Origin: Oceanomicrobium pacificus
GTDB taxonomy: Bacteria > Pseudomonadota > Alphaproteobacteria > Rhodobacterales > Rhodobacteraceae
Assembly (NCBI RefSeq): GCF_009833495.1
Contig: NZ_WUWG01000003.1
Location: forward strand, 434,001-498,000
Direction of reading: 5' to 3'
DNA: 64,000 nt
The notes beneath the pieces were generated by a model that had not been told where the DNA came from, made no database searches, and worked only from the letters and a program-made list of their open reading frames with translations. A program made the translations under genes and the position numbers. Positions 1 to 64,000 of this stretch are shown here, piece after piece. Position 1 is the stretch's first letter. Each line of letters begins with the position of its first letter.

Positions 1-269
1 TGGCTTTTTTCGCGATGTTCTTGCTTACATTGACAATGCTGTCTATCCTTCTGTCTTTGTTGGGTTTGGAGCCCATCACTGCCATTTCCGGCGCGGCCAC
101 CGCCCTTGCCAATATCGGCCCAGGGTTGGGTCCGGAAATCGGTCCGACCGGAAACTTTTCCGGCCTGTCGGACACAGTGAAATGGGTTTTGAGCGCAGCC
201 ATGATCACTGGCCGCCTTGAACTGGTTGCTGTTTATGTTCTGTTTACCGCCGCTTTCTGGCGGACCTGA
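1..269 (+). CDS. TrkH-family K+ uptake protein, C-terminal fragment
   Basis: This is the C-terminal end of a membrane protein cut by the left window edge; the open frame runs in from position 3 and stops with TGA at 267-269. About 88 residues are visible. They contain a hydrophobic helix, a segment AALANIGPGLG and then TGRLELVAVY followed by another hydrophobic stretch. That is the pattern of the last pore-loop repeat and final helix of TrkH/TrkG potassium transporters, where the glycine in NIGPG belongs to the selectivity filter. The protein would work in the inner membrane with a TrkA-type subunit, which is not in view. The next gene starts 11 bp downstream and may be co-transcribed. Confidence 0.85.
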   Translation, partial: AFFAMFLLTLTMLSILLSLLGLEPITAISGAATALANIGPGLGPEIGPTGNFSGLSDTVKWVLSAAMITGRLELVAVYVLFTAAFWRT

Positions 270-280
270 GGTGCGTACCC

Positions 281-1723
281 ATGGAGAGAGGCATCCCGTC
301 TCTCGGCACCCGTCTCTGCCGCGTATTGGCAGATCACGGTGTCGAATCGATCTTCGGAACTGACACGTCGCTGACGCCGGCGATCCGGGAAGGCATTGCG
401 CAAGCCGGATTGCGGGGCTTTTCGGCGCCTTGCGCGTCCGGCGCGGCCTGGATGGCCGACGGGTCGAGCCGCCTGACCGGCCGACCGGTGCTCTGCCTCG
501 TGGACGGTGCGGGCGGGGTCGCGCAGGCGCTGGGCGCAGTCGGGCGCGAAGACCATCCCCGCTGGGTCCTGATGAGCCATGGCGGCCCGGACGAGGCGCC
601 TGATCCCGCAAAACTCGTGCGCGCCGCCGTGCCGGCCCTGCGCCAGCCCGGAACGCCCGAAGCGGCGCTGACCGCGCTGGAACGGGCCTTCGAGGCACTG
701 GAAATGCCGCGGCAGGGCATGCAGGCGCTGCATCTGCAGACCGGCTGGCTGGATCGCCCGGTGCCGACCCTGCCGGTTCAGATCGACGAGGTGGACTTCG
801 CCGAAGGGATGCGCGCCAGCCGCCGGGTGATCGAGGCCGCCGCCAGTATCTGGATGGAATCGGAGCGCCCGCTTCTGGTGATCGGCGGCGGGTGCCGCCA
901 TGCGGCCCACGGCATCCGCGCCCTTGTCGCTGTCAGCGGTTGCGCGGTCCTGTCGAGCCCGGCCGGGCGGGGTGTGCTGGCCGATGGCCACCCGCTCAAC
1001 CTCGGCGCCTGCCTTGACCGGCCGGACTGCCGCAAGATGGTGGAAGCGGCCGATCTGGTGGTCGCGATCGGAACCGGCGTGGACCTGTCGATGCTGGCCG
1101 ATAACGACCGGCGGCGCCGCGTGATCCGGGTGGACCGCGACGCCGCCGCGGCCGAGGAAGGGCTGACACCGGGGCAGGGGATCGACATGGCCATCCAGTC
1201 GGATGCCGACTGGTTTGCCAGCCGTCTAGCACGGGTCCTGTCACGGCGGCGCAATCAGGTGTTCTGGAACCCGGCCGAGCTGGCACGGATCAAGGCCCGG
1301 CTCTGGTCGGGCTATGATCTTCAGGACCGGCCCTGGGCGGATGCCGTGCGCGACCTGCGCGGGGTGCTGCCCTACGGTGCCACGATCTTTGCCGAACCCC
1401 ATGCGCTCAGCGATGCGTTGCGCCGCGGGCTCGATTTCGACCGGCCGTCGCGCTTCCACACGATCCCGACAGACGGCCATCCGGGCGCGGCGGTGCTGGC
1501 CGCGGTGGGCGCGCGGCTCGATGCGCCGGAAGCGCCGGTGCTTTGCCTCGCCCGCGAGGCCGGATGCGGCGCCGCGCGGCAGGCGGTGGCGCTACTGGAA
1601 GAGCGCGGCCTGTCGCTGCCCGTTGTCACCTTGCCGGACCGCCCGCCCGAGCGTCCGGGGCTGGCCGCAGCGGTCGACAGGGCGCTCTGGAGCGATGCCC
1701 CGCGCCTCGTGCGGCTCAGCTGA
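281..1723 (+). CDS. Acetolactate-synthase-like (TPP enzyme) protein with altered active site
   Basis: The 480-residue protein follows the fold order of TPP enzymes of the acetolactate synthase / pyruvate oxidase type: PYR-like domain (about 1-160), central nucleotide-fold domain (about 185-320, with VIGGG and SSPAGRGVLADGHP), then a PP-like domain (about 340-480). Family members are usually about 550 residues. The catalytic glutamate that normally sits in an RHEQGAA-type motif falls at Ala52 here (CASGAAWMADG). The GDG...N motif that holds Mg-TPP is not recognisable; the matching strand reads LAREAGCGAARQ near 423-434. I infer a protein that no longer does normal TPP chemistry. It starts at an ATG 11 bp after trkH, behind GAGGTG. 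Its actual role is unknown to me. Confidence 0.7.
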   Translation: MERGIPSLGTRLCRVLADHGVESIFGTDTSLTPAIREGIAQAGLRGFSAPCASGAAWMADGSSRLTGRPVLCLVDGAGGVAQALGAVGREDHPRWVLMSHGGPDEAPDPAKLVRAAVPALRQPGTPEAALTALERAFEALEMPRQGMQALHLQTGWLDRPVPTLPVQIDEVDFAEGMRASRRVIEAAASIWMESERPLLVIGGGCRHAAHGIRALVAVSGCAVLSSPAGRGVLADGHPLNLGACLDRPDCRKMVEAADLVVAIGTGVDLSMLADNDRRRRVIRVDRDAAAAEEGLTPGQGIDMAIQSDADWFASRLARVLSRRRNQVFWNPAELARIKARLWSGYDLQDRPWADAVRDLRGVLPYGATIFAEPHALSDALRRGLDFDRPSRFHTIPTDGHPGAAVLAAVGARLDAPEAPVLCLAREAGCGAARQAVALLEERGLSLPVVTLPDRPPERPGLAAAVDRALWSDAPRLVRLS

Positions 1724-1794
1724 CCTCGGGACCTGCAGAGACGCTGCATTCATATCGGCCGGAAATCCCCTCGACCTCTGCGCGGTTCGGGCAA

Positions 1795-1822
1795 TTGACC
1801 CTTCGGGTCGCGCACCTTATGC
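1795..1822 (+). promoter_or_regulatory. Putative sigma70-type promoter for glyQ
   Basis: TTGACC (1795-1800) and TTATGC (1817-1822) are separated by 16 bp and lie 49 bp upstream of the glyQ ATG. The spacer begins with the arm of a small GACCC-TTC-GGGTC hairpin. The 147-bp gap between the TPP-like gene and glyQ holds no other gene that I can see, and no T-box or riboswitch structure is evident. The call rests on hexamer similarity alone. Confidence 0.35.
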
Positions 1823-1870
1823 AGTGGCTCGAACCCGACAGACCCGATTGCGCCTTCAGGATCCACGCCC

Positions 1871-2803
1871 ATGACCGCCACAGACACTTCGCGCCCGCCG
1901 CGCAGCTTCCAGGAGATCATCCTGCGCCTGCAATCCTACTGGGCGCGGCAGGGCTGCGCCGTGTTGCAGCCCTATGACATGGAAGTCGGCGCGGGCACCT
2001 TCCACCCGGCGACGACGCTACGTGCGCTCGGTGCAACGCCCTGGGCAGCGGCCTATGTCCAGCCCTCACGCCGGCCGACCGACGGGCGCTATGGCGAGAA
2101 CCCGAACCGTTTGCAGCACTATTACCAGTATCAGGTCATCATCAAGCCGAGCCCGCCGGACCTGCAGGCGCTTTATCTCGGCTCGCTCGATGCGATCGGC
2201 ATCGACATGGAAATGCATGATATCCGCTTTGTCGAGGATGACTGGGAAAGCCCGACGCTCGGCGCATGGGGCCTCGGATGGGAGGTCTGGTGCGACGGGA
2301 TGGAGGTGAGCCAGTTCACCTATTTCCAGCAGGTCGGCGGCCATGACTGCCGCCCGGTTTCGGGCGAGCTGACCTATGGTCTGGAACGTCTTGCCATGTA
2401 TGTGCTGGGCGTCGATCACGTGATGGACATGCCGTTCAATGATCCGGACGCGCCGATCCCGTTGCGCTATGGCGACGTGTTCCGCCAGACCGAGCAGGAA
2501 TTTTCCGCCTGGAACTTCGACCGTGCGGACACGGATACGCTCCTGCGCCATTTCGAGGATGCCGAAGCCGAATGCGCCCGCATTCTGGCCGAACCGGCGC
2601 GGGACCCGCAGACGGGGCGCGACATCATCATGGCGCACCCGGCCTACGACCAGTGCATCAAGGCGAGCCATCTGTTCAACCTTCTCGACGCACGCGGCGT
2701 GATCTCCGTCACCGAACGGCAGGCCTATATCGGGCGGGTCCGGGCGCTGGCCAAACAATGCGCGGACGCGTTCGTCCAGACCGAAGCGGGCCGGCAGGCG
2801 TGA
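1871..2803 (+). CDS. glyQ: Glycyl-tRNA synthetase alpha subunit
   Basis: This 310-residue protein is the catalytic alpha chain of the bacterial alpha2beta2 glycyl-tRNA synthetase, which charges tRNA-Gly in the cytosol. The N-terminus [17 protein letters not shown] and the segment [15 protein letters not shown] are diagnostic of GlyQ, and the length is normal for alphaproteobacteria. The ATG at 1871 is preceded by CAGGATC rather than a strong Shine-Dalgarno, but no better start exists, and homologues begin shortly before the FQEII block. glyS follows after one small intervening gene, so glyQ - small protein - glyS probably form one transcript from a promoter just upstream. Confidence 0.97.
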
Positions 2804-2837
2804 GCCGTCGCAGCCATCCTGACGGCCGGAGGCTCCT

Positions 2838-3278
2838 GTGACCGGGCGCTGGCTCGGTGGCGGGCTTGTCCTGTTCGCGGTGCTGTTCGGCGCCGCGCTC
2901 TACTATTTTCAGGTCTATGCCTATTACGAGCGCGTGTCGGGCCTGTCAGCGATCACCGTCGCCGGGCAGGAGGTTGCTGTCAGCGAGTATGACGGGATCG
3001 ACGCGGACACGTCCGGGCTGAAACTGCGCGGCTGTTTCCGCACCGACCCGCAGGCTTTCGACGGGCTGCCCGTCGCCGCCGCGCCGACACCGCTGACGCC
3101 GCCGCGCTGGTTCGACTGTTTCGATGCCGCCGCGCTGCAGGACGACCTCGATGCGGGGCGCGCCACGGCCTATATGGCGGCCGAGAATGACAAGGACGGG
3201 ATCGACCGGCTGGTGGCCGTCTATCCCGATGGACGCGGCTTCCAGTGGCGTCAGCTCAACGAGAAATACACGGATTGA
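2838..3278 (+). CDS. Small membrane-anchored protein of unknown function between glyQ and glyS
   Basis: The predicted protein has 146 residues: one N-terminal hydrophobic helix (about 5-25, rich in L, V, F and A) and then a polar domain, probably exported. The domain has two Cys (in RGCFRT and WFDCFDAA), which could form a disulfide. The start is GTG at 2838 with GGAGG-like CGGAGG 5 bp upstream, and the stop lies 2 bp before glyS. I recall similar proteins at this position in other Rhodobacterales, filed as a domain of unknown function (DUF6446, from memory). Its placement inside the glycyl-tRNA synthetase operon suggests co-expression, not necessarily a shared function. Confidence 0.75.
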   Translation: MTGRWLGGGLVLFAVLFGAALYYFQVYAYYERVSGLSAITVAGQEVAVSEYDGIDADTSGLKLRGCFRTDPQAFDGLPVAAAPTPLTPPRWFDCFDAAALQDDLDAGRATAYMAAENDKDGIDRLVAVYPDGRGFQWRQLNEKYTD

Positions 3279-3280
3279 TC

Positions 3281-5497
3281 ATGCCCGATTTGCTGCTTGA
3301 ACTCTTTTCCGAGGAAATTCCCGCCCGCATGCAGGCACGCGCCGCGGCCGACCTCAAAAAGCTGGTGACCGACGGGCTGGTCGAGGCCGGTCTGACCTAT
3401 GCGGCGGCGGAGAGTTTCGCCACCCCGCGTCGCCTGACGCTGGCTGTCCACGACCTGCTCGGTGAGAGCCCGACCACGGTCGAGGAACGTAAAGGTCCGC
3501 GTACCGATGCGCCGGAAAAGGCCATCGAGGGGTTCCTGCGCTCCACGGGCCTCAGCCGAGACGCGCTGGAGGTCCGGGACGACAAGAAGGGCCAGGTCTT
3601 TTTTGCAACGATCCGGCGGCCCGGACGGCCGGCTGCCGAGATCATCGCGGAGACCGTGACAAACACGATCCGCACCTTCCCATGGCCGAAATCCATGCGC
3701 TGGGGTGCGGGCAGCCTGCGCTGGGTGCGTCCGCTTCACTCGATCCTGTGCATCCTGTCGGACGAGGCCGGGGCCGAACTGGTGCCGTTCGAGGTGGACG
3801 GGATCGAGAGCGGCACGACCACGCAGGGCCATCGGTTCATGGGGCACGGCACGATCAGCGTGACGGGTTTCGAGGATTATGCCGCCAAGCTGAAGGCCGC
3901 GCATGTGATCCTCGATCCGCAGGAACGCGCCGACCGGATCTGGGAGGATGCGCGCCAGATGGCCTTCGCGCAGGGTCTCGATCTGGTGGAGGATCGCGGC
4001 CTGTTGGCCGAGGTGGCCGGTCTCGTGGAATGGCCGGTCGTGCTGATGGGTGACATTGCCGACACGTTCCTCGACCTGCCGCCCGAAGTGCTGCAGACCT
4101 CGATGAAGGAACATCAGAAATTCTTCTCCGTCCGGAACCCGAAAACCGGCCGGATCGAGAAATTCGTGACTGTCGCCAACCGCGAAACCGCCGATCAGGG
4201 CGCGACCATCCTTGCCGGCAATGGCAAGGTCCTGTCGGCACGGCTCGCAGACGCAAAATTCTTCTGGGACAATGACTTGCGTCGTGTGGCAGAGGGCGGG
4301 CTCGATGCGATGGCCACGCCGCTGGCGCAGGTCACCTTCCACAACAAGCTCGGCAGCCAGGCTGACCGGATCGCGCGTATCGAAGCGCTATCCGGCGATC
4401 TGGCCGGACCGGTTGGCGCTGAGGCCGGACAGGCCCAGCAAGCCGCGCGTATCGTCAAGGCCGACCTCTCGTCCGAGATGGTCTACGAGTTTCCCGAATT
4501 GCAGGGCGTGATGGGCGGATATTATGCCCGCGCGGCGGGTCTGCCAGACGCGGTGGCCGACGCCTGCACCGGGCACTATCAGCCGCTCGGCGCGTCCGAT
4601 TCCGTACCCGAGGGGCCGGTTTCGGTTGCCGTGGCGCTGGCCGACAAGCTCGACATCCTGACCGGCTTCTGGTCGATCGACGAAAAGCCGACCGGGTCGA
4701 AGGATCCGTTTGCGCTCCGCCGTGCCGCGCTCGGCGTGATCCGGATCATCGAGGCGGGCGATTTGCGCCTGCCGCTCCGTCCGGTCATCGTGGCCCAGCT
4801 TCTGCGCCACGAAATCGCGCAAGCGGGCGGCGGGGCCGATGCGGACACGGCTGCGCTGAACGCCATGCTGGACGATCTGGTGAAGAAGGGCCTTTTCGGC
4901 GCGGCTTTCGATGCCATTGCCGACCGGTTGGCAGAGCATGGCGGGGCTGACCGCAGCCTCGACGCGATTGCCGACGATCTTCTGTCCTTCATCCATGACC
5001 GGCTGACCGTGCATCTGCGCGATCAGGGCATCCGGCACGATGTGATCGCGGCCTGCCTTGCGATGCCCGGTTCTGATGACCTGACGCTTCTGATGGCACG
5101 GGCGCGGAGCCTGTCGGCCTTCCTTGGCACGGACGACGGGGAAAACCTGCTGCAGGGCTTCAAGCGGGCGAACAACATCCTGACGGCCGAGGAAAAGAAG
5201 GACGGGATCGAATATTCGCTCGATCCGGACGTGAAATTTGCCGAGGAACCGACCGAGAAGTCGCTCTTTGCGGCGCTCGACCGGGCGGAACCTGCGATTG
5301 CCACGGCAATGGGGGCGGAGGATTTTGCCGCCGCCATGCAGCATATGGCCGAGTTGCGCGCGCCGATCGACGCGTTCTTCGAAGCGGTACAGGTCAACAG
5401 CGACAACCAGATCGTGCGCCGGAACCGGCTCTGCCTGCTCAACCGGATCCGTCAGGTGATGGGGCAGGTGGCTGATTTCACGCGGCTCGAAGGCTGA
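3281..5497 (+). CDS. glyS: Glycyl-tRNA synthetase beta subunit
   Basis: The 738-residue beta chain begins MPDLLLELFSEEIPARMQ, the hallmark of GlyS, and contains TPRRL, the RTFPWPKSMRW segment and the KVLSARLADAKFFWDNDL block. It binds tRNA-Gly and completes the alpha2beta2 enzyme with GlyQ. The open frame extends upstream to 3245 inside the previous gene, but ATG 3281, 2 bp after that gene's stop, fits the family N-terminus. The length is within the GlyS range (about 690-740). The C-terminus carries an HD-like and anticodon-binding region ending RNRLCLLNRIRQVMGQVADF. Confidence 0.97.
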   Translation: MPDLLLELFSEEIPARMQARAAADLKKLVTDGLVEAGLTYAAAESFATPRRLTLAVHDLLGESPTTVEERKGPRTDAPEKAIEGFLRSTGLSRDALEVRDDKKGQVFFATIRRPGRPAAEIIAETVTNTIRTFPWPKSMRWGAGSLRWVRPLHSILCILSDEAGAELVPFEVDGIESGTTTQGHRFMGHGTISVTGFEDYAAKLKAAHVILDPQERADRIWEDARQMAFAQGLDLVEDRGLLAEVAGLVEWPVVLMGDIADTFLDLPPEVLQTSMKEHQKFFSVRNPKTGRIEKFVTVANRETADQGATILAGNGKVLSARLADAKFFWDNDLRRVAEGGLDAMATPLAQVTFHNKLGSQADRIARIEALSGDLAGPVGAEAGQAQQAARIVKADLSSEMVYEFPELQGVMGGYYARAAGLPDAVADACTGHYQPLGASDSVPEGPVSVAVALADKLDILTGFWSIDEKPTGSKDPFALRRAALGVIRIIEAGDLRLPLRPVIVAQLLRHEIAQAGGGADADTAALNAMLDDLVKKGLFGAAFDAIADRLAEHGGADRSLDAIADDLLSFIHDRLTVHLRDQGIRHDVIAACLAMPGSDDLTLLMARARSLSAFLGTDDGENLLQGFKRANNILTAEEKKDGIEYSLDPDVKFAEEPTEKSLFAALDRAEPAIATAMGAEDFAAAMQHMAELRAPIDAFFEAVQVNSDNQIVRRNRLCLLNRIRQVMGQVADFTRLEG

Positions 5498-5588
5498 ATC
5501 CCGGCGGCCGCTGCACTGAATAGCGTTTGCGTGGTCACAGCACGCGGGTCTATGCTGCACTGCACCTGAGCATGCAGGAAACGGGGCA

Positions 5589-8279
5589 GTGACGCAGCGC
5601 ATCAGACAGATCACAACCGCCGGCCGCATCGATCCGGCGGTCTATGGCGAGCGCGGGGCGCGGCTCTGCGCGATGGCCGCGCTCGGCCTGCCGGTGCCCG
5701 ACGGGCTGATCCTGCCGGCCGATCTGGTGTCCGAGATTGCGACCGGTGCGCCAGTGCCCGACCTTGGCGCCTTTCCCGGCGCGCCGGATATCCTTTCGAT
5801 CCGCTCCAGCCCCGAACGGTCCGACTGGGGCGGGCCGACCGCGATCCTCAATATCGGTCTTTCCGACCGGGAGACGGAGAAGCTCGCGGCCACGATCGGC
5901 GCGGCGCCTGCGCTCGACCTCTACCGCCGGTTCATCCAGAGCTTCGGCACCGGTGTGGCAGGGCTTGATCCAGAGGATTTCGAGAATCTCTATTATGACC
6001 AACTGAAGCTCGCCGGTCTCGACACGCATGACGGGCTCGACGCGGGCCATTTGTCCGACCTCGTCGATGCATCCAAAGATTTCTATGCAGACGAGGTGGG
6101 CGAGCCGTTCCCGCAGGATCCGCATGATCAGCTTCGCGCCGCGATCCGCGCGATGGCGGAAGCCTGGGCGCGGCCCTCGGCCCGGATTTTGCGCCAGGCC
6201 CGCGGGGCTGATCCCGAGGCCGGAACGGCGCTCATTCTCCAGACGATGGCGCTTGGCATCGGGCAGGGGCTTTCCGGGTCAGGCCTTGTGCAGATGGTCG
6301 ATGCCGACAGCGGCAAAGCGGTGGTGACGGGACGGTTCCTGCCGCAAAGCCAGGGGCAGGACGCACTCATGGGCGTGCGCACACCACATCTGATCACCCG
6401 CGCGTCGCGCGAGGCCGAGGGCCAGAGCGCACCGGCGCTGGAAGAACTGGCGCCTGACGCACTGACCGCGCTTCAGGCCGCCGATCTGAAGGCGACCGAA
6501 GGACTCCGCGACCGGTTCCAGTTCGAGTTCACGCTCGACCGCGGACAGGTCTGGCTGCTCGACGCGATGCCGGCCAAACGTTCGGCCCGCGGGGCTGTGG
6601 CCATTGCCGTCGATCTGGCCGACCGCGGCATCATCACGCGGGAGGAGGCCATCCTCCGGATCGACCCGCGCAACCTGATCCAGCATCTTCATCCGCAGAT
6701 CGACCCCGACGCCCGGCGCGACGTGTTCGGCACCGGTCTGGCGGCGAGTCCCGGCGCCGCGACCGGGCGGATCGTCTTCTCGGCGGAGGCCGCGCTTGCC
6801 ATGCAGGCACAGGGCGAGGCGCCGATCCTGGTGCGGATCGAGACCAGCCCTGAAGACATCCGCGGCATGCATGCGGCGGTCGCGGTTCTGACGGCGCGCG
6901 GCGGGATGACGAGCCACGCGGCCGTGGTGGCGCGCGGGCTCGGTCTGCCCTGCGTGGTCGGCGCGTCCGATATCCGGCTCAACCTGCGCAAGGGCGTGCT
7001 CACGGTCGCCGACGGTCGCAAGTTCAACGAGGGCGCCGTGGTCACGATCGACGGCACACGCGGCGAGGCCCTGATGGGGGCAGCGCGGATGATCCAGCCC
7101 GAACTTGGCGGCGCCTATGCCAAGGTGATGGACTGGTCGGACGATATCCGCACGCTCGGCGTGCGCGCCAATGCCGACACCCCGCAGGACGGGCGGCTGG
7201 CGCGCCAGTTCGATGTGGACGGGATCGGGCTCTGCCGGACCGAGCATATGTTCTTCGAGGAAGACCGTATCCACGTCATGCGCCAGATGATCATGGCCGA
7301 TGATGTGGACGAGCGCCGCGCCGCGCTCGACCGGCTTCAACCGATCCAGCGCGCTGATTTCGAAGAGCTTTTCGCGATCATGCAGGGGCTTCCGGTGGTC
7401 ATCCGCTTGCTCGACCCGCCGCTCCACGAATTCCTGCCACACGGGCATGACGAGATGCAGGATCTGGCCGAGGCGATGGATCTGCCGGTCAGTCAGGTCA
7501 CCGGCCGCGCCGAGGAATTGCGCGAATTCAACCCGATGCTTGGCAAGCGGGGTGTCCGGCTCGGCATCACCATGCCCGAAATCTATGAGATGCAGTCGCG
7601 CGCGATCTTCGAGGCGACGCTCGCGGTAAACCGCCGCGCCGACGCGCCTGTGGTGCCGGAGATCATGATCCCGCTCGTCTCCGCCTATCGCGAGGTGGAG
7701 ATGATCAAGAGCCGGATCGACGCCATCGCGCAGGAGGTGCAGGCGCAGGCGGGTGAGGCGCTCTCCTACAAGCTTGGCGTCATGGTCGAGACCCCGCGTG
7801 CGGCCTTGCGCGCGGGCGATCTTGCCGCCAGTTCGGCCTTCCTCAGTTTCGGTACGAACGATCTGACCCAGATGACTTACGGGCTCAGTCGCGACGATGC
7901 GGGGCGCTTTATGCGCGACTATGTGAATGCAGGCGTTTTTCCCGAGGACCCGTTCCATTCCCTCGATGTCGAGGGGGTGGGGGAGCTGCTCCTGCTTGCC
8001 GCGAACCGGGGCCGGGCGCAAAATCCCGATCTGGTGCTGGGGCTTTGCGGTGAACATGGCGGCGATCCCGCTTCGATCCGCTTCTGTCAGGTGGCCGGAT
8101 TCGACTATGTGTCCTGTTCGCCCTTCCGGGTGCCGATCGCGCGTCTGGCGGCGGCGCAGGCGACGCTTCTGTCCCGGCGCGACCGCGGGGCAGCGGATGC
8201 GCCCGGACTGGAACCGGAAGCGCGCGGTGTTGGGAGCGATTCCGTCCCGCCAACCCGCTCGGCAAGCGGCACGGGCTAG
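5589..8279 (+). CDS. Pyruvate phosphate dikinase-like protein with atypical ATP-binding half
   Basis: The protein has 896 residues and the PPDK domain order: ATP-grasp region (1-340), phosphohistidine swivel domain (GGMTSHAAVVARG, His443) and PEP/pyruvate barrel (LCRTEHMFF, SFGTNDLTQM, GLCGEHGGDP with Cys820). The C-terminal half keeps the motifs I know from Clostridium symbiosum PPDK. The N-terminal half does not: the Lys22 position is Arg22, the MPGMMDT loop reads DWGGPTA (79-85), the Glu279 position is Gln257, Asp321 is Gln311, Gln335 is Asp325 and Arg337 is Met327. This is a by-eye alignment. It may no longer use ATP/Pi as a normal dikinase. Start is GTG 5589 behind GGAAACGGGGC. It follows glyS by 91 bp. 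A low-complexity tail after residue 875 is unusual. Confidence 0.8.
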   Translation: MTQRIRQITTAGRIDPAVYGERGARLCAMAALGLPVPDGLILPADLVSEIATGAPVPDLGAFPGAPDILSIRSSPERSDWGGPTAILNIGLSDRETEKLAATIGAAPALDLYRRFIQSFGTGVAGLDPEDFENLYYDQLKLAGLDTHDGLDAGHLSDLVDASKDFYADEVGEPFPQDPHDQLRAAIRAMAEAWARPSARILRQARGADPEAGTALILQTMALGIGQGLSGSGLVQMVDADSGKAVVTGRFLPQSQGQDALMGVRTPHLITRASREAEGQSAPALEELAPDALTALQAADLKATEGLRDRFQFEFTLDRGQVWLLDAMPAKRSARGAVAIAVDLADRGIITREEAILRIDPRNLIQHLHPQIDPDARRDVFGTGLAASPGAATGRIVFSAEAALAMQAQGEAPILVRIETSPEDIRGMHAAVAVLTARGGMTSHAAVVARGLGLPCVVGASDIRLNLRKGVLTVADGRKFNEGAVVTIDGTRGEALMGAARMIQPELGGAYAKVMDWSDDIRTLGVRANADTPQDGRLARQFDVDGIGLCRTEHMFFEEDRIHVMRQMIMADDVDERRAALDRLQPIQRADFEELFAIMQGLPVVIRLLDPPLHEFLPHGHDEMQDLAEAMDLPVSQVTGRAEELREFNPMLGKRGVRLGITMPEIYEMQSRAIFEATLAVNRRADAPVVPEIMIPLVSAYREVEMIKSRIDAIAQEVQAQAGEALSYKLGVMVETPRAALRAGDLAASSAFLSFGTNDLTQMTYGLSRDDAGRFMRDYVNAGVFPEDPFHSLDVEGVGELLLLAANRGRAQNPDLVLGLCGEHGGDPASIRFCQVAGFDYVSCSPFRVPIARLAAAQATLLSRRDRGAADAPGLEPEARGVGSDSVPPTRSASGTG

Positions 8280-8645
8280 GGTCAAGGGCGGGATGGCAGC
8301 CCGCCTGTAGCAGCGCACGCCGATCGGCGAATCGTTGCCGGTCGCCGCCTGTGGATAAGTCGAAAGTTGAACAAAAGCATTATGTTGCGCTGCATTGATG
8401 CGATGCGAAATCGACTTGTTTAGACTGTTGGCGTAACATTCTGAAATTAATTAAAAATTTCGATTGAACGCGGCTCCATCGCAAGATGCCCCGTGCGACC
8501 GCTTGCCACAAAGCCTCTGAAAAGGCTGGACTTGCCGGTTTCGGGCGCTATGTATCCCGCCGTTGTAATTGAACGCGTTGCCGCCGTGGAAACGGTGGAG
8601 GGTGGCGCATCTGGCGCCACGAAAATTGTAGGTGGGACTACAGAT
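8280..8645. other. 366-bp intergenic region with AT-rich promoter-like core
   Basis: No gene is visible here. A GGCGGG/CCCGCC hairpin lies at 8287-8305 without a T-run, so it is at best a weak terminator for the PPDK-like gene. The stretch 8341-8470 is far richer in A+T than anything else nearby and contains TTAATTAAAAATTT; the arms GAAATT (8443-8448) and AATTTC (8456-8461) form an inverted repeat with a 7-bp centre. This is the likely promoter or operator of the SleB-type hydrolase gene. The open frame upstream of 8646 in the hydrolase frame (from 8493) looks like leader, not protein. Confidence 0.5.
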
Positions 8646-9467
8646 ATGACGAAGATTAGCAACCGGCGCCTCGCCGGTCTGTCGGCTTTGTGCATCCTGC
8701 TGGTGCCGCTCTCGCTGAAGCCCGTTGCCGGCCTCTCGCGCGAAGCGCATGCCCCGACCCCCCAGGACCAGGTACTCGACCAGATTCTCACGGTGCAGAG
8801 CCAGGAGCATCGTGCCGATGCCGACCGCAGCCCGACGACATTGTCGGAACTGGAACCGATGCAGGTGGCGGGGCTGCAGCCGTCGCGCCTCTATCAACAG
8901 CAGTGGCGGCTCAATCGTTCCAAACATTCCGGCCAGCATCTGCTGTCGACCGAACATGCGGTGCCGTCCGCGGCCATGCCAAGCGCTCTGGCGACCCGTC
9001 CGGCAGAGGAACTGACCTTCGCGATGGTCGACGCGCTGCCGCGGGCCGAGGGCGGGGCGGAACTCGACTGTCTGGCCGAAGCGCTCTATTTCGAGGCGCG
9101 CGGCGAGACGCTTCTGGGCCAGATTGCGGTTCTGGAAGTGATCCTGAATCGCGTGGATGCGAAAAAATATCCCGACTCGGTCTGTGGCGTGATTGCACAG
9201 GGCACGAGCAGCGGGCGCAAACATGCCTGCCAGTTCTCCTACAAGTGCGACGGCCGCAAGGAGGTCTTCTCCGAGAAGGCGACCTACGAGCGGGGCCGGA
9301 AACTGGCCAAGATGATGCTCGACGGGCGGACCCGGGACCTCACGGACGGGGCGACCCACTATCACACAAAACATGTGAACCCGTCCTGGGCGCGGCGTCT
9401 GACCAAGACCGCGCGCTACGGGGTGCATCTCTTCTACCGCTACCCGACGACCATCGCGTCGAACTGA
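8646..9467 (+). CDS. SleB-type cell wall hydrolase, secreted
   Basis: The 273-residue protein has a signal-like N-terminus (MTKISNRRLAGLSALCILL, ending near AHAPT) and a C-terminal Hydrolase_2 (SleB/CwlJ) domain from about residue 140: LAEALYFEARGE with the family glutamate, ILNRV, CGVIAQG, CQFSY and GATHYHT. Members cleave peptidoglycan glycan strands, or modify cortex in spore formers; in non-sporing alphaproteobacteria the role is wall remodelling. I chose ATG 8646 because it gives a proper signal peptide; the frame is open back to 8493 but that extension is polar and unlike a leader. The region between signal and catalytic domain is low in complexity and probably a periplasmic linker. Confidence 0.85.
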   Translation: MTKISNRRLAGLSALCILLVPLSLKPVAGLSREAHAPTPQDQVLDQILTVQSQEHRADADRSPTTLSELEPMQVAGLQPSRLYQQQWRLNRSKHSGQHLLSTEHAVPSAAMPSALATRPAEELTFAMVDALPRAEGGAELDCLAEALYFEARGETLLGQIAVLEVILNRVDAKKYPDSVCGVIAQGTSSGRKHACQFSYKCDGRKEVFSEKATYERGRKLAKMMLDGRTRDLTDGATHYHTKHVNPSWARRLTKTARYGVHLFYRYPTTIASN

Positions 9468-9562
9468 CGGTGCGGAGATGCGGCGGCCCGTCGGCGGCGG
9501 GCCGCGCTTTGCCGGAAATGCCCGTGACAGGGCTCCGCGCCGCGTGGTAACGGAGCGCGACA

Positions 9563-10540
9563 GTGTCCCAGACGCAGGAACCGCGCCTCGTGAATGAAAC
9601 CAGCCTCGCCTTCGAGAACCCGTCCGTCCGCGCTGCGGCCACGGCCGGCGACCAGCCGCTCGACCGGATCTCGGTCCGCGACCATGTGCGCGCGGTGGAG
9701 ATCGGGGCCTTCCAGTCCGAGCGCGGCAAGCTTCAGCGGCTGCGGTTCAACGTGGTGCTGGAGGTTTCGCGCCACACGGCGGCGCAGAATGACGATGTCG
9801 ACCAGGTCATATCCTACGACACGATCATCGAGGCGATCGAGGCGCAGCTGACGCACGAGCGGATCAACCTCTTGGAAACATTGGCCGAACGGGTGGCGCA
9901 GCGCTGCCTAGCAGATCCGCGTGCGGTGCGCGTTTTCGTGCGGATCGAGAAGCTCGACCGGATTCCGGGCGCGCTTGGCGTGGAAATCGTGCGGCGCCGG
10001 CTCGAAACTGAAGACGTCTCACGCCTGCATCCCGTGACAGAGGCGCCGGAGCAAACGGCCGTTTCGCCGCGCGTTCTGCTGCTGGGGGCGGAAGTTCTGG
10101 CCGACAGCGCCTGCATTCAGGCCTGGCTCGATGTTGTTGCAGCGGCGGACACGCCTGTTGTGCTGGCGCTGCCGCCGCTCGATCCGGCGCGAGCGGCAAG
10201 CGACGGGCCGCTGGAGATCGGGCTCCTGTCCATTGAGCAGAATGCCTGGGCGGTTGCGGCGCTCGGATCCGACCTGTCCGTCGCCGGTTCGCGCACCGAG
10301 CTGGACTGGGCCATTCGCGAGGGGCGCAAGACAGTTTGGGCCCCGTTCAAGATGGTCACGGACGCGGTGGAGAAACCGGGTGCGGGCGCGGACGATCCGG
10401 TCGGGCTGGCGCTCTGGCTCGCGGGGCAGATCGGGGCATCCGACTGTCTGGTGGCTGGGGCAGCGCCCGCATTGCCGGACGGAGCGACGCTGCTCGATGC
10501 GGCCCGCCCCGGACTGCCCGCCGGTGCTGCGACGGGCTGA
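9563..10540 (+). CDS. folB: Dihydroneopterin aldolase with extra C-terminal amino-acid-kinase-like domain
   Basis: Residues 33-148 are FolB, which cleaves 7,8-dihydroneopterin to 6-hydroxymethyl-dihydropterin in folate synthesis. The acid (Glu53 in FQSERG), tyrosine (Tyr85 in ISYDT) and lysine (Lys130 in RIEK) match the known catalytic set by my alignment. FolB is normally about 120 residues; this protein has 325. The remainder (about 168-325) resembles the amino acid kinase fold: VLLLGAEVLADS, a LLSIEQNAWAVAALG helix, TVWAPFKMV and a DDPVGLALWLAGQIGA helix. The Lys and GGS of the kinase phosphate loop are missing. Start is GTG 9563 behind GGAGCGCGACA. It heads the folB-gph-folP-glmM operon. 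Confidence 0.85.
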   Translation: MSQTQEPRLVNETSLAFENPSVRAAATAGDQPLDRISVRDHVRAVEIGAFQSERGKLQRLRFNVVLEVSRHTAAQNDDVDQVISYDTIIEAIEAQLTHERINLLETLAERVAQRCLADPRAVRVFVRIEKLDRIPGALGVEIVRRRLETEDVSRLHPVTEAPEQTAVSPRVLLLGAEVLADSACIQAWLDVVAAADTPVVLALPPLDPARAASDGPLEIGLLSIEQNAWAVAALGSDLSVAGSRTELDWAIREGRKTVWAPFKMVTDAVEKPGAGADDPVGLALWLAGQIGASDCLVAGAAPALPDGATLLDAARPGLPAGAATG

Positions 10541-10547
10541 GCGGCGC

Positions 10548-11225
10548 GTGGCTCGGATCATCTTTGATCTGGACGGCACGCTCGTCGACAGTCTGGCCAG
10601 CCTTGCCAGCGCCGGACGTCAGTTGACCGGGGAACTGGGACGACCGGCGGTGGACGATGCCACCTATCGCGGATTTGTCGGGCATGGGATCGGGCATCAG
10701 GTGCGCTGCCTGCTCGACTCGACCGGCGGGGCGGATGATGCGCTCTTTGACCGTGCTCTGGCCCGGTTTCACGACATCTACGGCGCCGATCCCGCGTCTG
10801 GGGTCAATGCCTATCCCGGTGCGCGAGCGGCGCTCGATGCGTTGAGCGCGGGGGGGCATCGCTGTGGCATCTGCACCCAGAAACCCGAAGCCCCATCCCG
10901 CGCCATTCTGGCCGCGACCGGATTGGCCGACCGGATCGAGGGCGGCGCGTTCGGAGACAGCCTGCCGGTCCTGAAGCCCGATCCGGAGATGCTCTATTTC
11001 GCGGCGCGCAGCATGGGCGGCGGGGCGCCGGTCATTTTCGTCGGGGACAGCCATGTCGATGCGCAGACGGCGCAGGCGGCGGGCGTGCCCTTCATCCTGC
11101 ATCGGGCGGGCTTCCATGACAGCGGCGCGCCGCCCGATGCCGATGCGGGATTTGACCGGTTCGCGGACCTGCCGGATCTGGTCGCGCAACTGTGCAAAAG
11201 TCCAGAAGTCGCAGGTGCACCGTGA
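10548..11225 (+). CDS. HAD-family phosphatase, phosphoglycolate phosphatase-like
   Basis: This is a 225-residue haloacid dehalogenase hydrolase with all four motifs: FDLDGTLVDS (nucleophile Asp and acid/base Asp), the Thr of CTQKP, the Lys of LKPDPEM and VGDSHVDAQTA. The cap-domain type and length match Gph, which removes phosphate from 2-phosphoglycolate, but substrate cannot be told from sequence, and a role in the pterin pathway (dephosphorylating dihydroneopterin phosphate) is worth considering given its place between folB and folP. I start it at GTG 10548, 7 bp after folB; the frame upstream of that overlaps folB and is shadow. It overlaps folP by GTGA. Confidence 0.85.
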   Translation: MARIIFDLDGTLVDSLASLASAGRQLTGELGRPAVDDATYRGFVGHGIGHQVRCLLDSTGGADDALFDRALARFHDIYGADPASGVNAYPGARAALDALSAGGHRCGICTQKPEAPSRAILAATGLADRIEGGAFGDSLPVLKPDPEMLYFAARSMGGGAPVIFVGDSHVDAQTAQAAGVPFILHRAGFHDSGAPPDADAGFDRFADLPDLVAQLCKSPEVAGAP

Positions 11226-12247
11226 GCCAGACCTATTTCCGCCCGATCTGCCGCAGCGGACCGATGCCGGACGGGGCCGTGCCGCTCGCCGGTGGGCCGC
11301 TCTGGTTCACCGAAGCCGACCGCCTGTCGCGGGATGCCGCATCGGAACCGGTGGCCGCAGCGGACCTGCCTGCGACCGTGCGCGACCAGCTGAGCGCACC
11401 TCGCGGGGACATTTGCGGGCTGACCGCGCGGCCCGGCCTTCTGATAGGCATCGTCAACGTCACGCCCGACAGTTTTTCCGACGGCGGGCTGCATGATGCC
11501 GAAGGGGCAGGGGCAGCGCATGGCCGGAAGCTCGCGGATGAGGGCGCGGATATTCTCGACATTGGCGGGGAGAGCACGCGCCCCGGCGCAACACCGGTGC
11601 CGCGGGACGAAGAAATCGCGCGGGTCCGGCCCGTGATCGCGGATCTGGCGGACGCCTTGCCCGACATGCCGCTGTCCATCGACACGCGCCACGCCGCCGT
11701 GGCCGCGGCCGCATTCGATGCCGGCGCCACGCTCTTCAATGATGTGACGGCCCTGCGCCATGACCCGGAGGCACTGGCGCTTGCGGCAGACCGGGCCGGC
11801 ATGGTCTGCCTCATGCATTCGGCCGCCGATCCGCAAACCATGCAGGACGATCCGCGCTACGGGCACGTGCTGCTGGATGTCTATGACCATCTGGCTGAGC
11901 GCGTGGCGGTGGCCGAGGCTGCAGGCATTCCCCGCAGCCGGATCCTTGTCGATCCGGGCATCGGGTTCGGCAAGACGCTCGACCATAATCTCGCGCTCCT
12001 GCGCGGCCTGTCGCTGTTCCACGGACTGGGCTGCGCGGTGTTGCTCGGGGCGTCCCGTAAGCGGTTCATCGGCACGCTGACCGGTGTGGACGCGGCGCCT
12101 GCGCGGGTGCCGGGGTCGGTTGCCGTGGCCTATGAGGCGCTTTCGCAGGGGGTGCAGGTGTTGCGGGTTCATGATATTGCACAGACACGTCAGGCGGTTC
12201 AGATCTGGCGGGCGTTACACGAGCGCGAGGGGCAGGAACAGGCGTGA
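11222..12247 (+). CDS. folP: Dihydropteroate synthase
   Basis: FolP condenses 6-hydroxymethyl-dihydropterin pyrophosphate with p-aminobenzoate; it is the sulfonamide target. The 341-residue protein has a roughly 75-residue N-terminal extension before the barrel, then [35 protein letters not shown] and [13 protein letters not shown], the normal substrate-binding loops. The start GTG 11222 overlaps the stop of the HAD gene (GTGA), pointing to translational coupling, and the stop overlaps the glmM start in the same way. folB, the phosphatase and folP thus form a compact folate module leading into wall-precursor synthesis. Confidence 0.95.
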
Positions 12248-13584
12248 GCAGACAGTATTTCGGAACCGACGGGATTCGCGGTCGCGCGAACAGCGAGCCG
12301 ATGACGGCGGCAACGGCGCTTGCCATCGGGGCGGCGGCGGGCCGCTATTTCCGGCACGGGCGCGGCACGCACCGGGCGGTGATCGGCAAGGACACGCGGC
12401 GGTCGGGCTACATGCTGGAGACCGCGCTCACCGCAGGGCTGACCTCCGTCGGGATCGACGTGTTCCTGCTCGGCCCGGTTCCGACACCGGCTGTCGGCAT
12501 GCTGACCCGCTCCATGCGGGCCGATCTGGGGATCATGATCTCGGCTTCGCACAATCCGTCACACGACAATGGCATCAAGTTTTTCGGCCCCGACGGGTTC
12601 AAACTGTCGGACGAGGCCGAGGCAGAGATCGAAACCCAGATCGAGGGCGGCGGACCGCTGGTCGAGCCGGACCAGATCGGGCGCGCGACCCGGATTGATG
12701 ACGGGCGCGGGCGCTATACGGAATTTGCCAAGACAGCCTTTCCTAAAAAGCTGCGCCTCGACGGGCTGAAGATCGTGGTCGATTGCGCCAATGGCGCGGC
12801 CTACAAATCTGCGCCCGAGGTCCTGTGGGAACTGGGCGCGGAGGTGATACCGGTCGGCGTGCGGCCAAACGGGTTCAACATCAATCAGGATTGCGGCTCG
12901 ACCGATACACGCACGGCGGCGGAAACCGTGGTCGCGCACGGGGCCGATCTCGGCATTGCGCTCGATGGCGATGCGGACCGCGTGATGATCCTCGACGAGA
13001 CCGGCCGCGTGGCCGATGGCGACCAGCTGATGGCGCTGATCGCGGGCCGCTGGGCGGATGAAGGACGGCTCGCGGGCAACACGCTCGTGGCCACCGTCAT
13101 GTCGAACCTCGGGCTGGAACGCCATCTGGAGGGTCGCGGCCTGTCGCTGATGCGGACCGCCGTGGGCGACCGCTATGTGGTCGAGGCGATGCGGGCCAAC
13201 GGGTTCAACGTGGGCGGCGAGCAGTCCGGCCATATCGTGATGCGCGATTTCGTGACGACCGGTGACGGGCTGATCGCTGCGCTGCAATTCCTTGCCGCGA
13301 TGGTCGAAACCGGCCGGCGGGCCAGTGAGCTGGCGCAGGTGTTCGAAACCGTCCCACAGCTCTTGCAAAATGTGCGCGTGGCGGCTGGCACGGCGCCGTT
13401 GCAGGACGCCGCCGTTCAGGCCGCGATTGCCGAAGGCGAAGCGCGGTTCGGGGACAGGGGCCGGCTGCTCATCCGCGCATCGGGCACCGAGCCCCTGATC
13501 AGGGTGATGGGCGAATGCGAGGACGAGGCGCTTCTGGCCGAAGTCGTCCGGTCCATTGCCGATCAGGTGAGCAAGGCCGGCTGA
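12244..13584 (+). CDS. glmM: Phosphoglucosamine mutase
   Basis: GlmM converts glucosamine-6-phosphate to glucosamine-1-phosphate on the way to UDP-GlcNAc, needed for peptidoglycan and lipid A. The 446 residues carry the phosphoserine loop [17 protein letters not shown], the metal loop DGDADRV and the C-terminal phosphate-binding [20 protein letters not shown] near the N-terminus is diagnostic. Start GTG 12244 overlaps folP (GTGA). folP-glmM is a widespread bacterial pair. The convergent EamA gene ends 18 bp downstream, with no clear terminator between them. Confidence 0.96.
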
Positions 13585-13602
13585 TTCCGGATCCGCGCGC
13601 CC

Positions 13603-14532
13603 TCAGGTTGGCGGGACGCGCTTGCCGCGCCCGTCGCGCGACACGAGCACGCCGAGGATGATGAGCCCGTAGGCGAGCGCGGCACTGGCCCGCAGCTCCT
13701 CCCCAAGCACCACGATTCCAAGGAAACCGGCCCAGAGCGGGATCAGGTAGCCGACGATCGACATATAGACCGGCCCGCGCCGCCGGATGATGAAGAAGCG
13801 CAGGGTTTGCGCCAACCCTGTGGGCAGAAGCCCCAGCGCGAGAAGCGCCAGTGCGGGCAGGGTGACGAGCGGCGCTGCCGCCAGCCCGGCACCCAGCCCG
13901 AGCGGCAGGGTCACGGCGCTCGCGCAGATCATGGCGCCCGCGGTGCCCTGCAGGGGGCGCATCGGCGGCATGATCCGGATCAGGATGGCCCCGGTCGCGT
14001 AGCACAGGCACGTCAGGGCAAGGGCCGCGATCGGCAGCGCGAGGTCGCGCAGCGGCAGATCGGGCATGCTGCCCGGAGAGGAGAGCCAGACCAGCCCCAG
14101 AAATCCGATGCCGAAGCCGGTCCATTTCCGCAGGCTGATCGCCTCTTTCAGGACCAGCCGCGCCAGCAGCAGGATGAAGAGCGGCACCGCTGAGATGAAG
14201 ATCGCGACGATGTTGGTTGGCACGAAAAGCTGTGCCCAGCTCAGGAGCGAGAAAGGCAGCGCCAGAGACACGATGCCGACCAGCGCCGACCAGCCCCAGT
14301 CCCGCAAGGAGCGCGGCAGTCCCTGACCCGAGAGGAGCGCAAAGGCGGTGACGAAGATCGCGGCGATGAAAATCCGCCCGCCTGCAACCGCCAACGGCGC
14401 ATATCCGTCGAGTGACAGGCTGGTGAGGAAGAAACTCGATCCCCAGATGACCACCAGAAGTCCGACACCGCCGGCCGAGAGCCAGTCCGTGCCCTCGGCG
14501 GCCGGGGCGGCGGGTTTGTCGGAGACGGTCAT
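13603..14532 (-). CDS. EamA/DMT-family transporter (second of a coupled pair)
   Basis: The 309-residue protein has about ten hydrophobic segments arranged as two EamA repeats, typical of drug/metabolite exporters in the inner membrane. Its repeats contain WGSSFFLTSLSLDGYAPL in the first half and the GEELRASAALAYGLIILGV segment near the end. The start ATG at 14532 overlaps the stop of the upstream EamA gene (ATGA), so the two are probably translated together and may act as a pair or a heterodimer; many EamA proteins are pseudo-symmetric monomers. The substrate cannot be predicted. It converges on glmM. Confidence 0.85.
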   Translation of the reverse strand: MTVSDKPAAPAAEGTDWLSAGGVGLLVVIWGSSFFLTSLSLDGYAPLAVAGGRIFIAAIFVTAFALLSGQGLPRSLRDWGWSALVGIVSLALPFSLLSWAQLFVPTNIVAIFISAVPLFILLLARLVLKEAISLRKWTGFGIGFLGLVWLSSPGSMPDLPLRDLALPIAALALTCLCYATGAILIRIMPPMRPLQGTAGAMICASAVTLPLGLGAGLAAAPLVTLPALALLALGLLPTGLAQTLRFFIIRRRGPVYMSIVGYLIPLWAGFLGIVVLGEELRASAALAYGLIILGVLVSRDGRGKRVPPT

Positions 14533-15479
14533 TTCGACACCACTGGCTCAGGCGCTGCGGCGGCGCGCTTGCTGGTGCGGCCGGTCTGGCTGACGAAGAG
14601 CCCCGCAAGGATCAGCCCGAGCGCGAGCCCGAACTGCAGGGTGATCGGCTCGGATAGGAGAAGCGCGCCGAAGAGCATCGCCCAGACCGGCACCTGATAG
14701 TTGACGAGGCTGAGGAAACTCGGCCCCGCATCCGCGATGACGCGGACCAGCAGAATGGTTGCGACCGCCGTGGGCAGCACCGCCAGATAGAGCACGGCCG
14801 CCAGCGGTCCGGCACCGATCTCCGAGGGCCAGCCCTCCAGCGCGACGGCAACGGGCATAAGGACGACAGCGCCGATCAGGAGGCCGCCCGCGCTGAAGGA
14901 CAGCATGTGTGTCGGCGGCGACAGGCGGGTGATGATCGCGCCGCACGCATAGCAGCCGGCCGCCGCGATACAGGCGAGCCGTGCCAGCGCCACCGGACCG
15001 CTGCCCTCGGGCCCTGCAAGAATCGTCTGCGGCCCAAGGAGCACGATCACGCCCAGAAAGCCGATCCCGAACCCGAGGCTGCGGCGGACGCTCATCCGCT
15101 CGCCCGGCACCAGCAGATGCGCCAGCGGCAGCACGAAAAGCGGCACGACCGCCATGGTCAGTCCCGCGAAACTCGACGTGACATGCTGCTGACCCCAGCT
15201 CAGAAGCGAGAAGGGCAGCGCGTTGGAAAATATCCCCATGCCGGCGCAGTGCAGCCAGATCCGCTTGCCGGTCGCTGTGCCGACGGGCGGAAGCCCCGGC
15301 CCAAGTGTCACCGCGTAGGCCACCAGAAGGAGCGCGGCCAATGCCACCCGCAGCGCCGCAACCATGAGCGGCGGCAGGTCGATGAGCGCGATCTCTACGG
15401 CAAGGAAGGACGCCCCCCAGATCACCGCGAGGCTCAGGAGCAGGATCCAGCTCGTCAGGGATGGGGTGGGCTGGCTCAT
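14529..15479 (-). CDS. EamA/DMT-family transporter (first of a coupled pair)
   Basis: The 316-residue, ten-helix exporter carries two EamA repeats (first repeat begins [20 protein letters not shown]). The frame is open to 15650, but ATG 15479 gives the family N-terminus and is preceded by GGACCACC. It is divergent from serC, and the 257 bp between them must carry both promoters. Its stop overlaps the next EamA gene. It resembles the downstream partner and probably arose by duplication. Possible substrates include amino acids or their derivatives, given the neighbouring serine pathway genes, but that is only context. Confidence 0.85.
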
Positions 15480-15736
15480 CGGCGGTGGTCCTGTTCGGGT
15501 ATGGGCCCTCCTTATCCGCTGGCGCGGGCGCGGGCAATCACCGATCACGCGTCTCGTCCCGCTGGCGAAACACGGGTTTCCGATCGGAAACGGCAGGGCT
15601 GCGGGAAACTGGCGCAAGGCGCAAAATTTATCTTGGCGGCGCGTGGTCAATCGCTTATCCGGTCCGTGGGTGCGCAGCCGGACTATGGGCGAGCGGCGGC
15701 GGACTCAGGAATTTCGCCCTGACGATGGAGCCGTCC
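15480..15736 (+). promoter_or_regulatory. serC leader region; candidate serC-type RNA element
   Basis: These 257 bp separate the EamA pair from serC. A hairpin with arms GTCCG (15662-15666) and CGGAC (15679-15683) and a 12-nt loop lies 53 nt upstream of the start, and the SD GGAG sits at 15727-15730. A conserved RNA structure called the serC motif is known upstream of serC in alphaproteobacteria; I cannot recall its consensus well enough to assign it, so this is a candidate location only. An A/T-rich stretch CAAAATTTATC (15622-15632) could belong to a promoter -10 region. Confidence 0.3.
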
Positions 15737-16903
15737 ATGAGCTTCCCCACACCGCCGCAGGTGCGTCCTGCGCGTCCCGAATTTTCATCTGGTCCCTGTC
15801 CCAAACGCCCCGGCTGGTCCGCAGACGCGGTCGCCGCCAAGGCCTTTCTCGGTCGGTCGCACCGCGCCGCGGAACCCAAGGCACAGCTGAAAGAGGCGAT
15901 CGACCGCATGGCGGCGACCCTCGGCGTGCCTGCCGATTACAAGGTCGGCATCGTGCCGGCCTCCGACACGGGCGCCGTCGAAATGGCGCTCTGGTCGCTG
16001 CTCGGCGCACGCCCCGTCGATGTGCTGGCCTGGGAAAGCTTCGGCGCGGGTTGGGCCAGCGACATCACCAAGCAGCTGAAGCTCGACGATGTGAAACTGC
16101 ACGATGCCGGCTATGGCGAACTGCCGGACCTGTCGGCCGTCCGCCGCGACAGCGACATCGTTTTCACCTGGAACGGCACCACGTCGGGTGCCCGCGTGCC
16201 CAATGCCGACTGGATCGCCGCCGACCGTGAAGGTCTGACGATCTGCGATGCCACCTCGGCGGCATTCGCGCAGGATCTCGACTGGGCCAAGCTCGATGTG
16301 ACCACCTTCTCCTGGCAGAAGGCGATGGGCGGTGAGGGGGCACATGGCGTGCTCATCCTGTCGCCGCGCGCGGTTGAGCGGCTGGAGACATACACGCCCG
16401 ACCGGCCCTTGCCGAAAATCTTCCGGCTGACCAAGGGTGGCAAGCTGATCGACGGTATCTTCACCGGCGCCACGATCAACACGCCCTCGATGCTCTGTGT
16501 CGCGGACTGTATCGATGCGCTCGACTGGATCGAGGGGATCGGCGGCCTGACCGCGACCCGCGCCCGGGCCGACGCCAACCTCAAGGCCCTGCAAGACTGG
16601 GTCGATGCAACGGACTGGGTTGAAAACCTCGTTGCTGATCCGGCGGCGCGGTCCAACACGTCCGTCTGCCTCAAGATCGTCGATCCGGCGATTGCGGACC
16701 TCTCCGACGACGCGCAGCGGGCCTTCACCAAGGCCATGGTCAAGAAGCTCGAAGCCGAAGCCGCGGCCTATGACATCAATGGCTACCGTGATGCGCCGGC
16801 AGGCTTGCGCATCTGGTGCGGCGCGACCGTGGATACGGCCGATCTGGAGGCGCTGACGCCCTGGCTCGACTGGGCCTTCGCCGCCGCAAAGGCCGAGCTT
16901 TGA
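15737..16903 (+). CDS. serC: Phosphoserine aminotransferase
   Basis: SerC makes 3-phosphoserine from 3-phosphohydroxypyruvate and glutamate, and may also serve pyridoxal phosphate synthesis. The 388-residue protein begins [17 protein letters not shown], typical of the alphaproteobacterial class. The PLP lysine is in [14 protein letters not shown]. Two ATGs are close (15725 and 15737); I prefer 15737 because GGAG at 15727-15730 is spaced 6 bp from it. serA follows after 87 bp, with a terminator-like hairpin between, so the two serine enzymes are neighbours with possibly separate control. Confidence 0.95.
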
Positions 16904-16910
16904 TCTGACC

Positions 16911-16936
16911 GCGGTCCCCGGATCGGGGGCCGCTTT
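16911..16936 (+). terminator. Hairpin between serC and serA, possible terminator or attenuator
   Basis: GCGGTCCCC (16911-16919) pairs with GGGGGCCGC (16925-16933) through nine pairs including one G-T wobble, with a GGATC loop, and is followed by TTT. It is strong enough to act as a partial intrinsic terminator. It would lower serA transcription from the serC promoter, leaving serA to a promoter in 16937-16990, or it may stabilise the serC mRNA end. The T-run is short, hence moderate confidence. Confidence 0.55.
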
Positions 16937-16990
16937 CCCGACATTACCGCCCCGAGTTACGCGGGCGATGCAGACAGGATGGAGCACGAG

Positions 16991-18583
16991 ATGCCCAAAG
17001 TACTGATTTCCGACAAGCTCAGCGACGCGGCTGTGCAGATTTTCAAGGATAACGGGGTGGAGGTCGATTTCCAGCCCGACCTCGGCAAGGATCCCGAGAA
17101 ACTCGCCGCCATCATCGGCGACTATGACGGGCTGGCGATCCGCTCCGCGACCAAGGTGACGGCGGACCTGATCGCGAAGGCCGACAATCTGAAGGTCGTC
17201 GGCCGGGCCGGGATCGGGGTCGACAATGTCGATATTCCGGCCGCGTCCGCCAAGGGGATCGTGGTGATGAACACGCCCTTCGGCAACTCGATCACCACGG
17301 CCGAACATGCGATTGCAATGCTCTTCTCGGTCGCCCGCCAGATCCCGGCGGCCGATGCGTCGACGCAGGCCGGCAAGTGGGAAAAATCCCGCTTCATGGG
17401 CGTGGAGATCACCGGCAAGACGCTTGGCCTGATCGGCGCGGGCAATATCGGCTCGGTCGTGGCCTCCCGCGCGCTGGGGCTGAAAATGAAGGTCGTCGCC
17501 TATGATCCGTTCCTCTCCGCCGACCGCGCGAAGGAAATGGGCGTGGAAAAGGTGGATGATCTCGACGAACTTCTGGGTCGCGCGGATTTCATCACCCTGC
17601 ATCTGCCGAAGACCGACAAGACGGCCAACCTCCTGTCCGCCGAACGGATCGCCAAGATCAAGCCGGGTGCGCGTCTGGTGAACTGCGCGCGCGGCGGTCT
17701 GGTCGACGAGGCCGCGGTGGCCGAGGCGCTGAAAGAGGGCCGTCTGGCCGGTGCCGCCTTTGACGTCTTTGCCGAGGAACCGGCGAAGGAAAACCCGCTC
17801 TTCGGTCTGCCCAACGTGATCTGCACGCCGCATCTGGGCGCCTCCACCACCGAGGCACAGGAAAATGTGGCGCTTCAGGTGGCCGAGCAGATGTCCGACT
17901 ATCTGGTCAAGGGGGCGATCTCCAACGCGCTCAACGCACCGTCGGTCACAGCCGAGGAAGCCCCGCTTCTGAAACCGTGGATCGCGCTCGCCGATGTGCT
18001 CGGCTCCTTTGCCGGGCAGGTCACCGAAAGCCCGATCGTGGAGATCGAGATCGAATATGTCGGCAAGGTGGGTGCGTTGAACCTCAAACCCCTGACCTCG
18101 GCCCTGACGGCAGCGCTCCTCAAACCGCTGGTGGGCGAGGGCGGTGTCAACATGGTCTCGGCCCCGATCGTGGCGCGCGAGCGTGGCATGCGGATCGCGG
18201 AAACCCGCAAGGACGAGCAGGGCGCCTACGGCACCTATATGCGGCTCGTCGTCAAGACCGAGAACCAGACCCGTTCTGTGGCCGGCACGATCTTCTCCGA
18301 CGGCAAGCCGCGCCTCATCCAGATCAAGGGGATCGGGCTGGAATCGGAGCCTCTGCCCTTCATGCTCTACACCACGAACACCGACACGCCGGGCTATATC
18401 GGTGCGCTGGGGTCGGCGCTTGGCGCGCTCGACGTGAACATCGCGACCTTCGCGCTGGGCCGGGCCGAGAAGAGCGGCGAGGCAATCGCGCTTCTGGGCA
18501 TCGACGAGCCGCTGAGCGAGGACATGCTGGCCCAGATCCGCGCCCTGCCGCAGGTCACGCAGGCCAAGGGCCTCAGCTTCTGA
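16991..18583 (+). CDS. serA: D-3-phosphoglycerate dehydrogenase, ACT-domain type
   Basis: SerA catalyses the first step of serine synthesis, NAD-dependent oxidation of 3-phosphoglycerate. The 530-residue length is that of type I enzymes: substrate/NAD domains (GLIGAGNIGS, CARGGLVDE, CTPHLGASTTEAQENVA), an intervening ASB domain (about 320-450) and a C-terminal ACT domain (from about 455, NTDTPGYIGALGSALG) that can bind serine. Start ATG 16991 has GGAG at 16981-16984; the upstream in-frame ATG at 16979 precedes the SD. A strong intrinsic terminator follows 28 bp after the stop. Confidence 0.97.
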   Translation: MPKVLISDKLSDAAVQIFKDNGVEVDFQPDLGKDPEKLAAIIGDYDGLAIRSATKVTADLIAKADNLKVVGRAGIGVDNVDIPAASAKGIVVMNTPFGNSITTAEHAIAMLFSVARQIPAADASTQAGKWEKSRFMGVEITGKTLGLIGAGNIGSVVASRALGLKMKVVAYDPFLSADRAKEMGVEKVDDLDELLGRADFITLHLPKTDKTANLLSAERIAKIKPGARLVNCARGGLVDEAAVAEALKEGRLAGAAFDVFAEEPAKENPLFGLPNVICTPHLGASTTEAQENVALQVAEQMSDYLVKGAISNALNAPSVTAEEAPLLKPWIALADVLGSFAGQVTESPIVEIEIEYVGKVGALNLKPLTSALTAALLKPLVGEGGVNMVSAPIVARERGMRIAETRKDEQGAYGTYMRLVVKTENQTRSVAGTIFSDGKPRLIQIKGIGLESEPLPFMLYTTNTDTPGYIGALGSALGALDVNIATFALGRAEKSGEAIALLGIDEPLSEDMLAQIRALPQVTQAKGLSF

Positions 18584-18611
18584 GCAGGCTCGCGCAACAT
18601 CGCACCAATGG

Positions 18612-18636
18612 AACGGGCCCTTCGGGGCCCGTTTTC
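18612..18636 (+). terminator. Intrinsic terminator after serA
   Basis: AACGGGCCC and GGGCCCGTT form a perfect 9-bp stem (18612-18620 / 18625-18633) closed by a TTCG tetraloop and followed by TTTTC. This is a textbook rho-independent terminator. It separates serA from purA, which has its own promoter in the following 90 bp. Confidence 0.92.
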
Positions 18637-18729
18637 GTGACGGCTGCGGGGACGCGGCGAAATGACGGTTTCGCCTGACGGGGCAGGCGGCTATAAGCCG
18701 GATGACAGCACGGATCGAAAGGCGGAACC

Positions 18730-20021
<1,292 letters not shown>

Positions 20022-20022
<1 letters not shown>

Positions 20023-20270
20023 TGGCGCTGAGCTACAAGGCACGGCGGCGCTGGTCGCTGGTGATCCTGCTCGTCGGGCTGCCGCTCTACATCGTGGTGG
20101 CAATCTCCATCGTGGCGCTTCTCGACCGCCCCCCTGTTCTTGTCGAACTTGGTATCTATATCATCCTGGGTATCCTCTGGGCGCTGCCGTTCAAATCCGT
20201 GTTTCGCGGGATCGGGCAGGCGGACCCGGATGCCGCCAAACCGGATGAGGAGAACCGACCCGATGCCTGA
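20022..20270 (+). CDS. DUF2842 small membrane protein
   Basis: The 82-residue protein has two hydrophobic segments (about 12-34 and 43-60) and a polar, acidic C-terminus rich in D, E, P and [20 protein letters not shown] followed by [17 protein letters not shown] matches what I know of the DUF2842 family, which is restricted largely to alphaproteobacteria and has no assigned function. The start overlaps the purA stop as TGATG and the end overlaps creA by 8 bp, so expression is tied to both. Confidence 0.8.
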
Positions 20271-20754
20271 CCTGACAGCCCTGCGCCGTCCGCTCGCCGC
20301 CGCCGGCCTTACACTGGCCGCACTGGCCGCACCCGCTGCTGCCGAACAGATCGGAGAGGTGGACACGGTCTGGAAGCTGCTCGGCGCCAACCACAAGATC
20401 ATTGTCGAGGCGTTTGACGACCCGAAGGTGGAGGGCGTCTCCTGTTTCGTCTCGCGCGCCAAGACCGGTGGCGTGTCCGGATCGTTGGGGCTGGCCGAAG
20501 ACACATCGGACGCCTCCATCGCCTGCCGTCAGGTCGGTCCGATCCGTTTCCGCGACGAGCTGGAGGAAGGCGAGGAAGTGTTCGGGCGCCGTGCTTCGGT
20601 GCTCTTCAAGAAGGTGCAGGTGGTGCGCTTCTTCGACAGGACACGCAACACGCTGGTCTACCTGACCTATTCCGACAAGCTGATCGAGGGCTCGCCCAAG
20701 AACAGCCTCTCGGCTGTGGTGATCCGCAAATGGGATGACCAGCCGGCAGACTGA
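20263..20754 (+). CDS. creA: CreA family periplasmic protein
   Basis: The 163-residue protein has a signal peptide ([18 protein letters not shown], cleavage near residue 25), then the CreA domain: [49 protein letters not shown], and [14 protein letters not shown]. Two conserved Cys (VSCFV and IACRQ) could form a disulfide in the periplasm. CreA sits in the creABCD operon of enterics but its biochemical role is unknown. I start it at ATG 20263, overlapping DUF2842 by 8 bp; the frame upstream of that is shadow. A bidirectional terminator follows. Confidence 0.88.
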
Positions 20755-20772
20755 CCGCCGCCAAAAAATGCA

Positions 20773-20802
20773 AAAGGGCCGCCCCCTCGGGAGCGGCCCT
20801 TT
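20773..20802. terminator. Bidirectional intrinsic terminator between creA and the convergent 511-aa gene
   Basis: AAAGGGCCGC (20773-20782) pairs with GCGGCCCTTT (20793-20802) over 10 bp, with an inner CCC/GGG extension. Read on the + strand it ends in TTT; read on the - strand the stem is followed by TTGCATTTTTTGG. It lies 18 bp after creA and 21 bp after the end of the gene on the other strand, so it can serve both. Confidence 0.85.
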
Positions 20803-20823
20803 GCTGTGCGCGCCTGCGTGGGG

Positions 20824-22359
20824 TCAGGCGGCGCCGATCTTGGTCTCGTAGGAGAAGAGCGCGGCGTCGGAGATGGAGAACTGGCCGTCCTCGCCGCGCA
20901 GGATGGTGCCGTTGCGCACCAGCTTGCCGAAGCTCTTGATCCGGGCTTCCGGCGAATAGTTCTTCTCGCCGCTCATCTGGTCGATCATGCGGATGACCGA
21001 ACTGCGGCTGAACTGGTGCTGGCCCGACACGATGGTCATGTAGGCGGCCGACGCTTCGAGCAGTTCGGGCAGATTGGCCGCGCCGACCTTGCGGGCAAAG
21101 TCTCGCAGCTCGTCGCCATTGGCCGCACCGGCGTCGCTGCGGGCCGGGGTCAGGCGACCGCCATCCTGCACGAGGCGGACCACATTTTCCGGCCGTGCGG
21201 GCGCCGGCGTCACACGCTCGGTCGCACCCAGCGTCAGCGGGCTGGCGCTCGGCTTCGGCACAGCGGTCTCGGCAGCGGCCTCGGCCACCGGAGCGGGGGC
21301 CGGTGCGACCGGTTCCTCGACCTTCGGTGCCACCTTCATTTCCGGTGCCAGTTGCAGCGGCGTCAGCAGGAGCGGGGCCGCTTTCGGTTCGGCCTCCGCC
21401 ACCGGCTCGGGCTGCGGCGCGGGGGCCGCTTCCGGCAGCGGCGCGTCCGTGGCGACAGGTGTGGCATCGGCCGGAGCCTCGAAGGCAGCGCCGAACGGCT
21501 CGTCCATGATCGGCGCGGCCTCGTCCGAGGCGAGCGGCGTCACTTCCGCGTCGGCGTCGATCACCGGATCCTCGGCCATCACGTCCTTCAGCTGAACCAT
21601 CGGGTTGGCCGGCGGCAGGGCAGGGTCGGCATGGGTCTTGGCCAGAAGACGCTCCAGCGCCGCATCCTCATCCGCATCGTCGGTTGCTGTGGCGACGGCG
21701 TCGTCTTCGTTCGCCTCTGCCAGAACCGTCTCGATATCGGCGGTCAGGAACGGGTCCTTCTCGGCCAGCTGTGCGGCATCGGCAAGCGGGTCGGGCGCCC
21801 AGTCATGGCCGTCATCGAGCGTGTCGAAACCCACCGCCTCGATCGGGTCGAGCGGCGCGTCCTGACGCGTGTCATCGGCGGACACGTCGATCGCCGCGTC
21901 AACGGCCGTCACCGTGTCGGGGGCGGAGATGCCTTCGGCGACATCCACCTGCGGCTCGGGGACGGCTTCCGGCTCTGGTGCGGCCTCAATGGCAACCGGT
22001 GCGGCCGGCTGTTCCGCGGCCGCTTCAGCCACCATCGGCTCTGCCTTCGCTTCGGACGTGCCTTTGGTCGACAGGGCCGTCACGGAGGCTGCGGATTTGC
22101 GCAGCACCACCTGGTTGTCGGTCACCTCGGCAGAAATCTCGCCGCCCTTGTCGGCCTCGCTCGCGCTGTCGGCGGCCAGAACCGCCAGATAGGCGCTGTC
22201 GGGCCGCTCGGGATGCGCGCCGAAGGACGGGTCCCGGCTGGCCAGTTGCTGGAAGTAATCCACAACGTTGCGCATCACCGGAAACGGGTCGTCAAACCCT
22301 TCGAGCGTGCAGGAGAAGGCGCCATAGGCGACGGTCAGTTTCTTTTGGGAAAGTTCCAT
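20824..22359 (-). CDS. Long acidic Ala/Glu-rich protein of unknown function
   Basis: The 511-residue protein has three parts. A conserved-looking N-terminal block (1-70) includes KLTVAYGAFSCTLEGFDDP and a helix VMRNVVDYFQQLA. A long central region (about 75-370) is rich in Ala, Glu, Asp, Pro and Val and is almost certainly disordered. A C-terminal domain (about 400-511) is helical (DELRDFARKVGAANLPELL, SRSSVIRMIDQM) and ends with ISDAALFSYETKIGAA. No membrane segment or signal peptide is visible. I recall relatives in Rhodobacterales loosely annotated as CheA-like, but I see no histidine kinase or CheA motif. It may be a scaffold. A shared terminator lies downstream. Confidence 0.75.
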   Translation of the reverse strand: MELSQKKLTVAYGAFSCTLEGFDDPFPVMRNVVDYFQQLASRDPSFGAHPERPDSAYLAVLAADSASEADKGGEISAEVTDNQVVLRKSAASVTALSTKGTSEAKAEPMVAEAAAEQPAAPVAIEAAPEPEAVPEPQVDVAEGISAPDTVTAVDAAIDVSADDTRQDAPLDPIEAVGFDTLDDGHDWAPDPLADAAQLAEKDPFLTADIETVLAEANEDDAVATATDDADEDAALERLLAKTHADPALPPANPMVQLKDVMAEDPVIDADAEVTPLASDEAAPIMDEPFGAAFEAPADATPVATDAPLPEAAPAPQPEPVAEAEPKAAPLLLTPLQLAPEMKVAPKVEEPVAPAPAPVAEAAAETAVPKPSASPLTLGATERVTPAPARPENVVRLVQDGGRLTPARSDAGAANGDELRDFARKVGAANLPELLEASAAYMTIVSGQHQFSRSSVIRMIDQMSGEKNYSPEARIKSFGKLVRNGTILRGEDGQFSISDAALFSYETKIGAA

Positions 22360-22475
22360 GAGCAGGGGGTTCCATACGCTGGGGGAGCGCGCCGATCGGT
22401 TCGCAGGTCGATCGGGACGAACGCAGGGGCGGGCGCAGGCAAGAGGCAGGCAAACAGGTTGACGCTGGCTGCGCG

Positions 22476-23168
22476 ATGCAGCACTTCGATCATATGACGC
22501 AGACGCTTTATCATCTGTCCGAACCCGTTACCCTTCTGGGAGCTGCTCCCATCGACGATCGGGCGCTTGACCTTGCGACGCAGGTGGCTCCCGAGGTGAT
22601 CGCCGCGGATGGCGGAGCGAACCTTGCGGCCGAGCGGGGCCTGGCACTCAAAGCCATCATTGGCGATCTTGATTCCATGGTTAACGCTAAAAATTGGCAA
22701 AAATCAGGCACAACCGTTCATCACCTCACGGACCAGGTGAGCACCGACCTTGAAAAATGCCTCTATTCGGTGGATGCGCCGCTCTATCTGGGGGTGGGAT
22801 TTCTCAGCGGATTGCTCGACCATACGCTGGCCGCGATGCATGCGCTCGTCGCCTATCCGCACCGCAATCTGGTGCTGATCGGACCGCATGAAATCTGCTT
22901 TCTCGCACCGCTGGAGCTGGAATTGGACCTGCCGGCGGGCATGCGCCTGTCGCTCTTTCCCTTGGCCGAGGTCAGCGGCACCCGGTCGGACGGGCTGGTC
23001 TGGCCGATCGACGGTTTGACCCTGTCGCCGCTGACCCGCATCGGCACCTCGAATGCGGTCTCGGAAAGACCGGTGCGCATCGGGATCGACCGGCGGGCGC
23101 TTGTCGTGATCCTGCCGCGTGCGGCGCTCGGGTCCGTGCTGGCGGCGCTGGGTCCTGCCCGCGCCTGA
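22476..23168 (+). CDS. thiN: Thiamine pyrophosphokinase
   Basis: The enzyme transfers pyrophosphate from ATP to thiamine, giving TPP. The 230-residue protein contains the family signatures AADGGANLA, IIGDLDSM and DQVSTDLEKCL, followed by the C-terminal beta-sandwich domain with GLVWPIDGLTLS. ATG 22476 and ATG 22494 are both possible starts; neither has a clear SD. The gene stands alone and ends 5 bp before the convergent sdaA. The upstream 116 bp shared with the divergent acidic-protein gene must hold both promoters. I saw no TPP riboswitch in it. Confidence 0.9.
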   Translation: MQHFDHMTQTLYHLSEPVTLLGAAPIDDRALDLATQVAPEVIAADGGANLAAERGLALKAIIGDLDSMVNAKNWQKSGTTVHHLTDQVSTDLEKCLYSVDAPLYLGVGFLSGLLDHTLAAMHALVAYPHRNLVLIGPHEICFLAPLELELDLPAGMRLSLFPLAEVSGTRSDGLVWPIDGLTLSPLTRIGTSNAVSERPVRIGIDRRALVVILPRAALGSVLAALGPARA

Positions 23169-23172
23169 CGGG

Positions 23173-24564
23173 TCAGCAGGAGGGCACGTTCACAGCCAGC
23201 CCGCCCAGCGAGGTTTCCTTGTATTTGCTGTTCATGTCGAGCCCGGTCTGGCGCATCGTCTCGATACAGGCGTCAAGCGATACCAGATGCTGCCCGTCGC
23301 CGCGCAGCGCCATCGAGGCGGCGGACACGGCCTTGATCGCACCCAGCCCGTTGCGCTCGATGCAGGGGGCCTGCACCAGTCCGCGGATCGGGTCGCAGGT
23401 CATGCCCAGATGGTGCTCCAGCGCGATCTCGGCCGCGTTTTCCACCTGTTCCGGTGACCCGCCGAGAACGGCGCAGAGGCCCGCAGCTGCCATGGCGCTG
23501 GCCGATCCGACCTCGCCCTGACAGCCGACCTCCGCGCCGGAGATCGACGCGTTGGTCTTGATCAGCCCGCCGATCGCCGCGGCCGTCAGCAGGAAATCAG
23601 GCACCCGGTCGCTGTGCGCCCCGGGCACCATTTGCAGCCAGTAGCGCAGGGTTGCCGGCAACACGCCGGCCGCGCCGTTCGTCGGGGCCGTGACGACCTG
23701 CCCCCCGGCGGCATTTTCCTCGTTCACCGCGATGGCAAAAACCGAAATCCAGTCGTTGACGACATGCGGCGCGGTCTGGTTGCGGCCAAACTCGGCCTGC
23801 AGCGCGTCATGGATGCCCTTGGCGCGCCGCCGCAGGTTCAACCCGCCCGGCAGCGTCCCGTCGCGTGACAGGCCGCGCTCGATGGACCGGTCCATCACCG
23901 CCCAGAGTGCCGCGATGTCCGCATCGAGGTCAGTGCCGCTGTAATGCACCCGCTCGTTGGCGCGTTTCATGTCGGCAATGCTCTTGCCCGACGCGCGGGC
24001 CATGCGCAGCATCTCGAGGGCGGAATGAAACGGGTAGGGAACCGGTTTGTCCGGCTGGCCGGGGCCGCCATCCTCCAGCTCGCGTGGGGTCAGCACGAAG
24101 CCGCCGCCGACCGAGTAATAGGTCTCCTGCCGCGCCAGCACGCCGCGAGCATCATAGGCCGACACGACCATACCGTTGGCGTGGCCGGGCAGGGGCGGGC
24201 CGTAGTCGAAAATGATGTCCGTCTCCGGGTCGAAGCGGAGCGGGGGCAGTCCTTCGGGATGCAGCATCTTCTCGCGGTCGATCCGGTCCAGCTCCGTCTC
24301 GGCCGCGTCGGCGTCGAAATCGTCCGGCCGGAAGCCGGCCAGCCCGAGGATGGTCGCACGGTCGGTCGCATGGCCCTTGCCGGTGAAGGCCAGCGACCCG
24401 TGCAGCTTGCAGTCGACCGCGGTCACCGGACCCGCGCCCGGAATGGCGCCTTCGGTCCGCCGCATCAGGTCCAGAAACCGCCCGCCCGCCACCATCGGAC
24501 CCATCGTGTGCGAACTGGACGGGCCGATACCGACCTTGAAGATATCGAAGACGCTGAGGAACAT
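23173..24564 (-). CDS. sdaA: L-serine dehydratase, single-chain iron-sulfur type
   Basis: SdaA deaminates L-serine to pyruvate with a [4Fe-4S] cluster. The 463-residue protein has the beta domain first ([20 protein letters not shown]) and the alpha domain with [13 protein letters not shown] and [19 protein letters not shown], which provide the cluster cysteines. The reading frame is open to 24681, but ATG 24564 gives the exact family N-terminus. It is divergent from rpiA, and converges with the thiamine pyrophosphokinase gene, whose stop is only 4 bp away. It counterbalances the serC/serA pair 5 kb upstream. Confidence 0.95.
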
Positions 24565-24772
24565 GTGCGCGTAGGCCTGCCGGTCATGGTTGCAATCGGA
24601 CCGGAGCCTAGCGGGGCGGGAACCGCGGCGAAAGGGGGATTGCGACCCCCTGCGCGCAGGCCGCGTCACGGACCCTAGCAACGCGTGTCCGGTCGGGGCG
24701 AAACCGCTCGCACCGCCCCGGAAAACCGCCTATAAGTCCGCGCAAACGCCCCGCCAGCTCCGAGGACAGACC

Positions 24773-25558
24773 ATGCAGCCCGCCACATCCCCCGCCGAAC
24801 GCGCGAAATTCTATGCCGCCCGTCATGCGTTGAAAGAGGTCAAATCGGGGATGCGTGTCGGGCTCGGCACCGGTTCGACGGCGGCCTGGTTCGTGAAGCT
24901 CCTTGGCGAGCGGGTCGCCAAAGAGGGGCTGGAAGTGCGCTGTGCCGCGACCTCCACCCGAACGGCGGACATGGCGCGCGAACTGGGCATCCCGCTCTTC
25001 TCGCTCGACGAGTTGGGCTGGCTCGACGTGACCTTCGACGGCGCGGACGAGGTCGACCCGAAGCTGAACCTGATCAAGGGCGGCGGCGGCGCGCTGTTGC
25101 AGGAGAAGATCGTCGCAACGGCGTCCGACCGGATGGTGGTGTTGACCGACAGTTCCAAGGAAGTGGACACGCTCGGCGCTTTCCCCCTGCCGGTCGAGAT
25201 TGTCCGTTTCGGCTGGGAAACCACCCAGTCGCTCGTGACCGAGGCGCTCGACGGGGCTGATGTGATGGGCCATGGGGTGAGCCTGCGCAAGGATCGCGAT
25301 CAACCTTACGTCACCGACGAAGGGCATTATATCCTCGATCTGCACCTGCGCCGGATCGGCAAGCCGCGGGCCCTGTCGAACACGCTTCTCAATATCGCCG
25401 GTGTGGTTGAGACGGGCCTCTTCCTCGACATTGCCGACAGCGTGGTGATCGGCTCACCTTCGGGTGAGGTGCGGGTTCGTGACCTTGAAGGCGAGGCGCA
25501 TTTCACCCCAAGTGACGAGGAACTGGAAAGCGGCAGCATCTTCTCGCCCGATTACTGA
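24773..25558 (+). CDS. rpiA: Ribose-5-phosphate isomerase A
   Basis: RpiA interconverts ribose-5-phosphate and ribulose-5-phosphate. The 261-residue protein shows GLGTGSTAAWFV, TFDGADEVDPKLNLIKGGGGALLQEK and the LRKDRDQPYVTDEGHYILDL segment, all diagnostic. ATG 24773 follows GAGGACAGACC. The frame continues upstream to 24590 but that part overlaps the sdaA upstream region and is not RpiA-like. It is followed by gor after 99 bp, likely in the same transcript. Confidence 0.97.
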   Translation: MQPATSPAERAKFYAARHALKEVKSGMRVGLGTGSTAAWFVKLLGERVAKEGLEVRCAATSTRTADMARELGIPLFSLDELGWLDVTFDGADEVDPKLNLIKGGGGALLQEKIVATASDRMVVLTDSSKEVDTLGAFPLPVEIVRFGWETTQSLVTEALDGADVMGHGVSLRKDRDQPYVTDEGHYILDLHLRRIGKPRALSNTLLNIAGVVETGLFLDIADSVVIGSPSGEVRVRDLEGEAHFTPSDEELESGSIFSPDY

Positions 25559-25657
25559 CCGGGCGTCCGGGGCAGGTCATCCGGCCCGGCTGCACGCCAG
25601 TCCAACCGACATGCCCGCCGCGTCGCGGGCCACAAAGCCACAAAAGGAGCAAATCCC

Positions 25658-27016
25658 ATGGCCGAGTTCGACTATGACCTCTTCGTGATCGGCGGGGGCT
25701 CGGGCGGTGTGCGGGCCGCGCGGCTGGCAGCCCAGACCGGCGCCCGCGTGGCGCTGGCCGAGGAGTATCGCTACGGCGGAACCTGCGTGATCCGGGGCTG
25801 CGTGCCGAAAAAACTCATGGTCTATGCCTCGCAATTTTCCGAGATCGCGGACCATGCCGAGGGCTATGGCTGGAGCTTCGACAAGGGCCGGTTCAGCTGG
25901 CCCGACTTCATGGCGCATAAGGATGCGGAGATCGCGCGGCTCGAAGGGCTCTATCACAAGAACCTGAAGGCGGCCGGCGTGGAACTGTTCGACACGCGCG
26001 CCACGCTGCTTGATCCGCATCGCGTCGCCTGTTCCAACGGTGCGGAATTCACCGCTCAGCATATTCTTGTGGCGACCGGCGCCGCGCCCTTCATGCCGGA
26101 CGTGCCGGGGATCGAACATGCGATCAGCTCGAACGAGTTTTTCGAGCTTTCGGCCATGCCCGAGCGGGTCCTGATCGTCGGCGGCGGATATATTGCCTGC
26201 GAGTTTGCCGGCATCCTGAACGGCATGGGTGCGCATGTGACCCAGTTCTACCGCCGCGACCAGATCCTGCGCGGTTTCGACCGCGACGTGCGCGACCATG
26301 TGGCCGAGGAAATGCGCAAGAAGGGCATCGCCCTGCGCATCCAGACCGATGTGGACCGGATCGAGAAAACCGACGCGGGCCTGACGGTCCATGTCGATGT
26401 CGGCGGCACGATCGAGGTCGATGCCGTGATCTACGCCACCGGCCGCAACCCCAATTCAGCCGGCATGGGGCTTGCCGAACTGGGTGTGGAACTGGCCGGC
26501 AACGGCGCGGTCAAGGTGGACGACTATTCGCAGACGGCCGTGCCCTCGATCTATGCGATCGGTGACGTGACCGATCGGATGGCGCTGACCCCGGTGGCCA
26601 TCCGCGAGGGCATCGCCTTCGTCGAAACGGTCTTCAAGTCCAATCCGACCAAGCCCGACTACGAGCTTGTTCCCACTGCGGTTTTCACCCAGCCGGAGGC
26701 CGGTGTCGTCGGCCTGACCGAGGGGGCGGCGCGCGATTTCGGCCCGGTCGAGATCTACCGCACGAGCTTCCGGTCCATGTATCATGTGCTCGCACGGTCC
26801 GACGAACGGATGCTGATGAAGATCATCGTCCAGAAGGACACGCGACAGGTGCTCGGCGTCCATATTGTCGGCCACGGCGCGGGCGACATGATCCAGTTGG
26901 CCGGGATCGCAGTAAAGATGGGAGCGACCAAGGAAGATTTCGACGCCACCGTCGCAGTCCATCCGGTCGCGGCCGAGGAACTGGTCACCCTGCGCGACCC
27001 GGTTCCTGAGACTTGA
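25658..27016 (+). CDS. gor: Glutathione-disulfide reductase
   Basis: The 452-residue flavoprotein has an FAD fold (FVIGGGSGGVRAARLAA), the redox pair in GGTCVIRGCVPKK, an NADPH domain (VLIVGGGYIACEFAGI) and a C-terminal dimer domain with the active-site HPVAAEE, where most family members read HPTxxEE. It reduces GSSG with NADPH in the cytosol. ATG 25658 sits behind AAAAGGAGCAAATCCC. Length and the plain N-terminus fit the alphaproteobacterial plant-like class. Pairing with rpiA is reasonable, as the pentose phosphate pathway supplies NADPH. Confidence 0.95.
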   Translation: MAEFDYDLFVIGGGSGGVRAARLAAQTGARVALAEEYRYGGTCVIRGCVPKKLMVYASQFSEIADHAEGYGWSFDKGRFSWPDFMAHKDAEIARLEGLYHKNLKAAGVELFDTRATLLDPHRVACSNGAEFTAQHILVATGAAPFMPDVPGIEHAISSNEFFELSAMPERVLIVGGGYIACEFAGILNGMGAHVTQFYRRDQILRGFDRDVRDHVAEEMRKKGIALRIQTDVDRIEKTDAGLTVHVDVGGTIEVDAVIYATGRNPNSAGMGLAELGVELAGNGAVKVDDYSQTAVPSIYAIGDVTDRMALTPVAIREGIAFVETVFKSNPTKPDYELVPTAVFTQPEAGVVGLTEGAARDFGPVEIYRTSFRSMYHVLARSDERMLMKIIVQKDTRQVLGVHIVGHGAGDMIQLAGIAVKMGATKEDFDATVAVHPVAAEELVTLRDPVPET

Positions 27017-27085
27017 AATTGTGTTAGGAATGAACAGGTTCATTTCGGTGGACCAGACGCGATAAATCAGAGGAAGAACAGCCAC

Positions 27086-28246
27086 ATGCCTTACAGCAAC
27101 AATTCCGGTGGCCCTTGGGGGGGCGGCGGCAACAAGGGCGGCGGCGGCGATGACCGCAAGCCCGAGGGCAACCGGCCCGACCGGAACCGCCCGGGCGGGA
27201 CCAATCCGCCGGTGCCCGATATCGACGATATCGTGCGCAAGGGTCAGGAACAGCTGAAGGTTCTGATGGGCGGCCGCGGTGGCGGTTCGGGCACCAACGG
27301 CAAGGGGCCGGGCGGCGACGGTCTGGGCCGCGCGCCGATCGTCCTTGGCCTTCTGGCGCTGGTCGGTCTCTGGATTTTCGCGTCCTTCTATTCGGTCAAG
27401 CCGGAAGAAAAATCCGTCGAACTCTTCCTCGGCGAATATTCCTCGACCGGAGAATCCGGCCTGAACTTCGCGCCCTGGCCGATTGTCACGGCCGAAGTGC
27501 TGCCGGTCGACGTCGAGAACACAGAGAATATCGGCCGCCGCGACGAGGAAAGCCTGATGCTGACGGGCGACGAGAATATCGTCGACATCGAGTTTCAGGT
27601 TGTCTGGAACATCCGCGACCCTGCCGATTACCTCTTCAACCTTGCCGAGCCGGAACTGACCATCAAGGCGGTGGCGGAATCGGCCATGCGCGAGGTGATC
27701 GCGCGCTCCGAACTGGCACCGATCCTCAACCGGAACCGTGCCGCGATCTCGCAGGAAGTGCGCGAACTGATCCAGGCGACGCTCGACAGCTACGAGAGCG
27801 GCGTGAACATCGTGCGTGTCAACTTCGACAAGGCCGACCCGCCCGCCGAGGTGATCGACGCTTTCCGGGACGTGCAGGCCGCGAGCCAGGAGCGTGACAC
27901 GTTCAAGAACCGTGCTGACGCCTATGCCAACCAGGCGCTTGCCCGTGCCCGTGGTGAGGCCGAGCAGCTGCTGCAGGAAGCCGAAGGCTACCGCGCGCGC
28001 GTCGTCAACGAGGCGCAGGGTGAAGCTGCCCGTTTCACCTCGGTGCTGGAGGAATATGCGAATGCCAAGGATGTGACGCGCAAGCGTCTCTATCTCGAAA
28101 CCATGGAAAAAGTCTTGGGAGACGTGGACAAGGTGATCATCGACCAGAGCGCCTCGGGCGGGGACGGTCAGGGCGTGGTGCCCTATCTGCCGCTCAACGA
28201 ATTGCGGCGCGCGCCGCAGGCTGACGAGACCGGGGGGGTTAACTGA
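27086..28246 (+). CDS. hflK: FtsH protease modulator HflK
   Basis: HflK and HflC form a large periplasm-facing membrane complex around FtsH. The 386-residue protein starts with a Gly/Asn/Pro-rich cytoplasmic tail (GGGGNKGGGGDD), a transmembrane helix near residues 88-107 (PIVLGLLALVGLWIF) and then an SPFH/band-7 domain with VWNIRDPADYLFN and a long Ala/Glu/Arg coiled coil (ALARARGEAEQLLQEAEGYR). The stop overlaps the hflC start as TGATG. ATG 27086 follows AGAGGAAGAACAGCCAC. Confidence 0.95.
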   Translation: MPYSNNSGGPWGGGGNKGGGGDDRKPEGNRPDRNRPGGTNPPVPDIDDIVRKGQEQLKVLMGGRGGGSGTNGKGPGGDGLGRAPIVLGLLALVGLWIFASFYSVKPEEKSVELFLGEYSSTGESGLNFAPWPIVTAEVLPVDVENTENIGRRDEESLMLTGDENIVDIEFQVVWNIRDPADYLFNLAEPELTIKAVAESAMREVIARSELAPILNRNRAAISQEVRELIQATLDSYESGVNIVRVNFDKADPPAEVIDAFRDVQAASQERDTFKNRADAYANQALARARGEAEQLLQEAEGYRARVVNEAQGEAARFTSVLEEYANAKDVTRKRLYLETMEKVLGDVDKVIIDQSASGGDGQGVVPYLPLNELRRAPQADETGGVN

Positions 28247-29151
28247 TGGGACGTATGGCCATTCTGCTCGGCGTCGCGCTCGTTGCGCTCGTCATCTTCC
28301 TTTCGTCCGTCTTCATCGTCGACGAGCGCGAAAAGGCGCTGGTGCTCCAGTTCGGTCAGATCAAGGCCGTGAAGGAAGAGCCGGGCCTCGCCGTCAAGAT
28401 CCCGTTCCTGCAGGAAGTGGTCCGCTATGACGGCCGCATCCAGTCGCTCGAAACGGAATCGCTCGAAGTCACGCCTGCGGACAATGTCCGCCTTGTGGTG
28501 GATGCGTTTGCCCGCTGGCGGATTTCCGATGTCGAACAGTTCCGGCGCGCAGCCGGTGGCGGCGGCATCACAACGGCGGAACAGCGTCTGGAAAACATCC
28601 TGAACGCCGAATTGCGTGCGGTGCTCGGGTCCGTGACCTCCAGTTCGGTCCTCTCGGCCGACCGTGTGGGCCTGATGAACCAGATCCGTGACGCGGCCAT
28701 CGTGCAGGCGCGGGCGCTTGGTGTGGAAGTGATCGACGTGCGGATCAAGCGCGCCGACCTGCCGGACCAGAACCTCGCGGCGACCTTTGCCCGAATGCAG
28801 GCCGAGCGTGAGCGCGAGGCCGCGGACGAACGGGCCCGCGGTCAGGAGACCGCGCAGCGGATTCGTGCCCAGGCCGACCGTTCGGCGCTGGAGATCGTCT
28901 CCGAGGCGCGGCGCGACAGCGACATCGTTCGCGGTGAAGCCGACGCCGAGCGCAACCGGATCTTCGCAGAAGCCTTCGGGAAGGATGAGGAGTTCTTCGC
29001 CTTCTACCGGTCGCTCAGCGCCTATGAGGAAGCGCTCAAGGGGGAGAATTCGCAGCTGGTGATTTCGCCTGACAGCGACTTCTTCAACTACCTGAACTCC
29101 GTCGACGGGGCGGCCAGCCAGTCTTCGGGCGCGGCTGCCACCGCGAACTGA
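28246..29151 (+). CDS. hflC: FtsH protease modulator HflC
   Basis: The 301-residue partner of HflK has one N-terminal membrane helix (LLGVALVALVIFLSSVFIV), a band-7/SPFH domain beginning VDEREKALVLQFGQIK and a coiled-coil arm with AEREREAADERARGQE, ending in a short Ala/Ser tail. Start ATG 28246 shares a base with the hflK stop, so both are made in step. A DUF2065 gene begins 6 bp after the stop and a Deg protease follows, an order found in many proteobacteria and consistent with membrane protein quality control. Confidence 0.96.
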   Translation: MGRMAILLGVALVALVIFLSSVFIVDEREKALVLQFGQIKAVKEEPGLAVKIPFLQEVVRYDGRIQSLETESLEVTPADNVRLVVDAFARWRISDVEQFRRAAGGGGITTAEQRLENILNAELRAVLGSVTSSSVLSADRVGLMNQIRDAAIVQARALGVEVIDVRIKRADLPDQNLAATFARMQAEREREAADERARGQETAQRIRAQADRSALEIVSEARRDSDIVRGEADAERNRIFAEAFGKDEEFFAFYRSLSAYEEALKGENSQLVISPDSDFFNYLNSVDGAASQSSGAAATAN

Positions 29152-29156
29152 CGGCC

Positions 29157-29348
29157 ATGTTACGCGATCTGGCGTTCATTCTGGGCGCCGTCGCAGTGGT
29201 GGAGGGGCTGGTGCTTGCACTGGCCCCTCATCGTCTGGAGCAACTGCTCTCGCTCCTGACCGCACTGGGTCCGGAGCGGATGCGGCTCATCGGGCTGCTC
29301 GCGCTTGCCACCGGCACCGTGCTGCTCGCCTGGGCGCGGAGCGGCTGA
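29157..29348 (+). CDS. DUF2065 small membrane protein
   Basis: The 63-residue protein consists of two hydrophobic segments (about 5-22 and 42-60) joined by a short loop with PHRLEQLLSLL and GPERMRLIGL. That is the DUF2065 pattern, a family with no assigned function that is frequently encoded next to hflC. It is only 5 bp from hflC and surely in the same operon. It may be a small accessory subunit of the HflKC-FtsH complex, by context only. Confidence 0.82.
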   Translation: MLRDLAFILGAVAVVEGLVLALAPHRLEQLLSLLTALGPERMRLIGLLALATGTVLLAWARSG

Positions 29349-29513
29349 CGCGCGGCACCTGTCCTGCCATTCATTTCGAAATGTCTCGGCCTTGTGAGCC
29401 GATGCCACCGCTCGGCCCTTGCATCCGTCGGGGCTGGCTCGCAAATATGGGTGAGGGAGTTCCGGTGCAGATCATATTCCTGCGGCGGGACCTGACATCA
29501 GGGAGGATGACGC

Positions 29514-31055
29514 GTGAATTCGAGACGCCCGAGCGGAGCCGTGCCGGCCGGACATACGGGGCGCGGCCCCGTCAATGCAAAAGCGGTCGCCCGCACACGA
29601 AACGCGGATGGTGCCAACGGGCACCGGCTGATCCTTCCGACCCTCTTGCTGGCCGCCATGGTCTGGGCCCTGTCGGCCCTGCATCTGTCCGCGCAGGGCG
29701 CACCGGGCAGTTTTGCCGATCTGGCCGAACAGGTCAGCCCGGCCGTGGTCAATATCACCACCACCACCAATGTCACGGTCGAGGACGGGCCTGGCGGGCC
29801 GATGCTGCCCGAAGGCTCGCCGTTCGAGGAATTTTTCCGCGATTTCATGGAGCGCAATCAGGGTCGACAGCGGCCGTCGCGGCCGACCTCCGCGCTCGGG
29901 TCGGGTTTCGTGATCTCAGCGGACGGGTTCGTGGTGACGAACAACCACGTGATCGAGGAAGCGGACGGGATTCAGGTCGAGCTTTATGACGGGCGCGAAC
30001 TGGACGCGACGCTCGTCGGGCGCGACCCGAAAACCGACATCGCGCTTTTGAAGGTGGAGGCCGATGATCCGCTGCCCTTCGTGCCTTTCGGAGACAGCGA
30101 CACCGCGCGCGTGGGCGACTGGGTGCTGGCGGTCGGCAATCCGCTCGGGCAGGGCTTTTCCGTCTCTGCCGGGATCGTGTCGGCGCGCAACCGGACCCTG
30201 TCCGGCGCTTATGACGATTTCATCCAGACCGACGCGGCCATCAACCGCGGCAATTCGGGCGGGCCGCTCTTCAACATGACGGGCGAGGTTGTGGGCGTGA
30301 ACACGGCCATCCTGTCGCCCAATGGCGGCTCGATCGGGATCGGCTTCTCGATGGCGTCCAACGTCGTGACCAATGTCGTCCAGCAGCTGCGCGAGTTTGG
30401 TGAAACGCGGCGCGGCTGGCTCGGTGTCCGCATCCAGAACGTGACGCCAGACGTGGCCGAAGCGCTCGGGCTCGACAGTCCCAACGGCGCACTTGTCACC
30501 GACGTTCCCGCCGGTCCGGCGGCGGATGCCGGCATCAAGGCGGGCGACGTGATCATCGGGTTCAATGGCGAGGATGTGGAAAGCTCCGGCGATCTGGTGC
30601 GCCGCGTGGGCGACAGTCCGGTCGGTGCGGAGGCGCGCATCCTGATCTTCCGTGACGGCAAGACCCAGACGCTGAACGTCATGCTCGGCCGGCTGGAGGA
30701 GGCCGAACTGGCGATGAACGGGTCGGACACGATCCAGGAGGGTCAGGCGACGGATCTGACCATGCTCGGCATGTCGATCGCGCCGCTCACCGATGCCTAT
30801 CGCAACCAGTTCACCATCTCGCCCGAGCAGGACGGTGTCGTGATCCTGTCTGTCGAACAGGGCTCCGAGGCGTTCGACAAGGGCCTGCGGGAAGGCGACG
30901 TGATCGTCGAGGTGGCACAGCAGTCCGTGACCAGCCCCGAGCAGGTGAAGACGCTGCTCGACGATGCGCGCGAGGCGGGCCGCAATTCGGTCCTGATGCT
31001 CGTGCGGCGGGACGACCAGCCGCGTTTCGTGGCGCTCAACCCGACGAACGAATGA
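29514..31055 (+). CDS. Deg/HtrA-family periplasmic serine protease
   Basis: The 513-residue protein has a signal/anchor helix (LILPTLLLAAMVWALSAL, about 39-56), a trypsin-like domain with catalytic His145 (TNNHVIE), Asp175 (DIALLK) and Ser248 (GNSGGPL), and two PDZ domains (about 295-385 and 410-505). It would degrade or chaperone misfolded periplasmic proteins. GTG 29514 is the start because GGAGG lies 7 bp upstream; an ATG at 29507 is in another frame. It could be DegP or DegQ; the order with hflKC and DUF2065 is typical. A hairpin follows the stop. Confidence 0.93.
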   Translation: MNSRRPSGAVPAGHTGRGPVNAKAVARTRNADGANGHRLILPTLLLAAMVWALSALHLSAQGAPGSFADLAEQVSPAVVNITTTTNVTVEDGPGGPMLPEGSPFEEFFRDFMERNQGRQRPSRPTSALGSGFVISADGFVVTNNHVIEEADGIQVELYDGRELDATLVGRDPKTDIALLKVEADDPLPFVPFGDSDTARVGDWVLAVGNPLGQGFSVSAGIVSARNRTLSGAYDDFIQTDAAINRGNSGGPLFNMTGEVVGVNTAILSPNGGSIGIGFSMASNVVTNVVQQLREFGETRRGWLGVRIQNVTPDVAEALGLDSPNGALVTDVPAGPAADAGIKAGDVIIGFNGEDVESSGDLVRRVGDSPVGAEARILIFRDGKTQTLNVMLGRLEEAELAMNGSDTIQEGQATDLTMLGMSIAPLTDAYRNQFTISPEQDGVVILSVEQGSEAFDKGLREGDVIVEVAQQSVTSPEQVKTLLDDAREAGRNSVLMLVRRDDQPRFVALNPTNE

Positions 31056-31063
31056 CCTGGGCG

Positions 31064-31088
31064 GGCAGGGCGGTCCGGCCGCCCTGCC
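31064..31088. terminator. Strong hairpin between degP-like gene and the convergent OB-domain gene
   Basis: GGCAGGGCGG (31064-31073) and CCGCCCTGCC (31079-31088) form a perfect 10-bp stem with a 5-nt loop. It starts 8 bp after the protease stop and lies 28 bp from the end of the convergent gene. There is no T-run on either side, so it could be a rho-dependent 3' end protector or a weak two-way terminator. Confidence 0.5.
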
Positions 31089-31116
31089 TGCCAATTCTCG
31101 AACTATCCCTGACCGT

Positions 31117-31563
31117 TCAACGGCGCCCGGAAGGGCCGACCGCGTCACAGCTGCGCGGATGCATGCCGCCCGGTCCCTGTCCGCGTCCCGGCCCGGGCGT
31201 GGCGTCGGGGCCGATCGGCTCTCCTGTCGCGAGCCGGTCGAGCAGGTGCGACATGTCCTCGATCTTGCGCGCAATCACATGCACCACCTGACCGTCGCGC
31301 TGGATCGGCCCTGTGACCCGCAAGAGCCGCCCCGCGATCACCGCGCGGCGGAACCGCTCGTAGACCTTTTTCCAGACCACGATATTGGCGATGCCCGTCT
31401 CATCCTCCAGCGTGATGAAGATGACGCCCTTGGCCGTGCCGGGCCGTTGCCGGACCATGACCAGCCCGGCCACGCAGACCTCTGCCCCGGTGGGCGGCCG
31501 GTCGAGCAGTATATGCGGCAGGCAGTCGGGCGGCCGCGGCCAATGGTTCGGATGGTCGGACAT
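31117..31563 (-). CDS. Stand-alone OB-fold domain like the C-terminus of DnaE2 (ImuC)
   Basis: Residues 27-112 of this 148-residue protein match the C-terminal OB-fold of the error-prone polymerase DnaE2/ImuC as I know it: VAGLVMVRQRPGTAKGVIFITLEDETG, IANIVVWKKVYERFRRAVI and VVHVIARKIEDMSHLL. Known DnaE2 is over 1000 residues, and no polymerase, PHP or finger domain lies upstream: 137 bp separate this ORF from the ferredoxin gene on the other strand. The N-terminal 26 residues and the Gly/Pro-rich tail (GPGRGQGPGG) are not family-like. It may be a remnant of a lost imuABC/dnaE2 locus or a solo nucleic-acid-binding protein. The start at ATG 31563 has no obvious SD. Confidence 0.7.
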   Translation of the reverse strand: MSDHPNHWPRPPDCLPHILLDRPPTGAEVCVAGLVMVRQRPGTAKGVIFITLEDETGIANIVVWKKVYERFRRAVIAGRLLRVTGPIQRDGQVVHVIARKIEDMSHLLDRLATGEPIGPDATPGPGRGQGPGGMHPRSCDAVGPSGRR

Positions 31564-31619
31564 GGGCGCAGATTACCAGAACGAAATGCGAACATCTAGC
31601 CGCGCGCAAGCCATTGTGA

Positions 31620-32023
<404 letters not shown>

Positions 32024-32024
<1 letters not shown>

Positions 32025-32788
32025 TGCGCGCGGGCGGCATCCTGTCCGGTCTGGCTGTTGCGGCATTTGCCGTGCTGGCCACGCCGGTCGCGGCCGCCAA
32101 CAAGATCGTCACGGCAGAGGGCGCGGGCATCGTCCGCGCGGCCTTTGCCGATGATGCGGATGTCTATCCGCACCGGATCATGGGGCGGATTCGCGAAAAG
32201 ACTGCGCTCGTCGCCTCGGATGCCGCCGGCAACAGCTATCGGGTCGACCTGTCGGATCAGGGCGCCGGCCATCCGGTGTTCGAGGATATGGCGCCACGCA
32301 TCGCCGATGTGACGGGAGACGGGCGCAACGAACTGGTGGTTGTGGAAAGCGACCCGCAGACGGGCGCTTCGCTCGCCATCTACGGGCTGCGGGACGGGCG
32401 GCTGGAACAGATCGGCGCGACCCCCCATATCGGCACGCGGTTCCGCTGGCTCGCGCCGATCGGCATTGCCGATCTGAACGGCGACGGGCGCACCGACATC
32501 GCCTATATCGAGACCCCGCATCTGGGCAAGGTGCTGAAGCTCTGGAGCTGGGTCGACGGGCGGCTGCAGCAGTTTGCGCAGGCCCGCGGGCTGACCAATC
32601 ACCGGATCGGCGACGAATTCATCTGGGGCGGCCTGCGCGACTGCGGGCAGGGGCCGGAACTCATCACCTCCGACGCGGCATGGAAACGGATCATCGCGAC
32701 CCGTGTCGGCCCGGACGGTCTCGTTTTCACCGACCTCGGCCGCCACCGTGCGCCGCATGGCTGGTCCAAGGCGATGGACTGCCGCTGA
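32024..32788 (+). CDS. Secreted FG-GAP/VCBS-repeat protein
   Basis: The 254-residue protein has a signal peptide (LAVAAFAVLATPVAAA, cleavage near 24) and beta-propeller-type FG-GAP repeats with calcium-loop sequences DVTGDGRNELVVVE and DLNGDGRTDIAYIE. That fold usually serves extracellular or periplasmic recognition. Its start shares a base with the ferredoxin stop, so it is translationally coupled to a cytosolic electron carrier, an odd partner. One Cys pair (LRDCGQ, AMDCR) could form a disulfide. No enzyme motif is visible. Confidence 0.75.
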
Positions 32789-32815
32789 AGCGCGGGCGCG
32801 ACAGCGGCCTGCGTC

Positions 32816-34084
32816 CTAGCCCTTGAGCGCCCGCCAGCCGATATCGCGGCGGTAGAATCCGCCCGGCCAGTCGATTTTCTCCGCCGCTGTATAGGCCCGG
32901 TCGCGGGCCTCCTGCAGGGATGCGCCGCGGGCTGTCACGTTCAGGACCCGGCCCCCGTTCGACAGGACCGCATCGCCCGAAGCCTTCGTGCCGGCGTGGA
33001 AGATTTCCACGAACGGGTCATCATCGGCATGGTCGAGCCCGCCGATCTCCTCGCCCTTGGCATAGGCGCCTGGATAGCCCTTGGCCGCGATAACCACGGT
33101 CATCGCATGATCGTTGGCCCAGTTGAGCCGTGCCGTGTCGAGCGCGCCCTCGGCGCAGGCCAGGAGCACGTCGAGCATCTGCGCGCCGAGCCGCAGGCAG
33201 AGCACCTGACATTCCGGATCGCCGAAGCGGGCGTTATATTCCACCAACCGCGGTGCACCGTCCTTGATCATGAACCCCGCATAGAGAACACCCTGATAAG
33301 GCGTGCCGCGCTTCGCCATTTCCCGGATCGTCGGTTCGATCACCTCCGCCATGGCGCGGTTGATCACGGCCTGTGTCATCACCGGCGCGGGGCTGTAGGC
33401 CCCCATGCCGCCCGTGTTGGGTCCCTTGTCGCCGTCAAAGACGCGCTTGTGATCCTGCGCCGTGTCGAGCGGCAGTGCGCTGGTGCCGTCGGTCAGCACG
33501 AAGAAGCTCGCTTCCTCGCCCTCCATGAATTCCTCGATCACCAGTTCCGCGCCCGCGTCACCGAATGCCCCGCCGATCATGTCGTCGATGGCGGCATGGG
33601 CATCGGCCACGGTTTCGGCCACGACCACGCCCTTGCCGGCGGCAAGCCCATCAGCCTTGACGACGATCGGAGCGCCCTGCGCGCTGACATAGGCTTTCGC
33701 GGCGCCGGCATCGGTGAAGCGGGCATAAGCGGCGGTCGGGGCGCCGCAGGCGTCGCACACATCCTTGGTGAAGGCCTTGGAAGCTTCGAGTTGCGCCGCC
33801 GCGCCGGACGGGCCGAAGGTCCGGATGCCGGCCTCGCGCAGCACGTCCGAAACACCCGCGGCCAGCGGGGCTTCGGGCCCTATGATGACAAAGCCGATAT
33901 TCTGGCTTTCGCAGAAGGCGACCACCTCGGCCCCGTCGCAAATGTCGAGCGCGGCGCATTCGGCGATGCCGGCCATGCCCGCATTTCCGGGTGCACAGAT
34001 CAGACGGTCGCATTTGGGGTTCTGCTTCACGGCCCAGGCCAGCGCATGTTCGCGCCCGCCGCTGCCCAGAATGAGTATGTTCAT
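32816..34084 (-). CDS. purD: Phosphoribosylamine-glycine ligase
   Basis: PurD joins phosphoribosylamine and glycine with ATP, the second step of purine synthesis. The 422-residue protein starts MNILILGSGGREHALAWA, carries the ATP-grasp loop VKADGLAAGKGVVVA and the metal site VEYNARFGDPECQ. It is divergent from xseA (77 bp between the starts) and converges on the FG-GAP gene. The C-terminal domain keeps GGRVLNVTARG. All family motifs look intact. Confidence 0.97.
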   Translation of the reverse strand: MNILILGSGGREHALAWAVKQNPKCDRLICAPGNAGMAGIAECAALDICDGAEVVAFCESQNIGFVIIGPEAPLAAGVSDVLREAGIRTFGPSGAAAQLEASKAFTKDVCDACGAPTAAYARFTDAGAAKAYVSAQGAPIVVKADGLAAGKGVVVAETVADAHAAIDDMIGGAFGDAGAELVIEEFMEGEEASFFVLTDGTSALPLDTAQDHKRVFDGDKGPNTGGMGAYSPAPVMTQAVINRAMAEVIEPTIREMAKRGTPYQGVLYAGFMIKDGAPRLVEYNARFGDPECQVLCLRLGAQMLDVLLACAEGALDTARLNWANDHAMTVVIAAKGYPGAYAKGEEIGGLDHADDDPFVEIFHAGTKASGDAVLSNGGRVLNVTARGASLQEARDRAYTAAEKIDWPGGFYRRDIGWRALKG

Positions 34085-34161
34085 GCCGCGTTCCTGCCTT
34101 GGCCTCTGTCTCCGGTCGTTCTAAGGTCGGGCCGAGTGAACTGCAAGCGAGCCCGCACCCC

Positions 34162-35700
34162 ATGTCCGATCTCTTCGACGATCCCGAGCCGGGGTCCAAC
34201 ACGCCCGAGTTTACCGTCACGGAACTGTCGGGGCAGGTGAAGCGGACGATCGAGCAGGGCTATGGCCATGTGCGCGTGCGCGGCGAGGTGGGGCGCGTGT
34301 CGCGGCCGGCCTCGGGGCATCTCTATTTCGACCTGAAGGATGATCGCGCCGTGCTCGCCGCCGTCGCGTGGAAAGGCACGGCCAGCCGGTTGCGCACGCC
34401 GCCCGAAGCGGGGCTGGAGGTGGTCGCCACCGGCAAGCTGACGACGTTCGCCGGCCAGAGCCGCTACCAGATGGTGGTCGAGGATATCGCGCCCGCCGGC
34501 GCCGGTGCCCTGATGGCGATGCTGGAACGCCGCCGCAAGGCGCTGGAAGCCGAAGGGCTTTTCGATCGCGCACGCAAACAACCGCTGCCGTTCCTGCCGG
34601 ATGTGATCGGCGTTGTGACATCGCCGAGTGGGGCGGTGATCCGGGACATCCTTCACCGTTTGCGCGACCGGTTCCCGCGCAAGGTGCTGATCTGGCCGGT
34701 GCCGGTGCAGGGCGAGGCCTGCGCGCCCGCCGTGGCCGCTGCAATCCGCGGGTTCAACGCGCTGCCAGAGGGCGGCGCGGTGCCGCGGCCGGATGTTATC
34801 ATCGTGGCGCGCGGCGGCGGCTCGGTCGAGGACCTCTGGGGCTTCAACGAGGAAGAGGTCGTGCGCGCCGCTGCCGACAGCCGCATCCCGCTCATCTCTG
34901 CGGTGGGGCATGAAACCGACACGACGCTCATCGATTTCGCCGCCGACCAGCGCGCGCCGACGCCTACGGCCGCGGCCGAGATGGCAGTGCCTGTCCGGCT
35001 GGACCTGCTGTCGAGCCTGAGCGCGCTGGAGGACCGGCGCCTGCGGGCCATGTCCCGTGTGCTCGAAGGCCGCGGCCAGCGGCTGCGCGATCTGGCCCGC
35101 GCCCTGCCGCGCGGCGAGGCGCTTCTGGCGGCGCAGAGCCAGACGCTCGACGCGCTGGCCGGTCGGTTGCCGCGGGCATTGTCGGGCCTTGCGCAACGCC
35201 GGCGCCTGCAACTGACCGAACGCGGCGCGGGGCGGCTGCGCCCGGATCTTCTGGCCAATGACCTGAAACGCCGCGGGCAGGAGGTCCATCGCCTCGTGCG
35301 CCGGATGCCCGCAGCGCTTGCCCGGCCGATGCCGGAACGCGCCGCGCGGCTCGACCGGGCATCCGCCGCGCTCGACAGGGTGGTCGCGGAGCGGCAACGG
35401 CAGGGGCGCGAAGCGCTCGCCGGCCTCGACCGGATGCTTCGTACGCTCGGCTACGAGGCCACGCTCGCCCGCGGGTTCGCGGTCGTGCGCGCCGGCGACA
35501 CGGTTGTCACGACGCAGGCGGCTGCGGCCAAAGAGGCGGTGCTGGAGATCGAGTTCCGCGACGGCCGACTGCCGGTCCGCTCGGACGGGGGCGGCGGTTC
35601 CGGGACCCCGCCGCCGAAGAAACCCTCTGGCGGTGCGGCCACCGACTCCAAACCGGCACTTTCAAAACCGACAGGCGGCGGTCAGGGCGAGCTGTTCTGA
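34162..35700 (+). CDS. xseA: Exodeoxyribonuclease VII large subunit
   Basis: XseA with XseB degrades single-stranded DNA in repair. The 512-residue protein has an N-terminal OB domain (TVTELSGQVKRTIEQGYGHVRVRGEV), the catalytic domain with DVIGVVTSPSGAVIRDI, RGGGSVEDLWGFNEEEV and VGHETDTTLIDFAADQRAPTPTAAAE, and a long coiled-coil arm (about 300-430). A Pro/Gly-rich C-terminus is longer than usual. The frame is open to 34099; ATG 34162 fits the N-terminus. xseB is not in this window. Confidence 0.96.
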   Translation: MSDLFDDPEPGSNTPEFTVTELSGQVKRTIEQGYGHVRVRGEVGRVSRPASGHLYFDLKDDRAVLAAVAWKGTASRLRTPPEAGLEVVATGKLTTFAGQSRYQMVVEDIAPAGAGALMAMLERRRKALEAEGLFDRARKQPLPFLPDVIGVVTSPSGAVIRDILHRLRDRFPRKVLIWPVPVQGEACAPAVAAAIRGFNALPEGGAVPRPDVIIVARGGGSVEDLWGFNEEEVVRAAADSRIPLISAVGHETDTTLIDFAADQRAPTPTAAAEMAVPVRLDLLSSLSALEDRRLRAMSRVLEGRGQRLRDLARALPRGEALLAAQSQTLDALAGRLPRALSGLAQRRRLQLTERGAGRLRPDLLANDLKRRGQEVHRLVRRMPAALARPMPERAARLDRASAALDRVVAERQRQGREALAGLDRMLRTLGYEATLARGFAVVRAGDTVVTTQAAAAKEAVLEIEFRDGRLPVRSDGGGGSGTPPPKKPSGGAATDSKPALSKPTGGGQGELF

Positions 35701-35704
35701 ACGG

Positions 35705-36115
35705 TCAGACCCCGAGCCCCGGCAAGGGGCAGCTCATCATCTGGCTGTCCGTCGGGCCGACCATGTCCACGGTGATCCCGGCCTCGGACGGCAGGAGCGT
35801 CACTTCCACCCGGTCGGCGCTGCGTTCGACTGTCCAGCAGAACGGGTCGGGAATCTCGTCATATTCGAAACAGATAGCATCTCCGGCCGGATACCAGCGC
35901 CCGTACTGGCAGGCGCCGCCCGGTCCCTGCCAGAGCACCTGACGGCCCGGCAGATATTGCTCGCGCCCGAACGGCATGCCGTTCAACGTGAAATCGAACT
36001 TGTGGCCCTCCACCATCGCCTCGAAATCCGGCGCGGTGAGCGGTGCCGCGCAAAGCGCGGCCGGCAGCGGCGCGAGCGTCAGGGCAGTGGCGAGCAGCAC
36101 GGGCAGGCGGTTCAC
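35705..36115 (-). CDS. Small secreted protein of unknown function, coupled to the YyaL-like gene
   Basis: The 136-residue protein has a clear signal peptide (LLATALTLAPLPAALCAAP) and a domain with motifs FDFTLNGMPFGREQYLPGRQVLW, GACQYGRWY and CFEYDEIPDPFCWTV. Cys near positions 69, 83, 93 and 129 would suit disulfides. I do not recognise a named family. The start GTG at 36115 overlaps the stop of the upstream YyaL-like gene (GTGA), and the stop is 4 bp from the convergent xseA. It may be a lipocalin-like or heme/lipid-binding protein, but nothing in the sequence proves that. Confidence 0.7.
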   Translation of the reverse strand: MNRLPVLLATALTLAPLPAALCAAPLTAPDFEAMVEGHKFDFTLNGMPFGREQYLPGRQVLWQGPGGACQYGRWYPAGDAICFEYDEIPDPFCWTVERSADRVEVTLLPSEAGITVDMVGPTDSQMMSCPLPGLGV

Positions 36116-38277
36116 AGGCGGATCTCCGTCAGTTCCGGGGCGAGGCAGAGCCTATCGGTGCAGAGCGTCAGATGACAAGGCAGGGGCAGGGCAGCCTTCG
36201 GCACGGTCCAGACGATCCGGCGCCGCCACCCGTCCGGGCCATCGGACCGATCCGAGCGCGCTGCAGCCACGCCCTGCGGTCCGGCTGGTGCCCCGTCCTG
36301 CAAATGCCAGCCGTCGCGCAGCAGCAGTTCAATATGAAGGTCCTCATTGCCAGGCGACAGGCGCAGTCGGGCATGGCCCTCGGCCAGATAGCGCAGAGGG
36401 CCAGCGTCGCCCTCGTTGAGTATGCGCGCGGCGCGCAACGCCGCCAGCCGCGCCACAGGCATCTCGGCCAGCGTGCCGGACAGGGCGCGGACCAGATCGG
36501 ACGCGGCACTGTCGCGTGACGGGTCAGGCGCGCGGGTGGAGAGGTACGCAAGCAGGTCCAGAAGCGCGCTTTCGCCCGATGGCGTCGCGCCATCTTCCAG
36601 TTCCAGCACATCGCCAAGTGGCGAGCGTCCGCGGCTCAGCGCATAGCGCCCGCCCTCGGCCGCATGGTCGCGCAGCGCCTGTGCTGCGAAAGTTTCCGCC
36701 TGTGCGCGCCAGCGCGGGTCCAGCGTCGCGTCATAAAGCGCCAGCGCCGCACTTCCGGCCCATGCCAGATCGGTCAGGTCGGTCGGGCCGCGCACGACCC
36801 CATCGAAGGAGAGTTTGGCAATCTCCGGACCAGACGCCAGTTCAGAGAATAGGGCATCCGCAGCCGCGGCGGCCGCGTCGACCCAGTCGGGCCGGTTGCG
36901 CAGAAGCCCTGCCGTCGCCAACCCGCGGATTACGAGCCCGTTCCAGCCGAGGATCATCTTGTCATCGCGGAACGGGCGCGGCCGGGCGGCACGACAGGCA
37001 GCCAGCCTGTCGAGGACGGGATCGACCAGCGCCGGATCGGGCGGGGCGCCGGGCGGGTGGTGGATCACCGCGCCGCCGGGCAATGTCGGCGCCGCGTCGA
37101 GGCCCAGCAGTGACTGCACCGCACTGCCTGCACCAAGGCAGGCAGACAATTGTGCTTCCGACCAAGTGTAGAAGGCGCCTTCTTCAAGCTTTCCGTCCGG
37201 ATCGAGCGAATCTGCATCCTCGGCCGCCGCAAACCCGCCCCTGTCGAGCGCCAGATCGCGCATGAGATAGTCAGCGAGCCGTGACAACGCCCGGTCCGCG
37301 CCCGCAATCGGCGGGTCCATCGTTGCGGCCTCGGTCAAACATAGCGCCATGAGGCCTTGATTATAGGCCATTTTCTCGAAATGCGGGGTGCGCCAGTTTT
37401 CATCGACCGTATAGCGGTGGAACCCGCCGCCAACATGGTCATGCAGACCGCCTGCGATCATGGCATCAAGGCTCTTGCGGAACATTTGCTCCGCCCGCGC
37501 GTCCGGCCCGCGGCGCAGATGGTCGGCGAGAAACAGCAAATGCCCTTCCTGCGGAAATTGCGGTCCACGCCCGAAGCCGCCATGTGCCGTGTTGAAGCCG
37601 GACGACAGCTGTTCCACAGCCAGCGCAGGCGCGCGATCAAGCGCTGTGGGCGGGGCCGTCCGGCGCGTCACCATTGCGATATGGTCTGTCAGGACACCGC
37701 CAAGCCGTTCGAACTCGGCCCGCCCGTCACCCCGCCAGCCCTGCGCAATCGCGGCGAGCACCTGCATGAAATGCGGCTTCGGGAAATAGGTGCCGGTGTG
37801 GAACGGCCGCCCGTCCGGCAGGAGCCAGCTGGAATTCGGCCAGCCCGCATGGCCTTGCTGGAGGCTCGTGGCGAGGATGAAATGCTGGTCGAGATCGGGC
37901 CGTTCCTCACGGTCGAGCTTGATCGCGACGAAATGACGGTTGAGCAGCTCCGCCACCTCCGGATCGTCGAAGCTCTCCTCCTCCATCACATGGCACCAGT
38001 GGCAGGTCGCGTAGCCCGTCGACAGGAAAATCGGGCAGTCGCGGCGGGCGGCCTCGGCCAGAGCGTCCGCACCCCAGGGATACCAGTCCACCGGATTGAA
38101 CCCGTGCTGGCGCAGATAGGGCGAGGGGGCATCGACGAGCCGGTTGATGTAAGCCGGTTTGCCGTCCGACCAATGTGCCGTGCGCGGGGCCGGCTCGGCA
38201 GGCAGGGCGTCGGCGCGCGCCACCAGATCGGCCCAGAGCGCGGCGTCGCGCTCCCGGCCCGGCATATGTTGCTGCAT
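36112..38277 (-). CDS. YyaL-like thioredoxin-domain protein (DUF255)
   Basis: The 721-residue protein has an N-terminal thioredoxin-like domain with NRLVDAPSPYLRQHGFNPVDWYPWG and FLSTGYATCHWCHVMEEESF, whose CHWC is a CxxC redox pair. It is followed by a long six-hairpin-glycosidase-like domain (FGRGPQFPQEGHL, HDHVGGGFHRYTVDENW, FEKMAYNQGLM, DADSLDP). Relatives (YyaL of Bacillus, human SPATA20) have no settled function. The frame is open to 38367; ATG 38277 follows AGGGGAGCG. It is transcribed divergently from ftsY. Confidence 0.88.
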   Translation of the reverse strand: MQQHMPGRERDAALWADLVARADALPAEPAPRTAHWSDGKPAYINRLVDAPSPYLRQHGFNPVDWYPWGADALAEAARRDCPIFLSTGYATCHWCHVMEEESFDDPEVAELLNRHFVAIKLDREERPDLDQHFILATSLQQGHAGWPNSSWLLPDGRPFHTGTYFPKPHFMQVLAAIAQGWRGDGRAEFERLGGVLTDHIAMVTRRTAPPTALDRAPALAVEQLSSGFNTAHGGFGRGPQFPQEGHLLFLADHLRRGPDARAEQMFRKSLDAMIAGGLHDHVGGGFHRYTVDENWRTPHFEKMAYNQGLMALCLTEAATMDPPIAGADRALSRLADYLMRDLALDRGGFAAAEDADSLDPDGKLEEGAFYTWSEAQLSACLGAGSAVQSLLGLDAAPTLPGGAVIHHPPGAPPDPALVDPVLDRLAACRAARPRPFRDDKMILGWNGLVIRGLATAGLLRNRPDWVDAAAAAADALFSELASGPEIAKLSFDGVVRGPTDLTDLAWAGSAALALYDATLDPRWRAQAETFAAQALRDHAAEGGRYALSRGRSPLGDVLELEDGATPSGESALLDLLAYLSTRAPDPSRDSAASDLVRALSGTLAEMPVARLAALRAARILNEGDAGPLRYLAEGHARLRLSPGNEDLHIELLLRDGWHLQDGAPAGPQGVAAARSDRSDGPDGWRRRIVWTVPKAALPLPCHLTLCTDRLCLAPELTEIRL

Positions 38278-38421
38278 GTCGCTCCCCTTGTCCTTGGTCC
38301 ATCTTGTGGCGGGCAGCCTTGCGGTGCAAGCCGCGCAAAAGGCGTTCCGCCGGCAGGGGCTTTCCAATCGCCGCCGCCCGTATTAGGTCAACGGGGAGCA
38401 AAACAAGGAGCATCGGCGCCC

Positions 38422-39630
38422 ATGTCCTTCTTCAAGAAGATGAAAGAACGGATGTTCAAATCCTCGTCCAAACTGGATGTGGGGCTGGACGCGATCATCG
38501 AGGAAGGTGCCGCGCCGGATACCGGTCCGGCCGAGGTGCAGACACCGGATACGGGACCGTCCGCGCCGGAGCCTGTGCTTTCCGAACCGCAGTCTGCCGA
38601 CCCTGCGCCGGTGCCTGCCGATCCTGATTTTGATCCTGAACCTGAGCCGCAGCCGGAACCGGACGCCGACGCCAGCCCTGATCCAGAGCCCGCGCCTGTG
38701 GCGCCGCAACCTGCGCGCGCCGAACCGGCTCCAGCCGAAGAACAGGCACCGAAACAGGGCCTCATGGGCCGGTTGATGGGGCGCCCGGCGGTGCCGATGC
38801 GGGTGCTGGATGACGCGATGCTGGAAAGCCTTGAGGAATTGCTCATCCAGTCCGACATGGGCGTGGAGACCTCACTCAAGGTGGCGGCAAACCTTGCCGA
38901 GGGGCGGTTCGGGCGCAAGATGAGCGCCGCGGACATCAAGGCGCTGCTGGCCAGCGAGGTGGCCGGCATCCTGACACCGGTCGCCAAGCCGATGCCGCTC
39001 TATGCCAAGCGCCCGCAGGTGGTGCTTGTCGTGGGCGTGAACGGCTCGGGAAAGACCACGACGATCGGCAAGCTTGCCTCGCAGTTCAAGGCAGCGGGCA
39101 AATCGGTGGTGATTGCGGCGGGCGACACGTTCCGCGCCGCCGCCGTGGAGCAGCTTCAGGTCTGGGGCGAACGCGCGGGCGTGCCGGTGATGACCGCACC
39201 CGAAGGGTCCGACCCGGCGAGTCTGGCCTTTGATGCGATGACGCGCGCCGAGGCCGACGGCGCGGATCTTCTGATGATCGACACGGCCGGGCGGCTGCAA
39301 AACCGCGCCGATTTGATGGAAGAGCTGGCAAAAATCGTCCGTGTGATCCGCAAGAAGGACCCGGACGCGCCGCACAACACGTTGCTTGTGCTCGACGCCA
39401 CAACGGGTCAGAACGCGCTCAGCCAGGTGGAGATCTTCCGCAAAATCGCCGATGTGTCCGGCCTTGTGATGACCAAGCTCGACGGGACCGCCAAGGGTGG
39501 CGTGCTGGTTGCGCTGGCCGACAAGTTCGGCCTGCCCATCCATGCCATCGGCGTGGGCGAGAGCATCGAGGACCTGCAGCCCTTCGATCCCGAGGAATTC
39601 TCGCGCGCCCTGACCGGGGCCGAGGCGTGA
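38422..39630 (+). CDS. ftsY: Signal recognition particle receptor FtsY
   Basis: FtsY docks the SRP-ribosome complex at the membrane. The 402-residue protein begins with a short basic region, then a roughly 85-residue acidic Pro/Glu/Asp-rich stretch (about 30-115), then the N domain and GTPase G domain: GVNGSGKTTTIGKLA, AGDTFRAAAVEQL, DTAGRLQNRADLMEEL and TKLDGTAKGG. I start it at ATG 38422 with AAGGAGC upstream; the open frame back to 37357 crosses the YyaL-like gene on the other strand and is shadow. A T7 run at 39676-39682 may belong to a weak terminator. Confidence 0.97.
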   Translation: MSFFKKMKERMFKSSSKLDVGLDAIIEEGAAPDTGPAEVQTPDTGPSAPEPVLSEPQSADPAPVPADPDFDPEPEPQPEPDADASPDPEPAPVAPQPARAEPAPAEEQAPKQGLMGRLMGRPAVPMRVLDDAMLESLEELLIQSDMGVETSLKVAANLAEGRFGRKMSAADIKALLASEVAGILTPVAKPMPLYAKRPQVVLVVGVNGSGKTTTIGKLASQFKAAGKSVVIAAGDTFRAAAVEQLQVWGERAGVPVMTAPEGSDPASLAFDAMTRAEADGADLLMIDTAGRLQNRADLMEELAKIVRVIRKKDPDAPHNTLLVLDATTGQNALSQVEIFRKIADVSGLVMTKLDGTAKGGVLVALADKFGLPIHAIGVGESIEDLQPFDPEEFSRALTGAEA

Positions 39631-39797
39631 CGCACGGCCGGGCGGGCGCCATCCTTCCGGCAACCGGCAGAAAAGTTTTTTTGCGTGGATTCCGGCGGAT
39701 CTGCCGCCACAAAATGGCCCTTTGCGACATGCGCGCAGGGGCGGGCTTGATCTGCGATGACTGACGCTGCGATCTATGCCACCGGAACACGCGCCTC

Positions 39798-40703
39798 ATG
39801 CTGACCGATTGGGTTCTGGCGATCGAGGGCACGCCCCGTGCCGCGACGGTGGCGAGCATGCTCGCGCTCCTCTCGGCCGTGGCCCATGCGGTTTTCGGGG
39901 CGCTGCAGAAGGGGCGGCACGATCCGTGGCTGACACGCGGCGCGATCGACATCTGCTATTTCGCGCTGGCCCTGCCCGTGGCGCTTTTCCTTGTGCCGCG
40001 CCCGGATGCGACGCTCTGGCTTCTGCTCGGCGGGGCCTTCCTGATCCACACGGCCTACAAGATCCTGATGGCGGCTGCCTATGCACGTGCGCCCTACACG
40101 GTGGTCTATCCGATCGTGCGCGGCACCGGTCCGCTGGTGACGGTGATGGCCGCCGGCGTGATTTTCGGGGAGAGCTATGCAGCTGGCCAGTGGCTCGGCG
40201 TGCTCATGCTGTCGGTCGGCATCCTGTCGCTCTCCGCCTTCAACCTGAGCCGCGTGTCGGTTGATCGCGGGCGGCTCTGGTCGGCCATGTTCATAGCGTT
40301 TGCCTGCGGGATCACGGTGGCCGCCTACACGACCTATGATGCGATCGGGATGCGCGCGGCGCCCGATCCGTTCACCTTCCTTGTCTGGTTCTTCGTCATC
40401 GACGGTCTCTTCATGCCGATGCTGGCTGTCTGGAAATGGCGGCGCCTCGATGCGCGCCCGACGCTCGCGCCGCTGATGCTGCGCGGGGTGATCGGCGCGC
40501 TTATCGCCTATGTGAGCTTCGGCGCCGTGATGCTGGCGACCCGCCTCGACAAGGTGGGGGAGGCCGCGGTCCTGCGCGAAACCTCGGTCGTGTTCGCGGC
40601 GCTGATCGGCTGGGCGTTTCTGGGCGAGACCGTCGGTGTCCGGCGGACGCTGATGATGGGCGTCATTGCGCTCGGCGCGGTTTTGGTGGAAATAGCGGGC
40701 TGA
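39798..40703 (+). CDS. EamA/DMT-family transporter
   Basis: The 301-residue membrane protein has about ten hydrophobic helices forming two EamA repeats (first with ALYKGRHDP-like ALQKGRHDPWLTRG, second with GEAAVLRETSVVFAALIGWAFLGE). The second repeat's C-terminal helix MMGVIALGAVLVEIAG is typical. It differs in type from the coupled EamA pair at 13.6-15.5 kb. It precedes yciB by 13 bp and is probably co-transcribed. The substrate is unknown. It begins at ATG 39798. Confidence 0.82.
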   Translation: MLTDWVLAIEGTPRAATVASMLALLSAVAHAVFGALQKGRHDPWLTRGAIDICYFALALPVALFLVPRPDATLWLLLGGAFLIHTAYKILMAAAYARAPYTVVYPIVRGTGPLVTVMAAGVIFGESYAAGQWLGVLMLSVGILSLSAFNLSRVSVDRGRLWSAMFIAFACGITVAAYTTYDAIGMRAAPDPFTFLVWFFVIDGLFMPMLAVWKWRRLDARPTLAPLMLRGVIGALIAYVSFGAVMLATRLDKVGEAAVLRETSVVFAALIGWAFLGETVGVRRTLMMGVIALGAVLVEIAG

Positions 40704-40716
40704 GCAGGAGGACCGC

Positions 40717-41328
40717 ATGGCCGAGAAGAAACTGAACCCGATTCTGAAACTGGTGCTGGAACTGGGGCCGATCATCCTCTTTTTCGTAGCCTACCGCTGG
40801 GCCCCCGTGCCCGAAGGCGCGGTGGCCGAGGATGCGGAACTGGCCAAGATCCTTTTCGCAACCGCGCTTTTCATCCCCACGATTCTGGCTGCGCTCGCCG
40901 CGAGCTGGATCCTGAGCCGTCACCTGCCGCGCATGGCCGTCATCACCGCTATCCTTGTGGTCGTTTTCGGCGGCCTGACGCTCTGGCTGCGGGACGGCAC
41001 CTTCATCAAGATGAAGCCGACGGTCCTTTACCTCGCCTTTGCCGGCATCCTCGGCTACGGGCTTCTGCGCGGTCAGTCCTACCTGCGCTACCTGATGGAA
41101 GAGATGCTGCCGATGCAGGAAGAGGGCTGGATGATCTTCACCCGCCGCTTCGTCTGGTTCTTCCTTGCCCTTGCGGTCGCCAACGAACTGGCCTGGCGGG
41201 TCGGCGGCACGGACGTCTGGGTGAATTTCAAGACTTTCGGCCTGCCGCTCGCCAATTTCGTCTTCATTCTGGCGCAGATGAGCCTGTTCCAGAAGTTTGC
41301 GCCGGAAGAGAGTCCGTCGTCGGACTGA
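40717..41328 (+). CDS. yciB: Inner membrane protein YciB / septation protein A
   Basis: The 203-residue protein has about five membrane helices and the family blocks LVLELGPIILFFVAY, FATALFIPT, LWLRDGTFIKMKPT and RRFVWFFLALAVANELAW. YciB (IspZ, intracellular septation protein A) acts in envelope integrity and division. The start ATG 40717 has AGGAGGACCGC. Its 3' end overlaps the convergent ccmG gene by 65 bp, which is unusually long for two genes that both end in coding sequence. Confidence 0.93.
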   Translation: MAEKKLNPILKLVLELGPIILFFVAYRWAPVPEGAVAEDAELAKILFATALFIPTILAALAASWILSRHLPRMAVITAILVVVFGGLTLWLRDGTFIKMKPTVLYLAFAGILGYGLLRGQSYLRYLMEEMLPMQEEGWMIFTRRFVWFFLALAVANELAWRVGGTDVWVNFKTFGLPLANFVFILAQMSLFQKFAPEESPSSD

Positions 41329-41884
41329 CCCAGCCGGCCTCGGCCAGTGCGGGCAGGATTCGGGCGTCGAGGACAGACCGTGTGATCGGTCCCGGATGGC
41401 GCATCAGGATCTTGCCCGACCCATCAATGACGAAGGTTTCCGGCACGCCGTAAATGCCCCAGTTGATCCCGTTGCGCCCTGCATCGGCACCGGTCTTGGT
41501 GTAGGGGTTGCCAAGCTCCTCAAGGAACGCCACCGCATTCTGCGGCTGGTCCTTGTAATTCACCCCGATGATCGGCAGGCCCATGTCGGCCAGTTCTTCC
41601 AGCATCGGATGTTCCGCACGGCACGGGCCGCACCAGCTGGCCCAGAAATTGACGAGCTTCGCACCCGGCGCGGTGATGTCCGCATCCGTCGGAGGGACGA
41701 GCCCGGGCGCAATCTCTGTCAGGTTCAGCGCCGGCGCCTGCCGGCCCGCAAGCGCGCTCGGCAATTCATCGGGATTGTCCCGGTTGAGGCTGACAATGAA
41801 CGCGCCCGTCAGGGCTATGAAGATCAGCGGCGGCAGCAGAAGGAGCCAGTTGAACCGGCGCTTCGGGGCAGGGGTGTCAGACAT
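41264..41884 (-). CDS. ccmG: Periplasmic thiol:disulfide oxidoreductase CcmG/HelX
   Basis: CcmG keeps apocytochrome c haem-binding cysteines reduced during maturation. The 206-residue protein has an N-terminal membrane anchor (LLLLPPLIFIALTGAFIVSL, 14-33) and a thioredoxin domain with WASWCGPCRAEHPML (Cys85, Cys88), GVNYKDQ and GVPETFVIDGSG. The last 20 or so residues (beyond ILPALAEAGW) are Ser/Thr-rich and lie antisense to the yciB end. Start ATG 41884 overlaps the ccmD stop by 8 bp. It completes the minus-strand ccmABCDG operon. Confidence 0.95.
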   Translation of the reverse strand: MSDTPAPKRRFNWLLLLPPLIFIALTGAFIVSLNRDNPDELPSALAGRQAPALNLTEIAPGLVPPTDADITAPGAKLVNFWASWCGPCRAEHPMLEELADMGLPIIGVNYKDQPQNAVAFLEELGNPYTKTGADAGRNGINWGIYGVPETFVIDGSGKILMRHPGPITRSVLDARILPALAEAGWVSPTTDSLPAQTSGTGSSAPE

Positions 41885-42032
41885 CGGTGCGCGGGGCCTC
41901 CAGCTTGTCGAGCGCCCGTTGCGCGGCGCGGGCGCGGATGATGCTGGCGGCCACGAGCCCCAGCACCAACGCGAGCGTCACCCCGTAGGCCGACAGGACG
42001 GTCGCGGCATATTTTCCGAGTTCCGGCAGCAT
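41877..42032 (-). CDS. ccmD: Haem exporter subunit CcmD
   Basis: This 51-residue protein, too short for a normal ORF list, starts MLPELGKYAATVLSAYGV, has a single membrane helix (about 10-31, ending AASIIRARAA) and a basic then acidic tail ending APRTDV. Both the short length and the place between ccmC and ccmG identify it as CcmD, which helps release holo-CcmE from CcmABC. ATG 42032 shares a base with the ccmC stop (TGATG) and its stop overlaps the ccmG start by 8 bp. Confidence 0.93.
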   Translation of the reverse strand: MLPELGKYAATVLSAYGVTLALVLGLVAASIIRARAAQRALDKLEAPRTDV

Positions 42033-42757
42033 CAGCGGGCCTCCCGCAACATCAGGGCGCGCACCCGGCGCAGACGGATTTCGGTGCGGGTGCGCAAGAG
42101 CACCAGCGCCACGAACAGCAGCACGAACCCGGTGATCGACAGGACCAGCGGGTAGAAGAAAACATCGGCCACATTGTCCTCCTGCTTGATCGACAGCGAC
42201 GCGCCCTGATGCAGCCCCTGGTTCCAGAAGAGCACCGCATAGCGCGACAGGAGCGCGAAGACCGAGCCGACGAGGCAGAGCACGGAGGTCAGGTCAGCTG
42301 CCTTGTCCGGATCCTCCACCGCCTGCCAGAGCGCGATATAGCCCAGATAGAAGATGAACAGGATCAGGAAGCTGGTCAGACGCGGGTCCCATTCCCACCA
42401 TGTACCCCACATGGGCTGGCCCCAGATCGCGCCGGTCATCAGGGCGGCCACGGTCATCACGGCGCCCACAGGAGCGGCAGCGCGGGCGGCGAGGGCCGAC
42501 ACATGGTGCCGCCGGATCAGCCAGATGAGCGATGCGACCAGCATCATCAGCCATGCGTTGATGGCGATGAAGGCGGTCGGCACATGGATGAAGAGGATCT
42601 TCACCGTCGATCCCTGCTGGTAATCGTCGGGCGTGAAGAAGAAACCCCAGACCAGCGCAATGCCGATCGACAGGCCCGCGGCCCAGGACAGGCCGGGCAG
42701 GATTCGGCCCGACAGGGCCATGAAGCGGCGCGGATTGGCCAGTTCCCAGATGCTCAT
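42032..42757 (-). CDS. ccmC: Haem exporter membrane subunit CcmC
   Basis: CcmC binds haem and loads it on CcmE. The 241-residue protein has six membrane helices and the tryptophan-rich WWD motif (PMWGTWWEWDPRLTS) flanked by histidines in IHVPTAF and RRHHVSAL. The family fit is strong. It follows ccmB after 56 bp and is coupled to ccmD. No ccmE, ccmF or ccmH is in view, so the rest of system I lies elsewhere. Confidence 0.96.
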   Translation of the reverse strand: MSIWELANPRRFMALSGRILPGLSWAAGLSIGIALVWGFFFTPDDYQQGSTVKILFIHVPTAFIAINAWLMMLVASLIWLIRRHHVSALAARAAAPVGAVMTVAALMTGAIWGQPMWGTWWEWDPRLTSFLILFIFYLGYIALWQAVEDPDKAADLTSVLCLVGSVFALLSRYAVLFWNQGLHQGASLSIKQEDNVADVFFYPLVLSITGFVLLFVALVLLRTRTEIRLRRVRALMLREAR

Positions 42758-42813
42758 GCGCTAGTCCTAATCACGGGTCGACCGGCTGTCCATGCCATGG
42801 CGTTCACTTCCGG

Positions 42814-43479
42814 TCATGAGAGCTGCAGACGCAATGTCGCAGCCGCCGCGAAGGGCAGGATCGCGATGCTGGCAAGGGTGATGGCGGTCAGGAAGGTCAG
42901 GGCTGCGAGCGGGTCTCCGCCGGTTGCGGCTGCGCTGACCGTCGCCGCGCCGAAGATGAGCGTCGGCACATAGAGCGGCAGCACGAGAAGCGACAGCAAC
43001 AGCCCGCCGCGCCGGATGCCGAGCGTCAGCGCCGCGCCCATGGCCCCGATGAAGCTGAGCGCCGGCGTGCCGAGCGCGAGGCTCGCCACCAGCCAGGGCT
43101 GTGCGGCATCCGGCAGGTGCAGTGTCGCGCCCAGAACCGGCGCGGCGATCAGGAGCGGCAGCCCCGTCGTCAGCCAGTGGGCGATCGCCTTGATCGCGAC
43201 CAGCGCCTCCAGCGGCAGGCGCGACATCATCAGGATATCCAGCGTGCCGTCCTCGAAATCGGCCTGAAACAGCCGGTCGAGCGACAGGAGGCAGGCCAGC
43301 AGCGCGCCAATCCAGAGCATGCCGGGCGCTATGGCGCTCAGCACAGTGCCAGACGGACCGACGCCGAACGGCACCAGAAGGACGAGGATCAGGAAGAAGG
43401 CGAGGCCCAGCCCCGCGCCGCCGCCGGAGCGGATCGCAAGCCGCAATTCGCGGCCGAGGAGCGCGCGGGCGCCGGTCAT
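42814..43479 (-). CDS. ccmB: Haem exporter membrane subunit CcmB
   Basis: The 221-residue permease of the CcmAB complex has six hydrophobic helices and family sequences LGRELRLAIRSGGG, RLFQADFEDGTLDILMMSRLPLE and LGTPALSFIGAMGAALT. The open frame continues to 43809 but ATG 43479 overlaps the ccmA stop (ATGA) and gives the correct N-terminus. With CcmA it uses ATP to release holo-CcmE from CcmC. Confidence 0.95.
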   Translation of the reverse strand: MTGARALLGRELRLAIRSGGGAGLGLAFFLILVLLVPFGVGPSGTVLSAIAPGMLWIGALLACLLSLDRLFQADFEDGTLDILMMSRLPLEALVAIKAIAHWLTTGLPLLIAAPVLGATLHLPDAAQPWLVASLALGTPALSFIGAMGAALTLGIRRGGLLLSLLVLPLYVPTLIFGAATVSAAATGGDPLAALTFLTAITLASIAILPFAAAATLRLQLS

Positions 43480-44165
43480 GTCCAGTCCCCGCCGAACGGG
43501 TCGCGGTCGGCGTTCGCGGCCGTGTCCGGTGCGGCACCCGGAGCGGTGGCGGGTCTGATCTGCACATCGCGCGCGGCCTTGATGCCAAGGTCGATATGGG
43601 TTGCGATCACCGCCATGCGCCCCGCGTCGAGATGGGCCTGCACGATGCGGGCAAAAAGGGCGACCGCATCGCGGTCGAGCGCGACGGTCGGCTCGTCGAG
43701 GAGCCAGAGCGGCCGGTCCGAGAGGCTGAGGCGGGCAAGCCCCAGCCGCCGCTTCTGCCCCGCCGAACAGGCAAAGGCCGGCCGGTCGGCCAAAGGTGCC
43801 AGGTGCCACAGGTCGAGCGCATCGGCGAGCCGGGCGTCGGCCTGAGGCCCGTCCGCGTCGATCCGCGCCCAGAACCGCAGGTTTTCCGCCACGCTCATCT
43901 GCGGTTTGATCGCGTCGAGATGGCCGGCATAGCTCGTCTGCTCCTGCACCGCATCGTGGTCCGCGCCAAGCGATGCGCCGTTGAGCGTGACGGTCCCGTC
44001 CGTGACGGGGATCAGACCGGCCAGCATCCGCAGGCAGGTCGATTTGCCCGCGCCGTTCGGACCGCGCAGCACGGTGAGTTCGCCCGCCGCCACCTCAAAG
44101 GACAGGCCGGAGAAAATCATGCGGCCGCCACGCAGGCAGCCAAGGTCCGAGACAAGCAGGCTCAT
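43476..44165 (-). CDS. ccmA: Haem exporter ATPase subunit CcmA
   Basis: The 229-residue ABC ATPase has Walker A GPNGAGKST (35-43), the signature CSAGQKRRLGLARL, and Walker B LWLLDEPTVALD. The Q of the signature, in place of the usual SGGQ, is the known CcmA variant. It starts the ccmABCDG operon at ATG 44165 and is divergent from acnA with 222 bp between the starts. ccm products are needed for the CcoO and CcoP haem c proteins encoded near the right edge. Confidence 0.95.
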   Translation of the reverse strand: MSLLVSDLGCLRGGRMIFSGLSFEVAAGELTVLRGPNGAGKSTCLRMLAGLIPVTDGTVTLNGASLGADHDAVQEQTSYAGHLDAIKPQMSVAENLRFWARIDADGPQADARLADALDLWHLAPLADRPAFACSAGQKRRLGLARLSLSDRPLWLLDEPTVALDRDAVALFARIVQAHLDAGRMAVIATHIDLGIKAARDVQIRPATAPGAAPDTAANADRDPFGGDWT

Positions 44166-44240
44166 GGCCCATGCTTACGGTATTCGCTGCCCGCACGAAA
44201 GCCGCCAAATCCTTGATCGGCAGGGGTGAATTGCCGCAAT

Positions 44241-44357
44241 CACAGTTGTGTATGCTATTGTATACCGTCCTTGACCGCGCTACGAAGCAGGTGTATACCG
44301 TCGCACACAAATTCTGGCGCTCCCCTTGTTCAGCGGTCGATTCTGCTGCATACGGTC
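44241..44357. promoter_or_regulatory. Repeat-bearing regulatory region upstream of acnA
   Basis: TGTATACCGTC occurs exactly at 44259-44269 and again at 44292-44302, 33 bp apart (about three helical turns). Related copies are TGTATGCTATT at 44249 and TGCATACGGTC at 44347-44357. A CACAGTTGTG palindrome lies at 44241-44250 and each copy contains the self-complementary GTATAC. The elements lie between divergent ccmA and acnA, 86-129 bp before the acnA start, and look like tandem operator half-sites. I cannot name the regulator. Confidence 0.5.
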
Positions 44358-44387
44358 GCCAATCCCATTCAGCCAGACGGAGGCAAC

Positions 44388-47165
<2,778 letters not shown>

Positions 47166-47195
47166 TCCGTCAGAAAGACTTTAGAGAGACTGAAG

Positions 47196-47222
47196 CGCCC
47201 GCGGTTCCGCCGCGGGCGTTTT
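47196..47222 (+). terminator. Intrinsic terminator after acnA
   Basis: CGCCCGCGG (47196-47204) and CCGCGGGCG (47210-47218) form a perfect 9-bp stem with a 5-nt loop, followed by TTTTGC. It lies 31 bp after the acnA stop and separates it from the following methyltransferase gene, which has its own start at 47262. Confidence 0.9.
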
Positions 47223-47261
47223 GCATTTGAGGGGATAGCGCCGCGCCGCTAGGCTGGCGGG

Positions 47262-47699
47262 ATGAAACATCTCGATGTGCCGCCGCTCTGGCTTCTGTTC
47301 CATCTGCTGGCGCTCTGGCTGCTGGTGCGGGCAGGGCTGTCCGCGGATGTCACCTGGGGGCGGGGGCCGGGGCTCTTCCTGTGTGCGGCGGGTCTTGGCC
47401 TGATCCTCTGGTCGGGCTGGCATTTCCGGCGCGGGCGCACGACCATCCATCCGCACGGTCGGCCGGCGGCGCTTCTGAGCGACGGCCCGTTCCGCATCAA
47501 CCGGAACCCGATCTATACCGGTATGGTGCTGATCCTGACGGGCGCGGGGCTTTATGCCGCCGTGTGGCTCACGCCTGTGGTTGTCGCGTCCTTTGTCTGG
47601 CTCGTCACCGCGCGTTTCATCCGGCCCGAGGAAGCGGCGCTGCGCGCAGCCTTCCCGGACACGGCTGATGCCTATTTTGCCCGTATCCGGCGCTGGTAG
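47262..47699 (+). CDS. Isoprenylcysteine carboxyl methyltransferase-like membrane protein
   Basis: The 145-residue protein has four hydrophobic segments and the C-terminal PEMT/ICMT signature: LLSDGPFRINRNPIYTGMVLIL, then RPEEAALRAAFPDTADAYFARIRRW. That pattern binds S-adenosylmethionine in membrane methyltransferases of lipids or isoprenoids. Bacterial members have varied and mostly unknown substrates. It stands alone between the acnA terminator and the DUF1223 gene. Confidence 0.82.
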   Translation: MKHLDVPPLWLLFHLLALWLLVRAGLSADVTWGRGPGLFLCAAGLGLILWSGWHFRRGRTTIHPHGRPAALLSDGPFRINRNPIYTGMVLILTGAGLYAAVWLTPVVVASFVWLVTARFIRPEEAALRAAFPDTADAYFARIRRW

Positions 47700-47802
47700 C
47701 GGCACCACATCACGGGAAAAAGCCGCCGGATCACCGAGGGTTGACTGGTCTGTAATACAGGCTTCGACTATGCAGGACGGGTCAAGATCAAAGGCCTATC
47801 CC

Positions 47803-48504
47803 ATGCGTTTTCCCACTGTTCTTCTCGCTGTCGCGCTCCTGCTCCCCACACAGATTGTCGCCCAGTCCCGGCAGGTTCCGGTGGTGGTCGAGATGTTCAC
47901 GAGCCAGGGCTGCTCCTCCTGCCCGCCGGCAGATTCTCTGGTGCGTGACCTGTCGACCCGGTCGGACGTGCTGCCGCTGTCGCTGCATGTCGACTATTGG
48001 GACTATCTGGGCTGGAAGGACGTGTTCGGCAGTTCCGACAATACGCAGCGCCAGCGCGCCTATATCGCGTCGATCGGCGGGCGGACCATCTATACACCGC
48101 AGGCCGTCGTGCAGGGGCAGGCGGGGATCGTCGGCAGCCACGGGCGCGACCTCGAGACGCTCATTACAAAGTTCCGTGACGGTGGCACCAAAGCACAGAT
48201 CGGTGCGCGCCGGGCAGGTGACACGGTGGAGATCACGATTGCACCGATGCAGGCCAACCTGCCGCGCTCGGAAGTTCATTTTGTGCAATATGAGCCGCGC
48301 GCTCAGGTCAACATCCTGCGCGGGGAGAATGCAGGCCGCACGCTCACCTATGCCAATGTGGTGCGCAACTGGTCGACCCTGCGCGATTGGGACGGGCGCA
48401 GCGCGGTGAGCTTCAAGGCCGGATATGGCAAGAACCTGCCCGTCGCGATCATCGTACAGGCGCGCGGCAACGGACCGATCCTCGGCGCGGCGACGCTCAG
48501 GTAG
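47803..48504 (+). CDS. DUF1223 secreted thioredoxin-like protein
   Basis: The 233-residue protein has a signal peptide (LLAVALLLPTQIVAQ) and a thioredoxin-like fold beginning VVVEMFTSQGCSSCPPADSLV, whose C-S-S-C is a CxxC pair, then LHVDYWDYLGWKDVFG and IYTPQAVVQGQ. This is DUF1223, seen in many proteobacteria, with no settled role. I choose ATG 47803; an in-frame ATG at 47770 lacks a leader. Its end overlaps the convergent acyltransferase gene by 8 bp. Confidence 0.85.
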   Translation: MRFPTVLLAVALLLPTQIVAQSRQVPVVVEMFTSQGCSSCPPADSLVRDLSTRSDVLPLSLHVDYWDYLGWKDVFGSSDNTQRQRAYIASIGGRTIYTPQAVVQGQAGIVGSHGRDLETLITKFRDGGTKAQIGARRAGDTVEITIAPMQANLPRSEVHFVQYEPRAQVNILRGENAGRTLTYANVVRNWSTLRDWDGRSAVSFKAGYGKNLPVAIIVQARGNGPILGAATLR

Positions 48505-49390
48505 CTTTCTTCAGTTTTCCAAGCGACCAGCGGTCGTAGTTCCACAGCCACTGGCCGGGATGGGCGCGGACCATCTCGCCGAGACGCGCGTTGAATTCGA
48601 GCGTCATCGCCTCGGCGGAGGCGGGCGCTATCGGCGTTTCGAAAATCACACGGAAACCCTGCTGGTCGGGCAGGCGCAGCGCGAACACCGGCACCATGGG
48701 CACCTCGTAGCGAAGCGCCATTTCCGCAGCGGCGGTCGATGTGAGCGCGGGATGGCCCATGAAGTCGAGCTTGTCCGCTTTCGGCACTTTCTGGTCGATG
48801 GCGAGCATGATCCGCCCACCGCCCTTCAGGTGCTTCATCAGCCCGCGCGTGCCGCGCGCGCCGCGCGGAAAGATCGGCGCGCCATTGCGCTCGGCCACGC
48901 GCGCCACATCGGCCGACAGGTAGGGGTTCACATGGTCGCGGTAGAGCCCGCCCACCTCCAGCCCGATGGATTTCAGGTAGATGCGCGGCACTTCGAACTG
49001 GCCGAAATGGCCGGTGACGAGCACCGCACCGCGCCCCTCTGCCGCCGCATCGCGGATCACCTGCAGGCCTGGCCCCTCGACGGAGGCGCTGGTTGACGCT
49101 TCGGTGAGCGCCCCGTCGATGAAAAGCTCCAGCGCGCTCACCCCGACATTCGTCGCCACATCATGGATGATGGCCGCCCGTTCCGCGGCGGGCTGGCCCG
49201 GCCAGATCAGGTCGAGATTGCGCAGCATCAGCGCCATGTCGCGATGGGTGTTGAAGATGAAGCGGCGGCTGACCCATCCGGCGAGACGGCTCCGCTGCGG
49301 CTCCGGCAGGCGGCGCAGCATGCCGACGATCCCGCGCTGCACGAGATTTCGCAGGTAGTGGCTGCGGTCGCTGCGGTTCCGGCTCGCCAT
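48497..49390 (-). CDS. LpxL/HtrB-family lysophospholipid or lipid A acyltransferase (copy 2)
   Basis: The 297-residue protein has the LpxL-type HX4E motif as GHFGQFE, followed by RDHVNPYLSADV, the FPRGARGTRGLMKHLKGGG and LAIDQKVPKADK blocks, and MVRAHPGQWLWNYDRW near the end. This family adds a secondary acyl chain to lipid A or acylates other lipids at the inner membrane. ATG 49390 is 1 bp after the stop of the first copy. No strong N-terminal hydrophobic anchor is seen, unlike copy 1. It could be pseudo-specific for short chains; sequence cannot tell. Confidence 0.87.
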   Translation of the reverse strand: MASRNRSDRSHYLRNLVQRGIVGMLRRLPEPQRSRLAGWVSRRFIFNTHRDMALMLRNLDLIWPGQPAAERAAIIHDVATNVGVSALELFIDGALTEASTSASVEGPGLQVIRDAAAEGRGAVLVTGHFGQFEVPRIYLKSIGLEVGGLYRDHVNPYLSADVARVAERNGAPIFPRGARGTRGLMKHLKGGGRIMLAIDQKVPKADKLDFMGHPALTSTAAAEMALRYEVPMVPVFALRLPDQQGFRVIFETPIAPASAEAMTLEFNARLGEMVRAHPGQWLWNYDRWSLGKLKKAT

Positions 49391-49391
49391 A

Positions 49392-50312
49392 TCAGACCTG
49401 TGCGCCGTGCGCCGCCGCTTCGGCTTGCACGCGCTTGTGCAGCTTCCAGCGCTGGTGCAGCCAGTACCATTGGCCGGGATGGGTGCGCACCATCGCATCC
49501 AGCGAGTCGTTGACCGCCTGCGTCATGGCATCGACATCCGTGTGCGGAATGGGCGCTTCCATGACCACGGTCAGCTTGACCGGATCGTCCGCATCCCGCA
49601 CGCCATAGGCTGGCACCAGCGGCAGCCCGTAGCGCAGCGCCAAATCGGCGGCGAGCGTTCCGGTCTGCGCGGGCAGGCCCATGAAGCGGAAGACGGGCGC
49701 GGTCTTGATGCTCTGGTCGACGAGAAGGGCTGCGACCCCGCCGCCGCGCAGGTGGCGCACCATGTCCCGCGTGCCCGCCCGGTCGCGGGCAAAGACCGGC
49801 TTGCCGAATGTCTCGATCGCATCGAGGAAATAGGGGTCGTAATATTCGTTATTGTTGGGCCGGTAGAAGCCCGCGCAGTTGATCCCGCGTTTCAGGAGCA
49901 CGGACCGCACCGCCTCCCACTGGCCGAAATGCCCGCCCACGAGCACGGCGCCGCGCCCCTCGGCCTGCGCGTCGAGCACCGCGGCCAGCCCCGGCCCCTC
50001 GATTTCGAACCCGTCGGTCCGGTCGAGCAGGTCCTGGCCGTGGAAAATCTCGGCATAGGTGCGGCCGGTATTGCCCGCAACCTCCCGCAGGATGGCGCGT
50101 TTCTCGCCCGCGTCCCGGTCGGGCCAGACCATATCGAGATTGCGCGAGATCCGGCGCCGGAAGGCGGGCACGGTCAGGATGATCGCCTTCGATATCGCGC
50201 CGCCGAACCGGCTGCGCAGCCGGAAGGGCAGGAGGCCGGACAGGAAGATCAGGAACCGGATCCCGAGCGTGATCAGATAGTCACCGAAACTGTGTCGTCT
50301 GGTTGAAGCCAT
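49392..50312 (-). CDS. LpxL/HtrB-family lipid A acyltransferase (copy 1)
   Basis: The 306-residue protein has an N-terminal hydrophobic anchor (LITLGIRFLIFLSGLLPFRL), the HX4E motif GGHFGQWE, FARDRAGTRDMVRHLRGGG, LVDQSIKTAPVFRFMG and a TMVRTHPGQWYW-type C-terminal block. It is homologous to the next gene throughout, consistent with tandem duplication; the two may add different acyl chains. The frame is open to 50627 but the ATG at 50312 fits the family. It follows the DUF938 methyltransferase gene, 79 bp away. Confidence 0.88.
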   Translation of the reverse strand: MASTRRHSFGDYLITLGIRFLIFLSGLLPFRLRSRFGGAISKAIILTVPAFRRRISRNLDMVWPDRDAGEKRAILREVAGNTGRTYAEIFHGQDLLDRTDGFEIEGPGLAAVLDAQAEGRGAVLVGGHFGQWEAVRSVLLKRGINCAGFYRPNNNEYYDPYFLDAIETFGKPVFARDRAGTRDMVRHLRGGGVAALLVDQSIKTAPVFRFMGLPAQTGTLAADLALRYGLPLVPAYGVRDADDPVKLTVVMEAPIPHTDVDAMTQAVNDSLDAMVRTHPGQWYWLHQRWKLHKRVQAEAAAHGAQV

Positions 50313-50391
50313 GGTCCTGTCACGCCAGCCGCGGGAGCGCACCCGCCCGCTGTCGATGCCACGAAAAGCGGCCACCCGCAACCGGCGCCGG

Positions 50392-51090
50392 TCAGGGGCG
50401 GGTGAAGCGCAGGAGCCGGTTCCGGGCCGGCATGACATGGCGTTCGGCAGGCGAGAGGCCCGCATCCCGTGCCAGCTCATCCAGCCAGTCAATGTCGCGC
50501 AGGCCCCAGTCGGGATTGTCGGCGCGCAGCCCGGCGTCGAAGGCGCGATTGCCGTCCCCGTCAAACCTGCCGGCTTCGGTGAACGGCCCGTAGACAAGGA
50601 GCATCCCCCCCGGCGACAGGAGTGCACCGGCCTGCGAGAAGATTGCCTTGGCCACCGCGGGCGGCGCGATATGGAGGACGTTGCTGCAGAAGATGGCGGT
50701 CAGGGGCGGCGGGTGGCCGGCCGCTGACAGGGGTGCCGCCCAGTCCGCGGAAAGGGCATCGAGCGTGAGCGCGGGCGGCTGGTCGATGCCGGTATGCCGC
50801 GCCCAGGCGTCGGCCGAACGACGATGGTCGGGATGCGGGTCGCTCGCGATCCAGGTGAGGCCGGGCATGGCGGCTGCCAGTGCCGCGCGATGCTCGCCTG
50901 TGCCGCTGCCCACTTCCAGCACCGGGCCTGAGCGGTCGGACAAAAAAGCCCGAACCGCGTCGCGGATCGGGCCGATGTTGCGCGCGGCGGCCGGGCTTTC
51001 CAGCCGTCCATCCGCATGGGTCGGGACCTGACCCGGCCGGTAGCGCGCCGTGTGGCGCGGCCCCGGGCCGGACGGACCCTTGCCGGTCAA
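50392..51090 (-). CDS. DUF938 SAM-dependent methyltransferase
   Basis: The 232-residue protein has a class I methyltransferase fold with motif [12 protein letters not shown], acidic motif SDPHPD, and NVLHIAPP, which match the DUF938 family (also called MPN-domain neighbours in some genomes). The family block [14 protein letters not shown] precedes motif I. The only usable start is TTG 51090, which overlaps the infC stop (TTGA), so it is translated by coupling to IF-3. Substrate unknown. Its product could act on RNA or protein, but nothing here decides that. Confidence 0.85.
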
Positions 51091-51632
51091 TTTTTCAGCG
51101 GGTTGATCATCATGACCATCTGGCGGCCTTCCATCTTGGGAATGGCCTCCACCTTGCCATGCTCCTCCACGTCGGCGGCAACGCGTTCCAGAAGCTTCCG
51201 GCCGAGGTCCAGATGCGCCATTTCGCGGCCACGGAAACGCAGGGTGACCTTCACCTTGTCGCCATTGCCGAGGAACTTGTACACGTTGCGCATCTTGACA
51301 TCATAGTCATGCGTATCGGTGTTGGGGCGGAACTTGACCTCTTTGACGTCGATCGTCTTCTGGTTTTTCCGCGCTTCGGACTCTTTCTTCTGCTGTTCGT
51401 ATTTGAACTTGCCGAAGTCCATGATCTTGCAGACAGGCGGGGTCGCGTTGGGCGAGATCTCGACCAGATCGAGGCCGGCATCGGCGGCCAGGTCCATGGC
51501 CCGGCTCGGGGTGACGATCCCGTGATTTTCCCCTTCGGCGCCGATCAGGCGGATTTCCTGGGCGCGGATCTTGTCATTGACGCGGGGACCGGTGTCCCGG
51601 GTCGGCGGCGCATTGTGCGGTCTACGAGCTAT
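51087..51632 (-). CDS. infC: Translation initiation factor IF-3, non-AUG start
   Basis: IF-3 prevents 30S-50S joining and checks start codons. Reading upstream of ATG 51497 the frame is intact: [35 protein letters not shown] and then [11 protein letters not shown], i.e. the whole N-domain. An in-frame TAG sits just beyond KDSKAIARR, and the only start-like codon between it and the IF-3 N-terminus is ATA at 51632, with AAGGA 10 bp upstream. I therefore infer an AUA start, giving 181 residues. E. coli infC uses AUU and is autoregulated through it. The C-domain ([24 protein letters not shown]) is normal. Confidence 0.88.
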
Positions 51633-51768
51633 GGCTTTCGAGTCCTTCTATCGTTCTCAATGTGTTTTCGCCCGCAAATCGGGTGATTGCAGGCTCTTTT
51701 CTAGTGGATTGTTCTGCGGCGTTCGTCAATAGATATGCGCGCGCAGGCGGCAATCAACAGGCAGGAAC

Positions 51769-52437
51769 ATGATCTTGGAAAGCTGGGGCATGTTCGGCCC
51801 TGTCACTCTGGCCTGTCTGGGGGCTTCGCTGCTGGCCGGGCTGGCCTATGGGGTGCGCTGGCGCGCGGCGGATGAAGGCCCGCTCCGGTCGGCCCTGAAG
51901 ACGGGCAGCATTGTGGCGCTCGGTCTGGCGGCGATTGCGGCCGGCCTGCCGATCTGGTCGGTCGCGGCGCTCTTTCTCTGTGCATTGGGCGACTATTGTC
52001 TGTCGCGGAGCGGTGAGCGTTGGTTTCTCGCCGGGCTCGCGGCCTTCCTGTCGGGGCATCTTGTCTATCTGGGCGGGTTCCTCTGGGCCGGCGCGCCGGT
52101 GGCGCCGCCGGTCTGGGCTATCGCCGCTGTTCTTGCCGTAGCGGCCCTGATCCTGCTGCGCCTCTGGCCGGGCCTCGGGACCATGCGCGGGCCGGTCAGC
52201 CTGTATGTGGCGGTGATCGCCGGGATGGCGCTGGCGGCGCTCGGGCAGCGCGAGGCGGCGCCTGCACTGGTGGCGGGCGCGCTTGTTTTCATGGCATCCG
52301 ACACCATTCTTGCCTTCGACATGTTCCGTCCCTCGGCAGACGCCCGGATCCGGTCGCTGGCCTCGGCCGCCGTCTGGGCCACCTATCTGCTGGCGCAATT
52401 CCTGCTGTTTCAGGGTATGGTGCAACTCGGGGCCTGA
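51769..52437 (+). CDS. YhhN/lysoplasmalogenase-family membrane protein
   Basis: The 222-residue protein has about eight hydrophobic helices with the YhhN signature LFLCALGDYCLS, FLAGLAAFLSGHLVYLGGF and FMASDTILAFDMF. Human TMEM86 in this family is a lysoplasmalogenase that cleaves the vinyl-ether of lysoplasmalogens; bacterial members share the fold but substrates are less certain. It is divergent from infC, 136 bp between the starts. It begins with ATG 51769, behind GGCAGGAAC. Confidence 0.82.
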   Translation: MILESWGMFGPVTLACLGASLLAGLAYGVRWRAADEGPLRSALKTGSIVALGLAAIAAGLPIWSVAALFLCALGDYCLSRSGERWFLAGLAAFLSGHLVYLGGFLWAGAPVAPPVWAIAAVLAVAALILLRLWPGLGTMRGPVSLYVAVIAGMALAALGQREAAPALVAGALVFMASDTILAFDMFRPSADARIRSLASAAVWATYLLAQFLLFQGMVQLGA

Positions 52438-52541
52438 TCCGGCCGCGTTTCCGGGGGGCTGGGTGGAACCTGCCGCGCGGGCCCCGCGTTGATCGGAAAT
52501 TGAAGGGTGGCCCCAAAGGGCCGCAGGTAAAGGAGTTTCCC

Positions 52542-53069
52542 ATGCGCACCATCCTGATCGTGATCGGCATCATCCTGATTGCCGGGCTTGGCTATTATTT
52601 CATGGCCGGTCCAGCGACCGAGCCGGAACTGGAGGCCGTCGCGCCCGTGACCGAGACGCCGGCCGGCGATAGCGAGACGCAGGACGCGGTCGAGGCGGCC
52701 CGCGAGGCTGTGAGCGACGCGGTGGAGAAATCGACCGATGCGGCCGAAGCGGTGCTCGACGATGTGAAGACACAGGCAAGCGAGAATGCCGAAGCGCTGG
52801 CAGACGCGGCGGATGAAGCGTCGGCTGCGGCAGCCGAAGCGGTCGAGAATGCGGTCGAGGCGGCGCGCGACAGCGTGAATGCTGCGGTCGAGGATGCATC
52901 GGGTGCGGTGGCCGAAGGCGCGGAGGCGCTCGGTGCGGCCGCAGACAGCCTGCGCCAGAGCGTGGAGACGACGACCGAGCAGGCGGGCGAAACGCTGGGC
53001 GAGATCGGATCGGTGGATTGCGACGATGCGGCCAATGCCGAGGACCCGGCCTGCAAGCCGGCGGAGTAG
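52542..53069 (+). CDS. Membrane-anchored Ala/Glu-rich helical (LEA-like) protein
   Basis: The 175-residue protein has one N-terminal membrane helix (LIVIGIILIAGLGYYFM) and then a strikingly simple Ala/Glu/Val/Asp-rich sequence (about 45-155) with repeats such as DAVEAAREAVSDAVEK, ENAEALADAADEAS and SVNAAVEDASGAVAEGAE. These patterns suggest a long amphipathic helix, either coiled coil or LEA-like. A C-terminal pair of Cys (SVDCDDA, DPACKPAE) may form a disulfide. Start ATG 52542 follows AAAGGAGTTTCCC. No family name is certain. It ends 205 bp before thrS on the other strand. Confidence 0.8.
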   Translation: MRTILIVIGIILIAGLGYYFMAGPATEPELEAVAPVTETPAGDSETQDAVEAAREAVSDAVEKSTDAAEAVLDDVKTQASENAEALADAADEASAAAAEAVENAVEAARDSVNAAVEDASGAVAEGAEALGAAADSLRQSVETTTEQAGETLGEIGSVDCDDAANAEDPACKPAE

Positions 53070-53219
53070 GGTTCCAGACCGGCGCGCGCGGCGGCGGGCT
53101 CAGGACGGATGACGGCCCGTGTCGGGCACGGAGCGGTTCTTCTGTGCCTCCGGCACTGGTAAACCCGGGCGGGTGGCACATAGCGCCAGCGTTCGGCTGA
53201 TGAGGGCTGAGAAAGAAAA

Positions 53220-53251
53220 GGGGCCGGCGATCCGCTATGGATCCCGGCCCC
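53220..53251 (-). terminator. Intrinsic terminator of thrS
   Basis: On the minus strand GGGGCCGG/CCGGCCCC flank an inner GGATC/GATCC stem (with one bulged base and a 5-nt loop), and the hairpin is followed by TTTTCTTTC. Plus-strand arms are 53220-53227 and 53244-53251. It starts 22 bp after the thrS stop. The stem is long and stable and clearly belongs to thrS. Confidence 0.9.
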
Positions 53252-53273
53252 ATCTCTTTGGCTGGCGGTGCCG

Positions 53274-55235
53274 TCAGCCCGTCTTGCGGGCCAGATCGGG
53301 CGCCAGCGCTTCGGCCGCGAGGTCTGTTGCGACCGTGTCGAGCGGCAGGACCTTCGAGCCCTTGTCGCCGAGGCGCCGCATCGACACCGTGCCCTCCTCG
53401 ACCTCCTTCAGGCCCACCGCGAGGATCACCGGCACCTTGCCGACCGAATGTTCGCGCACCTTGTAGTTGATCTTCTCGTTGCGCAGGTCTGCCTCGGCCC
53501 GGATGCCCCTGGCCTTCAACGCCGCGACGACGTTTTCGGCATAGTCGTTCGCGTCCGAGACAATGGAGGCGACCACGACCTGCCGCGGCGCGAGCCAGAA
53601 GGGCAGCTTGCCGGCATGATCCTCGATCATGATGCCGATGAACCGCTCGAAGGAGCCGACGATCGCGCGGTGCAGCATCACCGGCCGGTGCTTGTGGCCA
53701 TCCTCGCCGATATAGCTCGCATCGAGCCGTTCCGGCAGGACGAAATCGACCTGCAGGGTGCCACATTGCCAGTCGCGGCCGATCGCGTCGGTCAGCACGA
53801 ATTCCAGCTTCGGCCCGTAGAAGGCGCCTTCGCCGGGGTTCAACTCGTAAGTGGCGCCGGCGGCCTCGGTCGCGGATTTGAGCGCGGCCTCGGCCTTGTC
53901 CCAGGTCTCATCCTCGCCTGCGCGGACCTCCGGCCGGTCTGCGAATTTCACCTTGAAGCCGGTGAAGCCGAGATCGGCATAGACCGAGGAGAGAAGGTCG
54001 ATGAAATCCTTGGTCTCGCTCTCGATCTGGGCCTCGGTGCAGAAGATATGGGCGTCGTCCTGCACGAAGCCGCGCACCCGCATGATGCCATGCAGCGCGC
54101 CCGAGGGCTCGTAGCGGGCGCAGGAGCCGAATTCGGCCATCCGCAGCGGCAGGTCGCGATAGGATTTCATGCCGGTATTGTAGACCTGCACGTGGCAGGG
54201 GCAGTTCATCGGTTTGAGCGCGTTCACCCGCTTTTCCTGCGCATGTTCCTCGTCCACCTCGACGATGAACATATGCTCCTGATACTTGTCCCAATGGCCC
54301 GAGGCTTCCCAGAGCTTGCGGTCGACGACCTGGGGCGTGTTCACCTCGACATAGCCGGCGGCATCCTGCCGGCGCTGGATATAGGCGCGCAGCTCGCGGT
54401 AGATCATCCAGCCGTTTGGGTGCCAGAAGACCATGCCGGGCGCTTCTTCCTGCATGTGGAACAGGTCCATCTCGCGGCCCAGTCGGCGATGGTCGCGTTT
54501 CTGGGCTTCTTCAAGGAAGGTGAGATAGGCTTTCAGTTCCTGCCGCGAGCGGAAGCCGACGCCGTAGATGCGTTGGAGCATCGGGCGGGAACTGTCGCCG
54601 CGCCAGTAGGCGCCCGCGACGGACATGAGCTTGAACGCATCGGCGGGGATCTGACCGGTATGGGCCAGATGCGGACCGCGGCAGAGATCCTGCCAGTCGC
54701 CGTGCCAATACATGCGCAGATCCTCGTCGCCGGGGATCGCCTCGATCAACTCGACCTTGTAGGGCTCGTTGTTGTCCTCATAGAAGCGGATCGCCTTGTC
54801 GCGCGGCCAGACCTCGGTGCGGACCGGATCGCGCAGGTTGATGATTTCACGCATGCGCTTCTCGATCCGCTCCAGATCGTCGGGCGTGAACGGCTCTTCG
54901 CGGTCGAAATCATAGTACCAGCCATTGTCGATGACCGGGCCGATCGTGACCTTCACGTCGGGCCAGATCTCCTGCACGGCGCGGGCCATGACATGGGCGC
55001 AGTCGTGGCGGATCAGTTCCAGCGCTTGCGCCTCGTCCTTGATCGTATGGATCGCGAAATCGGCGTCGCGGTCAAGCGGGCGCGACAGGTCGGTCAACTC
55101 ACCGTCGACGGAGACGGCGATCGCGGCCTTGCTCAGCGATTTGGAAATGTCGGCAGCCACCTCGGCGCCCGTGGTGCCGGCGGGATAGTCGCGCTTGGCG
55201 CCATCGGGAAGGGTAAGGGAAATCGTCTCTGCCAT
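53274..55235 (-). CDS. thrS: Threonyl-tRNA synthetase
   Basis: The 653-residue class II synthetase has an N-terminal TGS domain (about 1-62), an editing domain with [11 protein letters not shown], and the catalytic core with [10 protein letters not shown], the [18 protein letters not shown] motif and [14 protein letters not shown], then an anticodon-binding domain with [19 protein letters not shown] 55235 gives the normal N-terminus [12 protein letters not shown]; the frame is open to 55550 but the rest is shadow. It charges tRNA-Thr in the cytosol. A long antisense ORF covering it is a GC-rich artefact. Confidence 0.97.
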
Positions 55236-55347
55236 GGTGGCATCTCCTTGAAGTTTGGCGCCTACGGAACGCCCGGTTACCGGTTCGGCGGGACCATGGT
55301 CAGGGCGGGCAGGGAAGTCAAGCGTGCAAGGGGCGGTTTCGTGCCGC

Positions 55348-56559
55348 TCAGGCAAGCACGGGCGCCCGCGGGTCGCGATAAAGACCGACGAGCCGGTCCT
55401 GCATCCGCGCAAGCCCGAAGCGGGACTGGATGCGGCTGCGGGCGGCCAGCGCCAGATGGGCGCGCTGGCTTGCGTCGAGCGACAGCGCCAGACCGAGTGC
55501 GCCGGCCATGGACCTCGGATCGTTCTGGTCGATGAGCCAGCCCGTGACATCGGGTTCGACCACTTCCGCGGCCGCGCCGTTGCGGCAGAGCACGACCGGC
55601 CGTCCCATGGCCTGTGCGCGCAGGGCGAGGTGGTCGATCCCCTCGGCCTCGGACGGGCAGGAGAGGAGCAGGGCGGAGAGTTTCAGCGCCGCCTCCATGT
55701 CGGCGCAATGGCCGGTGAGCCGCACGAAAGGCGCAAGCCCCTGTTCGGTGACCGCTCGGCGGAACCGCTCCATCCGCGGCGCCTCGGCATCGCCCGTGAC
55801 GATGAATTGCAGGTCCGCATCCGGACCGGCCGCGGCGATCGTGGCGGCAAGGCCTGCGGCAATCCGGTCCTGCCAGTCCGTGTCGGCAAACTGGCCGGGC
55901 ACCAGCACGATCGGGCGCGGATCCTCGATCACGCCCCAGGCTGCGGCAAGGCTGATCGTCCGTTCCGGAGAGACGGCATCCTCGGCAAACAGATCGAGGT
56001 CGACACCGGGCTGCATCAGGTCCACTTTCGGGCCCGAGCGGTCGTCTGCCGTGCCGAGATAGGGGTCGAGACTGTCGCGGACGAAGGCGGACGGGCAGAG
56101 GATCCGGTCGCAGCGCGCAATCAGCCGTGCCGTGCGCCGGTCGAAGAGCCCGCGTTTGGGCAGCGGGCGGCGCAGGTGCAAGAAGAGATGTGCGCCCGAT
56201 TCCTCGGCCAGCGTAACGGCAAGGTTGGCCTGTTCGAGACCCCAGGCATGGATGACCGAGAGTGCGCCCAGATCGACCTGATCCTTCAGAAGCGCGCGGA
56301 GTCCCGAATCGCGCCAGCTGAAGGCAGAGCGTTTCGGAAGCTCGAGCGTCGTAGCGCCGAGCCGCCGGAAATGCGGCTCCATCCGGCCGCCTGCGCCGGC
56401 GACGCTCATCCCAAGCCCGTCGGCCACGCCTGCGCGCACCAGTGCCATCGCCATCGGCAGGTCGTCACCGGGCGCGCGTCCCGGCAGCAGTTGCAGCACC
56501 TGGGGCGCTGCGGCATGGTGAGCCGGAATCGGGCTTTCAGAGGAATTGGGCAGGACCAT
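55348..56559 (-). CDS. GT-B glycosyltransferase (family 4-like)
   Basis: The 403-residue protein follows the GT-B fold of glycosyltransferase family 4: an N-terminal acceptor domain with [23 protein letters not shown] and [16 protein letters not shown], then a donor domain with [36 protein letters not shown] and [22 protein letters not shown] containing the EX7E-type segment. Substrate and acceptor are unknown. ATG 56559 shares two bases with the ATG of the divergent hydrolase gene. It is 112 bp from the thrS start on the same strand. Confidence 0.85.
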
Positions 56560-57334
56560 GGGCACTCGCGGAGAACTGACGTCCAGTAGGGGACAGGCGC
56601 TCGCTTTTTGCAAGACGGAGGCGCGCGGGAAAGGGGAAAATCTCCCCGGTCTGGTCTTTTTGGGCGGTTTCCGCAGCGACATGGAGGGCAGCAAGGCACT
56701 GTTTCTGGAAAACTGGGCGGCCGAGCGGGGCCGGGCCTTCCTGCGCTTCGACTATTCCGGACATGGCGCGTCGGGCGGCGATTTCCTTGACGGATCGATC
56801 GGGGATTGGGCGGCGGATGCTCGCGAGGTGATCGCCGCGCAGACCGACGGGCCGCAGATCCTGATCGGATCGTCCATGGGCGGGTGGATCAGCCTGCTCG
56901 TCGCGCGGGACGACCCCGATCGGGTTGCGGGACTCGTCGGGATCGCGGCGGCGCCCGACTTTACCGAAGACAGCATGTGGGCGGGTTTTGACGATGCGAT
57001 GCGCAAGACCCTGTTGGAGGAGGGGCAGGTGGCGTTGCCGTCGGACTATTCGGACGATCCCTACATCATCACCCGAAAGCTGATCGAGGAGGGCCGGACC
57101 CAGCTTGTGTTGCGTGACCCGCTGCCGCTGCCTATGCCGGTGCGGCTTTTGCATGGCACGGCGGATGCGGATGTCGCCATGTCGGTGCCGCTGCGCATTC
57201 TCGACCATGCGAAGGCGCCGGATCTGCGTCTGACCTTCGTGAAGGGCGCGGACCACCGGATGAGCGGGCCGGCCGAACTGGCCCTGATCGGCAAGACAGT
57301 GCATGGCGTGACACAGGCTGTGCTGGAGCGATAG
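56558..57334 (+). CDS. Alpha/beta hydrolase
   Basis: The 258-residue protein shows the fold of serine hydrolases: GLVFLGGFRSDMEGSKALFLENWA, RFDYSGHGASGG, the nucleophile elbow GSSMGGWIS, HGTADADVAMS (acid) and VKGADHRMSG (catalytic His). It is soluble, with no signal peptide. Relatives act on esters or thioesters, and some remove palmitate from proteins. Start choices are TTG 56546 or ATG 56558; I prefer ATG 56558. Its start codon overlaps, on the other strand, that of the glycosyltransferase. Confidence 0.87.
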   Translation: MGTRGELTSSRGQALAFCKTEARGKGENLPGLVFLGGFRSDMEGSKALFLENWAAERGRAFLRFDYSGHGASGGDFLDGSIGDWAADAREVIAAQTDGPQILIGSSMGGWISLLVARDDPDRVAGLVGIAAAPDFTEDSMWAGFDDAMRKTLLEEGQVALPSDYSDDPYIITRKLIEEGRTQLVLRDPLPLPMPVRLLHGTADADVAMSVPLRILDHAKAPDLRLTFVKGADHRMSGPAELALIGKTVHGVTQAVLER

Positions 57335-57540
57335 GCGGAATCCGACGCCGCCATCTGATGGTTACCATCCGGTAAGTGATGGGTTGTCAGTGGCTTCTAC
57401 AGGGCTTTCACGGGATGTTTCGGGGTGTTTCAGGGGCGTTACCGGATCGCGACTCTGTGAAGTGACCCTGCGTCAGTCTTTGGAATTTCACACCGCTCTG
57501 CTAGGCGGGATACTTCCGTTCACAAATCCGGGCGTGCATT
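57335..57540 (+). other. 206-bp intergenic region with G-tract run and TTACC palindrome
   Basis: TTACC-ATCC-GGTAA (57362-57375) forms a small palindrome and TTACCGGA occurs again near 57439. Between them GGG tracts at 57402, 57412, 57422 and 57433 are spaced about ten bases apart within related units (ending TTTC). The next gene, a membrane-anchored hydrolase, begins at 57541 with no clear SD. I see no gene here. Confidence 0.4.
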
Positions 57541-58551
57541 ATGAAGATCGCCGGTTTCCTGATCCTGATTGCTGTCCTGCTTCTGATCCTCTTTCTGCTC
57601 TTCGGGCCGAGGGAGCCGGTCGACACGGCCGTACAGTTCGATGACGGGCAGTTGCCCGAGGATCTGGACGCCTATCTTGCGGCGGCAGAGGTCGATGTCC
57701 CGGATTTGAAGCCGGGGGCGGAGAAGCGGATCGTCTGGGCGGGTGCCGCGAAGGAAAAGACCCCGCTGGCGATTGTCTATGTTCACGGGTTCAGCGCAAC
57801 GGCAGAGGAAATCCGCCCTGTGCCGGACCGCGTGGCGGAGGCCCTCGGCGCGAACCTCTATTTCACTCGTCTGCGCGGGCACGGGCGCGATGGCGCGGCA
57901 CTGGCAACGGCGTCTGTCCGGCACTGGGCCGAGGATGTGGCCGAGGCCATGGCCATCGGGCGGCGGCTCGGCGAGCGGGTGATCCTGATGGGCACCTCGA
58001 CCGGCGCGACCGTCTCGATGCTGGCCGCACTGGACCCGGAGATGCGGCGCGACCTCGCCGGCATGATTTTCGTCAGCCCGAATTTCGGCTTGATGGCTGC
58101 GGGATCGAGCCTGCTCACCCTGCCGATGGCGCGCCATTACGTGCCCTATATTGCCGGATCGGAACGGTCCTTCGTGCCAGCCAATGCGGATCACGCAACC
58201 TACTGGACCACCCGCTATCCGACCGATGCGCTCTTCCCGATGGCCGCGCTGGTGCGCCATGTGAACCGCGCGCCGCTCGACACGATCGACGTGCCGGTGC
58301 TGGCGATCTTCTCCGAACAGGATACGGTGGTGTCGGCCAAGGCAACGCGGCGGCTTCTCGACAAGCTCGGCACCATGCCGTCCATCATTCCGGTGACCGT
58401 CGGGGAGGGCGATGATCCTGCGGCCCACGTGATTGCGGGCGATATCCTCAGCCCCGGCCAGACGGACCGCGCGGTCGAATGGATGCTGTCCTGGATCGAG
58501 GACCAGATACTGGCGCCAGCAGACGCGCCCGTCGCTAAAGGATCAGGCTGA
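57541..58551 (+). CDS. Membrane-anchored alpha/beta hydrolase
   Basis: The 336-residue protein has an N-terminal hydrophobic helix (FLILIAVLLLILFLLFG) that probably anchors it, then a hydrolase domain with IVYVHGFSATAEEI, TRLRGHGRDG, a nucleophile elbow GTSTGA, a cap and a late FSEQDTVVS acid. The final catalytic His is likely in DDPAAHVIAG. It resembles lysophospholipase or monoglyceride lipase-type proteins. It is 206 bp downstream of another hydrolase but not closely related in its motifs. The end overlaps the convergent small gene by 17 bp. Confidence 0.83.
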   Translation: MKIAGFLILIAVLLLILFLLFGPREPVDTAVQFDDGQLPEDLDAYLAAAEVDVPDLKPGAEKRIVWAGAAKEKTPLAIVYVHGFSATAEEIRPVPDRVAEALGANLYFTRLRGHGRDGAALATASVRHWAEDVAEAMAIGRRLGERVILMGTSTGATVSMLAALDPEMRRDLAGMIFVSPNFGLMAAGSSLLTLPMARHYVPYIAGSERSFVPANADHATYWTTRYPTDALFPMAALVRHVNRAPLDTIDVPVLAIFSEQDTVVSAKATRRLLDKLGTMPSIIPVTVGEGDDPAAHVIAGDILSPGQTDRAVEWMLSWIEDQILAPADAPVAKGSG

Positions 58552-58747
58552 CAACCACGATCGCGAGGCCGAGAAAGGCCAGACCGACGGCCCCCATGTT
58601 GAGGGCGACGAGCCCGTGCAGCCGGGCGCTTACATCCTCGCCCGAGCGACTGTCGCGCCGGATCTGCGCCGCGCGGCGCACGCACCAGCCGAGCAAACCG
58701 ACGCCGGCAAGCGTCACGATGATCCCGATTGCAAGGAGGAGGGTCAT
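58535..58747 (-). CDS. Small two-helix membrane protein of unknown function
   Basis: The 70-residue protein has two hydrophobic helices (about 3-22 and 48-69) joined by a polar, charged loop with [16 protein letters not shown]. No family comes to mind. Its start at ATG 58747 follows CTCCTCCTTGC on the plus strand (GCAAGGAGGAG on the minus), a strong SD, which supports translation. It overlaps the end of the hydrolase gene by 17 bp and is divergent from gapR. Confidence 0.72.
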
Positions 58748-58896
58748 GGGGTCGGGCCTTCTGTCTATGGGGTCCTGTGGCCCGCCTTAGGCAATTCGGC
58801 GATGCGGCGCAAGCGCCCTTGTTCGCAGGCGAGCCTCTGGCTAGTGTCCGTCGAATCTTCCCCCGAGGGGGCAAAATCGCGACGGAGGCAGAGCGC

Positions 58897-59163
58897 ATGG
58901 ATGTGACCGAAGACGAAGGCCCGACGAGCCAGTACCGTGTAACCGCAGGCGAGCTGCGCAGCTTCATCGAACGTTTCGAGCGGCTCGAAGCGGAGAAGAA
59001 GGACATTGCGGATCAGCAGAAGGAAGTGATGGCCGAGGCCAAGGGCCGTGGCTATGACACCAAGGTGATGCGCAAGCTGATCACGCTGCGCAAGAAGGAC
59101 CCGCAGGAAATCTCCGAAGAGGAGGCCGTGCTCGAGCTCTACAAGGAAGCGCTTGGCATGTGA
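58897..59163 (+). CDS. gapR: DUF2312/GapR nucleoid-associated protein
   Basis: The 88-residue protein is helical and basic with the DUF2312 core [44 protein letters not shown]. In Caulobacter, GapR binds overtwisted AT-rich DNA ahead of replication and is essential there. The open frame begins earlier (58729), but ATG 58897 behind GGAGGCAGAGCGC gives the family N-terminus. A convergent hemN gene ends 3 bp away. The short N-terminal acidic tail (MDVTEDEG) is typical. Confidence 0.93.
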
Positions 59164-59166
59164 CGG

Positions 59167-60522
59167 TCAGACCGCCTGGCTGTGCCGGGCGGTCCCGTTC
59201 TGATAGGCATCGAGCCCGGCGGCGATGATCCGCGTCAGCGGCCGGCCCTCGGGCGTCACCCGGAAACAGGTGCCGTCATCCACCACAAACCCGGTGTAGC
59301 TTTCGGCCAGCGCCGCCAGGTCGCTGTCGATCAGCGCGGCCATGTCGCCGAACGTCGCTGCCAGCGCCGCCCGGTCGATCTCGAAATCGCACATGAGCGT
59401 CTCGATCGCGCGGCCGCGCACCCGGTCTTCGAGCGTGAAGGCCAGCCCCTTGGCCACAGGCAAATCACCGGCTTCGATCGCCTTGTGATAGCCCATCGTT
59501 GCGGAGACATTCTGGACGAACCCCTGCGGCAGGTTGCCGATGGATGAGGCGCCAAAGCCGATCAGCGCGGTGCAAAGATCGTCCGTATAGCCCTGGAAAT
59601 TGCGCTTCATCCGCCCGTTGGCGGCAGCAACGGCGAGGCTGTCTTGGGGCCGTGCGAAATGGTCGATCCCGAGCGCGATATGGCCGTCAGCCAGAAATGC
59701 CGCCTCGGCCTGACGGAAGAGCGCCAGCCGCGCCTCGGGCCCGGGCAAGGCCGCTTCGGGGATCATCTTCTGCCGCTTCGCCATCCATGGCACATGGGCA
59801 TAGCCGAACAGCGCGATCCGGTCCGGTGACAGGGCACGGGTCATGTCGAGCGTGCGGGCGAACCGCTCCGGCGTCTGGTAGGGCAGGCCGTAGACCATGT
59901 CGATATTGACCGATCCGACGCCTGCGGCGCGCAATTCTTCGACAATGTCGCGGGTGACCTCGAACCCCTGTTCGCGCCCGATCGTCTTCTGCACGAGCGG
60001 GTCGAAATCCTGCACACCGATGCTGGCGCGTGTCAGTCCGGATTCGGCCAGCGCGGCGATCTTGTCCGGGTCGGCGCAGGTCGGGTCGATCTCGACCGAG
60101 AAGTCCGGGTCTGCGGCCATCTGCAGGTTCTGCCGGATCGCGCTGGCCAGTTCCGTGATCAGGTCGGGCGGCAGAATCGTTGGCGTGCCGCCGCCCCAGT
60201 GGATGCGGGCGACCGAAACACCCGCGGGCAGGTGGGCGGCCACCATCTCGAACTCGCGCATGAGCGACCGCAGGTAGGAGCGCACCGGATCGAGCGATTG
60301 CACGCCTTGCGTGCGGCAGGCGCAAAACCAGCAGAGCCGGATGCAGAAGGGAATATGCACATAGACGGACAGCTGGCTGCCGGCAGGCAGGGCGCCCAGC
60401 CAGCGTGCATAGGTGTCCGGTCCGATTCCGTCATGGAACATCGGTGCGGTCGGGTAGCTCGTGTAGCGCGGCACCTTGCGGGAGAAGAGGCCCGCCGCCG
60501 CCAGTCTTTCCATATCGGTCAT
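59167..60522 (-). CDS. hemN: Oxygen-independent coproporphyrinogen III oxidase HemN
   Basis: HemN makes protoporphyrinogen IX without O2, using a radical SAM centre. The 451-residue protein has PRYTSYPTAPMFH, the cluster motif CIRLCWFC (Cys60, Cys64, Cys67) and an adjacent Cys69 (CACR), GGGTPTILP and NIDMVYGLPYQT. The frame is open to 61425, but ATG 60522 is the family start and has AAGGGA upstream. A perfect FNR box lies 35-48 bp upstream, between this gene and divergent fnrL. Confidence 0.96.
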   Translation of the reverse strand: MTDMERLAAAGLFSRKVPRYTSYPTAPMFHDGIGPDTYARWLGALPAGSQLSVYVHIPFCIRLCWFCACRTQGVQSLDPVRSYLRSLMREFEMVAAHLPAGVSVARIHWGGGTPTILPPDLITELASAIRQNLQMAADPDFSVEIDPTCADPDKIAALAESGLTRASIGVQDFDPLVQKTIGREQGFEVTRDIVEELRAAGVGSVNIDMVYGLPYQTPERFARTLDMTRALSPDRIALFGYAHVPWMAKRQKMIPEAALPGPEARLALFRQAEAAFLADGHIALGIDHFARPQDSLAVAAANGRMKRNFQGYTDDLCTALIGFGASSIGNLPQGFVQNVSATMGYHKAIEAGDLPVAKGLAFTLEDRVRGRAIETLMCDFEIDRAALAATFGDMAALIDSDLAALAESYTGFVVDDGTCFRVTPEGRPLTRIIAAGLDAYQNGTARHSQAV

Positions 60523-60556
60523 GGGTTTCCCTTGCGCCGCGGCGGTTGCGGGGTCT

Positions 60557-60570
60557 TTGATCAGGATCAA
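60557..60570. promoter_or_regulatory. FNR/FnrL box between hemN and fnrL
   Basis: TTGATCAGGATCAA (60557-60570) is a perfect TTGAT-N4-ATCAA FNR box. Its centre is 41 bp from hemN ATG and 50 bp from fnrL ATG. A TAAACA hexamer at 60581 could be the fnrL -10, placing the box at about -30 and suggesting repression by FnrL, i.e. autoregulation. On the hemN side the SD sits in the last 12 bp before the start, so a classic -41.5 activator site would put the transcript start inside the gene; the true geometry needs 5' mapping. Confidence 0.85.
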
Positions 60571-60612
60571 GCCCGTGCCATAAACAGGGCGAACGTGGAG
60601 TAAACCGACCCG

Positions 60613-61359
60613 ATGCCGCAGACCGCCCCGACCCGCACCGCACAAAGCTGCCCGCAATGTCCGATCCGCCACAGCGCGGTCTGTTCGCTCTGCGGGCCGA
60701 GCGAACTGGCGGAGCTCGATGCAATCAAGACCTACCAGACGTTCCAGGCCGGCGATGTCATCGCCTGGGCCGGTGAGCCGCAAACGATCGTGGGTTCGGT
60801 CGTATCGGGTGTGGCGACCCTGTCGCGGACGCTCGCGGACGGGCGGCGGCAGATGGTGGGCCTGTTGCTGCCCTCGGATTTCATCGGCCGCAGCCGCACA
60901 CAGGTCGCGCCCTATGATGTGACGGCGGCCACCGAGGTTACGCTCTGCACCTTCCGCAAACGCGCCTTTGACGAAATGCTCGACCGCACCATGCATATCG
61001 AGCGCCGCCTGTTGCAGATGACGCTCGATGAACTGGACGCGGCGCGGGAATGGATGCTGCTTCTGGGGCGCAAGACCGCGCGGGAGAAGATCGCGAGCCT
61101 GCTCGTCATCGTGGCGCGGCGTGATGCCGCGCTCCACCGGCGCGAGGTGGGCAACGGGGTGAGCTTCCGCCTGCCGCTGACGCGCGAGGCGATGGCTGAC
61201 TATCTGGGACTGACCATCGAGACGGTGAGCCGCCAGATTTCCGCATTGCGCAAGGCCGGTGTGGTGGAAATGCACGGCACGCGGGATGTGACCATTCCCG
61301 ATTTCGGCCGGCTGCTCGATGAATCCGGTGATGATGCCGATGGCGGCATAGTGTCCTGA
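60613..61359 (+). CDS. fnrL: FnrL-type oxygen-sensing transcription regulator
   Basis: The 248-residue Crp/FNR protein has a Cys-rich N-terminus (Cys13, Cys16, Cys24, Cys27) and Cys112, enough for the O2-labile [4Fe-4S] cluster. It then has a cNMP-binding-like domain, a dimer helix (MTLDELDAAREWMLLLGRKTAREKIASLL) and a C-terminal helix-turn-helix (MADYLGLTIETVSRQISALRKAG). FnrL activates cbb3 oxidase, hemN and photosynthesis genes in Rhodobacterales. The FNR box upstream suggests self-control. The ATG at 60613 follows GGAG 12 bp upstream. Confidence 0.94.
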   Translation: MPQTAPTRTAQSCPQCPIRHSAVCSLCGPSELAELDAIKTYQTFQAGDVIAWAGEPQTIVGSVVSGVATLSRTLADGRRQMVGLLLPSDFIGRSRTQVAPYDVTAATEVTLCTFRKRAFDEMLDRTMHIERRLLQMTLDELDAAREWMLLLGRKTAREKIASLLVIVARRDAALHRREVGNGVSFRLPLTREAMADYLGLTIETVSRQISALRKAGVVEMHGTRDVTIPDFGRLLDESGDDADGGIVS

Positions 61360-61374
61360 CGTGATCCGGTCAAC

Positions 61375-61388
61375 TTGATCTGAATCAA
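61375..61388 (+). promoter_or_regulatory. FNR/FnrL box upstream of ccoN
   Basis: TTGATCTGAATCAA (61375-61388) is a perfect TTGAT-N4-ATCAA box, 75 bp upstream of the ccoN ATG. A TGCAAT hexamer at 61409-61414 lies where the -10 of a class II FNR promoter should be if the box centre is near -40. This fits activation of the cbb3 operon by FnrL at low oxygen. It is 15 bp after the fnrL stop. Confidence 0.9.
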
Positions 61389-61463
61389 GACCCCTGCCAA
61401 GCTGCCTGTGCAATGAGACGGGCAACCAGGGTCAGTGCGCCCTGAATCTTGAAAGAGGGCAAA

Positions 61464-63065
61464 ATGATAAACGGGTTCAAGCTGGTGGCACTGGGGCTGA
61501 TTGCCCTCTTTGCCGCCATCGCCGCCAATTACGGCCACGATCTGGCCTATCAGGTTCACATGATCATCTTCATGCTCGTCGCAGCGGGCATGTTCATCCA
61601 CGTGTTGCGGCAGACCGGGGAGCCGGTTCCGATCGAACCCGATCCGGATGCGACCGGCTATATGGACGGCGTGATCCGATACGGTGTTATCGCAACCGCC
61701 TTCTGGGGCGTGGTCGGCTTCCTTGCCGGGACGTATATAGCCTTCCAGCTTGCCTTTCCCGAATTGAATTTTGGCCTATCTTTTACGTCTTTTGGCCGTT
61801 TGCGGCCGCTGCACACATCGGCCGTCATCTTCGCCTTCGGCGGCAACGCACTGATCTGTACGTCCTTCTACATCGTGCAGCGCACCTGCGCGGCGCGGCT
61901 CTGGGGCGGGAACCTCGCCTGGTTCGTGTTCTGGGGCTACCAGCTCTTCATCGTGCTGGCGGCGACCGGATATCTGCTCGGGGCCACCCAGTCGAAGGAA
62001 TATGCCGAGCCGGAATGGTATGTGGACATCTGGCTGACGCTGGTCTGGGTCGCCTATCTGGCGGTGTTCCTCGGCACGATCCTGCGCCGCAAGGAACCGC
62101 ATATCTACGTGGCCAACTGGTTCCTGCTCTCCTTCATCGTCACCGTCGCGATGCTGCATATCGTGAACAACCTCTCGATCCCGGTCTCGATCTTCGGGTC
62201 GAAATCGGTGCAGCTCTTCTCCGGCGTGCAGGATGCGCTGACCCAATGGTGGTATGGCCATAATGCGGTGGGCTTCTTCCTGACCGCGGGCTTCCTCGGC
62301 ATGATGTACTATTTCGTGCCCAAACAGGCCGAGCGGCCGGTTTACAGCTACAAACTGTCCATCATCCACTTCTGGGCGCTGATCTTCCTTTATATCTGGG
62401 CGGGCCCGCACCATCTGCACTATACCGCGCTGCCCGACTGGGCGCAGACGCTCGGGATGGTCTTCTCGGTCATGCTCTGGATGCCCAGCTGGGGCGGCAT
62501 GATCAACGGCCTGATGACGCTGCAGGGCGCCTGGGACAAGCTGCGAACCGACCCGGTCCTGCGGATGCTCGTCGTGTCTGTCGGCTTTTACGGCATGGCG
62601 ACCTTCGAGGGTCCGATGATGTCGATCAAGGCGGTCAACTCGCTGTCGCACTATACCGACTGGACGATCGGGCACGTGCATTCCGGCGCTCTTGGCTGGA
62701 ACGGCATGATCACCTTCGGCGCGCTCTACTTCCTTGTGCCGCGCCTGTGGAACCGCGAGCGGCTCTACAGCCTGTCGCTGGTCAGCTGGCACTTCTGGCT
62801 CGCGACCATCGGGATCGTCTTCTACGCCTCCTCCATGTGGGTCACAGGCATCATGGAAGGTCTGATGTGGCGCGAGGTGGATGCCGAGGGTTTCCTCGTC
62901 AACAGCTTCGCCGACACGGTCGCGGCCAAGTTCCCGATGTATGTGGTGCGCGCGCTGGGCGGTGTGCTCTACGTCGCCGGGTCGCTGATCATGGTCTACA
63001 ACCTGTGGAAAACGGCGACGGGGGCGGAAAAGCCCGCCCCTGCCGCTGCGGTTCCGGCTGAGTAA
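61464..63065 (+). CDS. ccoN: cbb3-type cytochrome c oxidase subunit I
   Basis: CcoN is the catalytic subunit of the high-affinity oxidase and binds haem b and the b3-CuB centre. The 533-residue protein has the His ligands of the family (e.g. [57 protein letters not shown]) and about 12 membrane helices. ATG 61464 follows AAAGAGGGCAAA; an upstream TTG at 61449 is not needed. It leads ccoNOQP, the anaerobically induced terminal oxidase operon. Confidence 0.98.
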
Positions 63066-63076
63066 GGGAGGCGGAG

Positions 63077-63802
63077 ATGAGTCTGCTCAAGAAACACGCG
63101 ATCATCGAAAAGAACGCCACGCTTCTGCTGGTGCTGAGCTTCCTTGCCGTGACCGTGGGGGGCATCGTGGAAATTGCGCCGCTCTTCTACCTCGAGAATA
63201 CGATCGAGAAGGTCAAAGGCGTGCGGCCCTATTCGCCGTTGGAACTGACCGGGCGCAACATCTACATCCGCGAGGGCTGCTACGTCTGCCACAGCCAGAT
63301 GATCCGCCCGATGCGGGACGAGGTGGAGCGCTACGGTCACTATTCGCTGGCGGCCGAGAGCATGTATGACCACCCGTTCCAGTGGGGTTCCAAGCGCACC
63401 GGGCCCGATCTGGCCCGTGTCGGCGGCCGCTATTCCGACGAGTGGCACGTGGATCATATGCGCAAGCCGCAGGACCTGGTGCCCGAAAGCATCATGCCGC
63501 CCTATCCGTGGCTGGAGGAGACCCGCATCAGCCCCGATCATATCGAGGACCTGCTGAAGACCAACCGGATGGTCGGCGTGCCCTATACAGACGAGATGAT
63601 CGAACAGGCCAAGGCGGATTTCACCGTTCAGGTCGATCCGTTCGGCGATTTCGACGGTCTTCTGGAACGCTATCCCGGCGCGCAGGTCCGCAATTTCGAC
63701 GGGCAGCCGGAAATCACCGAACTGGACGCGCTCATCGCCTATCTGCAGGTGCTCGGCACGATGGTCGACTTCTCGACCTTCGAGCCGGATGCCAGCCGCT
63801 GA
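63077..63802 (+). CDS. ccoO: cbb3-type cytochrome c oxidase subunit II (mono-haem cytochrome c)
   Basis: CcoO is a membrane-anchored c-type cytochrome. The 241-residue protein has an N-terminal helix ([17 protein letters not shown]), the haem site GCYVCHSQM (Cys68, Cys71, His72) and likely Met ligand in [10 protein letters not shown]. The start ATG 63077 follows GGGAGGCGGAG 11 bp after ccoN. Haem attachment needs the ccm machinery encoded at 41-44 kb. Confidence 0.97.
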
Positions 63803-63814
63803 GGGAGCGCGCAC

Positions 63815-63985
63815 ATGTATGATTTCCTGCGCGAAATGGCCGACAGCTGGGGACTGCTGGCGCTGTTTCTCGGATTTATCTTCGTGATCTTCTGGGCCTT
63901 CCGCCCTGGGTCACGGGAAATCCATGACGACATCGCCAACATCCCCTTCCGCAATGACAAGATCGGAGACGATCACGATGGCTGA
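63815..63985 (+). CDS. ccoQ: cbb3-type cytochrome c oxidase subunit CcoQ
   Basis: CcoQ is a small stabilising subunit of cbb3 oxidase. The 56-residue protein starts MYDFLREMADSWGLLALF, has one membrane helix (about 13-29) and an acidic/basic tail with PGSREIHDDIANIPFRND. It is too short for most ORF lists. ATG 63815 follows GAGGGAGCGCGCAC, 12 bp after ccoO. Its end overlaps the ccoP start by 8 bp. Confidence 0.93.
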   Translation: MYDFLREMADSWGLLALFLGFIFVIFWAFRPGSREIHDDIANIPFRNDKIGDDHDG

Positions 63986-64000
63986 CACGAAAAAAGAACA
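63978..64000 (+). CDS. ccoP: cbb3-type cytochrome c oxidase subunit III, N-terminus only
   Basis: ATG 63978 starts MADTKKE and continues past the right edge of the window, overlapping the ccoQ stop by 8 bp. Only seven residues are visible, so identity rests on position: ccoP is the next gene in ccoNOQP. The overlap, common in this operon, and the polar lysine-rich start support it. Confidence 0.75.

Follow-up and report, generated by a model that had tools for sequence, protein, structure and literature searches.

A PPDK homologue of the Rhodobacteraceae with a remodelled ATP-grasp half and an intact PEP half

A PPDK homologue encoded in a 64,000-nucleotide stretch of the Oceanomicrobium pacificus genome (the window; CDS 5589..8279, + strand) has lost residues of PPDK-type ATP chemistry and retains those that exchange phosphate between PEP and a histidine. 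The change in the ATP half is family-wide in the Rhodobacteraceae (Paracoccaceae), not local decay or a single broken gene. PPDK interconverts pyruvate, ATP and Pi with PEP, AMP and PPi. Judged from its residues, the protein has very likely lost this activity and is likely to have kept the transfer from PEP to His443, and it is read here, with moderate confidence, as a PEP-dependent histidine phosphotransferase that would use an acceptor other than AMP/PPi. The remodelled PPDK variant is thus probably misnamed by automatic annotation.

The CDS starts with GTG and runs without internal stop for 896 aa, compared with about 845-859 aa in most remodelled relatives and 884-893 aa in three canonical rows. 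It comprises an N-terminal half with a predicted ATP-grasp fold and a remodelled active site (residues 1-375; 5589..6713, +), the phosphohistidine (swivel) domain (residues 376-500; 6714..7088, +), and the PEP/pyruvate-binding domain (residues 511-860; 7119..8168, +). Pfam places the PEP-utilisers mobile domain at residues 412-492 and the PEP-binding domain (PF02896) at 511-858, whereas PPDK_N (PF01326) gave no match in the N-terminal half or elsewhere in the protein at a maximum E-value of 10, a setting at which the HMMER filters still discard most matches above E ~0.1. At E<=0.001, PPDK_N matches 3 of 51 remodelled members versus 9 of 9 canonical ones. NCBIfam nevertheless assigns the name PPDK, as the equivalog TIGR01828 (EC 2.7.9.1) scores 922.2 bits against a cut-off of 843.45 in a match that starts at residue 66. 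The nearest solved structures in sequence are PPDKs. Scans of the 64-kb window for tRNA genes and Rfam families found none.

Residues were mapped by alignment to Clostridium symbiosum (Cs) PPDK, such that H443 and C820 of the window protein correspond to Cs H455 and C831. Among K22, R92, D321, E323, Q335 and R337, which we take to be the ATP-grasp catalytic residues, K22R, D321Q, Q335D and R337M are replacements, while R92 and E323 are kept. On the + strand, R22 stands in place of Lys22 (5652..5654), R72 equals Arg92 (5802..5804), and a D79-W-G-G-P-T-A85 loop replaces MPGMMDT of Cs 99-105 (5823..5843). Further along, R249 replaces Glu271 (6333..6335), the same change as one of three in the engineered mutant 2R82, Q257 replaces Glu279 (6357..6359), Q311 replaces Asp321 two residues before E313, the equivalent of Glu323 (6519..6527), and D325 and M327 replace Gln335 and Arg337 (6561..6569). 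The Cs R219 position is S197. The original prediction had read Arg, Gln, Gln, Asp and Met at Lys22, Glu279, Asp321, Gln335 and Arg337, together with loss of the MPGMMDT loop; all five substitutions and the loop stand, but R92 and E323, which it did not mention, are present.

The regulatory Thr and the phospho-accepting His both lie in T441-S-H443 (6909..6917, +). R561, R617, E745, S764, N768, D769 and C831, presumably the PEP-site residues, are likewise all retained, as R550, R606, E734, S753, N757, D758 and C820 of the window protein. The further claims that the phosphohistidine and the PEP-site Cys are kept, and that the PEP half is intact, hold well beyond this one protein: H455 and the seven PEP-site residues are found in 141 of 141 regular remodelled rows of the family alignment.

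The spread of the gene was followed in 198 family genomes, one per genus. A homologue is matched at E<=0.001 in 196 of them and strongly (E below 1e-80, hand count) in 189; seven have weak matches alone (G067, G093, G097, G126, G130, G155 and G195), and the 198-genome search gave no match in G033 and G101. Since G093, G101, G126 and G130, at completeness of at least 95%, yielded no real match on a repeat search, the gene can be lost and is not essential everywhere. Named carriers among the best 80 of 591 matches include Roseovarius, Ruegeria, Leisingera, Phaeobacter, Paracoccus and Rhodovulum. In a phylum search of 398 genomes, 27 family genomes scored at least 893.9 bits and the best outsider 860.1 bits (51% identity). 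However, some family members fall below that outsider (G057 828, G029 798, G089 777 and G054 745), so the variant cannot be recognised by its score alone. Read at residue level, three outsiders from the phylum search and the 27 best outsiders from a class search were canonical in all 30 cases.

The residue pattern is close to uniform within the family. Among 112 family rows, R22 occurs in 109 and D335 in 112, as do H455, R561, R617, E745, S764, N768, D769 and C831 (112 each). In the 141 regular remodelled rows, which are loci, several per genus in places, and not independent, the K22, D321, Q335 and R337 set is kept in none, and K22, E279, D321, Q335 and R337 are all absent in 140. All 27 canonical rows from Alphaproteobacteria, which are the outsiders with the best scores, have the canonical ATP-grasp residues. 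Around the replaced loop, the 141 rows have S94 in 141, W100 in 138, G101 in 140, G102 in 139 and P103 in 137; S or T stands at 219 in all 141 and R271 in 140, and the former R337 position holds V (114), I (8), M (6), A (4) or L (4). Left out of these counts were L088, L106, L180, L183, L184, L189-L198 and L202-L204, not all of which were aligned; L183, L197 and L198 are partial, and L184, L189, L190 and L191 represent further versions of the remodelled form. Ten set-aside rows (L180, L184 and L189-L196) all retain the eight PEP/His residues, although L190 and L191 carry T453S, and eleven further family rows outside the 141 have the same pattern, with S at 323 in L293 and at 453 in L295. An apparent His loss in L197/L202 was rejected as an artefact: the alignment has no His there, yet a single contig carries the pieces on opposite strands.

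The ATP half has changed without ceasing to be constrained. The model of the window protein has a mean pLDDT of 90.1, with N-half blocks mostly above 85, and its N half aligns with the ATP domain of rifampin phosphotransferase (5hv6_A; Z 21.0, rmsd 2.6, 232 aligned), so the ATP half is predicted to keep the ATP-grasp fold. Over 45 pairs that passed filters, out of the 60 closest tried from 282 in range, remodelled genes have a median Nei-Gojobori dN/dS of 0.14 for the N half, against 0.074 for the C half; the corresponding canonical medians, from two pairs, are 0.039 and 0.046. Mean pairwise identity in the N and C halves is 0.59 and 0.73 for remodelled and 0.71 and 0.70 for canonical proteins. 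Both groups conserve 36 N-half positions, but with differing residues; another 56 N-half positions that are conserved in canonical rows are variable in remodelled rows and 12 show the reverse, and residues 376-866 contain 11 conserved-but-different positions. Purifying selection on the ATP half is weaker but clear, and the half has its own signature of R22, DWGGP, R271 and D335. The description of this half as degraded therefore holds insofar as most of the PPDK-type ATP residues are gone; given the predicted fold, the selection and the half's own conserved residues, including the 36 that are conserved but different, it is better called remodelled.

As the checked PEP/His residues are invariant and the ATP chemistry is gone, transfer from PEP to form phospho-His443 is the simplest working model. 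PEP would bind the intact C-terminal barrel, His443 would take its phosphoryl group as pyruvate leaves, and the swivel domain would pass the phosphate to something other than AMP/PPi. The acceptor could be a new ligand in the remodelled ATP-grasp pocket or a protein, and the N half might accordingly hold the acceptor or only position the swivel domain. The function suggested in the original prediction, receipt of phosphate from PEP and its transfer to a partner in place of ATP formation, is partly supported: loss of the ATP chemistry is very likely and the PEP/His residues are retained, whereas His phosphorylation by PEP and a partner protein are proposals. An alternative is that the protein acts as a non-catalytic PEP/pyruvate sensor, which would alter its conformation on binding PEP or on phosphorylation of the His, its N half serving as a regulatory or scaffold domain with no net phosphotransfer. 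Such a role would suit an N half that is predicted to be well folded and is under purifying selection, yet evolves faster than the C half, but invariance of all eight PEP/His residues in the 141 rows and in the ten set-aside rows exceeds the needs of ligand binding, which makes a sensor unlikely.

It is also conceivable that the protein is still a PPDK, or nearly so, with a re-engineered ATP site in which R22 stands in for Lys22 and D335 for Gln335 as metal ligand. R22, R92, E323 and D335 are indeed found in 140, 141, 134 and 141 of the 141 rows, and the TIGR01828 score is above the equivalog cut-off; however, nearly all rows lack D321, R337, E279 and the MPGMMDT loop. The PPDK mutants K22A and R337A are reportedly impaired. 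Both have been made, by the titles of entries 1jde and 2dik. Published fluxes in relatives point the same way. In Roseobacter denitrificans on [3-13C]pyruvate, flux from pyruvate to PEP was weak, a route from OAA to PEP was likely active, and expression of ppdK (RD1_1948) was low (PMC2749216). In glucose-grown Dinoroseobacter shibae and Phaeobacter gallaeciensis, PEP from pyruvate was 0 although ppdK is annotated, which is weak evidence since Bacillus subtilis, B. megaterium, Corynebacterium glutamicum and Escherichia coli are also 0 in the same table (PMC2761930). Remodelled forms are present in a Phaeobacter MAG (L083) and in two Roseobacter-labelled loci (L037 and L049), which are relatives of the 13C strains and not those strains' own ppdK. 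Taken together, a working PPDK is very improbable. Least credible of all is a remnant that is decaying towards loss because PEPCK has taken over the making of PEP: several genomes have no real match and PEPCK occurs in 173 of 173 good family genomes, but open frames of 837-896 aa stand at 108 of 110 loci (L088 and L106, the exceptions, are cut or short), dN/dS is well below 1 in both halves, and a new signature has arisen.

Within the PEP-dependent phosphotransferase reading, an acceptor within the N half is as plausible as a separate partner, given that the N half is folded, selected and bears its own signature. One tentative extension, going by the conserved residues, is that the ATP-grasp domain was turned into a site for a different phosphoryl acceptor, making a family-wide PEP:X phosphotransferase whose pocket would be marked by R22, R92, D-W-G-G-P, R271, E323 and D335. 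The ATP half might still bind some nucleotide or metal, since it retains R92 and E323 and its D335 does not vary. A neighbourhood search for the acceptor found the SleB-type gene conserved downstream, yet no chemistry linking the protein to it. HPr, encoded by one gene in the window's genome, is a conceivable acceptor to which no positive evidence points.

The position of the swivel domain in the models was considered and rejected as evidence, because a canonical control model is also nearer to several PEP-side structures. By Foldseek, the window model has TM values of 0.80-0.84 to 5jvl_A/C, 5jvj_A, 2r82 and 1vbg and 0.66 to 1dik/1kbl; the control has 0.82-0.85 to 2r82, 1vbg and 5jvl_A, 0.78-0.79 to 5jvl_C and 5jvj_A, and 0.76-0.77 to 1dik/1kbl. 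Nothing is drawn from the wider gap in the window model, since alignment depth differs (51 rows, against 9 for the control, whose pLDDT is 81.5). In the engineered triple mutant R219E/E271R/S262D, the swivel domain comes to rest at the PEP domain (PMC5371819). By analogy, the natural E271R may hint at a different docking of the swivel domain on the N half; it was rejected as proof that docking is lost, as the family has R271 with S/T219 and the other two changes differ. A search of PMC5507339, PMC4844700 and PMC5556012 gave no useful passage on ATP-site or docking residues.

The gene has kept its chromosomal place. A glyS-like ORF (3245..5497, +), which we take to be glyS, ends 91 bases before the CDS, and the downstream ORF (8493..9467, +) presumably encodes a SleB-type cell-wall hydrolase. 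In a synteny sample of 145 family loci, three set-aside variants included, the gene lies downstream of glyS, on its strand and no more than 700 bases away, at 128 of 140 family loci and at 27 of 27 canonical loci with room. A SleB-type gene is next downstream at 136 of 142 family loci versus 4 of 26 canonical loci with room. The remodelled gene thus occupies the ancestral glyS-ppdK locus. The protein is best explained as a vertical replacement of the alphaproteobacterial PPDK in Rhodobacteraceae.

Several loci bear on how the replacement came about. The family genome G054 has a canonical PPDK (L192) directly after glyS, with a PPDK_N match and the regulatory kinase in the genome. L180 (G004), L193 (G193), L194 (G058), L195 (G171) and L196 (G017) keep K22, have lost other ATP-half residues, and have a complete PEP/His set despite their different ATP-half losses. 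L007 retains K22 and E279, L180 retains K22, E279 and R337, and L193 and L196 retain K22 and R337 without the MPGMMDT loop, L193 also having R219 and E271, with Ala at R92. In a quick C-half tree, the 27 canonical outsiders group together (SH-aLRT 99) and L192 lies outside them on a long branch; as 35 of 81 inner branches are unsupported, the order of losses is a suggestion. These forms would fit a course in which the old ATP site was lost step by step and the new one was then fixed.

Among known systems, the window protein is closest to PPDK, with which it shares the domain order, the His and PEP residues, the alphaproteobacterial glyS locus and the overall predicted fold (5jvl_A; Z 45.3, rmsd 4.2, 839 aligned), and from which it differs in the replaced ATP-grasp residues and loop, the missing PPDK_N match, and S and R in place of R219 and E271. 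PTS enzyme I (EI; TIGR01417) has the same PEP-to-His machinery, and the predicted C half aligns with 2hwg_A (Z 27.5, rmsd 3.3, 400 aligned). However, the protein scores 118.4 bits against the TIGR01417 cut-off of 341.7 and has an ATP-grasp domain where EI has its HPr-binding part, and the window's genome encodes a separate, weak EI-like match beside its one HPr. PEP synthase (TIGR01418) has related His and PEP domains and is matched from the His domain on, but at 141.7 bits against a cut-off of 739.75.

Mycobacterial VadK (Rv1127c, PRK05878-like) is likewise a PPDK descendant with a new role. It is described as a truncated protein, and it undergoes autophosphorylation at its swivel histidine (PMC13400623). 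On that description VadK keeps the ATP half and the His, whereas the window protein keeps the PEP half and the His; the window protein also scores 232.9 bits on NF004531 against a cut-off of 456 and contains PF02896. Full-length mycobacterial PPDKs without critical kinase motifs, also mentioned there (PMC13400623), may be a parallel to it. As a separate observation, about 55 of 62 matches of canonical PPDK to viral contigs in IMG/VR (L233-L287) are confined to about residues 1-620. Most end near 520-545, thus covering the ATP half and histidine domain without the PEP domain, and a few are fragments. This layout is the reciprocal of the window protein and is VadK-like.

The window's genome has no second PPDK hit, its sole other match (29%, 142 residues) looking EI-like, and no PF01326 match; it encodes one PEPCK. 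Across the family, 58 of 198 genomes have some PF01326 match, full-length in about 42, that of G054 being the glyS-linked gene. Separately, ORFs in which PF01326 matches two short, detached segments, at about 100-224 and 263-311, occur in about 17 family genomes (e.g., G006:C50, G013:C1 and G026:C49); most of these ORFs are 800-1360 aa long.

One intact copy of the PPDK-regulatory kinase (PF03618) is present in the window's genome (G000:C1:932499-933263; L213 5940-6800), with a GVSRTSKTPT stretch common to the three others aligned and neighbours that we take to be maf, aroE, coaE, dnaQ and secB. Outside the family, PF03618 occurs in 148 of the 179 alphaproteobacterial genomes that have a PPDK match below 1e-60 and in 5 of the 58 that do not (hand count). 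In the family it occurs in 8 of 198 genomes and is absent from 190, so the kinase is not required in most members. According to a review, the regulator targets the threonine in the active site of PPDK, and in E. coli it controls PEP synthase (PMC8100219). As the kinase is present and the remodelled protein is the sole target found, the His/Thr switch of this protein is suggested to be still in use in the window's organism.

No description of the remodelled variant was found in a literature search whose scope left most subscription papers outside. The PPDK reaction of a published D. shibae model runs in reverse in all states studied (PMC3789786), and a CO2-assimilation route via PPDK is cited as proposed for R. 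denitrificans (PMC2761930). If the present reading holds, both reactions rest on a wrong annotation, and the gene, present in 189 of the 198 genomes sampled from a family to which the marine roseobacters belong, stands for a new PEP-driven phosphotransfer. Should the PEP:X reading be true, Rhodobacteraceae would phosphorylate a metabolite or protein with PEP, and gating by the PPDK-regulatory kinase would persist in a few members, such as the window's organism.
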